This document shows positions 1 through 64,000 of a stretch of 64,000 bases of DNA, piece after piece. The notes beneath the pieces were generated by a model. The model had not been told where the DNA came from. It was given only the letters and a program-made list of their open reading frames with translations, and ran no database searches. The translations under genes were made by a program, and so were the position numbers. Within the stretch, counting starts at the first letter, position 1. Each line of letters starts with the position of its first letter. The stretch spans positions 248,001 to 312,000 of the forward strand of contig NZ_VIKR01000006.1 of assembly GCF_007004765.1 (NCBI RefSeq), in the 5' to 3' direction. The DNA is from Aliikangiella marina (GTDB taxonomy: Bacteria > Pseudomonadota > Gammaproteobacteria > Enterobacterales > Kangiellaceae).

Positions 1-1267
1 TGAAGTCAATTGATTCTGGCGCACCATATTTCATTCTTAACATTGTAATCGTTGAGCCAAGACCTAAATAACCCATGCCATGACGACGTTTGTCATTGAT
101 GGCTTCTCGCTGTCCGATTAACGGAAGACCATTAATTTCGACAACGTTATCTAACATTCTGGTGAAAATACCGACCACTTTGCGGAATTTTTCCCAGTCA
201 AACTCTGCTTTTTCAGTAAAAGGGTTTTTGACGAAGCGAGTTAAATTGACTGAGCCTAACAAGCATGAGCCGTAGGCGGGGAGAGGCTGCTCTCCGCAAG
301 GGTTTGTTGCTCGAATGTTTTCGCAATACCAGTTATTATTTTTATCGTTGACTTGGTCAATCAAAATAAAGCCTGGTTCGGCGAAGTCGTAAGTCGACGA
401 CATAATCAGGTTCCACAAGTTTTTAGCTTTAATCGTTTTGTGGATTTTGCAGGCGACTTGGCCGTAGTCATTAGTAATATACGACTCGGTAGTCGGCCAC
501 TCGCGCCATAAAATTTTAGACTCATCATTCAAGTCAAGCTGGTCTGATTCAACTTCTTTTTCTGTGACTGGGAAAATTAAGTGCCAATCTGCATCTTTGA
601 TAACCGCTTGCATAAACTCATCAGTAATCAATAACGACAAGTTAAACTGTCTTAAACGACCGTCTTCTCGCTTAGCCTTGATAAACTCCATGACATCTGG
701 GTGACTCACATCAAAAGTCGCCATTTGTGCACCTCTTCGACCACCAGCGGAAGAAACGGTGAAGCACATTTTGTCGTAGATATCCATGAATGAGAGTGGC
801 CCTGAGGTATAGGCACCGGCGCCAGACACGTATGCATCTTTGGGGCGGAGGGTCGAGAATTCATAACCAATCCCGCAGCCTGCTTTTAGGGTTAAACCGG
901 CTTCATGAACTTTTCCAAGGATATCGTCCATAGAGTCAGTGATAGTACCAGATACTGTACAGTTGATTGTTGATGTTGCTGGTTTGTGTGCTAGCGCACC
1001 CGCATTAGACATGATTCTGCCCGCTGGGATAGCACCATGACGAAGAGCCCATAAAAAATCTTTATAGACTTCTTCTTGTTTATCATCTTTTTCAACTTCC
1101 GACAAAGCTCGGGCGACACGATCATAGGTTTGATCGATATTGCCGTCTACGGCTGCGCCTTCTTTAGTCTTGAGTTGATATTTTGTTTGCCAGATGTCGA
1201 TTGAGGTTGGTTGAAATTCGATTTGAAAATTTTCAGGTGTTTTAGCCTTTTTCAAAGAAGCGCTCAT
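1..1267 (-). CDS. nrdJ: Class II (adenosylcobalamin-dependent) ribonucleotide reductase, 5' part
   Basis: Reduces ribonucleotides to deoxyribonucleotides for DNA synthesis; class II enzymes make the thiyl radical with coenzyme B12 and need no oxygen. The first 422 codons are visible and the C-terminus lies outside the window. The translation from ATG at 1267 starts MSASLKKAKTPENF. It carries a Cys at about residue 103 in the STINCTVSGT context, a GCGIGYEFSTLRP stretch near 130-142, and the NPCGEQPLPAYGSC active-site block near 322-334, which is typical of class II enzymes. No other start fits better. Upstream lie two candidate NrdR boxes. The gene is the last visible one on this strand and is separated from the Bat operon by about 290 bases. 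The family call is firm; the class II assignment rests on the style of the motif. Confidence 0.9.
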   Translation of the reverse strand, partial: MSASLKKAKTPENFQIEFQPTSIDIWQTKYQLKTKEGAAVDGNIDQTYDRVARALSEVEKDDKQEEVYKDFLWALRHGAIPAGRIMSNAGALAHKPATSTINCTVSGTITDSMDDILGKVHEAGLTLKAGCGIGYEFSTLRPKDAYVSGAGAYTSGPLSFMDIYDKMCFTVSSAGGRRGAQMATFDVSHPDVMEFIKAKREDGRLRQFNLSLLITDEFMQAVIKDADWHLIFPVTEKEVESDQLDLNDESKILWREWPTTESYITNDYGQVACKIHKTIKAKNLWNLIMSSTYDFAEPGFILIDQVNDKNNNWYCENIRATNPCGEQPLPAYGSCLLGSVNLTRFVKNPFTEKAEFDWEKFRKVVGIFTRMLDNVVEINGLPLIGQREAINDKRRHGMGYLGLGSTITMLRMKYGAPESIDF

Positions 1268-1302
1268 TAACGGAATTCCCTCGTTCCTTATGTTTTTTAG
1301 TC

Positions 1303-1400
1303 TGTGGTTAACTAGAAGTTAACGACACCCCCACGCCTGTGAGTAAATCTATGGAAAAGCTGTGACTTTACCCACAATAAAGTGTTACTAGTATTGTATA
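1303..1400 (-). promoter_or_regulatory. nrdJ leader with possible -10 and DnaA-like boxes
   Basis: On the minus strand, TATACAAT (1400-1393) is a plausible -10 element for nrdJ; no convincing -35 was found. Two near-matches to the DnaA box TTATCCACA also lie here, each with one mismatch: TTAACCACA on the minus strand at 1311-1303 and TTACCCACA on the plus strand at 1368-1376. Ribonucleotide reductase genes of E. coli are DnaA-regulated, so this is suggestive, but single-mismatch boxes are common by chance. Confidence 0.25.
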
Positions 1401-1438
1401 AATTGTGAACAAAAAGAAAGTACTTTGAAATCAGATAA

Positions 1439-1487
1439 TTACTATATCTGGTGTTGTTCCCTTCCTCTGCGACACAATATATAGGTG
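1439..1487 (-). promoter_or_regulatory. Two candidate NrdR boxes upstream of nrdJ
   Basis: Two 16-base motifs, TTACTATATCTGGTGT (1439-1454) and ACACAATATATAGGTG (1472-1487), resemble the NrdR box (about ACACWATATMTWGTGT). Their centres are 33 bases apart, near three helical turns, which matches the usual tandem arrangement of NrdR operators. NrdR is the general repressor of ribonucleotide reductase genes. No nrdR gene is visible in this window. The sites lie 170-220 bases from the nrdJ start. Confidence 0.6.
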
Positions 1488-1499
1488 GAGGGCGTTAAA

Positions 1500-1529
1500 G
1501 TAAAGCACTAAATGATGAAAATTTAGTGC
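1500..1529 (-). terminator. Rho-independent-like terminator of the Bat operon
   Basis: A perfect 9-bp stem, GCACTAAAT / ATTTAGTGC (1505-1513 and 1521-1529), lies 25 bases past the batD stop. Read on the minus strand it is followed by a T-rich run (TTTACTTTAA). It would also insulate nrdJ from read-through. Confidence 0.6.
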
Positions 1530-1554
1530 CTAAAGTTTGTCTGAGTAGACGAGA

Positions 1555-3243
1555 TTATCTAGGGTAGAGCGGTGGAATTGCCTGCGAAGCCGCATTGTTT
1601 TGTTGTACCGATAACGCCGATAAAATGTGCTCAAAATCGGACTTCACCAAGCTGATATTGGTTGCAGAATTAGTCGCCGAATATCTCATCGACTCTAGGT
1701 GCTCGAGTTTGGCCTTTAGCGATGAATCATCGATCACTTTTGCCAGCGAGCCAATCGAGTGATACTGAGTGAATCCGTTTAAGTTAACCCACTCAATTAG
1801 CAATTGCTCAATTTTAGCGTTGTTACCTTGCTTGGCAGCGGTTAACAGTAACTTGAATACATCATTGGCTTTCTGGGGTGGGGGGCTCGCTAACTGATTC
1901 TTTTGTGCTGGTTTTGATGAGACAGGTTTGCGCCAATAAGCAAACAGAGTTACTAACCAAAGTGCTAATAGTGCCGCAGCAGCAAGTTGCCATTTTTGCA
2001 ATTGCGACTGAAGCGCCGGGTCATTGCTGCTGGTTAAACTCTCAATTTGCGGTAGCGGCGATATTCCAGCCGTTTGAGTCGTTGATGCCGCTGGAAGCAC
2101 TTTAAATGTCCGCGCTGAAAGCACAGCCGTTTTCTCAGAGTCGCTTTTAGTATCCCACCAGCTCAGTTTTACCTCGGGAATGGTGACAATACCTTCTTTG
2201 CTTGGAATAACCGCTAATTTTTCGATTCGTTGGCCGACTACACCGTCATCATTAATTTGTCGCTCCTTTTGAGGGGAGTCATAGTACCACTGAAGACCCG
2301 CAACCCGAGGGATCTCAATCTCAGGTAATTGTGACTCACTTAACCCTTGTACGTTCAGTAAAATAGTCCAGGTAACGGGTTCTCCCACTTTGAGTTCTTG
2401 AGTATTTGGCGACCATTTATCGGTTAGGACCACATCTGTCGCAGGAAGCCAAGGTTCTGAGACATTTGTTGGCTTTGGCTTCACTGACAAATTAATTGGT
2501 TTAGTCGTAATACTAATTGGTCGGGTTGCGCTTAAAAAGCTTGAACGATTGCGCCTGCTGTTATCGGTTACGTCAGCGGTAAAGTTGACCGCGCTGATTT
2601 CGGTCTCGCCGCTTTGCTGAGGGAAGAGCGCATAACGTCGTTGAGTGACATGATAGCGTCGATTATTAATGTACTTTTCAAATTGGGTATCATCGCCAAG
2701 TTTTTCTACGATTGCATTATCTGCCTGTGGCTCTGAGAGGCTGGCATAATGCGTGTTCACTGCTCGATAGAGTTTAACCGTAAAAATGACTTGTTGCTGG
2801 ACATAGGCCTCGTTGGTATCGACTTCAGCTTCAAGAAAAATAACTTTTGACTCTCCATTTAAATTCAGTTGATCAGAAGAGTCGCGAATATTGAGTTTGA
2901 TTGGCTGAGTCGCAAATTTGCCAACAGTTATCGACGGAATAGTTAACTCGCCTGACTTTAAAGTCTTTAGTTTTATTTGCCACCCTTGAACTGTTGCGCG
3001 CTTACCATTTATGAATTGTGAGTGATGATATTGGCTTTGCGAAACGATCGTAAATTCCTGTGGAATGAGAGAAAGATCTGGCTGTTCGGCGGTGTCTTCT
3101 TCAACCCGAATGTTTAATACGAAAGTCTCACCCGCGCCGATATCCGTGCGATCAATCGTCGCAGTGACTTTTGCTTGGAGCATGCATGGACTGACTAGCA
3201 AAACAAAAATCGATAACCAAATTAACTGCTTAAAATGACTCAT
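1555..3243 (-). CDS. batD: BatD family membrane protein (aerotolerance operon)
   Basis: The last gene of the Bat operon, about 562 residues. An N-terminal signal peptide ends near MLQA|KVTA. Long beta-rich repeats follow (residues 25-400), as in the BatD 'oxygen tolerance' family, then one membrane segment (about 420-440, AAAALLALWLVTLFAYW) and a cytoplasmic tail of about 120 residues. The ATG at 3243 is chosen because it overlaps the upstream stop as TAATG, with a GAAGAGA sequence upstream; an in-frame TTG lies 6 bases earlier. Bat proteins are linked to stress or oxygen tolerance in other bacteria, but their molecular task is not settled. Family assignment is good, specific function is not. 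Confidence 0.85.
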   Translation of the reverse strand: MSHFKQLIWLSIFVLLVSPCMLQAKVTATIDRTDIGAGETFVLNIRVEEDTAEQPDLSLIPQEFTIVSQSQYHHSQFINGKRATVQGWQIKLKTLKSGELTIPSITVGKFATQPIKLNIRDSSDQLNLNGESKVIFLEAEVDTNEAYVQQQVIFTVKLYRAVNTHYASLSEPQADNAIVEKLGDDTQFEKYINNRRYHVTQRRYALFPQQSGETEISAVNFTADVTDNSRRNRSSFLSATRPISITTKPINLSVKPKPTNVSEPWLPATDVVLTDKWSPNTQELKVGEPVTWTILLNVQGLSESQLPEIEIPRVAGLQWYYDSPQKERQINDDGVVGQRIEKLAVIPSKEGIVTIPEVKLSWWDTKSDSEKTAVLSARTFKVLPAASTTQTAGISPLPQIESLTSSNDPALQSQLQKWQLAAAALLALWLVTLFAYWRKPVSSKPAQKNQLASPPPQKANDVFKLLLTAAKQGNNAKIEQLLIEWVNLNGFTQYHSIGSLAKVIDDSSLKAKLEHLESMRYSATNSATNISLVKSDFEHILSALSVQQNNAASQAIPPLYPR

Positions 3244-4988
3244 TACCAAAGTTTCTCTTCTTTTTGCTGACGACCGCGGCGTTGATATTCACGGTACATT
3301 TTTCTTCTGAGTAAGCCGCCAGGATCATCGGGTATCTTCTCAAGCCAATGTTCCAAAGCTTGATCTTTCTCCGATTTATCCCGCTGGTCTTCTATCATCT
3401 GCTGTTCTTGTTGTTGCTGCTGTTCAGCTTGTTCCTGCTGCTGTTGCTGTTGCTGCTGTTCTTGCTGAGACTGTTGATCTTGTTGCTCTTGTTGTTGAGA
3501 TTGATCCTGCTGCTGTTGTTGCTGTTGTTGATCTTGATTTTGTTGATCTTGATTCTGCTGATCTTGATTTTGTTGTTCTTGTTGTTGCTTGAGTAAATCT
3601 TCGATAATTTTTTTATTAAATTGCGCATCTTCATGCTCAGGATTTTTTTCCAGTAAACTGTTATAAGCATCGAGTGCTTCTTGCAAGTTATTGCCTTTTG
3701 CAAGGCTAGTTGCATGGTTGTATAGCGAGCGCTCAGATAGTTTTGGGTCAAAATGAGTCGCTGCATCAGCGAATGCGCCATTTTTGTATTGAGCAGTGGC
3801 TTTCCATTCTGAATCTTCAAAGAGTTGTGCGGCTTTATCGTATTCGCCATTTTTATATGCAGATTCAGCCTGCTGATTCTTAGTGAGCCAGAGATCCTTC
3901 CAACTTAATGCGGCGGCACTCGGTGCGTAACACAACGATGATATTAGCAATCCGGGAATAAGCATTGCGGCAAGACTATTACTTGCGGGACTTCTTAGTA
4001 ATTTGATGAAAAAGAAAAATAATGCCAGCCAAACTATCCAATAGCCGTCATCAATCCAGCGGCTGATTTTTTGTTCTCCGTCATCACCTTTTGTTGAGTC
4101 CTTTGTTAAAAGCTCATGGGCCTTCTTCAGGTAGTCGATATCCTGCGTGTCTGCGGTGAGCTCAACAATTGCAGAGTTTGTTTCTGAGGCGATGTCATTG
4201 AGCGTAGCGAGCTGCAGTTTTGGGACAACTATCGCACCAGAACGATCTTTCAAAAAACCGGATTTGTCGGGTAAAGGAATTGGCGCGCCTTGCTCTGTAC
4301 CGATCGCTAATATTGACAGGCTAAATGCGCTTCGATTAATTGAATCGACGACGGATTCGACAAATTCTGTTTCGACACCATCAGTCATCCAAATAATCTG
4401 GCCACGATTGTATTTTGCATTTTCAAGCAACTGAATTGATTTTTCGATTGCTAAATCTGGCCGGCTGCCTAGGACCGGCATGATCCCAGTCGATAAGGTT
4501 GGAACCATGTTACTAATCGTTTTTGCATCTGATGTCAGTGGACTGATAGTGAATGCATCACCGGCATAAACGACCAAAGCAATGGTACCTTCGTTAGTCT
4601 GTTCAAGAAGGTCCAGTAATTTAAACTTCGCGCGCTCTAAACGAGAGGGTTTTATGTCAGTTGCATCCATCGATAGTGACAAGTCGAGCAAGATGACTTG
4701 GGCACTTTCTGTTTGAAACACGGGGACTGATTTCTGACGAACACTTGGTCCCGAGATCGCTAAAATGATCAGTGAAGTAATTATCGCCGTGAGCCAAAGA
4801 CTTGAGTTTGATGTGGTTTTCTTTCCTTTAACAAATAAAAACTCAAGCAGATGAGGAGAGATAACTTTTTGCCACGCCGAATTTTTTTTCGTGTCGTGAC
4901 TGAGTTTCCAGAAAAGTAGCAGCGCTGGAACAAATAGCAAAAGTAATTCGGGGCGAATAAAATGGAAGTCTGCCCAATTAATAACCAT
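3243..4988 (-). CDS. BatB-BatC fusion: VWA domain, TPR region and poly-Gln tail
   Basis: About 581 residues. Two N-terminal membrane segments (13-28, 63-79) are followed by a von Willebrand A domain with the metal site D102-L-S-L-S106, then two more hydrophobic segments (about 312-330 and 340-358). After these come TPR-like helices (about 370-480) and a Gln-rich tail (about 485-545) before a basic end. This is BatB fused to the TPR protein BatC, seen in several gammaproteobacteria. The ATG at 4988 overlaps the end of batA by 11 bases. The VWA domain probably binds a partner through a divalent metal and the TPR part scaffolds the complex at the membrane; this is inferred from the families. Confidence 0.85.
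   Translation of the reverse strand: MVINWADFHFIRPELLLLFVPALLLFWKLSHDTKKNSAWQKVISPHLLEFLFVKGKKTTSNSSLWLTAIITSLIILAISGPSVRQKSVPVFQTESAQVILLDLSLSMDATDIKPSRLERAKFKLLDLLEQTNEGTIALVVYAGDAFTISPLTSDAKTISNMVPTLSTGIMPVLGSRPDLAIEKSIQLLENAKYNRGQIIWMTDGVETEFVESVVDSINRSAFSLSILAIGTEQGAPIPLPDKSGFLKDRSGAIVVPKLQLATLNDIASETNSAIVELTADTQDIDYLKKAHELLTKDSTKGDDGEQKISRWIDDGYWIVWLALFFFFIKLLRSPASNSLAAMLIPGLLISSLCYAPSAAALSWKDLWLTKNQQAESAYKNGEYDKAAQLFEDSEWKATAQYKNGAFADAATHFDPKLSERSLYNHATSLAKGNNLQEALDAYNSLLEKNPEHEDAQFNKKIIEDLLKQQQEQQNQDQQNQDQQNQDQQQQQQQQDQSQQQEQQDQQSQQEQQQQQQQQEQAEQQQQQEQQMIEDQRDKSEKDQALEHWLEKIPDDPGGLLRRKMYREYQRRGRQQKEEKLW
3408..3592 (-). repeat. CAA/CAG-rich low-complexity tract in batB-batC
   Basis: About 185 bases of near-continuous Gln codons, including three copies of an Asn-Gln-Asp-Gln-Gln pattern near 3534-3575. 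It forms a poly-Gln segment between the TPR region and the basic C-terminus. Such tracts change length easily by slippage. It also opens long meaningless frames on both strands. Confidence 0.9.
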
Positions 4989-6030
4989 TACCGACCTCCT
5001 TATTACTTGCGCTTACCGGTGAACGGTTACTAAGTGACCGAATCGCTGTTGCCAAGAATGATAAGAATATCGGCAAAATCATTAGTCCAAAGGCGATTGA
5101 TGCCGGCCAATAGTATAGCTCTTCAATCGGTCGGTAAACTTCGGGCTGGTCTTCTACCGGTTCTAATTCATCAAGAATATTGTATATTTCTTTAAGCTCT
5201 TCTGTACTGCGGGCTCTAAAGTATCGACCACCGGTTATTTCGGCGACCTGAGTTAATGTTTTTTCGTCGAGTTCAGCAGATGGGTTAAATTTAGTACTGC
5301 CAAACAGCAGCGAGCGACGTATTACTTCATCTGCACCAACCCCAATGGTATAGATTTTGACTCCCGCATGGTCGGCAAGTTTTGCCGCTTCAATCGGATC
5401 TAGTTCACCGGAATTATTTCGTCCATCGGTTAACAGAATGAGGACTCGATTTTGCTCTGGACGCTCTCTCAACCGCTTGACTGACAAACCGATACCATCA
5501 CCGATAGCTGTTCGTGACGCTCCGGCTAAGCCGATTTCAGTTTCTTTGAGCATATATTTAACGGTCGTTAAGTCGAAAGTGAGTGGTGTTTGCAAGTAGG
5601 CATTTTCACCAAATAAAACTAAACCAATACGATCACCTTCACGCTTTTCAATAAATTCACCGACAATTGATTTGACAACTGCAAGGCGATTAACCGGTCT
5701 GCCTTGAAGCTTAAGATCTTCCTCTTCCATACTTCCAGAAATATCAAGACTCAGCAAAAGATCTCTGCCGCTTGCTGGTAGTTCGATGGGTTCGTCTATC
5801 CATTGAACTCGTGCGGCGGCAATCACCAAAAAAGTCCACGCTAAGAATTGCAAGAGACGTGTTAACCAAGGTGCATTAGCTTTTGAATGTTGTGCCTGCA
5901 TCGATTGCCATGCGTTGAATAGTGGCGTTCGAATTGGTGACATTTCGGGCTGTTTACGTTTGCTAAACACCCAAACGATCAGTGGCAGTATAATGAGTGC
6001 TAGCACAAGAGGATAGGCTACTTGAATCAT
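4978..6030 (-). CDS. batA: BatA-type VWA domain membrane protein
   Basis: 350 residues. An N-terminal membrane segment (4-22) and a second (about 60-73) precede a VWA domain with an intact metal site, D96-I-S98-G-S100, and later TDGRNN. A C-terminal membrane helix lies at about 305-330. This two-anchors-plus-VWA layout is that of BatA/BatB proteins. It overlaps the upstream DUF4381 gene by 4 bases (ATGA) and the downstream gene by 11, so translation is coupled. It probably forms a membrane complex with the neighbouring VWA/TPR protein and the MoxR ATPase; this is an inference from the operon, not a visible interaction. Confidence 0.88.
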   Translation of the reverse strand: MIQVAYPLVLALIILPLIVWVFSKRKQPEMSPIRTPLFNAWQSMQAQHSKANAPWLTRLLQFLAWTFLVIAAARVQWIDEPIELPASGRDLLLSLDISGSMEEEDLKLQGRPVNRLAVVKSIVGEFIEKREGDRIGLVLFGENAYLQTPLTFDLTTVKYMLKETEIGLAGASRTAIGDGIGLSVKRLRERPEQNRVLILLTDGRNNSGELDPIEAAKLADHAGVKIYTIGVGADEVIRRSLLFGSTKFNPSAELDEKTLTQVAEITGGRYFRARSTEELKEIYNILDELEPVEDQPEVYRPIEELYYWPASIAFGLMILPIFLSFLATAIRSLSNRSPVSASNKEVGNGY

Positions 6031-6542
6031 ACGGCTTGTCTCTCTCTATTTCGAATAATGAACTCAATCATTTGCTCACTTTGAGAAAGTAGCGCATGCC
6101 AATCTTGTTCAGCAACTTGTTGGTTTTTTCGGTATAACATTTCACTGAAAATGAGTTTAGCTTTGTCATCAAAAATAGCATTAGGAGACTGTTGATTTAA
6201 AAAATTAATCCATTGGCTACCCGATAGGGATGCCACTTCTTTTTTCGGGAAATAGAGTAAACAGATCCTTTTCAGTAGGGCTGAAAGTTCCGCTGCAGCA
6301 GTATTATCGGGAGTAAGCTCGGCGATAGATTTTAGTTCCTTTCTTGCCGGTTTAATCAACGCTAAACGCTGACGTTTTTGATTCCACTTAATGAGTAAAT
6401 AAACCAAATAAATAACGGCGACACCAATGACAAACCACCAGCCTGGCGCTAGCTCCCAAAACGTCGCATCGGGCGGAAGTTGAATGTCTCGCAATTGATC
6501 GAGAGGATTAGCGGGTTGACTATTACTTGGCTGAGCCATCAA
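6027..6542 (-). CDS. DUF4381 domain membrane protein
   Basis: 171 residues with one membrane helix (about 32-48, WWFVIGVAVIYLVYLLI) followed by a helical cytoplasmic domain. A short N-terminal stretch rich in Pro and Asn (PSNSQPANPLDQLRDIQLPP) and the WELAPGWW lead into the helix; both are typical of DUF4381 proteins, which sit between the DUF58 and VWA genes in Bat operons. It overlaps both neighbours by 4 bases (ATGA junctions). No catalytic residues are evident; a structural or adaptor role in the membrane complex is the likeliest reading. Confidence 0.8.
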   Translation of the reverse strand: MMAQPSNSQPANPLDQLRDIQLPPDATFWELAPGWWFVIGVAVIYLVYLLIKWNQKRQRLALIKPARKELKSIAELTPDNTAAAELSALLKRICLLYFPKKEVASLSGSQWINFLNQQSPNAIFDDKAKLIFSEMLYRKNQQVAEQDWHALLSQSEQMIEFIIRNRERQAV

Positions 6543-7630
6543 CTTTCACCCCGATTTATCGATTGCTGTGCTGGTCCAGACAAGCCAACAGATTGTTGTT
6601 CAAAATTAGTATCGACACATGTAAAAACACCGCGATGACTTAAAGCAAAATCCTTAACCAGGTTTTGTTTTCTCTCAAAAGCATTGTGATAAATATCGCG
6701 TAAGCTACTGTCCTTAGTATTGAGGAGTCCTTTGTTAAAACCATCAGTGATCCCATATAGTCCCGGTGGTGGTAACTCAGATTCAATCGGATCTTTGATT
6801 AAAATACAGTGAATGTCAGCATGTTGCGATAGCTTGGACAAATGTCGTTGACAGTCGTCATCAAATTGGTTGAAATCACTTATAACATGAATCAATGTGC
6901 CGGGTTTTGCGAGAAATTGTAGTCTCTTTAATGTATTGGAAAGTTGATTGTTTTCGTCGATATTTGTCTGAGCATGTTTATCCGCCTGAGCACGTTTATC
7001 CGCTTGAGCACTATTGTTCGTCGTTGTACCACTATTTTTATGGGTTGCCGCGGAGAAAGTTGTTTCTAAAACCTGTTGGTAACTTTCAACTATCCTGTTG
7101 AGTAAGCGCATGCAATTGCGACGATTACTCGAAGGTTTCATTTCGAAATGATTTGTTTCTCCAAACAACAACGCGCCAAAACGATCACCGTTAGTTAGGG
7201 TATTCCACATTAGTTGAGACGCAATTTTACTTGCGATTAGCGATTTAAACACCTGTGCAGTACCAAAGAACATACTGGGCATTTGATCAAGCACAACAAA
7301 AACCGGGCGTTCTCTTTCTTCTTTGAAAAGTTTGGTATGGGCTTCGCCTGTCCTGGCCGTTACTCGCCAATCAATGTTCCTAATATCATCGCCAATTTGA
7401 TAAAGCCTTGACTCGTCAAAGTCCATACCGCGACCTTTAAAACGCGAGCGAAAACCACCAACGCGATTAGTTTTAACGTGAGACTCGGGTGCCAACCAAT
7501 GAATGATCGGTTTGGTTCTGGTTTCTATGAGTTGACCCAAAGTCAGGTCGATACCAGGCTTGAAATCGTCTGGGAGCTCTTCCTGAGAACTCGTTGCAAA
7601 TTTGTGTGATGGGTTTGACCAGGCTGTCAT
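6539..7630 (-). CDS. DUF58 domain protein of the Bat operon
   Basis: 363 residues. The segment GDDIRNIDWRVTARTGEAH and the following KLFKEERERPVFVVLDQ are the conserved core of DUF58 proteins, which have a VWA-like fold and accompany MoxR ATPases. It starts 13 bases after the moxR stop and overlaps the DUF4381 gene by 4 bases. An insert near residues 200-225 contains short repeats (AQADKRAQADKHAQTN) encoded by a 15-base tandem repeat (about 6965-7012); it interrupts the VWA-like fold and is probably a flexible loop. The family is clear; the biochemical role is not known. Confidence 0.85.
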   Translation of the reverse strand: MTAWSNPSHKFATSSQEELPDDFKPGIDLTLGQLIETRTKPIIHWLAPESHVKTNRVGGFRSRFKGRGMDFDESRLYQIGDDIRNIDWRVTARTGEAHTKLFKEERERPVFVVLDQMPSMFFGTAQVFKSLIASKIASQLMWNTLTNGDRFGALLFGETNHFEMKPSSNRRNCMRLLNRIVESYQQVLETTFSAATHKNSGTTTNNSAQADKRAQADKHAQTNIDENNQLSNTLKRLQFLAKPGTLIHVISDFNQFDDDCQRHLSKLSQHADIHCILIKDPIESELPPPGLYGITDGFNKGLLNTKDSSLRDIYHNAFERKQNLVKDFALSHRGVFTCVDTNFEQQSVGLSGPAQQSINRGES

Positions 7631-7643
7631 TGACGCTCAATGC

Positions 7644-8627
7644 CTACGCAATCGGTGTTACTTGGATTAAGCGCTCGATGACCATGTCAGTGTTAACCCC
7701 TTCAGCTTCTGCTTCATAGGTAAGGATTAAACGATGGCGTAAAATATCAAATGCCATGTCTTGAATATCTTCAGGTGTTACATAGTCACGGCCAGCTAGC
7801 CAAGCACTCGCTCTTGCGCAGCGATCAAGTGAGATTGTTGCTCTTGGGCTCGCACCGTAGTCTAGCCAACGATCAAGCTCCTTATCGATTTTCGCAGTAT
7901 CTCGGGTATTAACAATCAGCTGAATTATATAGTTCTCTAGTTCTTCGGACATATGAATGTCGAGGACTTGGTCTCTAGCTTCGAACAAGTCTTCCTGGGT
8001 CAAATCGATCGACGCTTCGTCCTGATAAGCTTTGTGTGCTTCTGCGCGGGTCAATTTAAGTATTTGTGCCTCCGCGGCAGCATCGGGGTAGTCCACTTTT
8101 ACGTGCATTAAGAATCGATCGAGCTGCGCTTCAGGTAATGGGTAGGTACCTTCTTGTTCTATTGGGTTTTGAGTCGCCATTACCAGGAACAGTGGCGGTA
8201 ATTTGTAAGTTTGGCTCCCAACCGTAACTTGACGCTCAGCCATCGCTTCTAATAAAGCCGATTGAACTTTGGCGGGTGCGCGATTAATTTCATCGGCAAG
8301 AATTAAGTTGTGAAATAGTGGGCCTTTTTCAAAGCGAAAACTGCCGTCTTGTGGTCGATAAATTTCAGTACCAGTTAGGTCTGCCGGCAGTAAATCTGGC
8401 GTGAATTGAATACGGTGGAAATCACCTTCAATACCTTTGGAGAGTGCGTTGATAGCTCTAGTCTTAGCCAAGCCGGGCGCACCCTCGACAATTAGGTGCC
8501 CATCTGCGAGTAAAGCGATGATCAAGCGATCAACCAATGATTCTTGGCCAATGATTTGTTGGCAAAGGTTAGCTTTGAGATTGGCAAAGCTCTGGTTGAG
8601 AGAGACTTGGGTTTCGGTACTCGACAT
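7644..8627 (-). CDS. MoxR family AAA+ ATPase
   Basis: 327 residues, first gene of the Bat operon. The Walker A motif is GAPGLAKT (49-56), Walker B is LADEINRAP (about 111-119), and the MATQNPIEQEGTYPLPEAQ segment (about 150-168) carries the sensor region typical of MoxR proteins. MoxR ATPases act as chaperone-like factors for VWA-domain partners, here most likely the BatA and BatB products. ATG at 8627 has AAGG about 10 bases upstream. The gene is transcribed away from the small gene at 8871, so the 243-base gap holds divergent promoters. Confidence 0.9.
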   Translation of the reverse strand: MSSTETQVSLNQSFANLKANLCQQIIGQESLVDRLIIALLADGHLIVEGAPGLAKTRAINALSKGIEGDFHRIQFTPDLLPADLTGTEIYRPQDGSFRFEKGPLFHNLILADEINRAPAKVQSALLEAMAERQVTVGSQTYKLPPLFLVMATQNPIEQEGTYPLPEAQLDRFLMHVKVDYPDAAAEAQILKLTRAEAHKAYQDEASIDLTQEDLFEARDQVLDIHMSEELENYIIQLIVNTRDTAKIDKELDRWLDYGASPRATISLDRCARASAWLAGRDYVTPEDIQDMAFDILRHRLILTYEAEAEGVNTDMVIERLIQVTPIA

Positions 8628-8870
8628 AGAATTACAACCTTAAAGTATTCGTTTTTCTTAGTAGGGGTGCATTTTTAACTGATAATAAACGGGATTTCCA
8701 GTCATTAGACGATATTTACTCCAAAAGTTTCGGGTGAAGTGCAACAAAATATTAAGTCATTAAAAATTTTCCCCATTTAGGGAAATATCAATAGGTTAGG
8801 AGAGATTTAATGGCTATTTACAGCGTACAAAATTCCGATTATGGTAGGTGTTAATTAAAGGAGAGTTCCA

Positions 8871-9131
8871 GTGAAAAAAATCAAAAACGAAGGCGCACTG
8901 CTGAAAAAAGCAATCGAGATTGGCGAGAAGTATGCCATTAACCGAGGTTTCAAGAGTTTTGGAGGCGCAGATTCTGCCAAGGAAAAAGTAGAGAGTCTTT
9001 ATCGTTTATTGGTACACGATAAATTAATCCAGCCACTAGCAAAAGATCAAGAAAATCAGTTGAATATGAAGCACAAACTGTCGCTGTGGATTGCTAAACA
9101 ACTTCCCGATGATCATCCTTTATTGAAATAA
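8871..9131 (+). CDS. Small conserved protein, DUF5062-like
   Basis: 86 residues, starting at GTG with a strong ribosome site AGGAGAG (8859-8865) 5 bases upstream. The protein is soluble, helical and charged, with no signal peptide or membrane segment. The ending KLSLWIAKQLPDDHPLLK and the phrase LYRLLVHDKLIQPLAKDQ recall DUF5062 proteins of Vibrio and relatives; this is from memory and not checked. No function is known. It stands alone between the Bat operon and the zinc-type receptor locus. Confidence 0.7.
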   Translation: MKKIKNEGALLKKAIEIGEKYAINRGFKSFGGADSAKEKVESLYRLLVHDKLIQPLAKDQENQLNMKHKLSLWIAKQLPDDHPLLK

Positions 9132-9316
9132 TCGAAAAGATAATCGGCTTACTTAATTGAATGCCTATATTAATAAATTGTAACCATAGCGTAAAATTAT
9201 CACTATTGACCTGGTGTGGACTTTGTGAAAAACTTGCCGCTCTTCAGGTATGCTAGATGACTAGCAATCAGAATTTAAACGAATAACTGATTAAAAACAG
9301 TCTCAAAGTAGGGATT

Positions 9317-9613
9317 ATGTTTCGCAGAACTAAAAATTCACTGTCTATTGTGATTTTTTTACTTGGGTGGTTAACCACTCAAGCGGCTGCGCTACACCAC
9401 GAATTTAGTGAAGAGCATTGGCAATCGATTGACCATGAGGTCTGTCTCGCTCAAGCCTCATATAATGATGATATTTTCGTCGCTCATTCACCAGCGAGTT
9501 GCTTCCCCTTAAACCTTGCTGCGCCAAATTTTCAGTTCTCAGTCAACGAAGCATTGTGCTTCGCCAATCAAAGTCCCCTTCAAGCGCGCGCACCGCCGTT
9601 ATCTCACCTTTAA
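9317..9613 (+). CDS. Small secreted protein next to a zinc-type TonB receptor
   Basis: 98 residues. A signal peptide (about 1-25, SIVIFLLGWLTTQAAA) is followed by a short mature part with LHHEFSEEH, His and Cys (HEVCLAQ, ASCFPL, EALCF) and the ending QARAPPL. Small exported proteins with His/Cys and an ARAPP-like end are often found before metal-responsive TonB receptors and have been labelled zinc chaperones. The metal link here is an inference from composition and from the His-rich receptor 118 bases downstream. The start is the ATG at 9317 after TAGGGATT. Confidence 0.6.
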   Translation: MFRRTKNSLSIVIFLLGWLTTQAAALHHEFSEEHWQSIDHEVCLAQASYNDDIFVAHSPASCFPLNLAAPNFQFSVNEALCFANQSPLQARAPPLSHL

Positions 9614-9638
9614 ATTGACTTATTGTTTTGATTGACCA

Positions 9639-9700
9639 ATTCGCTTGAACAGCGAATGTGCGATACATGATTTTGATTTGAATTGTCTCTCGAAGACAAT
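9639..9700. promoter_or_regulatory. Two matching inverted repeats before the TonB receptor
   Basis: ATTCGCT-N5-AGCGAAT (9639-9657) and ATTGTCT-N5-AGACAAT (9682-9700) are both perfect 7-bp inverted repeats with a 5-base spacer. They share ATT..CT / AG..AAT ends and their centres are 43 bases apart, about four helical turns. The second ends 30 bases before the receptor ATG. They could be a paired operator or RNA hairpins. They do not look like the E. coli Zur or Fur consensus. Confidence 0.5.
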
Positions 9701-9730
9701 CACTCGTATTGATATTTTTAGGATAAGATA

Positions 9731-12034
9731 ATGAACAAGAAAGCTTCTTGGTTGGCTGTTGCTGCAGCCATGATGAGCCTGCAGGCAAATGCAAAAATTA
9801 TTCAGGGCAAAGTTGAAAATGAAAATGGCCGTGCGGTCGCTAACGCTGAAATTAAAGTTAGAGGCGCTGAGGTCACTGCAAAAACAGATAGCCAAGGTCG
9901 TTTTGAGATAGATTTGCCGATCGGTACTCATACGCTAGACGTTAAAGGTGGTAGCAGAGCGCATTTTCACCAAGTTGTTGAAGTGACCGAGACGCCTCAG
10001 GATACGGTTGTTCTTAGTATGGCGGAAGCGCCAGACAATCGACTAGTCGTTAAAGCCAACCCGCTAGAACATACTGCGCTTGATATGGCAACGCCGGCGA
10101 TTATTATCGCAGGTGATGAGCTAATTCTAAAGCGCTCGGACACCTTAGGAGACATTCTCCAAAATGAGCCGGGTTTAAGCGTTTCTTCATTTGGACCAGC
10201 TGTTTCGCGGCCTGTTATTCGTGGTTTAAGTGCAGGTAGAGTCAAAATAACCAACAATCAAATGATTGTGCAAGACGCTTCTAACACGAGTGCAGACCAT
10301 GACGTCAGTATTGAGCCATTGCTTGCCGACCAAATTGAAGTTGTTAAAGGACCTGCAACTTTACTCTACGGTAGCGGGGCGATTGGTGGTGTAGTTAATG
10401 CTGCGGACAGAAAAATCTCTGACGATACCATCGAAGAATTAACCGGAGGTATTGAGGCTCGTTTAGGTGATAGTGGTACGGGTGAACAGTCACTCATATT
10501 TACCTTAGACGGTGGTAACGAGAACTGGAATTGGCATATTGACGGTTATTCTAAAGAAACGGACAACATTGAAATACCGGTAGAAGCTGAATCTGAAGCA
10601 CTGCGTTTGTCGGAAGGTGAAGAGGGTGGCCCAGGTGAAGGCGGCGAATTCGAAAATACAGAAAACGAAACCACCGGTGGTAGCTTTGGGACCACTTACC
10701 TTGGTGATTGGGGACATGTCGGTTTTGCAATAAGCAGTGTTGATAAGACTTATGGCGTACCCGGTCATCATCATCACGAAGAAGAGGAAGAGGGTGGCGA
10801 AGAGCACGAAGGAGAAGAGCACGAAGAGGAAGGTGTTGCAATCGACATGCAACAAACTCGCTACGATATTCAAGCCGAATTTGATAACCCATTCAGTGGA
10901 ATTGAGACCTGGTTTGTTGGTTACTCTTACACTGACTATGAGCACGTTGAGCTAGAAGGCGATGAAATCGGTACGATGTTTGACAACGAGGCTTGGGAGC
11001 TGAAAACTTATTGGAAACACAAAAACCTCAGTGGTTGGGATGGTTTATTTGGTTTTCAGTTTACCGACAGAGATTTCTCTGCAATTGGCGACGAAGCTTT
11101 TGTTCCGCCGTCACTTACACAAAGTACGGCATTATTTGTCGTTGAAGAGAAAGAAGTTGGTAATTTAAAGTTAGAGCTCGGTTTGCGTTTGGAATCAAAC
11201 AAAGTAGAAGTAGAAGGTCAACCAGAGGTTGATGAAACTGGAGTAAGCTTCTCTTTTGGTAATGTATATACGATTTCTGAGTACAATAAGTTTGCGATTA
11301 ACTATTCGAGAGCGACTCGATTTGCTTCGGTTGAAGAACTTTTCTCTGAGGGTCCGCATGTAGCAACCGCTTCTTTTGAAGTCGGTAATCCTGATTTAGA
11401 TGTTGAAGTGTCGAACAACATTGATCTCTCTTATCGATTTGAGTCGGATAATCTTGTGGGTGAAATAAACCTTTTTTGGAATCAGTTCGAAGATTACATA
11501 TACGGTGCCGTAGTGACCGATACCGATCCGTGTTTACCAGCTGGCGCAGCACTCGAAGCGGAAGAAGAAGAGCTCTCTTTGGTCTGTTATAAACAGCAAG
11601 ATGCCGAGTTTAAAGGAGTTGAGTTGGATGTAACCATTCCTTTAACAAGCGAGGGCGCTCACCAGTTTGCTCTTGGTTTCATCGCTGACTATATCTCAGC
11701 TGAGTTCGATGATAATACCAATGTGCCAAGGATTCCACCGATGAAAACTGGCGCAATCTTAACTTACGATTTCAATGATTTTTCTGCCGACTTAAGCTAC
11801 ATCAATTATGCCAAACAAGATGATATCGGCGAAAATGAGTTGCCGACAAACGGTTTTGATATGGTCAACTTAGATTTAGCTTATCGAGTACCGTTTAATG
11901 GCGACGAGTTGTTTTTGTTTTTCAAAGGTCAAAATTTACTTGACGAAGAGGCACGCGATCATGCTTCTTTCTTGAAAGATTTGGCTCCGCGACCCGGAAG
12001 AAATTTTGTGATTGGTGCAAGATACACTTTCTAA
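9731..12034 (+). CDS. TonB-dependent outer-membrane receptor, probable zinc (ZnuD-like) type
   Basis: 767 residues: signal peptide to about residue 21 (QANA|KI), a carboxypeptidase-regulatory-like domain (about 23-95), a plug (about 115-225, with PGLSVSSFGPAVSRPVIRGL and VVKGPATLLYGSGAIGG) and a 22-strand barrel ending in the aromatic IGARYTF. An extracellular loop carries four His at 346-349 followed by a long Glu/Gly/His run to about 372. Such loops mark zinc receptors of the ZnuD type and would capture metal. Import would be powered by TonB-ExbBD, not encoded here. The receptor family is certain; the zinc substrate is inferred. Confidence 0.88.
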   Translation: MNKKASWLAVAAAMMSLQANAKIIQGKVENENGRAVANAEIKVRGAEVTAKTDSQGRFEIDLPIGTHTLDVKGGSRAHFHQVVEVTETPQDTVVLSMAEAPDNRLVVKANPLEHTALDMATPAIIIAGDELILKRSDTLGDILQNEPGLSVSSFGPAVSRPVIRGLSAGRVKITNNQMIVQDASNTSADHDVSIEPLLADQIEVVKGPATLLYGSGAIGGVVNAADRKISDDTIEELTGGIEARLGDSGTGEQSLIFTLDGGNENWNWHIDGYSKETDNIEIPVEAESEALRLSEGEEGGPGEGGEFENTENETTGGSFGTTYLGDWGHVGFAISSVDKTYGVPGHHHHEEEEEGGEEHEGEEHEEEGVAIDMQQTRYDIQAEFDNPFSGIETWFVGYSYTDYEHVELEGDEIGTMFDNEAWELKTYWKHKNLSGWDGLFGFQFTDRDFSAIGDEAFVPPSLTQSTALFVVEEKEVGNLKLELGLRLESNKVEVEGQPEVDETGVSFSFGNVYTISEYNKFAINYSRATRFASVEELFSEGPHVATASFEVGNPDLDVEVSNNIDLSYRFESDNLVGEINLFWNQFEDYIYGAVVTDTDPCLPAGAALEAEEEELSLVCYKQQDAEFKGVELDVTIPLTSEGAHQFALGFIADYISAEFDDNTNVPRIPPMKTGAILTYDFNDFSADLSYINYAKQDDIGENELPTNGFDMVNLDLAYRVPFNGDELFLFFKGQNLLDEEARDHASFLKDLAPRPGRNFVIGARYTF

Positions 12035-12161
12035 GAAATTCATTACTTGTTTTTTCCATTAACAGTGAAATCAATATCATGCAATGCCTTCTCACTCAGT
12101 GAGGAGGCACACCAACACTACTAGCACTATAGGAACCAGTTCTTCCTTAAGCAGTAACTTT

Positions 12162-12188
12162 GGGCGCGATTCGTTGCGCCCCTTTTTG
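12162..12188 (+). terminator. Rho-independent terminator after the TonB receptor
   Basis: GGGCGC (12162-12167) pairs with GCGCCC (12176-12181) around an 8-base loop and is followed by CTTTTT. It ends the receptor transcript about 130 bases after the stop and separates it from the ECF sigma locus. The 127 bases before it show no gene. Confidence 0.8.
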
Positions 12189-12287
12189 GTGTTTCTGATT
12201 TTACTCAATCGCTATATCAGTTTCCTGTGTCGCAGCAATTGCTTCTCAATACCGATTCAAGCGAATTAAAAAATTATCTAAAAATAC

Positions 12288-12316
12288 CAAACCGAATTCT
12301 TTTATCTCCGTCATAA
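12288..12316 (+). promoter_or_regulatory. Candidate ECF-type promoter of the sigma factor gene
   Basis: CAAAC (12288-12292), 16 bases, then CGTCATAA (12309-12316). This has the form of an ECF promoter (an AAC-type -35 and a CGTC -10). The same two words at the same spacing recur at 13745-13773. Transcription would begin at about 12321-12325, almost on the start codon. Confidence 0.65.
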
Positions 12317-12324
12317 TCAAATGT

Positions 12325-12903
12325 ATGGAGTCAGAAAAACAGCTAATCGCTCAAGTTAAAATTGGAAATATCCAAGCTTTTCAGGAGCTTGTAGACACTT
12401 ATAGTCACAAGCTGTATTCGGCTGCCTACCGGATTTTAGGGGATAGAGCGCATGCCGAGGACTGCATTCAAGAAGTATTTTTAAAAATCTATCGTAAGAT
12501 TGATAGTTTTGATGACCGCTCAAAGTTTTCGACTTGGCTGTATTCGATTACTGTTAACACCGCTATTGATATGCAGCGGAGTATGGCAAGACATCAGCAT
12601 ACTCAGCCGCTGGAGACCAGTGTAATAGAGAAAACTGAATCCAAGCATCAAGAAACTCCTGAAGCCGAACATTGGCAGCGAGACCTATCCAAACTCACCC
12701 AAAAAGCATTAGCTGAACTAAGTGAGGATTTAAGAATGGCATTTTTGCTTAAGCACTTTGATGGGCGAAGTATTGAAGAGATAAGTCAAATCTTGGAAAT
12801 TAATCCCAACACTGTCAAGAACAGGATATTTAGGGCCGTTAATCAGTTAAAAAAACTAATGTCATTGAACCTTTCAGTATCTGAGGTAATTCCATATGAG
12901 TAG
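12325..12903 (+). CDS. ECF (RpoE-like) RNA polymerase sigma factor
   Basis: 192 residues. Region 2 spans about 10-90 (AEDCIQEVFLKIYRKIDSF, FSTWLYSITVNTAIDMQRS) and region 4 about 128-180, with the helix-turn-helix IEEISQILEINPNTVKNRIF. The layout is that of group IV sigma factors, which direct RNA polymerase to a small regulon on an envelope or other external signal. There is no ribosome site before the ATG at 12325, and the candidate promoter would start the mRNA within a few bases of it, so a leaderless message is likely. The stop overlaps the next gene by 8 bases, as expected for a sigma/anti-sigma pair. Confidence 0.92.
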   Translation: MESEKQLIAQVKIGNIQAFQELVDTYSHKLYSAAYRILGDRAHAEDCIQEVFLKIYRKIDSFDDRSKFSTWLYSITVNTAIDMQRSMARHQHTQPLETSVIEKTESKHQETPEAEHWQRDLSKLTQKALAELSEDLRMAFLLKHFDGRSIEEISQILEINPNTVKNRIFRAVNQLKKLMSLNLSVSEVIPYE

Positions 12904-13741
12904 TCCAAATGGTAAAGATTGGAGCGATGAAGATCTAATCTTATATTTCTATCAAGAACTTGACGAAGAAACTCGTAATAGACTCGGAATCTCATTGCAA
13001 ACATCTGATAAATTACGACAGCGTTACGAGAATTTAACTCATCATCTAGACGGTCAGTTAACGATTAATATTCCTCCACCAAGTGACCGCTTAAAACAGA
13101 ATATTATGGCAGGCATTTATCGAGAGTCACTACAAAGTGAAAAGGTTCGACAGGACAAATTATTAGAAGCTAACTCTCCTCGTGAAAAACTTATTTCTTG
13201 GAAACGCTACTTTCCCTCGGTTAAGTTGATTGGCGCGAGCGCACTTAGTTTGACTCTTGTTGTTGGGATATTTTACTTTGGACGTTGGAGTGCGACGATT
13301 CAACCAACCAGACCTGTAGCTGATAATCATCAAGAGCCACCAAGTCAACTAGCGGCCTCATTTACTGATGCGACAGCGACAAGAGTGCTTATGAGTCGGC
13401 TCAACGACCATTTAGAGACGAGTAATCGAGTTTTGACATTAGTATCAAATGGAAATGGCGATTTAAGCGCCCAAATTGATCAAAGAAAACTGTTGATAGA
13501 GGAATTGATCGTTTTTAATCGAATTTACCGACGCTTGGCCAAAAATAACGGCGACAATCAGCTCGCCGAACTGTTACGACAAATGGAAGTTTTATTGATT
13601 GAATTAGACAACATTAGCACGCAGCAAGCGACAGGAGAAAGCCTAAACGCATTGAACCAAATCAAAGAGCGCATGGAACAAGGCGATTTACTATTCAAAC
13701 TAAAGATCACCAAGAAAAAATTTAAAAATGATTTCATTTGA
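12896..13741 (+). CDS. Membrane anti-sigma factor-like protein
   Basis: 281 residues. The soluble N-terminus (1-105) contains the DEDLILYFYQELDEE helix region typical of anti-sigma domains but no zinc motif (no HxxxCxxC). One membrane segment lies at about 110-129 (KLIGASALSLTLVVGIFYFG). The outer part (130-281) is helical and hydrophilic, with RVLMSRLNDHLETSNRVLTL. The start overlaps the sigma gene by 8 bases, pointing to coupled translation. It most likely holds the sigma factor at the inner membrane until a periplasmic signal frees it. The role is inferred from position and topology; sequence recognition alone is weak. Confidence 0.65.
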   Translation: MSSPNGKDWSDEDLILYFYQELDEETRNRLGISLQTSDKLRQRYENLTHHLDGQLTINIPPPSDRLKQNIMAGIYRESLQSEKVRQDKLLEANSPREKLISWKRYFPSVKLIGASALSLTLVVGIFYFGRWSATIQPTRPVADNHQEPPSQLAASFTDATATRVLMSRLNDHLETSNRVLTLVSNGNGDLSAQIDQRKLLIEELIVFNRIYRRLAKNNGDNQLAELLRQMEVLLIELDNISTQQATGESLNALNQIKERMEQGDLLFKLKITKKKFKNDFI

Positions 13742-13744
13742 TAG

Positions 13745-13773
13745 CAAACTTCTTTTCGGTGACTCCGTCATAA
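13745..13773 (+). promoter_or_regulatory. Second candidate ECF-type promoter, before the repeat-protein genes
   Basis: CAAAC (13745-13749), 16 bases, then CGTCATAA (13766-13773), identical in words and spacing to the site before the sigma gene. It sits in the 69-base gap between the anti-sigma-like gene and the first repeat-protein gene and would start a transcript near 13780, leaving a leader of about 30 bases. Confidence 0.65.
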
Positions 13774-13810
13774 ACATTAATTCGAGCAACAAAAAACTAG
13801 GTAATGATAA

Positions 13811-15028
13811 ATGATTAAATATGTTAATCGATTCAAAAAGCAACCAAAACGCCGAGCCAATAACGGTGTGCTTGCGGCAATATTTGGTATCGCCATATCC
13901 AGTTGTGCAGCAGTTTATGCTGAAGAAGGATTATATGTTCAAGGGCAGAAACAGCTCGATAACAGGGAATGGTCGCAAGCTCAAAATTCGTTTAATCAAT
14001 TAATCGAAAAAGGCGAGGGTAAACAAGATGCGACTTTGTATTGGCTAGCTTATGCCTATTTTAAAGGTAAGAAAAGCCAACAAGCTTTGAACACTATTAA
14101 TACCCTAATCGACGGGCATCCCAATAGCAAATGGGTTGATGATGCTAAAGCGTTGCGTGCGGAGATTAAAGATGAAAGAGGGGAAGCGGCTGATATTTCA
14201 GATGATGAGCTAAAACTATATGCGATAGATTCATTAATGAGTGCTTCGAGTGAGCGTGCCTATAACGTATTATCGAAGATCATCAACTCAAACAATTCTA
14301 TCAAGATCAAAAAGCGCGCGATGTTTGTACTTAGTCAAACAGGATCTAAAAAGGGTTTTCAATTAGTTAGCGACATCGCTTTAAACAACGCGGAACCCGA
14401 ATTGCAATTGAATGCGATAGAAATGATGGGACTGGCCGGTGATTCCAATGCGCGCTTAGTATTACGTCAAGTAATTGATGAATCTAAAGATGACAAGCTC
14501 AGGCAAAAAGCGCTCGAAGGCTTAATGATTGCCGGAGACCACAAGACAATAAAATCGCTAGCAATGGATGGGCTTGAAGGGAAGCTGCAAACGCAAGCCA
14601 TTAATTTATTAGGCGTCATGGGACAGGGGGACGCTTTGTTAGAAATGTATCAATCAAATTCTTTTATCGAACAACGTGAGAATATTTTGGACGCTTTGTC
14701 CGTCGGTGATGGATATCAACAATTAGCGAGCATCATTAAAACAGAGAAAAGTGACAATCTCCGTGTCACTGCTATTGAGCGTCTGGGAATTATGAGTTCG
14801 AGAAAATCCGGTGATTTACTGACTGAGCTTTATCAATCAAGTCGTAATAAAAAGGAAAAGTCGGCGGTTATTCAAGCTCTATTTATCCAATCAAACGCTA
14901 AAGCTTTAATTCAAATTGCCAAAGCAGAAAAAGAGCAGAGTTTAAAAAGAAAGGCGATTCAAAGACTGTCAATGATAGATTCAGATGAAAGCATTGAGTT
15001 CTTCAGTAAAATTCTTAACCAGGAGTGA
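13811..15028 (+). CDS. Exported TPR/HEAT-repeat protein, ECF regulon candidate
   Basis: 405 residues. A long basic N-terminus and hydrophobic stretch (about 20-37, ending AVYA|EEG) act as a signal peptide. A TPR-like region (about 40-115, with ATLYWLAYAYFKGKKSQQAL) is followed by HEAT-like helical repeats (about 130-400) with recurring phrases such as KKRAMFVLSQTGSKKGFQLV and RQKALEGLMIAGD. No catalytic motif is visible, so a periplasmic binding or scaffold role is the best guess. It follows a candidate ECF promoter and overlaps the stop/start region of the next gene, so both are co-expressed. Confidence 0.75.
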   Translation: MIKYVNRFKKQPKRRANNGVLAAIFGIAISSCAAVYAEEGLYVQGQKQLDNREWSQAQNSFNQLIEKGEGKQDATLYWLAYAYFKGKKSQQALNTINTLIDGHPNSKWVDDAKALRAEIKDERGEAADISDDELKLYAIDSLMSASSERAYNVLSKIINSNNSIKIKKRAMFVLSQTGSKKGFQLVSDIALNNAEPELQLNAIEMMGLAGDSNARLVLRQVIDESKDDKLRQKALEGLMIAGDHKTIKSLAMDGLEGKLQTQAINLLGVMGQGDALLEMYQSNSFIEQRENILDALSVGDGYQQLASIIKTEKSDNLRVTAIERLGIMSSRKSGDLLTELYQSSRNKKEKSAVIQALFIQSNAKALIQIAKAEKEQSLKRKAIQRLSMIDSDESIEFFSKILNQE

Positions 15029-15033
15029 TTCCA

Positions 15034-16263
15034 GTGAACTTAAGTAAAAAATTCTTATTTCTTAATGTCATACTTGGCGCGTGCTTTGTTAACTTATCAA
15101 TCGCATCAGAATCGCTACAAGTAAGCTCAAGCATTGAAGCGACATTGAATGAAGTTGAAGTTAATCAAGAACAATGGTTTCAATATCAAGTTGTCATGGA
15201 ACCCAACAATGGCAGTCCTTGTTGCTACCACTCGAAAAATCAAAAGTATTGTGCGTTATCAGGTGAAAACAAGGGTAGGGGTAGTCTATATTCTAGCGAC
15301 TCAATCGATTCCGATTTACTTAATATTTACTTTCAATTAGATGTTGATGAAGTAACGGCGATGATTGTTGCCGGCGGAGCTTGTCCGGTAAATGTTGAAG
15401 GTACTTCAGTAACAGAACTTTTAAATGTGTCTAACCAGCAGAGCGTGGCCTTTTTAAGCGCTCAACTTGAGAAAGTTACAATTCCTAATATTACCGACAA
15501 AATCATCTCGAGCATTGCGATGCATAAAGGTGTCGATGCCCAACGCACGATCGAAAACTTATTGAGCGTTAGCAAGCATAGAGAAAAGGCTATCTTTTGG
15601 CTAGGTGCGGCCAGAAACGAAGCTGGCTATGAGGTCCTTGCTAGCCTGCTAGATGACGAAAAAGTCGGTCTAAAAACAAAAAAACAAGTCATATTTGCGT
15701 TGAGTCAAAACTCCAGCAAAAACGCTTTTCCTCGATTAATGCGATTAGCCAAGCAAAGTAGCGATCCAGTTATTAAAGGGGAATCGCTATTTTGGTTAGC
15801 TCAGAATAACGTAGAGGCGGCTTTTCCAGTAATAGAATCAATACTAAAAGGTTCACCTTCACGACGTTTAACTGATAAAGCCGTGTTTGCGCTTTCGCAA
15901 TATTCAGGTGAAAGAAGCTGGAGTAAATTAGTCGACCTAGCGCGCAACCATAGTGATTCTCATGTACGCGAAAAAGCCATCTTTTGGCTTTCGCAAAAGT
16001 CAGTACCGGGTGAGAAGTTTGATGCATTACCGATTCTTCTTAAGTTGGCTAATTCCAATGAGGCCAGAAAGATTAAAGAACAAGCGGTTTTTGGAATTTC
16101 ACAACTTAAAGATGAGAGGGCTGTTGAAGGACTGGTCTCATTGATTAACGGGAGTCGGGATAAGCGTGTTAAACAGCGAGCTAATTTTTGGTTAGGTCAA
16201 TCTGAACACCCGAAAGCGCTTGAATACATTGATACAATGTTGGTTTCTGCAAAGAATGAATAA
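15034..16263 (+). CDS. Exported HEAT-repeat protein
   Basis: About 409 residues. The start is taken as the GTG at 15034, which has AGGAG 8 bases upstream; an alternative GTG at 15025 overlaps the previous stop. A signal peptide (about 1-24, ending SIA|SES) leads into a domain with Cys pairs (SPCCYHS, KYCAL) and then at least six HEAT repeats of about 31-38 residues, with the recurring core KAIFWLSQ / KAVFALSQ / KQVIFALSQ. Repeat solenoids of this sort bind other proteins. With the preceding gene it forms the likely output of the ECF system. No known function is recognised. Confidence 0.75.
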   Translation: MNLSKKFLFLNVILGACFVNLSIASESLQVSSSIEATLNEVEVNQEQWFQYQVVMEPNNGSPCCYHSKNQKYCALSGENKGRGSLYSSDSIDSDLLNIYFQLDVDEVTAMIVAGGACPVNVEGTSVTELLNVSNQQSVAFLSAQLEKVTIPNITDKIISSIAMHKGVDAQRTIENLLSVSKHREKAIFWLGAARNEAGYEVLASLLDDEKVGLKTKKQVIFALSQNSSKNAFPRLMRLAKQSSDPVIKGESLFWLAQNNVEAAFPVIESILKGSPSRRLTDKAVFALSQYSGERSWSKLVDLARNHSDSHVREKAIFWLSQKSVPGEKFDALPILLKLANSNEARKIKEQAVFGISQLKDERAVEGLVSLINGSRDKRVKQRANFWLGQSEHPKALEYIDTMLVSAKNE

Positions 16264-16345
16264 GAAATCTCGGTGTCTCTGAGGACAACACTGATTGTAT
16301 TTAGCCCAATTTTTACCGAGAAAAATTTTTGCCAAGCAGCCCGAC

Positions 16346-16366
16346 GAGCAAATTCCTTATTTGCTC
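16346..16366. terminator. Hairpin between the convergent repeat-protein operon and ttcA
   Basis: GAGCAAAT (16346-16353) and ATTTGCTC (16359-16366) form a perfect 8-bp stem with a 5-base loop, extended by CCCG/CGGG after a small internal bulge. There is no clean T run on either side, so it may be a weak terminator or an mRNA 3' end stabiliser. Confidence 0.4.
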
Positions 16367-16433
16367 AGCCGGGTCAAGTTATCGTTTTAGCTAGGTCATT
16401 TAAACGAGAAAAGTCGCCAGTTAATCGAACGTT

Positions 16434-17348
16434 TTAATTCAAGCTTTTTACGTTCAAAATTGACGACTGGTCGAAAGAGGCTATAGACTCCTGCTTTATG
16501 ACCGGTTCATCAAAAAGTGTTTCCTCGTCGCGGTTAATTTGCAGATCATTGGTCAAGTCTGCAAAAGGAAACAAACCCCTATCCATTAAATGAGACGGTG
16601 CGACATTGCTAATTGAGCGAAAAATATTTTCGATTCGACCAGGAAATTGGTTTTCCCATGATTTAAGCATGAGTTTAATTTGTTTTCTCTGAAGGTTTTC
16701 TTGTGAACCACAAAGATTACAAGGAATGATAGGAAAGGCCTTCAACTCAGCAAACTTTGCGATATCAGATTCTTTACAATAAGCCAGCGGACGTATGACC
16801 GTGTTTTTACCATCGTCGCTGAGTAATTTAGGCGGCATTGATTTCATTTTTCCACCGAAGAACATGTTAAGAAATAACGTTTCGATAATGTCCTCTCGAT
16901 GATGACCCAGTGCAATTTTTGTGCACTGATGCTCTTGCGCCCAGGAGTAGATGATGCCTCGGCGTAATCGAGAACATAGCGCACAGGTCGTTTTTCCTTC
17001 AGGCACCTTATCTTTGACGATGCTATAAGTATCTTCTTCAATGATATGATACGGAACATCGATTGATTTTAGGTAGTTGGGTAATATCTCTTCTGGAAAA
17101 CCGGGCTGTTTTTGGTCAAGGTTTACTGCGACCAGTTCAAAATTAACGGGTGCGCTTGCTTTTAAATTAAGCAATATTTCTAACATTGTATAGCTGTCTT
17201 TGCCGCCCGAAAGACATACCATGACCTTATCGCCATCTTCAATCATTTTAAAATCGTCAATCGCTCGGCCGACATTGCGTCGAAGACGCTTGTGTAACTT
17301 ATTGTATTCAAGCTTGTTTTTTCGATCTGTTTGGATAACTTCGTTCAT
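16434..17348 (-). CDS. ttcA: tRNA 2-thiocytidine(32) synthetase
   Basis: 304 residues. It thiolates cytidine 32 in several tRNAs using ATP and an iron-sulfur cluster. The PP-loop SGGKDS lies at 47-52 and the two cysteine pairs are C122/C125 ([11 protein letters not shown]) and C210/C213 ([13 protein letters not shown]), all as in TtcA. Length and start (ATG at 17348, [12 protein letters not shown]) fit the family. It is a stand-alone gene facing the repeat-protein operon. Confidence 0.95.
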
Positions 17349-17559
17349 TTATCTATCAATTTTGGTGCGACTTCATAAATTGGTCAGCGATTATACAAAA
17401 ATAGCTTTCAATTGGTTAGTCTTTTTAAATTTGAATGATTCTTTGCTTCGTTCTTTTGAGACGAGTACTATGCTTATGGTATTCGAACGCACTTGTAACA
17501 ATGTGCTGACAAAATATTCACGCTCAAACGCATAACAATAAAGAGAAAAACGCGCCTGT

Positions 17560-18792
17560 ATGTTGAACAAACTCTGGATTAGCTTCTTCCTGGTATCTTT
17601 TTTAGCCGCGCTTTATACCTGGTTGGTGCTGGGTGAGTTTGAAGTTTTTAATCAGATTGTCGAAAGCATATTTAACATGTCAAAACTAAGCGCTGAAATC
17701 GCGCTGGGTTTGATAGGAGTATTAGCCTTTTGGTGTGGATTAATGAAGTTAGCGGAGCAATCAGGCTTTGCTAATGGACTTGCAAGATTATTGGGGCCGT
17801 TGTTTAAGCATTTAATGCCTGAAGTACCGAAAGGGCATCCGGCGCTCGGTTATGTGTCAATGAATATGGCCTCTAATATGATGGGGTTAGATAATGCCGC
17901 TACACCGATTGGCTTGAAAGCAATGCAAAGCCTCCAGACGCTCAATCCCAAGCCAGATACTGCCAGTAATGCTCAGATTTTATTTTTAGTGCTTAACACT
18001 TCGTCGGTGACTATATTCCCAGTCACCATCATTATGTATCGACTCCAACAAGGTGCCGCGAGTCCCACCGAGATCTTTTTGCCCATCTTGTTAGCAACAA
18101 TCATGTCTACTATGGTCGGGCTAATGTCAGTTGCAATAGCCCAGAAACTTAACATTCTCCGCTGGACAGTCATTGGATATTTTGCCACTGGATTTCTTTT
18201 GGTCGGTGGCTTGCTGGCCTGGCTTATGCACCTGCCGGCTGAGGAGATGGCCGCCATGTCAGCTGGTGTTGGAAACGGGTTGCTATTTACTGCGATCGTC
18301 TCGATTGTGTTATTGGCTTATATTAAGAAAGTCGAGGTCTATGACAACTTTATTGAGGGGGCAAAGGAAGGGTTTGAAATTGCCGTTAAAATAATCCCTT
18401 ATATGGTCGCTATGCTAGTCGCAATAGGTGTTCTTAGAGCCTCTGGTGTATTGTCAAAGATTACCGACAGTATTACTTGGTTGATGCGTCAAGTTGGCTT
18501 AGATACTGGGTTTGTTGAGGCGTTACCAACCGCTTTGATGCGTCCGTTTAGCGCGAGTGGTTCGCGAGCGATGATGTTGGAAACGATGAATACTTATGGC
18601 GTAGACTCCTTTGTCGCTAAGGTTGCCTCGGTAATGCAAGGAAGCACAGAAACAACGTTTTATGTAATCACTGTCTATTTTGGTGCTGTTGGTATTAAAA
18701 AAGTACGCCATGCTATCAGTTGTGGGTTAATTGCAGATTTCGCTGGGATAGTTGCTGCCATTTTAGTGAGTTATTGGTTTTTTGCGGTTTAG
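17560..18792 (+). CDS. SpmA/SpmB-type nucleoside-recognition (Gate) membrane protein
   Basis: 410 residues with about eight membrane helices. The two halves resemble spore maturation proteins SpmA and SpmB fused in one chain, a form common in non-sporulating gammaproteobacteria. The signatures GYVSMNMASNMMGLDNAATP (about 105-124), LNTSSVTIFPVTII (about 146-159) and MQGSTETTFYVITVYFGAVG near the end are typical of the Gate domain. The name reflects Bacillus homologues; the substrate is unknown. No operon partner is evident. Confidence 0.85.
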   Translation: MLNKLWISFFLVSFLAALYTWLVLGEFEVFNQIVESIFNMSKLSAEIALGLIGVLAFWCGLMKLAEQSGFANGLARLLGPLFKHLMPEVPKGHPALGYVSMNMASNMMGLDNAATPIGLKAMQSLQTLNPKPDTASNAQILFLVLNTSSVTIFPVTIIMYRLQQGAASPTEIFLPILLATIMSTMVGLMSVAIAQKLNILRWTVIGYFATGFLLVGGLLAWLMHLPAEEMAAMSAGVGNGLLFTAIVSIVLLAYIKKVEVYDNFIEGAKEGFEIAVKIIPYMVAMLVAIGVLRASGVLSKITDSITWLMRQVGLDTGFVEALPTALMRPFSASGSRAMMLETMNTYGVDSFVAKVASVMQGSTETTFYVITVYFGAVGIKKVRHAISCGLIADFAGIVAAILVSYWFFAV

Positions 18793-19299
18793 TACTTTTG
18801 AGTGCGTGCGAGAAACTGACCTATCAGACATCTCCATTTTGAATGCTTTTATTGGTAAAAAACTGCCAAAATTCGTCACGTAAGTAACTACTTTACACTG
18901 AAAGCCTTGGAAAAAGCAGTAAGCGTTAATAATCCGTCATATTTATGTAACATGGAACGTTGAATCATGCCATTGTCAACAAAAATCCACAGATAATCAG
19001 AAATTTTTTTGTTGCGCTTTGCACAAATAAAAGTCAGCTAGGTTAACTTGCTGATTTACTTTAAAAATAGGCTAACTTATTGATATTTAAGGAATAATAT
19101 TTTGCTGTACAAAAAACGTACAATTTATAGAGGTCATAGAAATGATGCGGGTTAGGGCTAGTTTTAAAATTCTTTTCCCCAAAGTTATCCACAAGATCTG
19201 TGGAATACTTTTTTGTACGAAAAATGACAGTTGTTTTAAGCATTTATGAAAAAAAACTGGGGTTTTGTTTCTAAAAAGACCGCTATTAGGGAGTTCTTG
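18793..19299. other. AT-rich 507-base gap with a perfect DnaA box
   Basis: No gene is supported. A perfect DnaA box TTATCCACA lies at 19185-19193, followed after 5 bases by TGTGGAATA in the opposite sense (19199-19207), giving the inverted repeat TCCACA-N5-TGTGGA. A weaker match, AAATCCACA, is at 18983-18991. The rest is AT-rich. It could titrate or respond to DnaA; it does not have the box density of a replication origin. Confidence 0.4.
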
Positions 19300-19890
19300 T
19301 CATTTAGTTGCCGAAGATACTGTATAAGTCTTACCTTGCTTTTCTTTTTTGTAGTTCCCAAACACTTCGTTAAAGGTTCTTTTACAAAAATGTCGTAATC
19401 CATTAACAGTAACCACAACGAACTTTCCACCGGGTTTAAGGTGATAAAAAGCGTCATACAAAAATAAGTAGAGCATTTCATTACCGACTTTAGCCGGAAT
19501 ATTAGAAACAATAAGATCAAACTTCTCGTCTTTAAGCGCTGACATCCCATTACTTAATAATGCTTTCGCATTTTTTAAGTTGTTCAATTTGATATTGGCG
19601 TTTGCATGGTCGACGGCAACAAAGTCTTTATCCAAGAGTAATGTTCGTCCTTGAGGTGATTTAGCGGCCATGTAGATCCCAATAGGCCCGTAACCACAAC
19701 CTAAATCAAGGCAGTCGAAATCTTCCTCAATTTCTAGGTAATTAAGCAATAATCGTGTTCCTTCATCAATCTCCTTGGGAGAAAAAACACCAAAGCTCGT
19801 TTCAAACTGAAATGGGGTACCTTGTAGGTCCGCTTTCAATAATAAAGGTTGACGAATCTTAACTGCTTCGGCTATCGGTGAAGGACACAT
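19300..19890 (-). CDS. Class I SAM-dependent methyltransferase, RsmC-like small domain
   Basis: 196 residues. The SAM-binding loop is LDLGCGYGPIGIYMA (about 61-75) and the acidic motif is LLLDKDFVAVDHAN. The layout follows the 'methyltransferase small' domain of RsmC/YbxB rRNA guanine methyltransferases, but the usual NPPF/NPPI motif reads NIPAK (about 129-133). The start is the ATG at 19890 with AGAGA upstream. The substrate is unknown; rRNA is plausible from the family, but the altered motif makes this uncertain. It is divergent from the DUF1820 gene. Confidence 0.8.
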   Translation of the reverse strand: MCPSPIAEAVKIRQPLLLKADLQGTPFQFETSFGVFSPKEIDEGTRLLLNYLEIEEDFDCLDLGCGYGPIGIYMAAKSPQGRTLLLDKDFVAVDHANANIKLNNLKNAKALLSNGMSALKDEKFDLIVSNIPAKVGNEMLYLFLYDAFYHLKPGGKFVVVTVNGLRHFCKRTFNEVFGNYKKEKQGKTYTVSSATK

Positions 19891-20004
19891 AGTGAAATCT
19901 CTAATTATGGGCTTGAAGAACGGGCGCTATTATATGATAAAATCGCCAGCGAAGTGCAGCCCTGATTATATTGGTTAGGGATTGGTGGTTAAGTTGAGGA
20001 AGAA

Positions 20005-20331
20005 ATGGCGAAAGATCCTGTTTATCGAGTTGTCTTTATCAATAATGGTAAGACCTATGAAGTTTATGCAACGAGCGTTGACCAGGGTTACTTGTATGGC
20101 TTTGTTCAAATTGAAGGCTTGTTATTTAATGAACGCACGAGTCTTGTGGTCGATCCGGGAGAAGAGAAGCTTAAAGCAGAATTTGACGGGGTGGGTAGAA
20201 CAAATATCCCAATGCATTCCATAATTCGAATCGATGAAGTCGAAAAACAAGGTACGCCCAAGATTGGCGATGCCAAAGGTGAAGTCGTCACCGCTTTCCC
20301 GATACCCAAACCCGATAAGAGCAGCTCTTAA
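20005..20331 (+). CDS. DUF1820 family protein
   Basis: 108 residues, soluble, beginning MAKDPVYRVVFINNGKTYEV with a good ribosome site (GAGGAAGAA) just upstream. The segments YEVYATSVDQGYLYGFVQIE and VVDPGEEKLKAEF match the DUF1820 family of gammaproteobacteria, a small beta-rich protein of unknown function. The stop is one base away from the queF ATG, so the two genes are co-transcribed and probably translationally coupled. Confidence 0.85.
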   Translation: MAKDPVYRVVFINNGKTYEVYATSVDQGYLYGFVQIEGLLFNERTSLVVDPGEEKLKAEFDGVGRTNIPMHSIIRIDEVEKQGTPKIGDAKGEVVTAFPIPKPDKSSS

Positions 20332-20332
20332 A

Positions 20333-21145
20333 ATGTCTGAGATACCGCTAGGAAAATCGACTCAATATATATCGGTTTACACGCCAGAATTGTTGTTTCC
20401 AATCTTAAGAAGTGAGAAGAGAGACGAACTGGATAATCGTTTTTTAGATTTCAAAGGTAAGGACATTTGGAATGCTTTTGAAATCAGCTGGCTTAACCCA
20501 AAAGGCTTGCCAAAAATAGCGATCGGTGTGTTCGAGTTTGATGCTGGTACACCAAAGATAATCGAATCAAAGTCTTTTAAACTTTATTTAAACTCGTTTA
20601 ATCAATCACGTTTTAGTTCATTGGCAGAAGTACAGTCAATTATGGCTAAAGACTTGAGCGCGGCTTGTGGTGGAGAAGTGAGCGTCGAGTTAATCGAGCC
20701 TGCTAATTTCAACCGCAATGCAATTAGCCAACTTGAGGGCGAGGTAATCGATGATATCGACATTGAAATCGCAGAATACGCCTATAATCCGTCATTGTTG
20801 GCTAATAGCACGAGTGACGAACACACTAGTGAAGTATTGGTGAGCCATTTACTGAAGAGCAACTGTTTGATTACGAGTCAACCTGATTGGGCCAGCATTC
20901 AGATTAGATACACGGGCAGTAAAATTGATCGAGCAAAATTACTCGCTTATTTAATATCTTTTCGGTCACACAATGAGTTTCACGAGCAATGCGTTGAGCG
21001 CATTTTTGCCGACATAAAATCTCTGTGCGCACCGGAAAAGCTCACTGTATACGCACGATATACGCGAAGAGGGGGGCTCGATATTAACCCTTGGCGAAGC
21101 GATTTTGAGCTTGATATTGAGAATGTTCGCTTAGCGAGGCAATAG
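20333..21145 (+). CDS. queF: NADPH-dependent 7-cyano-7-deazaguanine reductase
   Basis: 270 residues from the ATG at 20333; longer in-frame extensions would run into the DUF1820 gene. It reduces preQ0 to preQ1 in queuosine biosynthesis for tRNA modification. Key motifs are ESKSFKLYLNSFN (78-90), the nucleophile C178 in LKSNCLITSQPDW, and RGGLDINPWRS near the end. It is the long two-domain QueF of proteobacteria (about 280 residues in E. coli). Confidence 0.93.
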   Translation: MSEIPLGKSTQYISVYTPELLFPILRSEKRDELDNRFLDFKGKDIWNAFEISWLNPKGLPKIAIGVFEFDAGTPKIIESKSFKLYLNSFNQSRFSSLAEVQSIMAKDLSAACGGEVSVELIEPANFNRNAISQLEGEVIDDIDIEIAEYAYNPSLLANSTSDEHTSEVLVSHLLKSNCLITSQPDWASIQIRYTGSKIDRAKLLAYLISFRSHNEFHEQCVERIFADIKSLCAPEKLTVYARYTRRGGLDINPWRSDFELDIENVRLARQ

Positions 21146-21229
21146 TGTTTTGGAATGTGCCCGCGCGCAATGCTATTTTTGTACAGTCAAAGTAAGACAT
21201 CCCTCGGCAAGGCGGTGATGGAATCGTAA

Positions 21230-21649
21230 TTATTTTTCCAGTTTTGCGATTGCCAATTTTATAAAGTCACTTGATGTAATAACGCCAACGAGTTGATTGT
21301 TTTCCTCAATACAAATGCAGCCACTTTTAAGTTCTCTCAGTGATTTTGCAATGTCCAGTAGTTGCGCATTGATGTCAAAAATCATCGGCTGATCATTCAT
21401 AATCGATTCGACATTTTCCGATTTTTCTTGATGCTCTAATTTATCAAATCCCTGTTTACTCACAATTGCGATGGCGTGTTTGAGCAGTCTCTTTTGATTG
21501 ACGATTCCGACGGTTTTACCTGTATCGATATCTTTAACGGGTAAATGTCTAAGCTTATGTTCAGCCATCAACATACGTGCTTTATGGATATTGGTATGAA
21601 CCGACACATGGATCGGTTTGGCTGTCATTAGATCTCTTGTTGTTAGCAT
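21230..21649 (-). CDS. CBS-pair domain protein
   Basis: 139 residues from the ATG at 21649, chosen because GGGAGAT sits 6-7 bases upstream and the translation then begins MLTTRDLMTAKPIHVSVHTN, the standard beginning of a CBS pair. A longer frame upstream (to 21754) adds an unlikely 35 residues. Two CBS repeats cover the whole protein (HKARMLMAEHKLRHLPVKD; LLDIAKSLRELKSGCICIEE). CBS pairs bind adenine nucleotides; the protein has no effector domain, so it would act as a sensor module for a partner. Confidence 0.85.
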   Translation of the reverse strand: MLTTRDLMTAKPIHVSVHTNIHKARMLMAEHKLRHLPVKDIDTGKTVGIVNQKRLLKHAIAIVSKQGFDKLEHQEKSENVESIMNDQPMIFDINAQLLDIAKSLRELKSGCICIEENNQLVGVITSSDFIKLAIAKLEK

Positions 21650-21754
21650 CTTATCTCCCGGGCGGTCATTACCACTGAGATAAGTATAGGTTATACAAGT
21701 AATTTTGCTGATATTTTGAATGTGTTGATGGTCATCATACTTTTTTGATGACAT

Positions 21755-21785
21755 AAAAAAACTCGGCGAGGAGCCGAGTTTTTTG
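21755..21785. terminator. Bidirectional terminator hairpin next to the POT transporter gene
   Basis: ACTCGGC (21761-21767) and GCCGAGT (21773-21779) form a 7-bp GC-rich stem with flanking A7 and T6 runs, so it can terminate in either direction. It lies 20 bases past the stop of the transporter gene on the minus strand and insulates the CBS gene. Confidence 0.85.
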
Positions 21786-21800
21786 GATTGGTTAATAGAG

Positions 21801-23207
21801 CTACGCGTGATCGGATGTCGCTTCTAATTCTTCTTTAACTTCATGCTTGACGTCTTCTCCATAAGTTTCTGCGCCATGCATCCAGTCTACTAATTTTCCT
21901 GATATGGGCCACAGAATCAATGCGAAGATAATATTAGCAATAGCAATACCTGCGAATATAGCCATTTCACCCATTGTTTCAGCAAAGGCACCTATATAGC
22001 CGGCGAGTAGATTTGCGAAGAAATTGATTAAGAACCAAACCCCCATCATCAAACTAGCGAGTCTCAGTGGTGCTAGTTTAGTGGTCATGGATAGCCCAAC
22101 GGGGCTGATACAAAGTTCACCCATTGTGTGAAACAAATAGGCTAGTGCAAGCCACCACATTGAGGCTAAACCATTGGCTTGCTGATCATAAACAGCTGCA
22201 ACCATGAAGAAAAAGCCGATTGCTGTAAGCATCAAGCCAATTACCATTTTAAATGGTGTGGCAGGGTTTTTACTTCCCATTTTTATCCACATCATTGAGA
22301 AAACTGGCGCTAAGATTACTATGTAAAACGGATTAAGGGACTGGAACCAACCTGCAGGAACTTCGAAATTCATAAAGTCGATCATTCGATCGGTTTTATC
22401 GTTGGCGTAGAGGTTCATTAGACCGCCCGCTTGTTCAAAAGACGCCCAGAATAAAACGACAAAGATAAAGAGAGTGAAAATAACTCTAAGACGATCACGT
22501 TCCTCTGCGGTTAGTGGCTTTTTTTCGCCCCCTGACATTTCAAGAGATAACTTTGCTGAAGGTTTTACGCCTACGTCACCGAGAAATCTATTTGCAAGTG
22601 CCAGTTGAATAATGACCGACAATGACATTCCCACACCGGCGGCGATATAACCGTATTTCCAACCGTAAGCAGGATCCTCACCGAGGGTAGAACATATTAA
22701 TGGCGCGAGGAAAGCACCAACATTGATGCCCATATAGAAAATAGTAAACGCACCATCACGGCGGGTGTCATGTTCACCGTAAAGGTCACCGACCATTGTC
22801 GAAATATTGGGCTTAAAAAATCCGTTTCCTATAATCAACAACACTAACCCGATAAAGAAAAGCGTCGTATTTCCAGGGATTGAAGCGGCTAATACAAACT
22901 GAGCGAGAGCCATCAATACCCCGCCAATAATTATCGAGCGACGTTGTCCGATAAAGTTGTCAGCGAGCCAACCGCCGATTAAAGGGGTGAAATAAACTAA
23001 ACCCGTGTACCACCCGTAAAGCTTTAGCGCATCACCTTGGCTCCAACCGAAACCAGGGTTTGCGGCTTCTGTCCCAGCAACCAGGGTAAGAACGAGGAGC
23101 GCACGCATCCCGTAGTAACTAAACCTTTCCCACATTTCAGTCGTAAATAGTAGGAATAGGCCTTTTGGATGACCTAAGATCTCCCCCGGAGGAATATTGT
23201 AATTCAT
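21801..23207 (-). CDS. Proton-dependent oligopeptide transporter (POT/PTR2 family)
   Basis: 468 residues with about 12-14 membrane helices. It imports di- and tripeptides by proton symport. The family signature EMWERFSYYGMRALLV (24-39, the ExxER proton-coupling motif) is intact, as are GGWLADNFIGQRRSIIIGG and FTIFYMGINVGAFLAPLIC. It resembles the peptide transporters DtpA-D but with a shorter C-terminus. Start is the ATG at 23207 (MNYNIPPGEI). It is a single-gene unit with a structured 5' region. Confidence 0.93.
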   Translation of the reverse strand: MNYNIPPGEILGHPKGLFLLFTTEMWERFSYYGMRALLVLTLVAGTEAANPGFGWSQGDALKLYGWYTGLVYFTPLIGGWLADNFIGQRRSIIIGGVLMALAQFVLAASIPGNTTLFFIGLVLLIIGNGFFKPNISTMVGDLYGEHDTRRDGAFTIFYMGINVGAFLAPLICSTLGEDPAYGWKYGYIAAGVGMSLSVIIQLALANRFLGDVGVKPSAKLSLEMSGGEKKPLTAEERDRLRVIFTLFIFVVLFWASFEQAGGLMNLYANDKTDRMIDFMNFEVPAGWFQSLNPFYIVILAPVFSMMWIKMGSKNPATPFKMVIGLMLTAIGFFFMVAAVYDQQANGLASMWWLALAYLFHTMGELCISPVGLSMTTKLAPLRLASLMMGVWFLINFFANLLAGYIGAFAETMGEMAIFAGIAIANIIFALILWPISGKLVDWMHGAETYGEDVKHEVKEELEATSDHA

Positions 23208-23717
23208 ATAGATAGAGCTCCAAATTTATTTATTTTTTAGGAATCTTAATTCAGTTCGACAGCGGAACTGAAGATTCTTTTTGTTGTAATATTGTTATTA
23301 ATTTTCGCGATGCAGATTAAAAATAATCCGTAATGGCACTAACGAAATCCTTGTTAGTAATTCGGCTATTTTCGCTATATTTTGCCAATTTCACACGCTA
23401 CATAACCCGTGTAGTCGGAGTTTTATAACCTTTTCATCTAGCATATACAAGTGAAGTTTTAAGTAAATTTTGGAGCTCCGATGTCCAAAATCATCTAATT
23501 TATCGTCTTTTTGAGAATAATCGTGGTATTAATTTCTTCGAAAAAGAACACTTAATTCGCTTAATCTGTAGTCTCTAGCGATATATTAAATCTAGATTGA
23601 AGTGATTTGAGGATTCTTAAAAAAGCTATTAATTGGCCAACTATTTGGCTAAAAACTAGGCGACAAATTGTAGTTTTCAGGTACAATAGCGCCAAATTTT
23701 TGGAAAGGAACCAGATT
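23208..23717. other. Gap between divergent POT transporter and YhdH/AcuI genes
   Basis: About 510 bases with no supported gene. It holds the hairpin at 23241-23282 and two inverted copies of TAAATTT(T)GGAGCTC, at about 23212-23226 (minus sense) and 23463-23477 (plus sense), some 250 bases apart. The rest is AT-rich and should contain the promoters of both flanking genes, but no clear -35/-10 pair was identified. Confidence 0.4.
23241..23282. promoter_or_regulatory. Long hairpin in the transporter gene's upstream region
   Basis: GAATCTT plus CAGTTC pair with GAACTGAAGATTC across a 13-bp stem with a 4-base bulge (AATT) and a short loop (arms 23241-23257 and 23265-23277). On the plus strand a T5 run follows, as in an intrinsic terminator, but no plus-strand gene ends here. 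On the minus strand it lies in the probable leader of the peptide transporter, 30-70 bases before its ATG. Confidence 0.5.
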
Positions 23718-24704
23718 GTGAGCTTTTTAGCCTGTCGCATATACAAAACTGATGAAGGTGTCGAGCACCGCTTAGAGCAAATGTCGCTTGAAGAGCTTTC
23801 CGACGGCGAGGTCGTGATTCGCGTTCATTACACCGGGGTGAATTACAAAGACGCGCTTGGCGCCACAGGTCGCGGCCAAATATTGAAGCGTTTTCCCCTT
23901 AATGGTGGTATCGATTTAGCAGGGGTAGTTGAGTCGTCAGAAGACGGGCGTTTTAAGCCAGGCGATGAAGTTGTTGTGAATGGCTGCGGATTGGGAGAAA
24001 GTCACGATGGCGGTCTTGCCCAATATGCTCGCGTACCTGCTGACTGGGTTATGCCGGTACCAAATGGATTGACGATGCAAGAGTGTATGATTTTGGGTAC
24101 TGCAGGATTCACGGCGGGACTCGCGATCCATAGAATGCTGGAAAACAATCAAACCAAAGACAAAGGCCCAATTGTCGTCACTGGCGCTAGCGGTGGGGTT
24201 GGTTCTGTTGCGGTCGATATGTTGAGTCAGCTCGGTTTTGAGACGATCGCAGTCAGTGGCCGACGAGAATTTGATGATTATCTTACCCAGCTTGGAGCGA
24301 GCGAAGTCTGTTCGATTGATGATCTAAACCTTGGTAGCAGGCCATTGGAGAAAGGTCGGTTTGGCGGTGTTATTGATAACGTTGGTGGCAGCTTACTAAG
24401 CCAGCTAATCGCTCATACGAATTTATGGGGTAATATCGCGAGCATTGGTTTGGCTGATAGTCACAAATTAGATACGACTGTTTTTCCGATGATTCTGCGT
24501 GGTGTCAGTATCTTGGGAGTCAGTTCAACCAACTGCCCAATGCCATTGCGTAAAGCAATTTGGCAACGTATGGGAGCTGATTTAAAGCCTAACCATTTGC
24601 AGCGTATCTTAACTGAAGAGGTTCCCTTAAAAGCGGTCTCTGGCGTTTTTGATGATCTTTTGGACCGCAAGAAACACGGGCGTATCGTTATTAATTGTCA
24701 GTAA
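23718..24704 (+). CDS. YhdH/AcuI-family zinc-independent MDR oxidoreductase
   Basis: 328 residues from the GTG at 23718, which has AAGGAA 8-12 bases upstream and gives the standard beginning (SFLACRIYKTDEG). A longer frame reading from 23607 has no support. The medium-chain dehydrogenase fold is shown by VHYTGVNYKDALGATGRGQI (about 44-63) and the NADPH site VTGASGGVGSVAVDML. YhdH/AcuI enzymes reduce acryloyl-CoA to propionyl-CoA, protecting cells from acrylate; that role is inferred from the family. No DMSP-cleaving genes are seen nearby. Confidence 0.88.
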   Translation: MSFLACRIYKTDEGVEHRLEQMSLEELSDGEVVIRVHYTGVNYKDALGATGRGQILKRFPLNGGIDLAGVVESSEDGRFKPGDEVVVNGCGLGESHDGGLAQYARVPADWVMPVPNGLTMQECMILGTAGFTAGLAIHRMLENNQTKDKGPIVVTGASGGVGSVAVDMLSQLGFETIAVSGRREFDDYLTQLGASEVCSIDDLNLGSRPLEKGRFGGVIDNVGGSLLSQLIAHTNLWGNIASIGLADSHKLDTTVFPMILRGVSILGVSSTNCPMPLRKAIWQRMGADLKPNHLQRILTEEVPLKAVSGVFDDLLDRKKHGRIVINCQ

Positions 24705-24782
24705 TTAATAGCCAGTTTATAAGTGTGACTATTTTGTCGTCATTCGCAAATAGCCAATATTTTTAGAGTAATAGGAAGATTA

Positions 24783-25271
24783 ATGAAGAACCAACTCGCT
24801 AAAATCGTTGATAAATTAAATGCCAAGCCCAAGTGGATGAGAGGTTGGTTATTAGATTATGTACTCGGTTCAACGATTAAGTTTGTGGGTACCGCGGGAG
24901 TTCAATGTAAAAAATTGACCCAGCAAGAGTCAATTTTCGTACTTAAAAATCGTAAGAAAGTCCAAAACCATATTGGAACGGTCCATGCTGCAGCAACAAG
25001 TTTAGTTGCAGAGACTGCTAGTGGAATGGTTGTCGGGATGAATATACCGGATGATAAAATTCCTGTATTGAAAACAATGCATATTGATTATACCAAACGT
25101 TCAACTGGAAACTTACGCGCACATGCGACTATCTCCGAAGAGCAAGTCGAGCGACTTTATAAAGAAGAAAAGGGCGATACAGTTATATCAGTAACTGTAA
25201 CTGACGACGCAGGAGTAGAACCTGTAGAATGTCAGATGACATGGGCATGGGTGCCCAAGATTAGAAAGTAA
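24783..25271 (+). CDS. DUF4442 hotdog-fold protein (thioesterase-like)
   Basis: 162 residues. The segment QNHIGTVHAAATSLVAETASG (about 61-81) is the core of hotdog-fold thioesterase-like proteins annotated as DUF4442, and the ending CQMTWAWVPKIRK is typical. Such proteins may hydrolyse acyl-CoA, but the catalytic residue cannot be assigned with confidence. The gene starts after GGAAGATTA and follows the YhdH-like gene by 78 bases, suggesting co-transcription. Confidence 0.8.
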   Translation: MKNQLAKIVDKLNAKPKWMRGWLLDYVLGSTIKFVGTAGVQCKKLTQQESIFVLKNRKKVQNHIGTVHAAATSLVAETASGMVVGMNIPDDKIPVLKTMHIDYTKRSTGNLRAHATISEEQVERLYKEEKGDTVISVTVTDDAGVEPVECQMTWAWVPKIRK

Positions 25272-25326
25272 TCTGTTCGTTAGCAGATTAGATTTATAAA
25301 ACAGATAGCGTTAGTTCGAGAATTTC

Positions 25327-26670
25327 ATGCAAGTATATTTAACTGCCCTAGGTTGTCGGTTAAACGAAGCAGAGCTTCAAATGTGGGCGGATGATTTCCG
25401 TTCGCAAGGTATCACTGTCACTGCGGAAATAAGTGACGCAAATTTAATGGTTATCAATACCTGCGCAGTTACCGGCGAAGCCGCTAGAAAGTCACGACAA
25501 ACCATTCGCAAACTGCATCGACAAAACCCGCAAGCAAAACTTGTTGTTACTGGCTGTTATGCATCTTTAGAGAAATCTCAAGCTGAAGACATCTTAGGTG
25601 TTGACTTGGTCGTTGACAATGTGGACAAGCAAAAACTACCGAGCAAAGCAAAAGAACTCCTCGACTGGAAGTCGATGCCACACGCGGCGACCGAGCCAGC
25701 CGAGTCTGCCTTGTTTGTTCGTAATCGTGAGCGAGCTTTTATAAAAATTCAAGATGGTTGCCGCTATCGCTGTACTTATTGCATTGTAACTGTGGCACGT
25801 GGAGAAGAAGTCAGTCGGACTCGTGAAGATTTGGTGGCCGAGATCAACCGGTTACACGCTGATGGGATTCAAGAAATCGTCCTAACTGGCGTTCATGTGG
25901 GTGGCTATGGTTCGGATATCGAAACCTCTTTGTATGATTTGGTTGTTGATATTTTAGATAAAACAGCAATCCCTAGAATTCGGTTCGCCTCAGTTGAACC
26001 TTGGGATTTACCGGAAGGTTTTTTTGAGCTTTTTAAAGACAAGCGTTTAATGCCACATATGCATCTTCCAATACAAAGTGGCAGTAATAAAATCTTGCGC
26101 AAAATGTCCCGTCGCTGTAAGTCCGAAACATTTTCTGAATTGGTGGCAAAAGCGCGAAGCGTTGTACCAGAGTTTAACGTTACCACCGATATCATTGTAG
26201 GATTCCCCGGTGAAGATGAAGACGATTTTGCTTTATCAGAAAAAATTGTTGAAGCGTTAGAGTTTGGGCATGTACACATCTTTGCCTACTCCAATCGAGC
26301 AGGGACTAAAGCAGCAAGGCTTCCCGGCCAGCTTGACAATCAGACTAAAAAAGAACGAAGCCAAAAACTTCATCAATTGGCTGCTGAAGCAAAGTTTAAA
26401 TCGATGCATAAAATGATTGGCCAACAACAACGAATATTATGGGAAGGCAAAGGCCAGAAGACCGAAGAAGGAAAATATCGATTTTATGGGCATACAGAAA
26501 ATTACCATAAAGTCGCGATTGAAATTGATCAACCAATCGATATTTCGAATCGAATCATCGAGTGTGAGATTTCCGAGTATGATAAAGTTAATGGTGCACT
26601 TATTGCGATACCACTGGAACCAATTCAAAATCAAGAATCGCCAGACAAGTTGATTTTAGTTCAGGTTTAA
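25327..26670 (+). CDS. mtaB: tRNA t6A37 methylthiotransferase MtaB
   Basis: 447 residues. A radical-SAM enzyme that converts t6A37 to ms2t6A in ANN-decoding tRNAs. Order of domains: N-terminal MTTase domain with cluster cysteines C10, C46 and C77 (MQVYLTALGCRLNEAE; INTCAVTGEA; TGCYAS), the radical-SAM triad C145/C149/C152 (DGCRYRCTYC), then a C-terminal TRAM-like domain from about residue 375. The sequence is MtaB-like rather than MiaB- or RimO-like because of the LGCRLNE start and the CRYRCTYCIV motif. Confidence 0.9.
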   Translation: MQVYLTALGCRLNEAELQMWADDFRSQGITVTAEISDANLMVINTCAVTGEAARKSRQTIRKLHRQNPQAKLVVTGCYASLEKSQAEDILGVDLVVDNVDKQKLPSKAKELLDWKSMPHAATEPAESALFVRNRERAFIKIQDGCRYRCTYCIVTVARGEEVSRTREDLVAEINRLHADGIQEIVLTGVHVGGYGSDIETSLYDLVVDILDKTAIPRIRFASVEPWDLPEGFFELFKDKRLMPHMHLPIQSGSNKILRKMSRRCKSETFSELVAKARSVVPEFNVTTDIIVGFPGEDEDDFALSEKIVEALEFGHVHIFAYSNRAGTKAARLPGQLDNQTKKERSQKLHQLAAEAKFKSMHKMIGQQQRILWEGKGQKTEEGKYRFYGHTENYHKVAIEIDQPIDISNRIIECEISEYDKVNGALIAIPLEPIQNQESPDKLILVQV

Positions 26671-26737
26671 GTATCAAAGTGTTGGAGCGCATCGGCCAAT
26701 GGGTTGGATGGGTTAATCGCTCATCTCAAAAAATACC

Positions 26738-29173
26738 TTAACCTATAAATTCACCAGCGGCCGATTCGACATCTCTAATCGCTTCCATAAATCGCGTATG
26801 GATATCTCGAGTGGTTTCATTAAAGCTCTCTGTCTTTAAGTGAGTCTCATATTCAGCTGCTACTTCTTTTAATATCGGCACACCACAATAAGCTGTTGCG
26901 CCGTGGAGTTTATGAACATGCTTAGTGAGTTCTTCAGAGTCTTTCTCTTGATAGGCTTGACTAATATCAATTTTTGCCTGAGCAAAACTTTTAATTAACA
27001 TAGATAGCATATCCTTTGCCAAGTCTTGTTTTTGGTTTGCCGCTTTTAAGCTTAATTGCCAGTCGATAGGTGGTGCTGCGAGGGCGATGGATTCGCCCGT
27101 TTGTGGCATAGCGGTATTCTCCATTTCATTTTGTTGATATTGTTGCGAGTTAATTTCGCTAGCTTCAGTTTGAGACTCGCTTGATGTTGATTGAGACTCC
27201 GCTAACAATTCGAGTTTCTTTCTTGTCCACTTGGCGATAGTTTCTTCAATTTGCTGCTGATTAATCGGTTTGGTTAAATAGTCATCCATTCCTTCATTTA
27301 ATAGTTTTTCTCGTTCACCTTTCATTGCGTGTGCAGTGAGGGCAACAATCGGCGTACGCGCGATATGGTTTTTCATTTTGCGAATATGACGAGTAGCTTC
27401 GACACCATCCATCTCTGGCATTTGTATGTCCATAAAGATTAAATCGAAATTATGTTTTTCACAGGCGAGAATAGCTTCTTTTCCGTTGGTCGCTAAGCTA
27501 GTGTCAACCTCATATTCAGAGAGTAATTCATCGAGCAGTTTTAAATTGGCAGGGTTATCGTCAACACAAAGAATATGAATCGGACCAGACTCAGAAGGGG
27601 ACAACTCAATCGCCTTTTCACTGTTGGATGATTGCAGTTGTTTGCCAACCTCAAACCAATCGAAAAGTGAGGCATATAAATTTTTTCGAATCACCGGCTT
27701 GGTAATGTGTCGAGAAATTCCAACATCGGCAAATTGCTTGACGACACTCTCATCATTAGTATTGAGTAAAACCGAAACTGGACAAGTTAAACTAGCGCTG
27801 ATGGTTTGTAGTTCCGCGAATTCGTTCTGATATTCATAACTTTGGTAACCGCCGATTAGAATTAAGTCGACGTCTTTGTTTTGTTGCAGGTTCATCCGCG
27901 CGAGATCGACCAAGCCAGTTAAGCTGTCTGCGGAGTCGACACTGCAGTTCCAGCGAGTAAGAATATGCTGAGTAGCCAGCTGTGAAACTCGACTGGAGTC
28001 ATGGAGTAAAACTCGTCGTCCAGGAAACCCGAAGTCGATAGACTTATTGTCATCGGGATCTTTGTCTAATTCAAGCGTAAACCAAAATGTCGAGCCGACA
28101 TTTTCTTCACTTTCCAGACCAATTTGTCCGTTCATTGATTCAACAAGTTTTTTCGATATCACAAGACCAAGTCCGGTTCCACCAAATCGGCGTGTTGTTG
28201 TAGTATCGGCCTGGGTAAATGCCTGAAATAATATTTTTTGTTTTTCTTCTGACAGTCCAACCCCAGTATCGGTAACATTAACTTTGATTCGTACTGACTT
28301 AGGGTTTTCATCTTCTAGAAGCACACGAATTTGAACATTACCCTGTTGGGTGAATTTGATTGCGTTGTTGGTTAAGTTGGTGAGGATTTGGGAAATTCGT
28401 ACCGCATCGCCGAGCAGATACTCTGGAACATCTTGATAAACAATACCAAGGAGTTCAATATTTTTGTCGCGTGCGGCTGGACCGAGTAGATTAAGAACTT
28501 CGTCGATACAGTCGCTAATATTTAGCGACCGTTTTTCCAATTCCATTTTTCCTGCTTCGATTTTTGAGAAATCGAGAATATCATCAATAATTGAAAGCAA
28601 ATTAGTCGCTGATTTTTTGATGGTATTTAAATGGTCCGTTTGCTTTTCGGTTACGGGGGTTCTTAGCAGTAAGTTGGTAAAACCAATTACGCCATTCATG
28701 GGGGTTCTAATTTCATGGCTCATATTAGCTAGGAACTCAGACTTGACCCGGCTCGCTTCGATTGCCTGCTTTCTGGCTAAGTCTAGCTCGACGTTTTGTA
28801 ATTCAAGTGCTTCATTGGTTTCGTGGAGGTCGGCGGTTGCTTGTTCAACTGCTGCTTGCATCTCTTCTCTGGCTTCATAAATTGAGTGGCTCATGTCGTT
28901 GAAACCATCAACTAGAGTGCGTAATTCGCCGGAAGTCTGTGACTTTATCTTTACCCGCAGTTGACCTTCTTTAATGCGTTTTACGGCCGATGCCAGTTGG
29001 ATAATCGGTAATGTTATCGAGCGAGCCATGCCTTGTGCCAGCACACCGCCAAGTCCCAAACCAACGAATAAAATAATTAGTGCAGTAGCGATAATTTGGT
29101 ATTGTCTTAACGCGGCATTTTTCGTCGTGAGATATGCGGCGACATAACCGAGGCTCGGTTGCTGTTGATTCAC
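26738..29173 (-). CDS. barA: BarA hybrid histidine kinase, main part (HAMP to HPt)
   Basis: About 811 residues from a GTG at 29173. It contains a membrane helix (about 27-48), HAMP (about 50-100), a coiled coil, HisKA with H153 ([13 protein letters not shown]), HATPase ([21 protein letters not shown]), a degenerate receiver (about 390-505), a true receiver with the phospho-Asp in [11 protein letters not shown] (about 590), and an HPt domain with [11 protein letters not shown] (about 755). This is the BarA/GacS layout that signals to UvrY/GacA. The N-terminal sensor part is in a separate frame (29170-29559), joined by a GTGA overlap. barA next to rlmD matches E. coli. Confidence 0.9.
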
Positions 29174-29559
29174 TCTGCCAAACTGAAGGCTATCGTTTCG
29201 ATAAAGGTTTGTTGCGGAATGTTTTGTTCTTTAAATGCGAGTTGATTCACTAGGTTCGAAGTACCGGAGCTGGCGAACAGTAAATTGTTTTTATCGTAAA
29301 TGGCAACCGCAAGGATATCGTCATCTCCATCGCGCGCTGACGAGACCAAGCGTTGTAATGAACTGGTATTTGCTGAAAGCACTGGATATTCAGCGGTTTG
29401 CGAAAGGTAATTAACAATTGCTTGACCACGTTCTTTGAGTGACACATCCAAGTCATGAACTCTGGTAGCGATGAAGTAGGTCCCCATAACGATTGCGACC
29501 AGTATAGTCGGCACTAACGCCAACAAAATTACTCGCGCTCTTATTCCCCATTCGTTCAT
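29170..29559 (-). CDS. barA: N-terminal membrane and sensor part of split BarA
   Basis: 129 residues: one membrane helix (about 8-30, [22 protein letters not shown]) followed by a periplasmic sensor segment ([53 protein letters not shown]). It corresponds to the first part of E. coli BarA, which is a single chain. The frame ends with TGA overlapping the GTG of the kinase part. The -1 frame, open from about 29240, reads naturally into it ([20 protein letters not shown]), so a single-base frameshift is the simplest explanation; a genuine two-chain kinase is the alternative. Confidence 0.75.
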
Positions 29560-30548
29560 TCGACTTCCTGACTATTTTCCATTTGAGTAATTAATTTACT
29601 CAGTTGATTTGCGTTCAAATTGCTCATGTTTAAATTGTTGGCAATCTGTTGGTTAATAATAACACTAAAACTTTTGGCATACCGGGGTGCTGAGGTCGGC
29701 TCGCCTTTGCAAGATTCGACAAAATCGCTAATGGCCTCAATGGCGAGTGTTGTGGTTGGCGTATAGATACTCGCTAGAGCGCCGGTTTTTGCGTTCTCAA
29801 AACGGTTGCCGATCAGCTTGATTTGCTGATAGTAGGCAGCTAAGACCAATGCTGATAGCTTCGATTTAACATACAGTTGATTGTTATTTGTCAGCATCAA
29901 AAAGGTATCCGGATCGGCGATATCACCCATATATTTCTCTGGAGAGTCGGCGGCTTTGAGCACCCGGTACTTGACACTCAGACCGAGCTTTCCGGCCGTC
30001 GCCTGATATTCGGGTAAGTAATACTTGTCTTTTTGGTTGAGTATGATTGCAATATCTTGTAATTGGTCATTGATTGCTTTCGCTAAAAATAATTGGCGTT
30101 GTAGCGGTTGTTCTTCGTAAATACCGGTAACCTCGATACCGAGTCTTTGGTAGACCCGGTGCAATTTATCAAGGAGGTTTCGAGAGGTTAATATACTGAA
30201 GTGGTTAATCGGTTGTCTTATTGATAGCATTCGTTGAGTAGCTTCAGGACCGATAGCCAAGGCGCACTGATCAGCATTTTTGAGTATTTGCTCAAGGTCT
30301 CTTTTAACGAGATTTTGCAAATCGAAAAAGGCAACTTTTCGGCTGGGCATCTTTACTCTCAGCTGCGTTTCAAGTGCTTTTCGTAACTGCTCAGTGGGTT
30401 GTTGGGCCGCGACAAACAATACCGGAATGGTTTTCTCTGTTTTTTCACTGGCACGCAACTTATTGATATTAATAGAATAAGTTAGCAGCATTAATGCCAT
30501 CATTAGTGGCAGTTGTTGAGCGAGAAATCTGCTTTTAATTCGACCCAA
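29556..30548 (-). CDS. ABC-type substrate-binding-like protein coupled to BarA
   Basis: 330 residues from a TTG at 30548 that gives a signal peptide (about 1-33). The body resembles the ABC_sub_bind (TrpX-like) family: IPVLFVAAQQPTEQLRKALE, GPEATQRMLSI, and the two-lobe pattern with ITLTSRNLLDKL-like and AAYYQQIKLIGN segments. It overlaps the BarA N-terminal gene by 4 bases (ATGA). No ABC permease or ATPase gene is near, so a ligand-presenting partner of the sensor kinase is more likely than a transport role. The start codon is uncertain because no clear ribosome site is seen. Confidence 0.7.
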   Translation of the reverse strand: MGRIKSRFLAQQLPLMMALMLLTYSININKLRASEKTEKTIPVLFVAAQQPTEQLRKALETQLRVKMPSRKVAFFDLQNLVKRDLEQILKNADQCALAIGPEATQRMLSIRQPINHFSILTSRNLLDKLHRVYQRLGIEVTGIYEEQPLQRQLFLAKAINDQLQDIAIILNQKDKYYLPEYQATAGKLGLSVKYRVLKAADSPEKYMGDIADPDTFLMLTNNNQLYVKSKLSALVLAAYYQQIKLIGNRFENAKTGALASIYTPTTTLAIEAISDFVESCKGEPTSAPRYAKSFSVIINQQIANNLNMSNLNANQLSKLITQMENSQEVE

Positions 30549-30881
30549 AATTAGCTTACCTGCGTGTTTTTGTTGTTCGTCGTGGAAACTACTAGACTGG
30601 AAACTACTAGACAGTCTGACGCTATGACAGTCTGATTCTAACTTAAGTACCGGAAATAAATAAAGAAATTAGCGGCAATTCCGCATCTATCGTGGTTATT
30701 CATTGTTCACAAGTCGCACAGTCAATTGGTTGTTGCTATAAATTTATGAATATTCCGGTTTTTGCCAGTATAATGCACCCTCGTTTTTCCGGTTGATTGA
30801 CGTGTTGCGTTTCTTACTGAGGTATTCGGTATTGAGAAGCAAAAACCGGAGCTAAATTTACTTTTATCATTAAGGCAATCA
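30549..30881. other. Divergent region between barA operon and rlmD, with 15-base tandem repeat
   Basis: This 333-base gap must contain promoters for both directions. It includes a perfect tandem repeat of TGGAAACTACTAGAC (30583-30597 and 30598-30612), followed by a short repeat AGTCTGA (30613-30619 and 30629-30635). No other gene is seen. The repeats could be an operator or simple slippage. Confidence 0.5.
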
Positions 30882-32219
30882 ATGGCCAGGAAGTTTCGTA
30901 GACGCAAGTCATTACCCAAAGAGCCCGTCGTAATCGAGGTTGAGTCACTATCCCATGAAGGTAGAGGGGTGGGCCGTATCGACGGTAAAACGGTATTTGT
31001 TTCAGGGGCTCTTGCGGGAGAGACTGTAGAGATGGAATATACCTATAGTCGCGGCAAGTTTGATGAAGGTAAAGTCATCAAGGTACTTAGTGCTTCTGAG
31101 GACAGAGTAGAACCACCTTGTAAACATTATGGAGTCTGCGGTGGTTGCAGCATGCAGCACATGAGCGTGGACGCGCAAATCGCCCACAAGCAAGAAATTC
31201 TCAAAGAACAGTTTGCTCACTTTGCTGAGACTGAGCCTGAGGAGTGGTTACCGGCACTACAAGCTGATTTACTCGGTTATCGACGCAAAGCGCGACTCGG
31301 GGTTAGGTATGTTACAAAAAAAGAAAGAACACTCATCGGTTTTAGAGAAAAACACTCAAATTTTCTCGCGGATATTGACTCATGTCCGGTTCTGGTTGAT
31401 AAAATTTCAAACCTACTCATGCCAATGAGCCAGTTGATAGACTCGATGGAAGGACGTCAGTTTATCCCTCAAATTGAGGTCGCTAGTGGCGATAATAAAT
31501 ACGCTATTATTGTGCGACATTTAAAGCCAATGAGCGAGTCAGACAAAGCCAAGTGGATAAGTTTCGGTCAAACCAATGATTTGGTCATTTATTTGCAGCC
31601 CAAAGGTCCTGATACCGTTCATCGCGTTTGGCCTGACAATGCAGTTGACGCTCAATTGAGTTATACCCATCCAGCGTTTAACGTTACTTTAAACCAAGAA
31701 CCGTTAGATTTCGCTCAAGTTAACGCTAGCATTAATCAAAAAATGGTTCCCTATGCAATCGAGCTTCTCGATGTGCAATCCGATGATAAAGTGCTCGATT
31801 TATTTTGTGGGCTAGGAAATTTTACCATTCCACTAGCGACCAAAGCAAAGCATGTCGTTGGCATTGAAGGTGTTGAAGAAATGGTTGAAAGAGGCAAACA
31901 AAATGCGGAATTAAATCAGTTGGATAATGTCGAATTTTATCGAGCCGATTTAACCGCTGATCTTTCCAAAGAGTCATGGAATCAACAACAATATAATAAA
32001 ATCCTTATCGACCCAGCAAGAAGCGGTGCACTTGAAGTGATCAATAATATTGTTCGGTTTAACGCGGAAAAAATAGTTTATGTATCGTGCAATCCTGCGA
32101 CTTTGGCGCGGGATACGGGTGAGTTAGTTAAGTCGGGCTATAAATTAGTCAAAGCCGGTGTTATGGACATGTTTCCGCACACAACTCATGTGGAGTCTAT
32201 CGCATTATTTGAACGATAA
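30882..32219 (+). CDS. rlmD: 23S rRNA (uracil-1939-C5) methyltransferase
   Basis: 445 residues. It methylates U1939 of 23S rRNA. An N-terminal TRAM domain (about 15-70) is followed by the iron-sulfur cysteines C80, C86 and C89 (CKHYGVCGGCSMQH) with a fourth near 168 (DIDSCPVL), the SAM site LDLFCGLGNFTIPLA, the DPARSG motif and the catalytic Cys in VSCNPATLARD. ATG at 30882 has AAGG 8 bases upstream. It heads the rlmD-relA-mazG order conserved in gammaproteobacteria. Confidence 0.95.
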   Translation: MARKFRRRKSLPKEPVVIEVESLSHEGRGVGRIDGKTVFVSGALAGETVEMEYTYSRGKFDEGKVIKVLSASEDRVEPPCKHYGVCGGCSMQHMSVDAQIAHKQEILKEQFAHFAETEPEEWLPALQADLLGYRRKARLGVRYVTKKERTLIGFREKHSNFLADIDSCPVLVDKISNLLMPMSQLIDSMEGRQFIPQIEVASGDNKYAIIVRHLKPMSESDKAKWISFGQTNDLVIYLQPKGPDTVHRVWPDNAVDAQLSYTHPAFNVTLNQEPLDFAQVNASINQKMVPYAIELLDVQSDDKVLDLFCGLGNFTIPLATKAKHVVGIEGVEEMVERGKQNAELNQLDNVEFYRADLTADLSKESWNQQQYNKILIDPARSGALEVINNIVRFNAEKIVYVSCNPATLARDTGELVKSGYKLVKAGVMDMFPHTTHVESIALFER

Positions 32220-32398
32220 ATTTTGCCCTGATTATCATTTTGCTCTGGCAGACGATGAACAAAGTCGTTGATAGTTCAGGTGTGTTCAAAATGATTCCAA
32301 GTAATGAGACACCTAAGAGGATAAAAAGTTATAAACTTGATCAGGCTGGCGTTGACGGACGCAATAATTGTTGAGTTTAAGATACTTGAGGAAAACCA

Positions 32399-34606
32399 AT
32401 GGTAAAGGTATATCAAATTGAAACGCCTAAAGATGTGTTTGATGAAAGATTTGACGCCTGGTATGCACCATTGGTTTCTGACAATGAATCCACCCAGCAT
32501 GAGCTTGCTGAAAAAGTTGTCCTGGTCCTAAAAAAAATAGACCCTGAGGCTACCGAAGCCTATCGACATCTATTTACTCTCAGCTTTGAAATGGCAAATA
32601 TTTTAGCGAGCTTGAAAGTCAATACTGCCACATTGCTTGCGGCTCTATTGTATCCATTCATTGACAGCAACGTTATTGATTTAGAAACGGTCCAGCAAAA
32701 ATGTGGCCAGTCAATAGCGAATCAATTAAAAGGGGTCGCAACCATGGATGCGATCCGAAGCTTACAAAACGATTTTTCTGAAAATAATGATGCCAACCAG
32801 ATCGACAACTTGAGAAGAATGTTGCTGGCAATGGTTGATGATGTCAGAGTCGTATTAATTAAATTAGCGGAAAGACTATGCCTGCTTCGATACGCTAATA
32901 ACCTACCCAAAACCGAACAATTACAATTAGCGAATGAAATTACCGATGTTTATGCGCCTCTCGCCAATCGTCTCGGTGTGGGGCAAGTTAAATGGGAAAT
33001 GGAAGATCTGGCTTTCAGAATATTACACCATGACGATTACGTTAAAATTGCTAAAAGTTTGGATGAGAAAAGGGCGGCTCGTGAGGTTTATGTCAAAAAG
33101 GTTTTGTCGCTAATTGGTGATGCTCTCAAAAAAATTAATGTTGAGGCGGATTTGCAGGGAAGAGCCAAACACATTTATAGCATTTGGAAAAAAATGCAAC
33201 GTAAGCAAGTGGGTTTTGAAGAAATCTATGATGTGAGAGCCGTCAGAGTTTTAGTCCCAGAAATAAGTGATTGTTATTCTGTTCTTGGGGTAGTGCATGG
33301 TCTTTGGAAGCATATTCCTAAAGAATTTGATGATTACGTAGCGACACCGAAAGAAAATGGTTACCGTTCTTTGCACACCGCGGTTGTCGGGCCCGAAGGT
33401 AAAACCCTAGAGATCCAAATTCGCACGCACCAAATGCACCAAGAAAGTGAGCTTGGGGTAGCGGCTCATTGGAAATATAAAGAAGGTAAAACAACCGCAA
33501 GTGACGGGTACGAAGCTAAGATTGCCTGGTTGAGACAGCTTCTCGAATGGCAAGACGAGTTGACTGAATCCGCCGATCTGGTCAACGAATTCCGTAACCA
33601 GGTTTTAGAAGAAAGAATCTATGTGTTTACTCCGCAAGGTCGGTTAATCGATCTGCCGACTGGTTCGACGCCTGTTGATTTTGCTTATCGGGTGCATACC
33701 GATGTCGGTCATCGTTGCCGGGGCGCGAAAGTGAATGGCAGAATAACACCCTTGTCACAACCTTTGGAAACCGGTCAACGCGTGGAAATTTTGACCAATA
33801 AAACCGGTGGGCCCAGTCGCGACTGGTTGAGCGATCATCATGGCTATGTAAAATCTTCTCGTGCGAGAAGTAAGATTCATCAATGGTTCCGTCATCAGGA
33901 CAAAGATAAAAATATCGCAGCCGGCAAAACGATTCTAGAAAAAGAATTGCAAAAGCATAATTTCAAAAATGTCGATATTGAAAAAGTTGCAAAGCATTTT
34001 AATTACAATAAAGACGATGAGTTGTATGCTGGAATTGGCGCGGGTGACAAAGGAATTCATCAGGTATTAAATGTCGTTAGAGCTTTCGAAGAGAAGCACG
34101 CGCCAATCAATCGTGATACTGTCATCAAAAAGAAAGCCAAAGTGACGAAACGAACAGCTTCGTCGGATATCTTAGTTGAAGGAGTAGGCAATTTGCTTAC
34201 TCGTATGGCGGGATGTTGTAAACCTGTTCCTGGTGACGAAATAAGAGGATTTGTATCTCAAGGTCGAGGAATTATGATTCATCGAGCCGATTGTTCATAT
34301 TTACTAAGGGCGCAAAATAAATCTCCTGAAAAAGTTCTCCAAGTAAATTGGTCAAATGCCGTTAATGAAAATTATCTCATCGATCTTCAAATAAAGGCAT
34401 ACGATCGGAAAGGGTTGCTTGGTGACATTACTACTTTGATGGCTGAAGAAAAGGTCAGTGTTACTGCACTCAATACCCATGTAAACAAGAAACATTTAAT
34501 GGTCTCTATTAAATTACAAATCGAAGTACCGAGTATTTCTGTCGTATCAAAAATTATGAGCAAAATAGAAAAGTTACCGACAATCGTAAGCGTTCAGCGT
34601 CAATGA
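32399..34606 (+). CDS. relA: (p)ppGpp synthetase RelA
   Basis: 735 residues. It makes (p)ppGpp on stalled ribosomes when uncharged tRNA is bound. The N-terminal hydrolase domain is degenerate: the HD motif region reads LLAALLYPFID, so this is a synthetase-only RelA, not SpoT. The synthetase has GRAKHIYSIWKKM, YDVRAVRVLV and PKENGYRSLHTAV (about 235-345), then TGS (about 405-465), a conserved-Cys region (MAGCCKPVPGDEIRGF) and a C-terminal ACT domain. ATG at 32399 follows GAGGAAAACCA. Confidence 0.95.
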   Translation: MVKVYQIETPKDVFDERFDAWYAPLVSDNESTQHELAEKVVLVLKKIDPEATEAYRHLFTLSFEMANILASLKVNTATLLAALLYPFIDSNVIDLETVQQKCGQSIANQLKGVATMDAIRSLQNDFSENNDANQIDNLRRMLLAMVDDVRVVLIKLAERLCLLRYANNLPKTEQLQLANEITDVYAPLANRLGVGQVKWEMEDLAFRILHHDDYVKIAKSLDEKRAAREVYVKKVLSLIGDALKKINVEADLQGRAKHIYSIWKKMQRKQVGFEEIYDVRAVRVLVPEISDCYSVLGVVHGLWKHIPKEFDDYVATPKENGYRSLHTAVVGPEGKTLEIQIRTHQMHQESELGVAAHWKYKEGKTTASDGYEAKIAWLRQLLEWQDELTESADLVNEFRNQVLEERIYVFTPQGRLIDLPTGSTPVDFAYRVHTDVGHRCRGAKVNGRITPLSQPLETGQRVEILTNKTGGPSRDWLSDHHGYVKSSRARSKIHQWFRHQDKDKNIAAGKTILEKELQKHNFKNVDIEKVAKHFNYNKDDELYAGIGAGDKGIHQVLNVVRAFEEKHAPINRDTVIKKKAKVTKRTASSDILVEGVGNLLTRMAGCCKPVPGDEIRGFVSQGRGIMIHRADCSYLLRAQNKSPEKVLQVNWSNAVNENYLIDLQIKAYDRKGLLGDITTLMAEEKVSVTALNTHVNKKHLMVSIKLQIEVPSISVVSKIMSKIEKLPTIVSVQRQ

Positions 34607-34723
34607 TTTCCTGCAGATTAAATTTGTCGCTATTACTAGTCATTAAGCGATAAATTTGAAGAGTAAAGCGCGTGTATGGCGTAAGATAATTTAAAATTAT
34701 TTGTAGAAAGACATTCATTAACC

Positions 34724-35623
34724 ATGACTCAAAATAATCCAGCTAGTGATGCCAAGAGACTTTTAGAAACCGTCGAAAAAGCTTCGGGAATCAATAAACT
34801 GCTTGCCGTTATGTCTGCCCTTAGGGATCCTCAGGGTGGGTGTCCTTGGGATATTAAACAAAGTTACGATACCATCTTACCCTACACGATCGAAGAAGTT
34901 TACGAGGTCGCTGAAGCCATCGAGACTCAAGATTACGAATCATTGAAAGATGAGTTAGGTGATTTACTATTTCAAGTCGTTTTTTACGCGCAAATAGCCA
35001 AAGAAGATGAAAGGTTTGAGTTTAATGATATTGTTGATGGCATCTGTAGCAAGTTAGTCCGGCGACACCCTCATGTATTTAGTGACGAGACTTTCGACGA
35101 TGAGCAAGCCCTTAATCAAGCCTGGGAAGAACAAAAACATCGAGAAAGAAATGCCAAGCTGGTTCAGGCCAATTTAGCCAATGACTCAGAAGAAGGCGGT
35201 AAGTCAGCGAATCAAGCTACTAATTCGAGCGTTCTTGAAGATATTCCGAAAGCGCTTCCTGAATTAAAGCGAGCTCATAAAATTCAAAAACGGGCTGCAA
35301 AGGTCGGTTTTGATTGGCAGAATGTTGACCAAGTCTGGGCAAAGGTTTTAGAAGAAAAGCAAGAGGTTCAGGAAGCAGCCGCCAGCGGTGACAGACAGCA
35401 TCTGGAAGAAGAACTTGGCGATCTGTTATTTGCCTTGGTCAACTTAACCCGTCATTACGGCGTTGACGCTGATCTCGCATTGCGCAAAGCGAACCAAAAA
35501 TTTTCAACGAGATTCCGCCAGGTCGAGCAACTCTCGAATTATGCGCTTGAAGGCCGAGACATAGAAGAATTAGAGGCCCTCTGGCAGCAAGCCAAGCAGA
35601 TTGTGGGCGAAACGAAAAGTTAA
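34724..35623 (+). CDS. mazG: Nucleoside triphosphate pyrophosphohydrolase MazG
   Basis: 299 residues. It hydrolyses NTPs to NMPs and pyrophosphate and affects (p)ppGpp levels in E. coli. Two MazG repeats are visible, each with the metal-binding EExxE-type pattern: YTIEEVYEVAEAIE / LKDELGDLLFQVVFYAQ and EEKQEVQEAAASGD / LEEELGDLLFALVNL. A linker with many Asn and Glu residues (about 140-170) is longer than usual. It follows relA in the conserved order. Confidence 0.93.
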   Translation: MTQNNPASDAKRLLETVEKASGINKLLAVMSALRDPQGGCPWDIKQSYDTILPYTIEEVYEVAEAIETQDYESLKDELGDLLFQVVFYAQIAKEDERFEFNDIVDGICSKLVRRHPHVFSDETFDDEQALNQAWEEQKHRERNAKLVQANLANDSEEGGKSANQATNSSVLEDIPKALPELKRAHKIQKRAAKVGFDWQNVDQVWAKVLEEKQEVQEAAASGDRQHLEEELGDLLFALVNLTRHYGVDADLALRKANQKFSTRFRQVEQLSNYALEGRDIEELEALWQQAKQIVGETKS

Positions 35624-35815
35624 CTGAATAATTAACTATTTAAATCGTGATTCAATATAATTTATTTGCTAGAATACATTCCCGTCCTGAAGGCCTCTAC
35701 TGACTGTAAAATTTACCGTAACCGTCTGAATTTGCGCTTTATTTTGAAGACGCGCGAATATCTGATGGTTAAAAGTAATTGTTTCACCGGCTAGTCGTAG
35801 AGTTCTACAAACTAA

Positions 35816-37483
<1,668 letters not shown>

Positions 37484-37487
37484 GTTT

Positions 37488-38321
37488 ATGAATATTTGTG
37501 GTTTTGACGTTGGTATCGATAAACCGTTTTTTTTAATTGCTGGACCCTGTGTGATTGAGAGCGAGGAACTAGCGCTTGAAACTGCTGGGTACATGAAAGA
37601 AGTCACCGAGCGATTAGGTATTCCTTACGTCTACAAATCTTCTTTTGATAAAGCAAACCGTTCTTCTCATACCAGCTTTCGTGGTCCTGGTTTAGAAAAA
37701 GGTTTGCAAATTTTAGCCAAAGTGAAAGCTGAAATTGGTGTGCCAGTACTAACCGATGTTCACGAGGATACGCCGATGGATGAGGTCGCATCGGTTGTTG
37801 ATGTTATGCAAACGCCAGCATTCTTGTGTCGCCAAACTAACTTTATTCAAAAAGTCTGTAAGCCAGGAATTCCGGTTAATATTAAAAAGGGCCAGTTTTT
37901 GGCGCCTTGGGATATGGCTAATGTCGTCGACAAAGCCAGAGCCACTGGAAATAATAATATCATGGTGTGTGAGCGGGGCGCTTCATTTGGTTACAACAAT
38001 CTGGTGTCTGATATGCGCGGGCTTGCAGAAATGCGCAAGACGGGCGCACCGGTTGTATACGATGCGACTCATTCGGTTCAATTACCTGGCGGACAAGGGG
38101 CGTCTTCTGGCGGTCAAAGAGAACATGTTCCAGTGTTAGCAAGAGCAGCGGTGGCGGCAGGCGTTTCTGGATTATTTATGGAGACCCACCCCGACCCAGC
38201 GAACGCAAAAAGTGACGGTCCTAATTCTTGGCCAATGTACAAGATTGAAGCGTTGTTGACGACTCTGAAAGAAATTGACAGCGCAGTTAAAGCGTCCGGT
38301 TTTATTGAGAACGAACTTTAA
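37488..38321 (+). CDS. kdsA: 3-deoxy-8-phosphooctulonate synthase
   Basis: 277 residues. It condenses phosphoenolpyruvate and arabinose-5-phosphate to KDO-8-phosphate for lipopolysaccharide. Typical segments: [57 protein letters not shown] and the conserved [17 protein letters not shown] lies 8 bases before the ATG at 37488. The position between pyrG and eno is common in gammaproteobacteria. Confidence 0.96.
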
Positions 38322-38361
38322 AAATCACTAAATATTTGACGAACAAAATTGGAGTAATTAA

Positions 38362-39639
<1,278 letters not shown>

Positions 39640-39689
39640 GGATTTCCTTAATTCACTAAACGTCTCAGTTATAAAGTGAGAAGTAAAAA

Positions 39690-39710
39690 AGGGCGGGTAT
39701 TACTCGCCCT
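39690..39710 (+). terminator. Hairpin between eno and ftsB
   Basis: AGGGCG (39690-39695) pairs with CGCCCT (39705-39710) around GGTATTACT. There is no long T run after it (GATAAATC), so it may only attenuate between the highly expressed eno and ftsB, or stabilise the eno mRNA 3' end. Confidence 0.4.
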
Positions 39711-39719
39711 GATAAATCA

Positions 39720-40001
39720 ATGAAAATTTTAGGTTCGATATTTGCAGTTTTAATCATTATTCTCCAGTACAGGATCTGGCTAGGAGATAATGGCGCCCCT
39801 GAAATTGAAAAGCTAAAACAACAAATACAACAACAACAGCAAGAAAACTCAGCATTAAAAGAACAAAATGAGTTACTCCGAAAGGAAATTCAAGCGCTGC
39901 GAAAAAACCCAGCGTTACTTGAAGAAATCGCAAGAGAACAGCTCGGGCTCATCAAGCCTAACGAGACGTTTTATCGAATCATTCCCAAAGAAAAAGAATA
40001 G
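39720..40001 (+). CDS. ftsB: Cell division protein FtsB
   Basis: 93 residues. A single N-terminal membrane helix (about 4-21, LGSIFAVLIIILQYRIWLG) is followed by a coiled coil rich in Glu, Gln and Lys (about 28-72) and a short end with ARELQLGLIKPNE-like sequence (AREQLGLIKPNETFYRII). This is the bitopic FtsB of the FtsQLB divisome complex. Location between eno and ispD matches E. coli and many relatives. Confidence 0.93.
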   Translation: MKILGSIFAVLIIILQYRIWLGDNGAPEIEKLKQQIQQQQQENSALKEQNELLRKEIQALRKNPALLEEIAREQLGLIKPNETFYRIIPKEKE

Positions 40002-40043
40002 TAACCGCATTTAATCGTTCGCTTTTTTTAATAGGAAATTATA

Positions 40044-40754
40044 TTGAGAGACCTATCGACATTAACTGGTATTGTTGCCATTATTCCCGCTGCAGGCATT
40101 GGGGAGAGAATGAATGCTGAGATACCAAAGCAATATTTAAAAATAGGCGAAAGAACCGTATTAGGGTTGACCCTCGAACGATTTCTAAACTACGAGCCGG
40201 TCGAAATTATTGTTTTAGTGACATCCCCATCTGATACTCATTATGACAATTTACGTGATATTGAAAACGAAAAAATCGTCGTTATTGATGGCGGTGAAGA
40301 ACGAGCCGACTCAGTGAGTAACGCGATAAGTTTCCTTTATGATAGCGGTTTGCCTGATGATACGCCTGTTTTAATTCATGATGCGGCAAGACCTTGTGTG
40401 ACTTCGACTGACATTGAGAAACTCTGTAATCACTTTCGTAACACTAACAAAGCTTGTTTTCTCGCAGCGCCAGTTGTTGATACCATCCATCAAGTGGATG
40501 AAGATGCAACGGTCAACGGTTTCATCGATCGGCGAAATGTCGTCAGGGCGTTAACGCCGCAACTTGCAAAGTTTATTGAGTTGAAGAACTCGCTGGAGGA
40601 AGCAAAAGCTAAAAAGCTTTCTGTAACTGACGAAGTATCAGCCCTTAAACATGCCGGCCATTCGGTTGATGCAGTAATTGGTCGACCCGATAATATTAAA
40701 ATTACCACTCCTGAAGATTTGCGGTTGGCGGCTTTTTTCTTAGACAATCAGTAA
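40044..40754 (+). CDS. ispD: 2-C-methyl-D-erythritol 4-phosphate cytidylyltransferase
   Basis: 236 residues from a TTG at 40044 with AGGA 7 bases upstream; no nearby ATG would keep the nucleotide-binding start. It makes CDP-methylerythritol in the MEP isoprenoid pathway. Motifs: IIPAAGIGERMNAEIPKQYL (about 13-32), DGGEERADSVSNAI and HDAARPCV. In many relatives ispD and ispF are adjacent; here ispF is 11.5 kb away across an accessory block. Confidence 0.92.
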   Translation: MRDLSTLTGIVAIIPAAGIGERMNAEIPKQYLKIGERTVLGLTLERFLNYEPVEIIVLVTSPSDTHYDNLRDIENEKIVVIDGGEERADSVSNAISFLYDSGLPDDTPVLIHDAARPCVTSTDIEKLCNHFRNTNKACFLAAPVVDTIHQVDEDATVNGFIDRRNVVRALTPQLAKFIELKNSLEEAKAKKLSVTDEVSALKHAGHSVDAVIGRPDNIKITTPEDLRLAAFFLDNQ

Positions 40755-40775
40755 GATTAAACTTTTAATGGACAT

Positions 40776-40806
40776 AAAAAAACAGCGCTTTAAGCGCTGT
40801 TTTTTA
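40776..40806. terminator. Bidirectional terminator between ispD and the TonB receptor gene
   Basis: ACAGCGCTT and AAGCGCTGT (40782-40790 and 40792-40800) form a strong hairpin with A7 on the left and T6 on the right, serving the convergent ispD and receptor genes. Confidence 0.9.
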
Positions 40807-40829
40807 TGTTGTAGGAGATCGAATTTATC

Positions 40830-43800
40830 TTAGAGTTTAAAATTCACCCCTAAAAAGATAAATCGGCCTCGCGGACTGACTGGGAATGAGTAGTCAGTAA
40901 TAAATGGCTCTTCGTCGGTTAAGTTTTTAATCCCACCGTAGATTTCTAATTGCTCATCGACTGCGTAAGATGCACTCAGATCGTGGATCCAAAACTCATC
41001 TTGCATGACGGAGTCGCCGTACAAGAACTGTTGTTCGATCTCAACAAAGCGAAGTAATTGTTCATCCATATACTGTGATTGAGTACCAACCACTAAGTCT
41101 TCCCAACTCCAGGTAAAGAAAATATTACCGGCTAGTTCGGGACGATTCACTTCTTTAAGCTCAGGGTTGATTACACTGAGGTCGGTCGGGTTAGTAAACT
41201 GATCGATTTTATGGACTCGAGTACCTTGCACCTTGGCATTGAAACGGTGTTCATCGATATTGAAGTCGTAACCAATTGAGAAATCAAATCCTGCAGTTTC
41301 GACTTTTGCAAAGTTAATTAAAGTCTGTCTGATGAAGTTAAAACCGCCAGCTTGGAGTGAGTTAGGATCGTCATTGCGCGACAAGAACTGACAAAACTCC
41401 TGATTAAGACTAGGACCTATAAAGCAAGAATTAACGATATCCTGAGCAGAAACAGCCTGAATCGCATCATCAATCTCGATTTCCCAATAGTCCCAAGTAA
41501 TCGATAAACCTTCAGCGAACTCGGGTTGGTAAATGAAACCAAGCGTTTGGGTGTTAGCGGTTTCTACATCTAAGTCAGGATTACCACCAGCGATCCCACC
41601 GAAAGATGCTGATAGTGGATCAGCAAATACATAATTTCCCGAACCATCCGTAGGGTCAATTCCAATTCCAGCAAAATAGGTCTCGCAGTTCGCTTGCGTT
41701 TGGGCGGCTAGGGTTGGATCCTCTGTGGCAACGGCGGCTATTTGTGCAGCGTCACATGGATCGTTCGGTCTAAATGTTGTCCCTAACGGTGGCCCGAAAA
41801 GCTCGGTGATATTGGGGGCGCGAACCGCTTCAGAGAGGGTTGCTCTGATAGAAAGATCTTCATAGGGCTGATAAAACAGGTTAGTTTTCCATGTGGTTGC
41901 GCTACCCAAGGTAGAATAATCCGCGAAACGAGCGGCGACTTCTAAAGTCAATTCTTGTGCGCCGGGCACGTCTCTGAGAAGTGGTAAAGATGCTTCGATA
42001 AACACTTCAGTCACATCAAATTTACCAACTTCATTCTCCACGTTGAGTGCTGGCCTAAATACCAGACTGCTGTTCGCTGATACATCGGCAATGTTCGTTC
42101 CTGCAGGGAATACCGAATTTGCAGGAATTACACCGCGTTGTAGGTCATCAAACAATGCTTTAGATTCTTCTTCGCGGTACTCTGCGCCTGCGACAAAATC
42201 GATTACGCCGTGCGGGAGTTCGAACCAATCACCGGTATCACCGACGATATGACCAGAGATGACCAATTGTGATAGTTCAGTTTCCGAAACTGAGTCAGCG
42301 GTGACCCAATCGATCGCTTCTTGGGTTATTCCAGTTCTTCCTGCCCAGATATTTAAGGGTACACATTGTCCAGCCCCTGGGGTGAATGAAAAATAGCCAG
42401 GATCATAGGTCGGTATATCGAATGGCGTGGTTAAAGCCGGTGCGCCTGGGTCAACCTCTATTCGACAAGCTGGGTTGCCTGTAGCAGGATCGGTGACTGC
42501 ATCAATCGCTGCGAAGAATCGATCGTTAATAATCGCATTGCGACCAATAATTTCCTCTTCGTATTTCCCATAATTGATACTCGCTTCATAGTCAAAACCA
42601 TTATCAAATGTCCCCTCTATTCCGGTGACTAATCGCAGCGTGTCTCTCTCGGTTGTTTGTCGACCCGAACCAATACCAATGGGATCAATGGTGATAGCAA
42701 CACCACCGGTGGCTTGTGCGACCGGTTGGATAAATGCGGGTAAGAACGGGTTATCCGGCGCACCAAATAATAAGTCCCAGAATGAAGTCGGTTGGTTCTC
42801 ATCTTCGGTTTCTTGGGTCACATATTTGAACTCGAAGAATGCCGTTGATAGGTCAGAGATATCATAGCTTCCGATCGCGTTAAACGTTAATTTCTCATCG
42901 GGAAGGATAATGTACTCGTCATTTTGAATAATGGTGTTGAAGGAGTCACCACCAAAGCCCTGAAAATCATCGGCGACTAAGCCGTCGCGAATAGGGCGAT
43001 AAGTACCGTCAGCGTTTACGTTCCAACAACCACCTACGACACCGAAAGATGCGGCACCGAACACTGAGTTATAACCAGTAAAGGAATCTAAACAATCCGG
43101 TCGACCATTGCCATCAAGATCGATATTTGTTAACGGATCGAAACCTGCGAAGGTGAAAGGGTTGCCTGGAATAATATATCCATAACCGGAAGTAAATGGA
43201 AAAGTTCGCTCAGGCAGAATTGCCCGTTGCGGCGCATTTGCAGCACGTGCGATTAAATCTAACTCGGCTTGAGTTAAGGTTGGGTTCATCCCAAACTCTG
43301 CGAAATAATCAGCAATAAAGTCGGCCTGATTAGGAATGGGTAAACCAAACCTGAATAATCCGGTATTACCGTAGTTATAATATTGGGCGAAATTGGGCAT
43401 AGTATTTGGGTCAATGTCACCTTGTTGGAAGCGCAAATCAGGGTTTAGCCAATCTCTTGCTGAACCGATTTGTCGACCATTGGCGCGCTCGCTTGCTCGC
43501 AAACCTTCATCTTTTCGATAGTCTACTGCGATTGCAATATTGCCTTTACCGCTATCAAACGGTGTCCCCCAGATAGCCGACAAAGTATTTTGTTGGCCAT
43601 CTCCCTCGCTTGATTGACCAAACTGGTAATCAACTTCAAAACCTTCAAAATCATCTTTTAAAATAAAGTTCACAACACCAGTCACGGCGTCAGCCCCGTA
43701 GATTGCAGACGCGCCACCACTGAGTACTTCGACTCGTTCGATTAATTTCATTGGAATTGAACCGACATCAACTGCTTGCTGACCTGATACGCCCGCTACG

Positions 43801-44222
43801 TGACGTCTGCCATCGACCAAAACGAGCGTTCTGTTGGCACCTAAACCTCTGAGATTTAGTACGTTAGCGCCATCGGAAAACCCGCCATTATCTTTTGAAC
43901 CTTCACCGGTTACTGATGAGAACAGTGCGGGAACATCATTGACGACATCGGCGATAGAGAATTCGCCTGAAGCTTTGATATCATCGGCATCCAACGATTG
44001 TACTGGTGAAGTTGAAGCTAAATTGGGATCCCTCGCCAGTCTAGAGCCTGTAATGATTACCTTAGTGGCAGTATCATCTTCTGGCGCATCGCTACTTTCC
44101 TCGGCCGCATAGATCGGTGCACTCAGTGAAGCAGCGAGCAATGAGGCAATCGTTAGGTTGAGATTCCGCTTTTTGAACGGGGCGTTGAATACCCGTTTGC
44201 GTCTGCTTGTTAGTTTGGTCAT
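40830..44222 (-). CDS. Large TonB-dependent outer-membrane receptor
   Basis: 1130 residues. Signal peptide to about residue 40 (APIYA|AEES), then a plug beginning VIITGSRLARDPN (about 54-66) with NVLNLRGLGANRTLVLVDGR and VLSGGASAIYGADAVTGVVNF, and a long barrel ending SPRGRFIFLGVNFKL. The ITGSR-type plug start is typical of receptors for carbohydrate or peptide degradation products in marine bacteria. A loop near residues 364-373 contains DLDGNGRPDC, an EF-hand-like calcium site. The substrate is not apparent. ATG 44222 has AGGAG 8 bases upstream. Confidence 0.9.
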   Translation of the reverse strand: MTKLTSRRKRVFNAPFKKRNLNLTIASLLAASLSAPIYAAEESSDAPEDDTATKVIITGSRLARDPNLASTSPVQSLDADDIKASGEFSIADVVNDVPALFSSVTGEGSKDNGGFSDGANVLNLRGLGANRTLVLVDGRRHVAGVSGQQAVDVGSIPMKLIERVEVLSGGASAIYGADAVTGVVNFILKDDFEGFEVDYQFGQSSEGDGQQNTLSAIWGTPFDSGKGNIAIAVDYRKDEGLRASERANGRQIGSARDWLNPDLRFQQGDIDPNTMPNFAQYYNYGNTGLFRFGLPIPNQADFIADYFAEFGMNPTLTQAELDLIARAANAPQRAILPERTFPFTSGYGYIIPGNPFTFAGFDPLTNIDLDGNGRPDCLDSFTGYNSVFGAASFGVVGGCWNVNADGTYRPIRDGLVADDFQGFGGDSFNTIIQNDEYIILPDEKLTFNAIGSYDISDLSTAFFEFKYVTQETEDENQPTSFWDLLFGAPDNPFLPAFIQPVAQATGGVAITIDPIGIGSGRQTTERDTLRLVTGIEGTFDNGFDYEASINYGKYEEEIIGRNAIINDRFFAAIDAVTDPATGNPACRIEVDPGAPALTTPFDIPTYDPGYFSFTPGAGQCVPLNIWAGRTGITQEAIDWVTADSVSETELSQLVISGHIVGDTGDWFELPHGVIDFVAGAEYREEESKALFDDLQRGVIPANSVFPAGTNIADVSANSSLVFRPALNVENEVGKFDVTEVFIEASLPLLRDVPGAQELTLEVAARFADYSTLGSATTWKTNLFYQPYEDLSIRATLSEAVRAPNITELFGPPLGTTFRPNDPCDAAQIAAVATEDPTLAAQTQANCETYFAGIGIDPTDGSGNYVFADPLSASFGGIAGGNPDLDVETANTQTLGFIYQPEFAEGLSITWDYWEIEIDDAIQAVSAQDIVNSCFIGPSLNQEFCQFLSRNDDPNSLQAGGFNFIRQTLINFAKVETAGFDFSIGYDFNIDEHRFNAKVQGTRVHKIDQFTNPTDLSVINPELKEVNRPELAGNIFFTWSWEDLVVGTQSQYMDEQLLRFVEIEQQFLYGDSVMQDEFWIHDLSASYAVDEQLEIYGGIKNLTDEEPFITDYSFPVSPRGRFIFLGVNFKL

Positions 44223-45212
44223 TTATTTCTCCTCGGTTCGCATTTTTGAGTTTATTGTTATTCTAAAAAGTCACAATAGTGTTGTTATTAGAAGTGACTT
44301 TTCAAATCAAAGAATAGTCGCAAACATTCAATATTTCATTGACTTGGGTCGTTTTTCAATCGATTGAATAGGTTGCTTTTTAATAATTTAAATCTTCTCG
44401 TATGGATTTAAATCAGCTGTCGATAAAACCGGTTAATTCCTTTAAATTGCAAAATAAGACTCTGCAACTACCGTATCATTTGTATGAAGTATGGAGTGAC
44501 CTTACTCGTCGAACCACTCGCTTAAGTAGAACTCTTTGTAAGAATTAGATTCGAATTTATATATTTTTTTTATCATTTAACTCTCGTCTTTGCACTTATC
44601 TCGTCTTTGAAGATGCTGAACGGAAATTATTTGTTTTCCGAACTGAGCCGTCAAAAGAACGAGTTTTAATTGATTGAAAAATGCTATTCACAATTTTCAT
44701 CAAACCGGTAAACCCTCGAACTGTGGTTTGAATGAACACTGCTCTTTATCGAGTGCGAATTAAAATATATTTATTGATTGCCAATGAATCTAATTCAATC
44801 CGACCTGTGCTGTCAATCGTTAAAACTAAAAGTTAGATAGAAGCCAGCTGGCTGAAGTTTTTGTAGTGGTTTACAACAATGTAAGTTGATTAGATGCAAA
44901 AATATAATAATAAATTATCATGTTTCTTATGTGGGAAATAAAAGATAGTAAATGTTAGTTTAAGCAAAATAAATGGTTGTCAGGTTATAAAGGGCAAAAA
45001 AACTTGAGTCAAGCAAATATCTCAAAGAAATAATCGATTTATCACCCTAGTGGTATGGGATGTAGTCAGAATTGTAATAAAAGTGTCACAAATAGATTTA
45101 AGTTATTACATAGACTTAATCTAAGGCAAGTGTGCTTTGGATAAATCGCGTATTTATTGTGACCCATTAGACTTGTCGCCGTTAAACTTTTAAAGGACAA
45201 CGTGTAAGGACT
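44223..45212. other. 990-base gap between receptor and chemoreceptor genes
   Basis: No gene is supported in any frame. It must contain the divergent promoters. Visible structure: two direct copies of CTCGTCTTTG (44583-44592 and 44600-44609), and long AT-rich stretches. No tRNA, CRISPR or clear sRNA structure was found. Its size is unusual for this window, so a small RNA or an eroded gene is possible but not shown. Confidence 0.4.
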
Positions 45213-46835
45213 ATGAATAAACTTAAACAAGTTCGAACCAAGTTGCTCTTGCTTTCTGCTGTACCATTGCTGGTATTTACCATCATGATGATAGTTAGTA
45301 TGACAACTCTTGGTAGTGCGAGTACTTCTGCTCAACAAACTATGGAGCTCCGTCTGCAACAAACCCAATCCTTGAATTCAATTGTAAGAGCTTACACACA
45401 CAACGTCATAGATATCGCACACAAAGCCCGGTCTGGGATGATGTTGTGGGGCGATGCTGCAAAAACGGTTACTGAAGGCAAAGCCACTATTCTTAGTGAA
45501 TGGGAAAACGTCAAAAGCATGTCCTTGTCTGAAGCGGAGCAAATCTTGTTTGACGAGGCATCGCCGTTATTTCATGAATCGATTTTAACGCTTGAGAAAT
45601 TAGAAGGATTTATAGAAGAACAATCCTCTTACAGCATGGGTAATTTTGTCGATCTAGAACTTTACACTTCGCTTGACCCGCTTTTATTAAAATTAGATGA
45701 GCTAGTTAAGTTACAGAAAGAGATAGCGACTAAAGAAGCAAAAGCCAACTTGGAAATGTCAGAGAGTCTCAACCAGATATTTACCGCATTACTTTTGGTT
45801 GTTGCATTATTAATCATATTGGTGGCTGTATCGATTTTTCGATCGATTAATGCGCCGCTCGAAAAATTAAAAGCAACCATGATCAATGTAGAGCAAGATT
45901 CAAATTTGTCATTACGGGTTGATATCAATAGTCAAGATGAGTTCGGAGAAATTGGTGCTAAATTTAACGCGATGATGGAGCGTATACGAGAGCTAGTTCA
46001 AATGCTCAGTGCAACCGGAAAGGCTCTCGGTCATTCTGCAGAAAATATGCTTATTGCCAGTGAGGATTCTCAAACGCAAACGGCCAACACAAAAGATGAG
46101 CTATCAGTTGCTGCTAGTTCGGTTGAGGAGATGTCTCAATCGGCTGACAATATTTTCCAAAATATCGAACAAACTCGTGCCGTCACACGCGAAGCTGATG
46201 CTCAAGTACAAAAGAATTTAGCCATGATTAACGATGCGACGACTCGGATCGAAACTCTAGCTAACCAAATTAGTAAGTCGGCTGAGCAAGTTGATGTTGT
46301 CAGAGAACACGGTCAGCAAATCGATGCTATTTTGACGGTGATTAAATCAGTCGCAGAGCAAACGAATTTGCTTGCTTTAAATGCGGCGATTGAAGCTGCC
46401 AGGGCAGGAGAGCAAGGCAGGGGCTTCGCGGTTGTTGCTGATGAAGTGCGTTCACTTGCGCAGCGAACTCAAGAGTCGACTCAAGAAATTGAAACGGTCA
46501 TCATTAATATTAGGGAATCCACCGAAATCGCAGCGTCACAAATGTATGAAAATGCGGAACATGCCAATCAAAGTGCTACGTTTGTCAAAGAGACTGAAGA
46601 CCATCTTCAAGTTATCATGGATTCATTTAGCGAGATAAGAGATCAAAATCGTGCGATTAGTGAAAGTTTTGGAGAGCAGACTCAAGCGATTAAATCGGTC
46701 AACGAATCCGTCCATCGAATTTTTGGCCTTGCTGAAAATGGGGCTAAAACGGCGCAAAACACCTACCAAAATGCCTCAAATATCGATAAGTTAAACCAAG
46801 AACTTAACAAAGCACTAAACCAATTTAGCATTTAG
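45213..46835 (+). CDS. Methyl-accepting chemotaxis protein
   Basis: 540 residues. Two membrane helices (about 10-32 and 187-212) flank a four-helix-bundle-like periplasmic domain of about 155 residues; then HAMP (about 213-265) and a cytoplasmic signalling domain whose hairpin tip reads [20 protein letters not shown]. There is no C-terminal CheR/CheB-binding pentapeptide. It senses a small ligand and controls CheA, but the ligand cannot be inferred. ATG 45213 follows AAGGA. No che genes are nearby. Confidence 0.92.
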
Positions 46836-47074
46836 TTAGGGCTTATTTAAGGCGTTCGCTGTTTAGCATCTTATTATAGTTAAATATTGACGAAACATTA
46901 TTTTCAGCTCCCAACAAAAAGCTCGCTTTAAGGTAATTATTTATTGCGACCGTAAGCAATAATTTAGATTGGTCATTATTGTCATTCGCTTGAACAGAAT
47001 TGCCCTATCGTAGAGACGAGTACTTCATTTACACTAACTGTCTTGGTATCACGATACTAGCAAAAGGTTCTGTT

Positions 47075-47665
47075 ATGTTATTCAATAGTGATTTAAATTT
47101 TGAGTTGGCGGAAAATTCAAAAGTTTTTTGGCGTCTAAAAAATACACCAGTCAATCATTATTTCTTTAATTTAACGAATTATTTTGAGTTAAGAACGCCA
47201 TTCTATTCTTTCAGTCAAGCGCGACTGTTTAGTAGTTATAAATTAGAACTAATTAACCAGGCTTCACTTAAGATATCAGTAACGCCAATCCAAAAGTACA
47301 ACGAAGTATTTGCAAACATTGAACCAAGCATGGTTGTTCAGTCAAACCTATTTTTCACCGGGAGCGATGAGGGAGGGGTAAGGCAACCTAAAGTCAGTAG
47401 GATGCAGAATGGCGAATTAAAGACATTATGCAACCTACAACAGTTTCAGGCTTGGATTGAGTCAAGCAGCAAGGTTAGCCATTGGATGTGTCCCGTTTTA
47501 ACTGAAAAATCTTTTCAATATTCAGGTGGTTTGATGGCGCCTGAAATCCGTATTTTTATGATTAGCCTCTCGATGCGATCCTCAATATCGGACTTTGATA
47601 AAAAACAACTTCGAAGCTACGCAATCAAATCAATGGACTCGTTAGCAGCACCATTCCAGGCCTAG
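47075..47665 (+). CDS. Hypothetical protein, no recognised family
   Basis: About 196 residues from the ATG at 47075, supported by AAAGG 8-9 bases upstream; a TTG at 47000 would add 25 residues. Soluble, no signal peptide, membrane helix or known motif. Features are aromatic-rich stretches (VNHYFFNLTNYFEL, FYSFSQARLF). It lies between the chemoreceptor and the degenerate HD-GYP gene, but no shared function can be claimed. The amino-acid composition looks like a real protein; support is otherwise limited to length and ribosome site. Confidence 0.55.
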   Translation: MLFNSDLNFELAENSKVFWRLKNTPVNHYFFNLTNYFELRTPFYSFSQARLFSSYKLELINQASLKISVTPIQKYNEVFANIEPSMVVQSNLFFTGSDEGGVRQPKVSRMQNGELKTLCNLQQFQAWIESSSKVSHWMCPVLTEKSFQYSGGLMAPEIRIFMISLSMRSSISDFDKKQLRSYAIKSMDSLAAPFQA

Positions 47666-47890
47666 TCATTGATACCGATTCGAGCAACCAAAACTTGCTG
47701 GTTGTTAATCGACTAGATTTCTAATTCATCCAAGCCGCGACTTCCTGACTCATAGACTTATAGTCCGTTACTGCGTTTTAATACGGGTAAAAATCCAGCC
47801 TTGTTAGGACGTTGGTATTGAATGAGCATTTAAGCGGTTTGAATGATACTACAGTAGAAAAAATTAATGATGTTACACGATAACAGGGAC

Positions 47891-49210
47891 TTATTTTCTT
47901 CGCAAAAAGCTAAAGCGTTTCTTCTTGGGTTGAAAAAGCGTTTTACAGCTTACGATTTGCTCTGGAGTGAGAAGGGTGCTCGGAACGCTCTGTTTGATCA
48001 CTAAATTTTCAAACTTTTTATCGGCGAGGTCAACGATAATCGGTTCGTCTAAATTAACGCCCTGTGCATTTTTCAAAATAGCGAGATTAGTCCGAAGCCT
48101 TTTTGCCGGATTTTGTTCCATTACCATTCCAATCGATGAGTCGCTCAATTCAACGAAACTTCCAGTTGGGTAGATGCCGACAGCTTGAACAAACTTTTCA
48201 ACTAATCCTGCTTCAAAGTAGCAACCAACTTTAGCATTTACTTTTGAAATTGCTTTGGATGCGGAAATGGCACGAGCGGCGACTAACGGGTTAACGAGTT
48301 CATCATAGTAAACCACAAGTCTAACAATTTGCGACAGCATCGGGATTTTATGACCCGATTTTTTCCCAGGAAATCCGGAACCATCGGCGTTTTCACAGTG
48401 GTTTTCTAACGTGTTGTAAACTGAACTTGGAAGTGACTTAAAGGTTGCAACTTTGTTCAGCGTCATGAATAAATGTCGTTTGTAGTTATCGCTTATATTG
48501 TCAGGTGAATATTTGACTAACTCGGATTTTTTAAGTTTCGATAGACCGATAGTTCGCAAAAGCAATGACAATGTTAAAAATTCAATCTTTCGTTGCTCAA
48601 GTCCTAAGTGTCTAGCGAAGATTACGCCGGTGATAGTAGTGCTTAACGCGTATTGAAAGAGGCTTTTATAAGAGCTATTAATTTTAGCGACCCAGTTTAA
48701 AGCATCCGGGTTATTGAGTGCGCTTCGAACCATTTTTACAGAAACGGCTTTAAGTGCCTGCATGTCACCTTTATTTATCTCAGCACGACGCTTGATGATA
48801 TCGGAAAGGGTGATTGCGGCTTCATCGTAAACTGCTTTAGCCGGACCGATTTCTCGTGAAAACGAGCTAACGATCTCATAGTTGGTAAAGCGAAATTTTT
48901 CAATTCTAGAATTAGCCTTGATTTGTTTCTTGCGCTGCTCATTAATCCGCGTCGCCAAATTATTGCATGTGGGTTTGCTCACAATATCCAGCTTGATATT
49001 ATGTTCATAAGGTATATGTTTGGATAACCGCAGATCGATGAATACGTGCTGACACATTGAAGTCAGTTGATCAATTTGTTCATTTGTTTCGATGAGAAAA
49101 CCTTGGATCGGAAACGCTGTTGCACTCCAAGGCATGTCTAGCTTGGATACAAACATGCCTTTTTGAAGGTTAAAGGCTTGAATACGTTTGGTGGTTAACT
49201 CCGAATACAT
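47891..49210 (-). CDS. Degenerate HD-GYP domain protein with DUF3391-like N-terminus
   Basis: 439 residues. The N-terminal part (1-80, KRIQAFNLQKGMFVSKLDMPW) is like DUF3391, which precedes HD-GYP c-di-GMP phosphodiesterases. The HD-GYP domain follows (about 180-330), but the HD dyad is replaced by Arg219-Thr220 (LLLRTIGLSKL) and the GYP motif reads DGSGFPGKKSG (about 276-286); only HCE-N-DG remains of the second half. Catalysis is therefore unlikely, and it may bind c-di-GMP or a partner instead. It is transcribed convergently with the preceding orphan gene. Confidence 0.8.
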   Translation of the reverse strand: MYSELTTKRIQAFNLQKGMFVSKLDMPWSATAFPIQGFLIETNEQIDQLTSMCQHVFIDLRLSKHIPYEHNIKLDIVSKPTCNNLATRINEQRKKQIKANSRIEKFRFTNYEIVSSFSREIGPAKAVYDEAAITLSDIIKRRAEINKGDMQALKAVSVKMVRSALNNPDALNWVAKINSSYKSLFQYALSTTITGVIFARHLGLEQRKIEFLTLSLLLRTIGLSKLKKSELVKYSPDNISDNYKRHLFMTLNKVATFKSLPSSVYNTLENHCENADGSGFPGKKSGHKIPMLSQIVRLVVYYDELVNPLVAARAISASKAISKVNAKVGCYFEAGLVEKFVQAVGIYPTGSFVELSDSSIGMVMEQNPAKRLRTNLAILKNAQGVNLDEPIIVDLADKKFENLVIKQSVPSTLLTPEQIVSCKTLFQPKKKRFSFLRRK

Positions 49211-49442
49211 CTGAAAACTAAGGTAGATTTTTGATGGCGCTATTCTATTTGTTTCTGTATTTCATCCTATGGCAATTATGTTCGAAGATATGACAATTCT
49301 GTTCAAAATTGCATTTTGCGATAATTTTACACAGACATTATTGTCGCAATAGTGTAGTGGCCCTAAGTCCACCGAACCTCGTGACTGCAGTCTTAAAGCG
49401 TCAATCTAGTGGTCAGAAGTTTATGCAATGGGGGCGAGCACG

Positions 49443-50735
49443 CTACAACGCGTTACACTGGTGTCCATAAAAGCGCTCATCGAGATCAGACAGACAAACC
49501 CACTCAATGTTTATTCCACCCAGGCTTTCTTGTGGCTTTAGTAAAATCACCCCAGGTTTAGAAAAGTGTTTTTCATTGACAGAGACGATGATAGTGCCAT
49601 CAACATCGAACTCAATGGCGTCGATATAAGAATCTGTGAGTGCTTTGGGGTTTAAACCGATGAGCGAAGGCGTCGCCGGCCAACGTCCCTCAAGCATATA
49701 GTATTCCACTACCATCGACTTAAGTGGTGCGGTTTTAACCAGGATATTGGCGAAATGGGCTTTCTTCATGGCATTGGGTACCAGTTTATCGCTCAATGTT
49801 TCAGTTATTTCACCTAATAAATCTTTACTTGGTACTTCAAGGCTTGGGCCACGGCTGCGCACTTTGTTGATTAGATTTTCATCGGCCAGCAGGTTAGTGG
49901 TTGCATTTTGGATGGCTTGCCGGATTGTCTTAATCCTTACGTCAGCATTATCTTGATTCCAATGGTTTGCTGAACCAAAAGTGGTACCTTGGAAGATTTG
50001 TTGTTTACTCCGCGCATCGATTATAGTCCATTTTAGCGAAATAACTGCTCGCCTATTTTTAAAATTAGCAGAGCTAAAATCGTCCGGAGAGGCGCTCAAT
50101 GAGATCCCTTTGTTGCCTCGGTATTTTTGTTTTATCTGTTTAGCGCAAACATCATAATCTAAACTTACTGGTTCAATGTAAAGGAGTAATGAGTCATTGA
50201 ACTTTGATAAATTGAGGCTATTAATTGACTTATTGGTCGTAGTAATCGGGTAGTTTAACTGTCGAAATACGGTTGAAGCTGCAATGCCAACAGCATTGTA
50301 TGACGGTAAAAGAAATTTATGATTACGCTTGATATTTTGAATTGCTTTAGTGGTTGGAGAAACGCAGTCGCCGCCGAAGTAATAGGTTATTTTGAGTTGG
50401 TTATTGGCATTGTTCCAAAAGTTTTCAGGACTGACCAACAATAGATGGCGAATAGTGTCATTCGACTTAACTGGAACTGGGCTAGCAACGGGAATAGGTT
50501 TAAACGAGCTTGATTGATCGAGTATGAGGGTCTCTGCCGAGTGGTTTTCCGGCGGTTTCTCCGAGTAATGTACGGTGCCGTTTTCATCTTTCCATTTATA
50601 AAGCTCGGCGCTTTTTAAGCTAGCGGCGAAAAAAAATAGCAAAGTTAAGCAGAAAAACCGACTAAAAGCATTACAACTTGAAATGGAATGCTGGGCGGAA
50701 GGAGCCGTCATCTGTGGTGTTTTTCGATAAAACAT
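49443..50735 (-). CDS. DUF4124 protein with a pilin-like C-terminal domain
   Basis: 430 residues. Signal peptide (about 20-42, FFCLTLLFFFAASLKSA). The DUF4124 motif LYKWKDENGTVHYSEKPP is at about 45-62. A middle region of unknown fold (about 70-315) follows. The C-terminal 105 residues (about 325-430) resemble the globular part of a type IV pilin: VEYYMLEGRWPATPSLIGL, EFDVDGTIIVSV, then two Cys near the end (WVCLSDLDERFYGHQC), with no N-methylation site. The middle may be an adhesin or a periplasmic module. The fusion is unusual and no partners are encoded nearby. Confidence 0.7.
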   Translation of the reverse strand: MFYRKTPQMTAPSAQHSISSCNAFSRFFCLTLLFFFAASLKSAELYKWKDENGTVHYSEKPPENHSAETLILDQSSSFKPIPVASPVPVKSNDTIRHLLLVSPENFWNNANNQLKITYYFGGDCVSPTTKAIQNIKRNHKFLLPSYNAVGIAASTVFRQLNYPITTTNKSINSLNLSKFNDSLLLYIEPVSLDYDVCAKQIKQKYRGNKGISLSASPDDFSSANFKNRRAVISLKWTIIDARSKQQIFQGTTFGSANHWNQDNADVRIKTIRQAIQNATTNLLADENLINKVRSRGPSLEVPSKDLLGEITETLSDKLVPNAMKKAHFANILVKTAPLKSMVVEYYMLEGRWPATPSLIGLNPKALTDSYIDAIEFDVDGTIIVSVNEKHFSKPGVILLKPQESLGGINIEWVCLSDLDERFYGHQCNAL

Positions 50736-50783
50736 AAAATTCAGGCTCGCTTAGATATTCAAACTAAAGGGAGAGTGGTTCGG

Positions 50784-51977
50784 TTATTTGAGTACCGCTT
50801 CCAACGCATCAGCGACATAATCGAGGCACTCGGTATTTAGACCGGCGACGTTAATGCGGCTAGAGTCTGCCATGTAAATGCTGTAATCCTCTCGCATTTT
50901 TCTGACTTGCTCTTTGCTGATTCCCAAAAAGCTGAACATTCCTTTTTGCTCGACAATAAAGCTAAAATCTTTATCAATATCTCGAGCTTGAATCTTTTCT
51001 AGGAGTCCAGCGCGCAGGGATTTAACCCGTTCAGCCATACTATTGAGCTCGTCTTCCCATTCTTTTCTCAAAGCGGGATCTTGTAATACGGTGTCCACTA
51101 AAAAGCCGCCGTAAGCAGGTGGCATTGAGTAGTTTGCTCTTGCAGCATCTTGAACATGGGTTTGAATTGCATGCGCATTTTCTGCGCTTTTAGTTTGTAC
51201 AAGTAGTGTTCCTGTTCTCTCTCGGTAAAGGCCGAAATTTTTCGAGCACGAAGTTGCAATAACCATTTCTTCAACGTGTTCGGACAAGTAGCGAACGCCT
51301 TTAACATCCTCTTCGAGTCCATCGCCTAACCCTTGGTACGCGATATCAACAAAAGGTATGAAACCTTGTTCGGCAGCACGCTTGGCGATTTGTTGCCATT
51401 GCTCATAGGACAAATCGGCACCGGTCGGATTATGGCAACAGCCGTGAAGGAGAAGAATATCGTTTGGACCCAGTTCAGCGAGTTTCGCGTCCATGGCATC
51501 GAATTTTATTCCTCCTGTCTCAGCATCGAAGTAAGGGTAACTCTTAATTTCTAGACCAGCAGATGAAATTAATGGAATATGATTCGCCCATGTTGGATCG
51601 CTTGCCCAAACGGTCACTTCGCCTTTAATGCGCTTAAGAAGTTCCGCGCCAATCCGTAAAGCGCCACAACCACCGGGGGTTTGTAAACCGGCGACGCGAC
51701 CACTTGCCACAGCTTGAGAGCTTTCTCCTAACACTAAAGATTTTATGCCGTTTACAAAACCCGCAACACCAATAGGGCCGAGATAGGTTTTACTATCCTC
51801 TTTATCCATATGGATTTTTTCTGCCTTTTGGATAGCCTGCATAATCGCGGTATGACCGTGTTCGTCACGGTATACTCCAACGCCTAAGTCGACTTTTTTT
51901 GGATTGGTGTCATTATTGTAGAGGGTGATTAAACCGAGAAGCGGATCCGCCGGTAGCACATCTAGCTGGTCAAACAT
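50784..51977 (-). CDS. Aspartate/aromatic amino acid aminotransferase
   Basis: 397 residues. A class I PLP-dependent aminotransferase of the AspC/TyrB group, transferring amino groups between Asp or aromatic amino acids and 2-oxoglutarate. The Schiff-base Lys is in ATSCSKNFGLYRERTG (about Lys246); HGCCHNPTGADLS and SRINVAGLN (C-terminal Arg) are also diagnostic. ATG 51977 follows CTGGAGTTGAATA. Which of AspC or TyrB it equals cannot be told from sequence alone. Its position before ispF is not the usual one. Confidence 0.93.
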   Translation of the reverse strand: MFDQLDVLPADPLLGLITLYNNDTNPKKVDLGVGVYRDEHGHTAIMQAIQKAEKIHMDKEDSKTYLGPIGVAGFVNGIKSLVLGESSQAVASGRVAGLQTPGGCGALRIGAELLKRIKGEVTVWASDPTWANHIPLISSAGLEIKSYPYFDAETGGIKFDAMDAKLAELGPNDILLLHGCCHNPTGADLSYEQWQQIAKRAAEQGFIPFVDIAYQGLGDGLEEDVKGVRYLSEHVEEMVIATSCSKNFGLYRERTGTLLVQTKSAENAHAIQTHVQDAARANYSMPPAYGGFLVDTVLQDPALRKEWEDELNSMAERVKSLRAGLLEKIQARDIDKDFSFIVEQKGMFSFLGISKEQVRKMREDYSIYMADSSRINVAGLNTECLDYVADALEAVLK

Positions 51978-52213
51978 TATTCAACTCCAGTTGATTAATC
52001 GTTATGGGCACAAAGAAAACAGGTATTGTACTCTGCCTTCAGAGACATTCACTAGTGTTTCAAGTCAAAAATACCGGCTTTTTGCTAAAAGTTATGATGT
52101 TAATATGAAGATAATTGAATCACTGTGATCGAGGGATTAAAATTATCAACTCAAAACGCTTCCTAGCGAAATAGCGATTGCAAAAAACTCGCTCCAAAAT
52201 AAGGATTAGTTCA

Positions 52214-52702
52214 ATGTTAAGAATAGGGCATGGTTACGATGTACATGCATTCGGTGGTGACAAGCCACTTGTTTTAGGGGGCGTTACCATTCCGGCGCAT
52301 ACCGGTTTAATTGCCCATTCAGATGGTGACGTATTACTCCACGCGGTTTGCGATGCGTTATTGGGTGCGGCGGCACTCGGCGATATTGGCAGTCACTTTC
52401 CTGATACTGATCCAAAATTTAGAGGGGCAGATAGCCGGACGCTATTAAAGTCTGTTTTTCAATTGCTGCAATCGAGTAGCTATTCGATTGGCAATCTTGA
52501 TGTCACCGTTATTGCACAAACACCTAAAATGTCTCTTCATATCCCGCAAATTAGAGAGAATATCGCGCAAGACTTGGCGATAAATCTCGATCAAGTGAAT
52601 GTTAAAGCGACCACCACCGAAAAGCTGGGGTTTGTCGGTCGCAAAGAGGGGATTGCGGTTCACGCGGTAACCATTATCGAAAACTCCGACATGGTGCTAT
52701 AG
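52214..52702 (+). CDS. ispF: 2-C-methyl-D-erythritol 2,4-cyclodiphosphate synthase
   Basis: 162 residues from the ATG at 52214, which has AAGGAT upstream; the family start is [11 protein letters not shown]. It cyclises CDP-ME-2-phosphate in the MEP pathway. Metal ligands Asp and His are in GYDVHAFG (near residues 8-10), and [18 protein letters not shown] and [10 protein letters not shown] are intact. The gene heads the ispF-truD-surE-pcm-yqaA-nlpD-rpoS series. Confidence 0.96.
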
Positions 52703-52707
52703 CTCGA

Positions 52708-52764
52708 ATGACGAATGAGTATACCGAAAGCCAAGACACGAATGAATTTACTGAAAGCCAAGAT
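52708..52764 (+). repeat. 27-base near-tandem duplication at the truD start
   Basis: Two adjacent 27-base copies encode TNEYTESQD and TNEFTESQD, differing at a few positions. It lengthens the variable N-terminus of TruD, presumably by slippage, with little functional cost. Confidence 0.75.
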
Positions 52765-53880
52765 AAGACGTCGCCAGTCTCAATAACCCTTGAAGCTTGT
52801 ATTGCTCAACTAAAAGCGTTACCGCATTTTAGTCAAGTTCCAGCCATTAGTGGGCGTATCAGAAACGACGCTACAGATTTTGATGTCACCGAGCAACTGA
52901 GTTTTGAGCTTTGCGGCCAAGGCGAGCATTTATATTTATTCATTGAGAAAAAAGAATCTAATTCGGATTGGATCGCGAAGCAGCTGCAAAAAATTGCAGG
53001 CTTGCGCTCGCAAGATGTTGGCTATGCGGGCAAAAAGGATCGATTCAGTGTTTCTCGACAGTGGTTTAGCCTTCACCTCCCTGGGAAAGGTGAAACTGAC
53101 GCTGCGATTATTGAACAGATTAAGAATGAGTTAGCAGAGTCAATTAGCATTCTAAAGACAACTAGACACAACAAAAAGTTAAGAACCGGTGCTATTAAAA
53201 GTAACTATTTCAAAATTATCATTAAACAACTTGATGGCGTAATTTCGGAGTCGTCTGTTGCGAGTTTGCGGTCAAAAGGCTTTCCTAATTACTACGGTTA
53301 TCAGCGGTTTGGCCGAGATTTTTACAACCTGATTTCCGCTGATAAGTTGTTGCGTCAACAAATTCGAGTTCGCTCTAGAAATAAACGGGGTATTTATCTA
53401 TCTGCTGCTCGTTCTGCAATGTTCAACTTACAGTTAGCAAACCGGATAAATTCAGGCTTCTGGGATTGCGCCCTGGAGGGAGATTGCTTGATGATTAATG
53501 GTTCACAGTCCTTTTTTAACTGTGAACAAATCGATGACGATGTAAAACAACGAATGGAGTCAGGTGATATTCATCCAAGCGGCTGGCTGGCAGGTCATCA
53601 GGCATCCCAAGTCACGAAGCAAGCCAAAGCCGTTGAAGGAGAAACTGTTGCCCAGTTTGAGCCTTGGATAAACGGGCTTAAGGACTTTCGAATGGATTCG
53701 GCGCGCCGCGCTTACCGAGTAATTCCTGGTGATTTAACGGTTGAACAAGTTGACCAAACCACCGCCGTTATCGAATTTTCGTTACCTGCGGGATGCTTTG
53801 CGACCTCGTTACTTAGAGAACTGGTCAATATTACAGATGCGCAAATTGAGCGCTCGGCTCCAGCGAAACAAGAGGAATAA
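52708..53880 (+). CDS. truD: tRNA pseudouridine(13) synthase
   Basis: 390 residues. It makes pseudouridine 13 in tRNA-Glu. Catalytic Asp111 lies in AGKKDRFSVSRQW; other motifs include YGYQRFGRD and SAARSAMFN. The ATG at 52708 is 5 bases after the ispF stop. The N-terminus has a 9-residue near-tandem duplication, TNEYTESQD / TNEFTESQD, encoded by about 52708-52761, that is not part of the conserved fold. It precedes surE by 6 bases. Confidence 0.95.
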   Translation: MTNEYTESQDTNEFTESQDKTSPVSITLEACIAQLKALPHFSQVPAISGRIRNDATDFDVTEQLSFELCGQGEHLYLFIEKKESNSDWIAKQLQKIAGLRSQDVGYAGKKDRFSVSRQWFSLHLPGKGETDAAIIEQIKNELAESISILKTTRHNKKLRTGAIKSNYFKIIIKQLDGVISESSVASLRSKGFPNYYGYQRFGRDFYNLISADKLLRQQIRVRSRNKRGIYLSAARSAMFNLQLANRINSGFWDCALEGDCLMINGSQSFFNCEQIDDDVKQRMESGDIHPSGWLAGHQASQVTKQAKAVEGETVAQFEPWINGLKDFRMDSARRAYRVIPGDLTVEQVDQTTAVIEFSLPAGCFATSLLRELVNITDAQIERSAPAKQEE

Positions 53881-53886
53881 GCTGCA

Positions 53887-54636
53887 ATGTTGAATATCCT
53901 AGTGAGTAATGATGATGGGGCTGATGCTCCAGGTATAATTGCCCTCGCTGAAACGTTGCAAAACGAACATCAGGTTACCGTGGTGGCTCCGCACAAGAAT
54001 CGCAGCGGTAGTAGCAGTGCATTAACGCTCGACAGGCCGATCCGCAGTTCGGTGCTTGATAACGGTTTTTATTCTGTTACTGGAACCCCTTGCGATTGTG
54101 TTCATTTAGGCTCGCATCGACTGATGCAGTCGCCTCCTGATATTGTGATTGCTGGCATTAATCGCGGCGCTAATCTTGGGGACGATGTTCTATACTCTGG
54201 CACTGTTGCCGCGGCGATGGAAGGAAGAAGCATGGGATATCCGGCTATTGCAGTCTCGCTCGCCGGAGAGAAATGTAACCACTATGATTCCGCTGCTCAA
54301 ATAATGCTCAATATGCTCAACCATCTAACCGATTTTAATCTTAAGTCCGACATTATTCTTAACGTTAACGTACCTGACTTGCCTGCTGAAAATATTAAAG
54401 GATTTAAGCTAACCCGGTTGGGTTGTCGGCATAGAGCTGATACTATTGTTCCAGCCGAAGACCCAAGGGGAACGCCGGTCTACTGGATTGGGCCGCCGAG
54501 TGAACCGCAAGATATTGGTGAGGGGACCGATTTTGATGCGATTGAACAAGGCTACGTCTCAATAACGCCCTTGGTGATCGATTTTACTGCTTATCAGAGC
54601 TTTAATTCAGTAAAAGAGTGGATGTCAAAATTATGA
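53887..54636 (+). CDS. surE: 5'/3'-nucleotidase SurE
   Basis: 249 residues. A metal-dependent phosphatase for nucleoside monophosphates and short polyphosphates. The metal site begins at LVSNDDGADAPG (Asp9-Asp10), with PHKNRSGSSSALTLDRP and VIAGINRGANLGDDVLYSGT intact. The ATG at 53887 follows GCTGCA with a weak ribosome site. The stop overlaps the start region of pcm, indicating coupled translation in the surE-pcm-nlpD-rpoS series. Confidence 0.96.
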   Translation: MLNILVSNDDGADAPGIIALAETLQNEHQVTVVAPHKNRSGSSSALTLDRPIRSSVLDNGFYSVTGTPCDCVHLGSHRLMQSPPDIVIAGINRGANLGDDVLYSGTVAAAMEGRSMGYPAIAVSLAGEKCNHYDSAAQIMLNMLNHLTDFNLKSDIILNVNVPDLPAENIKGFKLTRLGCRHRADTIVPAEDPRGTPVYWIGPPSEPQDIGEGTDFDAIEQGYVSITPLVIDFTAYQSFNSVKEWMSKL

Positions 54637-55301
54637 TAACAACAAATATGGCAGGGATTGGGATGACCTCACAAAGGACCCGTTCTCGCTTGATCCAACG
54701 TCTCCGCGATAAGGGCATCATTGAGGAAAACGTGCTTTCAGTCATGGAGCAAACTCCACGGCATATCTTTATCGATGAAGCGCTTTCCCACCGTGCTTAT
54801 GAGGACACTTCTTTGCCAATCGGTATGGGACAAACAATTTCACAACCCTATATTGTGGCGAGAATGACAGAGTTATTGGTCATGAGTGGGCCGATGAATG
54901 ATGTTTTAGAAATAGGCACGGGTTGTGGTTATCAAACGAGTATTTTAGCCGGCGTCTCCCGGCGCGTTTATACCATCGAACGCATAAAACCTTTGCAAAA
55001 ACAGGCTGTCGACCGCTTTAAAGCATTGAACTTACACAACGTCACCCATCGCCATGGTGATGGTTTTCTCGGCTGGGAAGAGCAAGCACCCTTTGATGCG
55101 ATTATCGTTACTGCAGCGCCTGATCAAATTCCACAACCACTCATCGACCAACTCGCCATTGGCGGACGAATGGTTACGCCAGTCACACTAGCGAATGGTA
55201 ATCAAGAATTGTATCTCGTTGAAAAAGATGAAGAAGGGATTTCGTCGATGAAAATTGAAGAAGTTAAGTTTGTTCCGCTTCTTGGAGGAACAATTGAGTG
55301 A
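54633..55301 (+). CDS. pcm: Protein-L-isoaspartate O-methyltransferase
   Basis: 222 residues. It repairs isoaspartyl residues in aged proteins using SAM. The motifs PIGMGQTISQPYIVARMTELL and VLEIGTGCGYQTSILAG are conserved. The start chosen is the ATG at 54633, overlapping the surE stop as ATGA; ATG at 54663 (MTSQRTRSRL) is also possible and gives the length of several homologues, and a GTG at 54618 would be longer. The stop overlaps the next gene's GTG by 4 bases. Position next to surE is standard. Confidence 0.92.
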   Translation: MITTNMAGIGMTSQRTRSRLIQRLRDKGIIEENVLSVMEQTPRHIFIDEALSHRAYEDTSLPIGMGQTISQPYIVARMTELLVMSGPMNDVLEIGTGCGYQTSILAGVSRRVYTIERIKPLQKQAVDRFKALNLHNVTHRHGDGFLGWEEQAPFDAIIVTAAPDQIPQPLIDQLAIGGRMVTPVTLANGNQELYLVEKDEEGISSMKIEEVKFVPLLGGTIE

Positions 55302-55882
55302 AAATTTTCACTAAAATGTATGAGTCCTGCCTGAGGTGGGCTCGGCACCGGCACGCGACCTACTATCTAGGTACTATGAGTTTCGCTGAATCCGTCATTT
55401 TTCCAGTTCCGGTGGATGTTATGCTAGCACCGATGTGTCTTTCACGACTGGAGAAAGCTTGGTATTACGCGTTTATTGCCACAGTCACGAGCGTCTTAGG
55501 TGGGATTTTTGGGTATTTTCTTGGTGCATTCTTGTTCAATGTTGCGATTGAACCGATGTTGTTATCAACTGGCAAGTTAGAAGCGTTCAACAACGTAATG
55601 TCGCAAGTCGAAAAGGACGGCGCTTGGATCGTTTTCTTGTCAGCGTTTGCCCCAATCCCTTATAAGCTGGTTACCGTAAGCGCGGGGATTGTACCGATTG
55701 GGTTAACCGAATTCATCATTGCTTCGATAATTGGCAGAGCAGGGCGCTTCTATTTAGTCGCAGGGTTGATTATTGCCGGTGGCGAGAAAATGGAGCGAAA
55801 ACTCCACCAGATTATCGATTATCTCGGCTGGGGCGTGGTGATTCTTGCTATTTTGGCTTATTTGTTGTACAAATATACTTAA
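55298..55882 (+). CDS. yqaA: YqaA/DedA family membrane protein
   Basis: 194 residues from a GTG at 55298 that overlaps the pcm stop (GTGA). The VTT/DedA-like fold has membrane helices at about 45-75, 108-135 and 150-170. The motif SFAESVIFPVPVDVMLAPM (about 28-46) and FAPIPYKLVTVSAGIVPI (about 114-131) are typical of YqaA. DedA-fold proteins are linked to lipid transport across membranes, but the role of YqaA is unknown. It sits between pcm and nlpD as in many gammaproteobacteria. Confidence 0.9.
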   Translation: MKIFTKMYESCLRWARHRHATYYLGTMSFAESVIFPVPVDVMLAPMCLSRLEKAWYYAFIATVTSVLGGIFGYFLGAFLFNVAIEPMLLSTGKLEAFNNVMSQVEKDGAWIVFLSAFAPIPYKLVTVSAGIVPIGLTEFIIASIIGRAGRFYLVAGLIIAGGEKMERKLHQIIDYLGWGVVILAILAYLLYKYT

Positions 55883-56029
55883 TACTCAAGCAAAACAAAT
55901 AGTTAAAGGCTTTTCTTAATCTAAAATCTTAATTCTGACGTTTGCAAGGTGGCCGTTAGAGCAATTCGATTAATTGAAGCGGCTTTAAAATATTGTTTTG
56001 TTTCAAAGAGTTAGAAGCCTTGTTAGGCG

Positions 56030-56056
56030 GTTGTAACGGGTTAGTTGTAACGGGTT
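56030..56056 (+). repeat. Direct repeat upstream of nlpD
   Basis: GTTGTAACGGGTT occurs twice, at 56030-56042 and 56044-56056, one base apart. It lies about 75-100 bases before the nlpD start in a 246-base gap that otherwise shows nothing. Confidence 0.6.
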
Positions 56057-56128
56057 GAGAGTTATTTCAGTTGCGCCACAACTAGTGAAAGTACCAGCGT
56101 TGCTCTGGATATTTGGAAATCAACAGCG

Positions 56129-57043
56129 ATGAATTTAAAAGCGTTTTCAAGTAAAACTCTTTTTAGCCTGCTAGCAGCGGGGAGCCTTGTCGCTTGTTCT
56201 GAGCATCGTCCCGCACCGGTTTACGATCTTTACGCAAAAAGCGCTCAAAATAGTTTTTCCCGTTCCATCGATCAATCTATCTACACAGTCAAACCAGGAG
56301 ATACGCTTTTCTCTATCGCTTGGATGCACTCGATTGATCATCAGCAACTCGCGCATATCAATCAGATTAAAAACAACCGAATCTATCCAGGACAAAAACT
56401 CAAACTACGTAAATCTGATGAGGTCAACGTTTTTGATCAAGAAAGTCTTGTTGCGGCCGTCTACGGCGAGGTACTCAATAAGCCTATCATTTCAAGCTCA
56501 AGCGCGCCGAAACGAAAAAGCGTGCAAGTTGCTCGTGCCAAAACCAAGCAAAACCGTCCTTCAGTGAGAGTCGCAAAACTTGACCGACGAACCCTAAGTC
56601 GAACCAAAGCAACGCAAACGAAAGCCTATCATCGTCCCGCTGCCGCAAAATACACGAAACGCTCGCGCAGTAATTTAAATTGGATCTGGCCAACCGAAGG
56701 GCCGGTGATCGAGAAGTTTTCTGCAAATACCAATGCGAATCGAGGCTTGGATATCGCGGGTAAACGCGGGCAACCTGTAAGAGCGACAGCACCTGGTAAA
56801 GTCGTTTATAAAGGAAATGGATTAAGAGGATATGGTAACCTGGTCATTATTAAACACAATGATGATTACCTGAGTGCCTATGCGCATAATCAAACAGTGC
56901 ATGTGTCGGAAAATGAGTTTGTCAAAGCGGGTCAACGTATTGCCGATATAGGCTCAAGTGGTGCCAAAAGAGACAAGCTTCATTTTGAAATTCGCTACAA
57001 AGGCAAACCGGTTGATCCAATGAATTATTTGCCGAAAAAATGA
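56129..57043 (+). CDS. nlpD: NlpD/LytM-family lipoprotein (amidase activator)
   Basis: 304 residues. Signal peptide with lipobox (AAGSLVAC, Cys at about 23). A LysM domain (about 51-95, YTVKPGDTLFSIAW) binds peptidoglycan; a basic linker follows. The C-terminal LytM domain (about 190-303) has RGLDIAGKRGQPVRATAPG, YGNLVIIKHNDDYLSAYAHN and LHFEIRYKGKPVDP, lacking the first zinc His (NRGLD) as in E. coli NlpD, so it activates the amidase AmiC rather than cutting. rpoS promoters usually lie inside nlpD. Confidence 0.93.
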   Translation: MNLKAFSSKTLFSLLAAGSLVACSEHRPAPVYDLYAKSAQNSFSRSIDQSIYTVKPGDTLFSIAWMHSIDHQQLAHINQIKNNRIYPGQKLKLRKSDEVNVFDQESLVAAVYGEVLNKPIISSSSAPKRKSVQVARAKTKQNRPSVRVAKLDRRTLSRTKATQTKAYHRPAAAKYTKRSRSNLNWIWPTEGPVIEKFSANTNANRGLDIAGKRGQPVRATAPGKVVYKGNGLRGYGNLVIIKHNDDYLSAYAHNQTVHVSENEFVKAGQRIADIGSSGAKRDKLHFEIRYKGKPVDPMNYLPKK

Positions 57044-57251
57044 TGCAAAAGAAATTTTAAATATTTGTTTTAAAAATCTAAAGTTATATGAGAGGTGGTC
57101 GATACACAAAGTAAGGCTAATAAAAAGTACATTGTGTACAGTAAGATATTTTCGCAGGTATTTGTACACAAACCCCCAAAAAACAACGATTTATAGCCAA
57201 GCATTACAAAAAATTTTCTAGGGCAATTGTCCTCATGGTGGAGAGCAAAAA

Positions 57252-58217
57252 ATGGCAACTAAGAACGCAAAAAAGCAAGAAGTTATCGAATCAGATATCG
57301 ATTTAGTGGAACCAAGCGAATCACATCTAGCTGAAATTGAGGTGCAAGAAAAGTACAAATCTGAGCCGAGTCGTCGCGATGGTGGCTTTGACGCCACTCA
57401 GATGTACCTTGGTGAAATCGGCGCTTCCCCGTTACTCACAGCAGAAGAAGAAGTTTACTTCGCTCGAAAAGCGCTTAAGGGCTGTGAAGCATCGCGCAAA
57501 CGCATGATAGAAAGCAACCTTCGCTTAGTCGTAAAAATTGCCCGTCGTTACAACAACCGTGGATTAGCACTGCTTGATTTAATCGAAGAAGGCAACCTCG
57601 GTTTAATACGTGCCGTAGAAAAGTTTGATCCCGAGCGCGGATTCCGCTTCTCAACCTACGCCACTTGGTGGATTCGTCAAACCATCGAACGAGCAATAAT
57701 GAATCAAACGCGGACCATCCGATTACCGATTCACGTTGTAAAAGAACTTAATGTATACCTCAGAGCTTCTAGAGAGCTTGCACAAAAGCTCGATCACGAA
57801 CCAACTGCTGAAGATATCGCCAAGAAACTTGATAAGCCCGTTGAAACCGTTGCAAGAATGCTGGGGTTAAATGAAAGAATATCGTCAGTTGACTGCCCAA
57901 TAGGTGCGGATAACGACAAACCATTGCTCGACACCATTGCTGATGAGCGTGAGTGTGGCCCATCGAACCGACTTCAAGAAGAAGACTTGAAACAAAGCAT
58001 CGAGTTTTGGTTGAACCAGTTAGGTGAAAAGCAAAAAGAAGTGCTTGCGAGACGCTTTGGACTATTAAACTATGAGGCGGCAACCCTTGAAGACGTCGGC
58101 TTGGAGATTGGTTTGACTCGCGAAAGAGTTCGTCAAATCCAGGTGGAAGCTTTGCGCAGATTGCGGTTTATGCTGGAGCGACAAGGTTTAAGTTTATCAA
58201 GTATTTTTAACGTATAG
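57252..58217 (+). CDS. rpoS: RNA polymerase sigma factor RpoS
   Basis: 321 residues. The stationary-phase and stress sigma factor. It has region 1.2 ([21 protein letters not shown]), region 2 ([48 protein letters not shown], core and -10 recognition, split here by position 93-140), region 3 and region 4 ([20 protein letters not shown]). ATG 57252 is preceded by GGTGGAGAG. The 208-base leader after nlpD is a likely site of RNA-level control, but no clear sRNA target could be picked. Confidence 0.96.
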
Positions 58218-58239
58218 AAGTGATTATCGAAAGTACCAA

Positions 58240-58268
58240 AAAGCGCTTCATTTGAAGCGCTTTTTTTT
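58240..58268. terminator. Terminator between rpoS and the BolA-like gene
   Basis: AAGCGCTTC (58241-58249) and GAAGCGCTT (58254-58262) form a perfect stem with a 4-base loop, with AAAA before and T7 after, so it can act on both strands. It ends both the plus-strand rpoS and the minus-strand BolA-like gene. Confidence 0.9.
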
Positions 58269-58302
58269 GTGTTATCCCTTTCTATCTGAGCGATTCCTTA
58301 GC

Positions 58303-58566
58303 TTAACTACTCGACTTGATTGCTAATGCGTGGATGTCGGTTTCCATGAGGCTGCCGAGCGCTTGGTAAATCGCCTGATGCTGCTTTAGGCGGGTTAAAT
58401 CTTTAAAATCATCCGATCGGATAATAACAGTGAAGTGGCCTTTGCCTTCTTTCGCTCCGGCGTGACCTGCATGAAGGTGGCTGTCGTCAATCACCTCAAG
58501 TTGTGAGGGTTGAAAGGTTTCAGAAAGGATCGTCTGAATTTGTTCTATTCGATATTGGTTGTCCAT
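58303..58566 (-). CDS. BolA family protein
   Basis: 87 residues. The motif DDSHLHAGHAGAKEGKGHFTV (about 27-47) and the ending DIHALAIKSSS match the BolA/IbaG group, small proteins that pair with monothiol glutaredoxins in iron-sulfur trafficking or regulate morphology and stress genes. The His at HAGHAG is the usual ligand. It is followed on this strand by nothing and lies downstream of yciI by 18 bases, so they are co-transcribed. Whether it is BolA proper or IbaG is not resolved. Confidence 0.9.
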   Translation of the reverse strand: MDNQYRIEQIQTILSETFQPSQLEVIDDSHLHAGHAGAKEGKGHFTVIIRSDDFKDLTRLKQHQAIYQALGSLMETDIHALAIKSSS

Positions 58567-58584
58567 GATTAAACCTTTGAAGTT

Positions 58585-58884
58585 CTAAGGAAGTACCATT
58601 TTAAATGGCTTAACGGTGACTTGCTGATAGACTCCCGCTGTAATATAGGGGTCGGTATCTGCCCAATCTTGCGCCGCTTGGAGAGAATCAAACTCGGCTA
58701 CCACCAGACTACCACTGAACCCAGCCTCACCAGGCTCTTCAGAGTCAATGGCTGGGTGGGGGCCTGCAATAACAAGGCGTCCCAATTGCTTGAGCGCTTG
58801 GAGTCGCTCAATATGTGCTTCTCTTGCAGTTTTTCGCAGCGGTAAACTGTTTTCGACATCTTGTGAAATGATAGCGTAGAGCAT
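58585..58884 (-). CDS. YciI family protein
   Basis: 99 residues. A small ferredoxin-like protein of the YciI/YCII family, with [14 protein letters not shown] at the start, the conserved [21 protein letters not shown] (about 24-44) and [20 protein letters not shown] at the end. The enzymatic role is not established. The start overlaps the septation protein stop by one base (TAATG), so they form one unit with the BolA-like gene. Confidence 0.92.
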
Positions 58885-59522
58885 TAATTTTCTCGCGATT
58901 GTTGAGTGACGGATTCAGCAGAAGGACTTTCTTCGTTAGCTGACTCTTCAATTTCCTTTTGTTTTTCTGCTTCCAAAATAAAAGGAAACAGCTTATAAAT
59001 CGTAAAACCTATCAGGACAAAGGTCATACCAAAAATACCAAATAGCTTAAACTTGACCCAAAACGCTTCGGAGAAATTGAACGCGACGTAAAGATTGATA
59101 AAGCCGAAAATAAAATTAACCAGTGGCCACGCGTAGTTAACCTGAGCCCATACTTTATCGGGAACATCAATTTCTTCATCTTCAAGCGCAGAAGTAAATA
59201 ATTGCTGAATCAAAGGCTTTTTCATGACCAATTGGCTGTAAAGTAACACAACCGCGGTCAACCATAACACCGCACTCGCTTTCCATTGCACGAAAAGGGG
59301 GTCTCGAAATACCAGCGTCATTCCGCCTAATACTACGGTTAAACCTAAAATCCATAGGTGGAGCTTTTCAAACTTTCCTGTCAGGATTCGAACCCCAATT
59401 GTTTGAATAAATGAAGCCACGATAAGTCCTTGCACAGCGGGGTACATTGGCTGTTCTGCACCAGACCAAAAGTAGATGCCAACAAAAATAATGATTGGAA
59501 AATAGTCGAGAAGTAATTTCAT
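58884..59522 (-). CDS. yciB: Inner-membrane septation protein YciB/IspZ
   Basis: 212 residues, with five or six membrane helices. Begins [18 protein letters not shown], typical of YciB (also named septation protein A/IspZ), which affects cell-envelope synthesis and division in E. coli. The C-terminus carries a Glu/Ser-rich tail of about 30 residues beyond the usual 180-residue length ([20 protein letters not shown]). It is the first gene of the yciB-yciI-bolA unit and diverges from the PHP phosphatase gene. Confidence 0.93.
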
Positions 59523-59663
59523 GGTTTTTATATAAATTCGGTAGACACAAATGCGAGACTACCTGTTGTCTAAGATATTGAGCGGCTAATCATATCTAAG
59601 AAGCCACAGCGACGCTATTGAAATCTGATATACTCTCAACAAACTCAGTTAGGTGTCGTATTC

Positions 59664-60500
59664 TTGTCTGATAAATTTGATTTTCACTGTCACAGTATTC
59701 AGTCTGACGGTGGGCTGTCGCCCGCTGACCTTATTGATTATGCGCTTGAGCGAAATATTCAACACTTAGCGTTAACCGACCATGACTGTGTTAGCGGTCT
59801 CGCGATTGCTCGAAGTCATATCGAAGAAAACCAATTACCTATCTCGCTTATTGATGGTGTTGAGTTGTCTGCGGCGACCGAGTTTGGGGAAATTCATGTC
59901 GTTGGTTTGGCCATTGATTCGGCGAATAACCGATTACAATCAGCACTAAAGATTCAGCAAGACCAGCGCAAAGAACGCGCGCAACAAATCTGTTTGAAGT
60001 TAGAGAAGTTAGGCATTACTGGTGTGTTGAGTAAAACACTCGAGTTAGCGACTGAAGTGATAACCCGGACCCATATTGCGTGCGCTATTGTCGAACTTGG
60101 CCACGCTAAAGATATGCAGCAAGCGTTTAAAAAATATATTGGTAAAAAAGGTAAAGTTAAGGTCAGTCAGTCTTGGATGCCACTCATCGATGCAGTGGGT
60201 CTAATCCAAGGCGCAGGGGGTAAAGCGGTGCTAGCGCACCCAACTCGGTACCCTCTGACCAATCGCAAGTTGAGCCTGTTAATTCAGGTTTTTAAAGAGT
60301 GTGGCGGTGACGGGATCGAAATGGCTTACCCAAGTTTAAATCCGGACAAGATGAATTGGTTAAAAATTCATAGAGAGCAAAACGATCTCCTGGCATCCAG
60401 TGGCTCTGACTTTCATTTTCCTGGGCTAAAGTGGACTGATTTAGGCCGGTTTCCTCCATTGGATACGACAATCCCTCACTTGAAAGAAACTATTATTTAA
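59664..60500 (+). CDS. rnm: PHP domain 5'-3' exonuclease/phosphatase (RNase AM, YciV-like)
   Basis: 278 residues from a TTG at 59664 (SDKFDFHCHSIQSDGGLSP); no ATG fits the conserved start, and a weak AGGTG is upstream. The PHP motifs are intact: HCHSxxSDG (about 8-17), LTDHDCVSG (about 37-45), AHPTRYP and SGSDFHFPG. E. coli YciV/RNase AM matures rRNA 5' ends and hydrolyses 3',5'-nucleotides. Neighbouring yciB and yciO are also close to yciV in E. coli, supporting this assignment. Confidence 0.9.
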   Translation: MSDKFDFHCHSIQSDGGLSPADLIDYALERNIQHLALTDHDCVSGLAIARSHIEENQLPISLIDGVELSAATEFGEIHVVGLAIDSANNRLQSALKIQQDQRKERAQQICLKLEKLGITGVLSKTLELATEVITRTHIACAIVELGHAKDMQQAFKKYIGKKGKVKVSQSWMPLIDAVGLIQGAGGKAVLAHPTRYPLTNRKLSLLIQVFKECGGDGIEMAYPSLNPDKMNWLKIHREQNDLLASSGSDFHFPGLKWTDLGRFPPLDTTIPHLKETII

Positions 60501-60586
60501 AACTTTATTCAATTATCTGGCGTGTTATCATTCGTGTCGGCATCAGTTTCAGCTGTCTGTATTCAATAATCAATTGAGATTTTAGA

Positions 60587-61207
60587 ATGACCCAGTTTTA
60601 CGAGATACATCCCGATAACCCCCAGCCGCGTTTGATATCGCAAGCTGTCGCTTGTGTACGTCACGGTGGTTTGATTGTGTATCCGACTGATTCGGGTTAC
60701 GCGCTTGGTTGTCATATAGGAGATAAAAAGGCCCTCGACAGAATTCGCCAAATTCGCAAGCTTGAAAAGTCTCATAATTTTACTTTGGTTTGCCGTGATT
60801 TATCCGAATTAGCGATGTTCGCTCGGGTTGATAATGTGTCTTTTCGACTCCTCAAAAATCATACCCCTGGTCCATACACTTTTATATTGAGAGCATCACC
60901 CGAGGTCCCCAATCGCTTGCAACATCCAAAGAAAAAAACCATCGGTATTCGTGTACCGGATAACGCAATCACTATGGCGTTACTTGAATCGTTGGGCGAG
61001 CCGTTGATGAGCACGAGTTTGATTTTGCCTGATGAAGAGCAACCTTTGTTTGATCCAGAAGAAATCTATGAGACGCTAAAGGGCAAGGTCGATCTGGTGA
61101 TTAATGGTGGGCACGTTAATGATGTGCCAACTACGGTTGTGGATATGCTTGAGGGCTATCCGAGGGTAATACGTCAAGGTGCAGGAGATCCAGATATCTT
61201 TACCTAA
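60587..61207 (+). CDS. yciO: YciO/Sua5/YrdC family protein
   Basis: 206 residues. The fold binds double-stranded RNA or threonylcarbamoyl substrates; YrdC makes threonylcarbamoyl-AMP for t6A. Motifs: VYPTDSGYALGCHIGDKKAL (about 32-51), TPGPYTFILRA and GIRVPDNA. The sequence follows YciO, whose function is less certain than YrdC's. The start is the ATG at 60587. It closes the yci cluster and is followed by a terminator. Confidence 0.92.
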   Translation: MTQFYEIHPDNPQPRLISQAVACVRHGGLIVYPTDSGYALGCHIGDKKALDRIRQIRKLEKSHNFTLVCRDLSELAMFARVDNVSFRLLKNHTPGPYTFILRASPEVPNRLQHPKKKTIGIRVPDNAITMALLESLGEPLMSTSLILPDEEQPLFDPEEIYETLKGKVDLVINGGHVNDVPTTVVDMLEGYPRVIRQGAGDPDIFT

Positions 61208-61211
61208 CTTG

Positions 61212-61237
61212 AACTCAATGAACAGTTTGAGTTTTTT
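61212..61237 (+). terminator. Terminator of the yciO transcript
   Basis: AACTCAA (61212-61218) and TTGAGTT (61227-61233) form a 7-bp stem with an 8-base loop, followed by T4 and more T-rich sequence, 5 bases after the yciO stop. Confidence 0.75.
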
Positions 61238-61311
61238 GTTTATTAAACAAACAGAATTTTGGGTAACCCATGACTCAGCGAGTAATTATCAAGATTCTTG
61301 TCATTTATCCG

Positions 61312-61339
61312 TTGCATTTAATCAAACAAACATTATAAT
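61312..61339 (+). promoter_or_regulatory. Promoter of the tRNA-Leu gene
   Basis: TTGCAT (61312-61317), 16 bases, then TATAAT (61334-61339) is a near-consensus sigma-70 promoter. Transcription would begin near 61346, about 11 bases before the tRNA. The GC-rich discriminator GCTCGCTC just after -10 is typical of genes under stringent control. Confidence 0.7.
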
Positions 61340-61356
61340 TGCTCGCTCAAAACCAA

Positions 61357-61443
61357 GCCAGAGTGGTGAAATTGGTAGACACAGGGGATTCAAAATCCCC
61401 CGCTCGTGAGAGTGTGGCGGTTCGAGTCCGCCCTCTGGTACCA
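61357..61443 (+). tRNA. tRNA-Leu (anticodon CAA)
   Basis: 87 bases with CCA encoded (61441-61443). The acceptor GCCAGAG pairs with CTCTGGT (one G-U). The anticodon loop is TTCAAAA, giving CAA for UUG codons. The T arm is GGCGG-TTCGAGT-CCGCC and the long variable arm (CGCTCGTGAGAGTG) marks it as tRNA-Leu. A T-rich stretch follows. tRNA genes are common integration sites, and the region downstream looks foreign. Confidence 0.95.
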
Positions 61444-61492
61444 TTTTTTCTAGTGTTACGCTGATAGTGTTCACTGACAAAAAACCTCTTTC

Positions 61493-61690
61493 CTAATAAA
61501 AACCTAAAATCATATTCCTAATATTATTGACATCTTGAGCGCTGTTTTTAGTCTCTACTGTGTCTACAACCTGTGTTTTTCTGTTGTAAGTATGTACCTG
61601 GCTGAGCGTCTTATGACCTGTATCGAATTGCTTCTCTTAGTCAATTCCTCCAAAGTTACCTGAGCCTTTAGCCTTTGAGTCTCAGAAGCT
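61493..61690 (-). pseudogene. Relic of a tyrosine recombinase (integrase) C-terminus
   Basis: On the minus strand, stop at 61493, about 48 codons read TGHKTLSQVHTYNRK then VVDTVETKNSAQ. GH followed by Tyr at the ninth residue after the His is the box II spacing of tyrosine recombinases (GHxxxxxxxxY). The frame is broken by a TAA at 61637-61639; another frame continues upstream with SETQRLKAQVTLEELTKRSN (to about 61690), so the gene is truncated and frameshifted. It lies directly 3' of tRNA-Leu, where integrases of elements integrated at tRNA genes usually sit. No second attachment repeat is visible within the window. Confidence 0.5.
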
Positions 61691-61853
61691 AAAATCAAGC
61701 TTTAATTTGACTCATTCTTTTCTAGCTAACTTGACAGTTTGTCCCGATATAGGGGGAGTATCAGCAATTTGGAATGTTCTAACAGAAGCGGACCCAAATG
61801 CAGTTGTATACGGATCGCTAGGATTTTCTTATAGATTAGGTATAGGACTATGA
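61641..61853 (+). pseudogene. C-terminal fragment of an unknown (phage-like) gene
   Basis: An open frame without start codon, preceded by a TAG at 61638-61640. The part after about 61740 reads as real protein (CPDIGGVSAIWNVLTEADP, then NAVVYGSLGFSYRLGIGL) and its TGA overlaps the ATG of the next small gene, as in phage gene clusters. The 5' part up to about 61730 overlaps the integrase relic and is probably not coding. No family is recognised; the fragment is likely left from an eroded element. Confidence 0.3.
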
Positions 61854-62014
61854 GTAATAAAACAGCTCCACCGGAGCAATGGGTGGACTTTACGCCCAGT
61901 GATACAGCCCGTGCGCCTGGATTCACTCGGGCGATTAGAGTGCGGACAGCTAGAACGGTTAATCTAGAGGACAAAACAGCAAATGCAGTTCCGATACCTT
62001 TGCCTGAAACTTAA
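61850..62014 (+). CDS. 54-residue protein resembling a phage spike-base protein start
   Basis: 54 residues from an ATG that overlaps the stop of the upstream fragment (ATGA); AGGA lies close before it. The sequence FTPSDTARAPGFTRAIRVRT then VNLEDKTANAVPIPLPET recalls the N-terminal part of small phage spike-base (RCAP_rcc01079-type) proteins, which are longer (about 100 residues), so this may be truncated. It is too short for certainty; the resemblance is from memory. Together with the integrase relic it marks a prophage-like remnant next to tRNA-Leu. Confidence 0.45.
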   Translation: MSNKTAPPEQWVDFTPSDTARAPGFTRAIRVRTARTVNLEDKTANAVPIPLPET

Positions 62015-62047
62015 ACATCAGTTTAATTATTTATAAATAGTGAGAAG

Positions 62048-62077
62048 AGCCGTGCCATGTTCCTTACGCGGCTTTTC
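62048..62077 (+). terminator. Possible terminator after the small phage-like gene
   Basis: AGCCG (62048-62052) pairs with CGGCT (62069-62073), followed by T3. The stem is short and the loop long (16 bases), so the call is tentative. The following 230 bases up to the lipoprotein gene show no supported gene. Confidence 0.4.
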
Positions 62078-62307
62078 GTAAGTGAGATAATGCTAAATTA
62101 TTCTATATGGGAGCCCTTGCACTGATTACATTCGAAGTGGTTTCCCTGATTCGGATATTGAGTTTCGCAAAGTAGATATGTTTTTCTTGTAACTTACAAA
62201 AAATTTCTCTAGCCTAGGTTTGGTTATCCGATAGTTCTCTATCGCATCATGTAATATCAATGTTTATTAATGGAGTAGTTAAATAATATTTAAAGCTAGG
62301 AGGCTGT

Positions 62308-64000
62308 ATGAATTCTTACGTATCTCTACTTTTGCGGTATTTATTCTTCCCAGTTGTAATAATTTTATTATCCAGCTGCGGCGAAAAATATCAAGAAGAG
62401 CTAGCCAAGTTAGTTGAAGTGTATAATAAAGTTAAAGAGCCTGTTAACTTAAGTGAACTAACGACCCAGTCAAGAATTGAAACTTATCAAAATATAAAAA
62501 GCATGCCAAATGCTAATGTTTGGCTGAGGCATGACGTTAGCCATTTCAATACAGCAATAAAACAATCGCTTGATAGCCAGAGAGGAGATGAAGGCTCTCC
62601 ACTAAAAAGTGCATTCCTAGAGACGACTTTTCTAAAAGAGCAAGCGATAGTTGCTCGGTTTAGATTAGAGGGTTTTCGTAGCAAAGACTCCGATTTTGAA
62701 ATTACCGGAACCCTAGAAGTGTATGCCGTACCACTACTAAACAAAGGTAATTTGTCTTTTTCAGTCATCGCGTCTGATTTATCTCTAGAGCATTTGCGAA
62801 TGATAAATACAGATTTTTCCGAAGAGGAGAATCCACTCTCTATAACATTGGTAGAAAACACTATCAATTTACTTCTGCCTTACTTTAGCAAACTTATCCC
62901 CATGGCTAAACCGTTTGAAGAGTCATTTACTTTAGCAAATATTAATCCTAGCGAGTTGTTTAAGGGTGAAAAGTGCATGAAGTCTTCGGGCAGCTCAAAG
63001 AGTGTTGTTGCCGACATTTTAAAAAGTGCAGTAGTCATTAAGCCTTCAGGAATTGAAATAATCGCTTTTGCAAAACCAAGGTTAATTGATTTAGATGAAA
63101 GCCAAAACAACTTGCTAAATATGGAATTAAATGTGCCAACTTTTGAGATGATTGAAGAGGAAGTTGAGAGCTTAAAAACACGTTCTTTCAAATTGGAGGA
63201 CAGTGTAGTTCAGGAGGCGCTAGGAAAGCCTAACTATGCAGTCGTCGGTGACTTTTTATTGTCATACGCTTTTAATTTACTGGGAGAGGAACTGAATTAT
63301 AGTGTATCAGGTAAGCCATGCCCTAAACCTATATCAATTGATACGAAAATAGAAGCTTCTAAGGTTAGCGAAAAATGTAAAAAGATTTCTAAATGCAGGA
63401 GAGCAAATAGCGATAAGTTAAAATGTGACAGTGCTGATAAATGCAAAAAAAACTTGCATTGCGATTCCGGTTGTAAAGCTCTTCAGTTTGATTGCCATGC
63501 AAGAAAAGCATTTTGTGAAGCAGGTAAAGGGTTAAAGATTGCTGCTTGCTATACAGGAAAAGGAGTTGAAAAGGCGTTATGTGAGACTATAAAAGCAACA
63601 GCAAATACTGCGTGTGTGGCACTAAATCCAGATGAAGTATTGAACTATCCCGTGGATTGTGGTGTGGCAGCTGGACTAGGAATGGATCACATGGGTAGTA
63701 TTACTGGTGAATTAGGTACAGATCCTCAAGAGTCGACATTTACACTAGAGCGTGTGGCCGCTACTTCAAATTTAAGTGAGATTAAGCTGTTCGCTAGGGC
63801 AAATATAAATGTCGAAGTTAAAGGTAATGTCAGGATAACACCTACCGGAGCAGTAGGTACATTGCTTAGTTGTACATTGCCGACATCTGTAAAAATCAAA
63901 AAAAGAATAACATTAAATGGAAATGTAGCTTTAAACGCTACAAGAACTAAAATAGAAGTAAGTGAAAAGGCCATTACTACTCACTATTATAAGCTTAAAA
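62308..64000 (+). CDS. Large Cys-rich lipoprotein, 3' end outside the window
   Basis: 564 complete codons are open to the window edge. The start is the ATG at 62308 with AGGAGG 4-9 bases upstream. A lipoprotein signal (about 1-23, FPVVIILLSSC) is followed by a helical region (25-100), beta-rich parts (to about 340), a Cys cluster with about 13 Cys at 357-437 (CKKISKCRR, CDSADKCKKNLHCDSGC, KALCETIKATANTAC) and a further domain with beta-like repeats. No family is recognised. The AT-rich codon choice (AGA, ATA, TTA) differs from the upstream genes, pointing to transfer. Confidence 0.7.
   Translation, partial: MNSYVSLLLRYLFFPVVIILLSSCGEKYQEELAKLVEVYNKVKEPVNLSELTTQSRIETYQNIKSMPNANVWLRHDVSHFNTAIKQSLDSQRGDEGSPLKSAFLETTFLKEQAIVARFRLEGFRSKDSDFEITGTLEVYAVPLLNKGNLSFSVIASDLSLEHLRMINTDFSEEENPLSITLVENTINLLLPYFSKLIPMAKPFEESFTLANINPSELFKGEKCMKSSGSSKSVVADILKSAVVIKPSGIEIIAFAKPRLIDLDESQNNLLNMELNVPTFEMIEEEVESLKTRSFKLEDSVVQEALGKPNYAVVGDFLLSYAFNLLGEELNYSVSGKPCPKPISIDTKIEASKVSEKCKKISKCRRANSDKLKCDSADKCKKNLHCDSGCKALQFDCHARKAFCEAGKGLKIAACYTGKGVEKALCETIKATANTACVALNPDEVLNYPVDCGVAAGLGMDHMGSITGELGTDPQESTFTLERVAATSNLSEIKLFARANINVEVKGNVRITPTGAVGTLLSCTLPTSVKIKKRITLNGNVALNATRTKIEVSEKAITTHYYKLK

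Follow-up and report, generated by a model that had tools for sequence, protein, structure and literature searches.

Twin copies of a candidate ECF promoter word, one before a sigma factor gene and one before two repeat-protein genes, are conserved in related loci

We analysed a window of 64,000 nucleotides of Aliikangiella marina DNA (G000:C6:248001-312000, from a genome of 5.3 Mb), in which a cassette encoding an ECF sigma factor, a probable anti-sigma factor and two repeat proteins lies 3' of a TonB-receptor gene. The original prediction had reported the same words with the same N16 spacing at 12288-12316 and 13745-13773, coordinates that proved exact, and the order that it described, a sigma gene and then two repeat-protein genes 3' of the second word, was borne out as well; the anti-sigma factor had been left unnamed. 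The features referred to below are these:

9731-12034, gene for a ZnuD-like TonB receptor, the first gene 5' of the cassette
12162..12181, + strand, terminator-like hairpin with T tail, 3' of the TonB-receptor gene (consensus match only)
12287..12316, + strand, predicted promoter 1 of the sigma operon: -35 CCAAAC, N16, -10 CGTCATAA (word and orthologue conservation, 7/7 two-promoter loci)
12318..12322, + strand, predicted transcription start of promoter 1, the 6th-10th base past CGTC (from spacing)
12325..12903, + strand, ECF sigma factor of 192 aa with regions 2 and 4 (domain and profile matches)
12896..13741, + strand, orf2, probable membrane-bound anti-sigma factor of 281 aa (position and family-model matches)
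13744..13773, + strand, predicted promoter 2: -35 GCAAAC, N16, -10 CGTCATAA (word and orthologue conservation, 7/7 two-promoter loci)
13799..13802, + strand, probable ribosome-binding sequence AGGT, 8 bases 5' of the TPR-HEAT ATG (read from the sequence)
13811..15028, + strand, probably exported TPR and HEAT-repeat protein of 405 aa (domain matches)
15025..16263, + strand, probably exported HEAT-repeat protein of up to 412 aa (N-terminal beta domain with four invariant cysteines)

Within the cassette, orf2 overlaps the sigma gene by 8 bases and promoter 2 begins 3 bases past the anti-sigma stop codon, while the true start of the HEAT gene may be the GTG at 15034 rather than position 15025. The hairpin at 12162..12181 would set the TonB-receptor gene apart from the sigma operon; the scan that returned it listed 6 such sites in the scanned region versus 3.1 expected. 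The ZnuD-like receptor itself scored 417.8 bits against the NCBIfam model (cut-off 950) and contains a His/Glu-rich stretch, HHHHEEEEEGGEEHEGEEHEEE, possibly reflecting a role in zinc uptake. A link between the cassette and zinc was dropped, given that other ORFs lie 5' of the cassette in the related genomes G001, G013 and G009. When plasmids were searched for copies of window positions 12200-14000, no match was found.

The sigma protein matched Pfam Sigma70_r2 and Sigma70_r4_2 with no region 3 listed over its 192 aa, which places it among the ECF (group IV) sigma factors, and its best PDB profile matches include chains of SigW, sigma-H and RpoE. For the product of orf2, comparison with the NCBIfam antisigma model gave E 2.9e-5 and 24.2 bits, far under the curated cut-off of 100, and the window protein had neither a Pfam match nor a PDB sequence match. 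Among the members of the orf2 family, 15 of 26 matched the NCBIfam antisigma model (E 0.01 or better) and one of 26 matched Pfam RseA_N (E 0.032), and an orf2-family gene adjoins the sigma gene in the 26 cassettes of the trees described below. Class I anti-sigma factors are described as having an N-terminal anti-sigma domain of four helices (PMC7406223), and the structure model of the orf2 protein places helices at 11-18, 24-36, 38-54 and 64-92, then at 118-129, with low confidence (mean pLDDT 54.7). A model helix that coincides with a hydrophobic stretch may, at this low confidence, be read as a membrane span, and the C-terminal part appears helical. We consider the orf2 product to be probably a membrane-bound anti-sigma factor.

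The TPR-HEAT and HEAT proteins are probably exported, judging by signal-peptide-like N-termini recognised by eye. The HEAT protein was modelled with a mean pLDDT of 83.6 as an N-terminal beta domain plus a HEAT solenoid, and a fold search returned general HEAT/ARM-type solenoids among the first 50 of 1368 matches. Its residues C66, C67, C76 and C120 are invariant in six of six aligned members. The N-terminal domain is conserved around a PCC or SCC motif, and Pfam names the HEAT part only. Exported repeats combined with conserved cysteines lead us to guess at a response to envelope-protein or redox damage.

The stretch common to both copies of the promoter word turned out to be slightly longer than first noted, reading CTCCGTCATAA, and the spacers of the two copies differ in sequence. 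CAAAC-N16-CGTCATAA was found twice in the window against a mean expectation of 0.01, and none of 100 shuffles contained two copies. The short word CAAAC-N16-CGTC was also found twice with 0.55 expected, two or more copies arose in 9 of 100 shuffles, and by itself this short word would not be significant in the window. Throughout the genome the exact full word has three copies, namely the two window sites and one that overlaps an opposite-strand ORF of 317 codons. A reading of the words as sigma-70 promoters was rejected: the sigma-70 promoter scan gave 9 sites versus 10.3 in shuffles, with no listed site over either word.

A close orthologue of the sigma factor (>200 bits; all other listed matches <100) was found in five of 40 genomes of the family. 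In the five corresponding loci, which are the window, G001 (L022), G013 (L024), G009 (L025/L052) and G004 (L023/L051 and L084), the order sigma, anti-sigma, TPR-HEAT is kept and followed by the second HEAT gene, which in G009 is cut by the contig end. CAAAC-N16/17-CGTC was present before the sigma gene and just past the anti-sigma stop in all of these loci (10/10 sites), and the same-family sites define the family word [CG]CAAAC-N15/16-[CT]-CGTC-[AT][AT]-A. One site was found blind: the 5' end of the G004 sigma gene is missing from contig G004:C95, and the genome-wide motif search located its promoter 11 bases 5' of an ATG reading MEQEQQ, at one end of contig C174. Two genomes of another family (G659 and G678, family f169) carry the cassette with AAC-N16-CGTC at both places (4/4 sites), so that AAC-N16/17-CGTC occupies both places in seven cassettes from two families (14/14 sites). 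In 7/7 of these two-promoter loci the second site lies at most about 45 bases past the anti-sigma stop, and both places are conserved although the spacers differ. Counted over 120-base upstream regions, AAC-N15-17-CGTC occurred before 6/6 sigma and 6/7 TPR-HEAT genes, where shuffles gave rates per region of 0.013 and 0.016, respectively; the full CAAAC word preceded 4/6 and 4/7. The single TPR-HEAT miss is L052, where the start codon used falls inside the promoter; the site is present about 24 bases past the anti-sigma stop. The original prediction had held that the recognition word can be read directly from the sequence, a claim that would fall if the motif were missing 5' of orthologues. The motif is present in all five same-family cassettes found, and the predicted word is strongly supported by the 10/10 same-family and 4/4 other-family sites and by its occurrence in 0/18 paralogues (see below).

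Beyond these loci, the anti-sigma profile was searched against 295 genomes of the order (an even draw), with matches in 2 (G000 and G013); 369 genomes of the class, with matches in 4; 398 of the phylum, with matches in 3; 109 of the order to which G659 belongs, with matches in 2; and 200 of the order to which G674 belongs, with matches in 44. In this last order, loci were taken from the best 20 of 46 matching places. One of the four class genomes, G386 (E 6e-5), is without the cassette and was dropped, its neighbours being read as another sigma factor and a DegP-like protease. The resulting 19 distant cassettes (L117 and the 18 loci L122-L139; L121 repeats L117, and L140 was left out with its sigma 5' end cut) carry TAAC before the sigma gene, paired with CGTC or CGTT in 15 and with CATC in 4, CATC having been accepted as a -10 only once the data had been seen. 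None of the 19 contains an AAC-N15-18-CGT site between the stop codon of the anti-sigma gene and the TPR-HEAT gene. Together with the window, L088, L089, L052, L116 and L120 they give 25 sigma genes (G004 L051, cut at its 5' end, was excluded and its promoter counted from L084), across which the -10 word is CGTC in 19, CGTT in 2 and CATC in 4, and the -35 word changes by clade (CAAAC, GCAAC, TAAC) in much the same place. The spaced pattern AAC-N15-18-CGT[CT]-N5-12-start fits 19 of the 25 sigma genes versus 0.20 expected from dinucleotide shuffles; outside it are the four with CATC (L117, L122, L123 and L139) as well as L135 and L136. A single branch separates the seven two-promoter loci from all other rows in both the anti-sigma tree and the sigma tree (unrooted, 26 rows each), with support of 100/100 and 100/99, respectively.

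The sigma factor matches 15 places in its own genome. We examined 18 stretches of paralogous ECF genes (G000, 5; G001, 8; G013, 5), the three genomes having about 57 paralogous matches in all, and found CAAAC-N15-17-CGTC in none of them, nor did the spaced pattern fit any of the 18 at any candidate start. The genome-wide search for CAAAC-N15-17-CGTC that the original prediction had proposed yielded 109 matches versus 157 for the reversed-pattern control; the recognition word is supported, a wide regulon is not. CAAACN{15,16}YCGTCWWA likewise gave 33 matches versus 33 in the control over the five sigma-bearing genomes, 10 of the 33 being cassette promoters, and neither count supports a wide regulon. 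In G000 alone the same pattern had 8 matches versus 3 in the control, and each of the six matches besides the two window sites overlaps an ORF of at least 90 aa. Matches outside ORFs exist in other genomes (for example L060, L071, L078 and L082), and two matches in G013 came without loci; family genomes without the sigma orthologue contain similar numbers (for example 8 in G012 and 7 in G037). With up to one mismatch, the full word showed a slight excess in its own genome (19 versus 11 in the control). For the short word, 91 of the 99 distinct matches examined (109 counted, 100 listed, two of these having the same sequence) fall within ORFs that are 120 aa or longer, and among the remaining 8 an ORF start follows within 60 bases in three, these being the two window sites and an MscS-like gene. 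Because the word has little or no genome-wide excess and most other matches are inside genes, the regulon for which we see support would be a local one, the cassette itself, and a few further targets with imperfect words may lie beyond it. The missing excess fits a tiny regulon, yet gives no independent support for promoter function of the words. At the MscS-like locus (L169, G000:C2:965900-968300), CAAAC-N16-CGTC stands 26 bases 5' of a gene named MscS-channel-like from a reading of its sequence, and 3' of an OmpA-like gene. This site was not counted as a target; it is without the AT part of the -10 and sits in an inverted repeat.

AAC/CGT words, a co-transcribed anti-sigma factor and autoregulation are described as hallmarks of ECF sigma factors (PMC8103513), and at 7/7 two-promoter loci an AAC/CGT pair separated by 16-17 bases and kept in orthologues precedes the sigma operon, as is expected of an autoregulated ECF sigma factor. 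We consider it highly probable that the words serve as twin promoters of the ECF sigma factor whose gene lies between them, and the arrangement would be an autoregulated ECF promoter of the textbook type whose conserved geometry is unusual. The words could also be recognised by a different ECF sigma factor encoded in this genome, so that the cassette would be under cascade control with no self-activation. The AAC/CGT words are common to many ECF sigma factors (PMC8103513) and the genome holds many paralogues, with its 15 places matching the cassette sigma; against this, the site tracks the cassette sigma gene across families with clade-specific -35 changes, none of the 18 paralogue stretches examined (of about 57) contains the CAAAC word, and among ECFs for which a target regulon was predicted, about 55% are given as autoregulated (PMC8103513). 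We regard such cascade control as improbable.

Slightly less probable still is the view that the second site is not a working promoter and that transcription reaches the HEAT genes solely by read-through from promoter 1, an arrangement for which the 19 distant cassettes with their empty anti-sigma/TPR-HEAT gaps might be cited, but which is at odds with the retention of the second site in 7/7 two-promoter loci despite strong divergence. That the two words arose by chance, or through the recent copying of a small piece of intergenic DNA, and do not function as promoters seems to us extremely unlikely: such an origin would agree with the recurrence of the short word in shuffled windows (two or more copies in 9/100) and with the location of 91 of its 99 distinct genome matches inside ORFs, but the spacers of the two copies differ, both places are kept in seven loci while the spacers differ there as well, the full word has an expectation of 0.01, and the orthologue comparison speaks strongly against it.

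For the twin promoters we infer recognition of the words by the cassette sigma factor, its release by a signal, leaderless translation and effector amplification. A membrane-spanning anti-sigma factor would retain the sigma factor in the absence of an envelope signal. Once released by such a signal, the sigma factor, with RNA polymerase, would read a -35 of [CG]CAAAC and a -10 of [CT]CGTC[AT][AT]A. Promoter 1 would then provide more sigma and anti-sigma factor from an mRNA starting a few bases before the ATG, constituting a positive feedback with a built-in brake. Promoter 2 would give additional transcription of the two TPR/HEAT genes, whose products are probably periplasmic, and these effectors would therefore be made in excess over sigma and anti-sigma factor.

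RpoE-RseA of E. coli and SigW-RsiW of B. subtilis are autoregulated ECF sigma/anti-sigma operons. The cassette resembles them in its two-domain ECF sigma factor, the adjacent probable membrane anti-sigma factor, the AAC -35, the CGT-type -10 and the predicted promoter before the sigma gene; unlike these systems, its word is without a clear genome-wide excess, a second candidate promoter with the same word lies between the anti-sigma and effector genes, and the -10 abuts the sigma ATG. The promoter of S. meliloti RpoE9 is given as TGTCACA-N16-CGTC (PMC3616915), which shares the N16 spacing and the CGTC -10 with the cassette but has another -35 word, and the accessible part of that paper mentions no HEAT cassette. 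No paper on the ECF sigma family of the cassette was found among the open-access articles searched, and PMC3174227, in its accessible part, describes no sigma/anti-sigma/HEAT cassette of this kind. The present analysis provides a predicted recognition word for this ECF sigma family, derived solely from sequence with a check across families, and ties the sigma family to two probably exported HEAT-repeat proteins that form a conserved pair. The cassette occurs in one-promoter and two-promoter versions, a natural contrast in which the uncoupling of output from feedback could be studied.

The position of the -10 relative to the sigma start codon is confined to a narrow range, the tetranucleotide ending 8-12 bases 5' of an in-frame ATG in 23 of the 25 sigma genes (L128 has an additional ATG at 5 bases past the -10), with a gap of 11 bases in the two-promoter loci and of 12 in the window. 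In S. meliloti RpoE9, CGTC is reported 9 nt before the mapped start (PMC3616915), and by analogy the predicted start at 12318..12322, 3-7 bases before the sigma ATG, should produce a nearly leaderless sigma mRNA. The prediction follows from the 8-12 bases between the -10 and the in-frame ATG; over the seven two-promoter loci the leader would amount to about 2-7 bases, with no room for a ribosome-binding site. In the window, promoter 2 would leave a leader of about 32-36 bases with an AGGT before the TPR-HEAT ATG. The gap thereby yields a clear prediction: the regulator mRNA should be nearly leaderless, and the effector mRNA, made from the same promoter word, should carry a leader.

Leaderless genes have been defined by transcripts that start <5 nt before the start codon, and such mRNAs are a minority; in C. 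metallidurans, 4.67% of the primary starts are of this kind (PMC7563307). Of 239 genomes of Gammaproteobacteria, 15 were predicted to have leaderless genes (PMC3160421); these genes are described as enriched in the transcription category and, in Gammaproteobacteria, belong mostly to Xanthomonadales and Legionellales (PMC3160421, PMC7563307). The sigma gene resembles these genes in its very short predicted 5' leader and differs from the reported cases in that the leader is predicted here from promoter position, and for one sigma family. It is a tentative idea, more doubtful than the twin promoters themselves, that the leaderless self-made sigma transcript is deliberate and has been kept over several families in three searched orders, with the feedback loop and the effectors placed on different modes of translation initiation. 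If true, loop gain would depend on the state of the ribosome under stress, and the two-promoter lineage would separate effector dose from the loop. The two sigma genes with no in-frame ATG near the -10 are L135, whose first in-frame starts are a TTG 18 and a GTG 39 bases past it, and L136, whose first is a GTG at 36 bases. In both, an ATG 8 bases past the site lies out of the sigma frame and opens a 14-codon frame overlapping the sigma start, possibly a leaderless leader peptide coupled to sigma translation.
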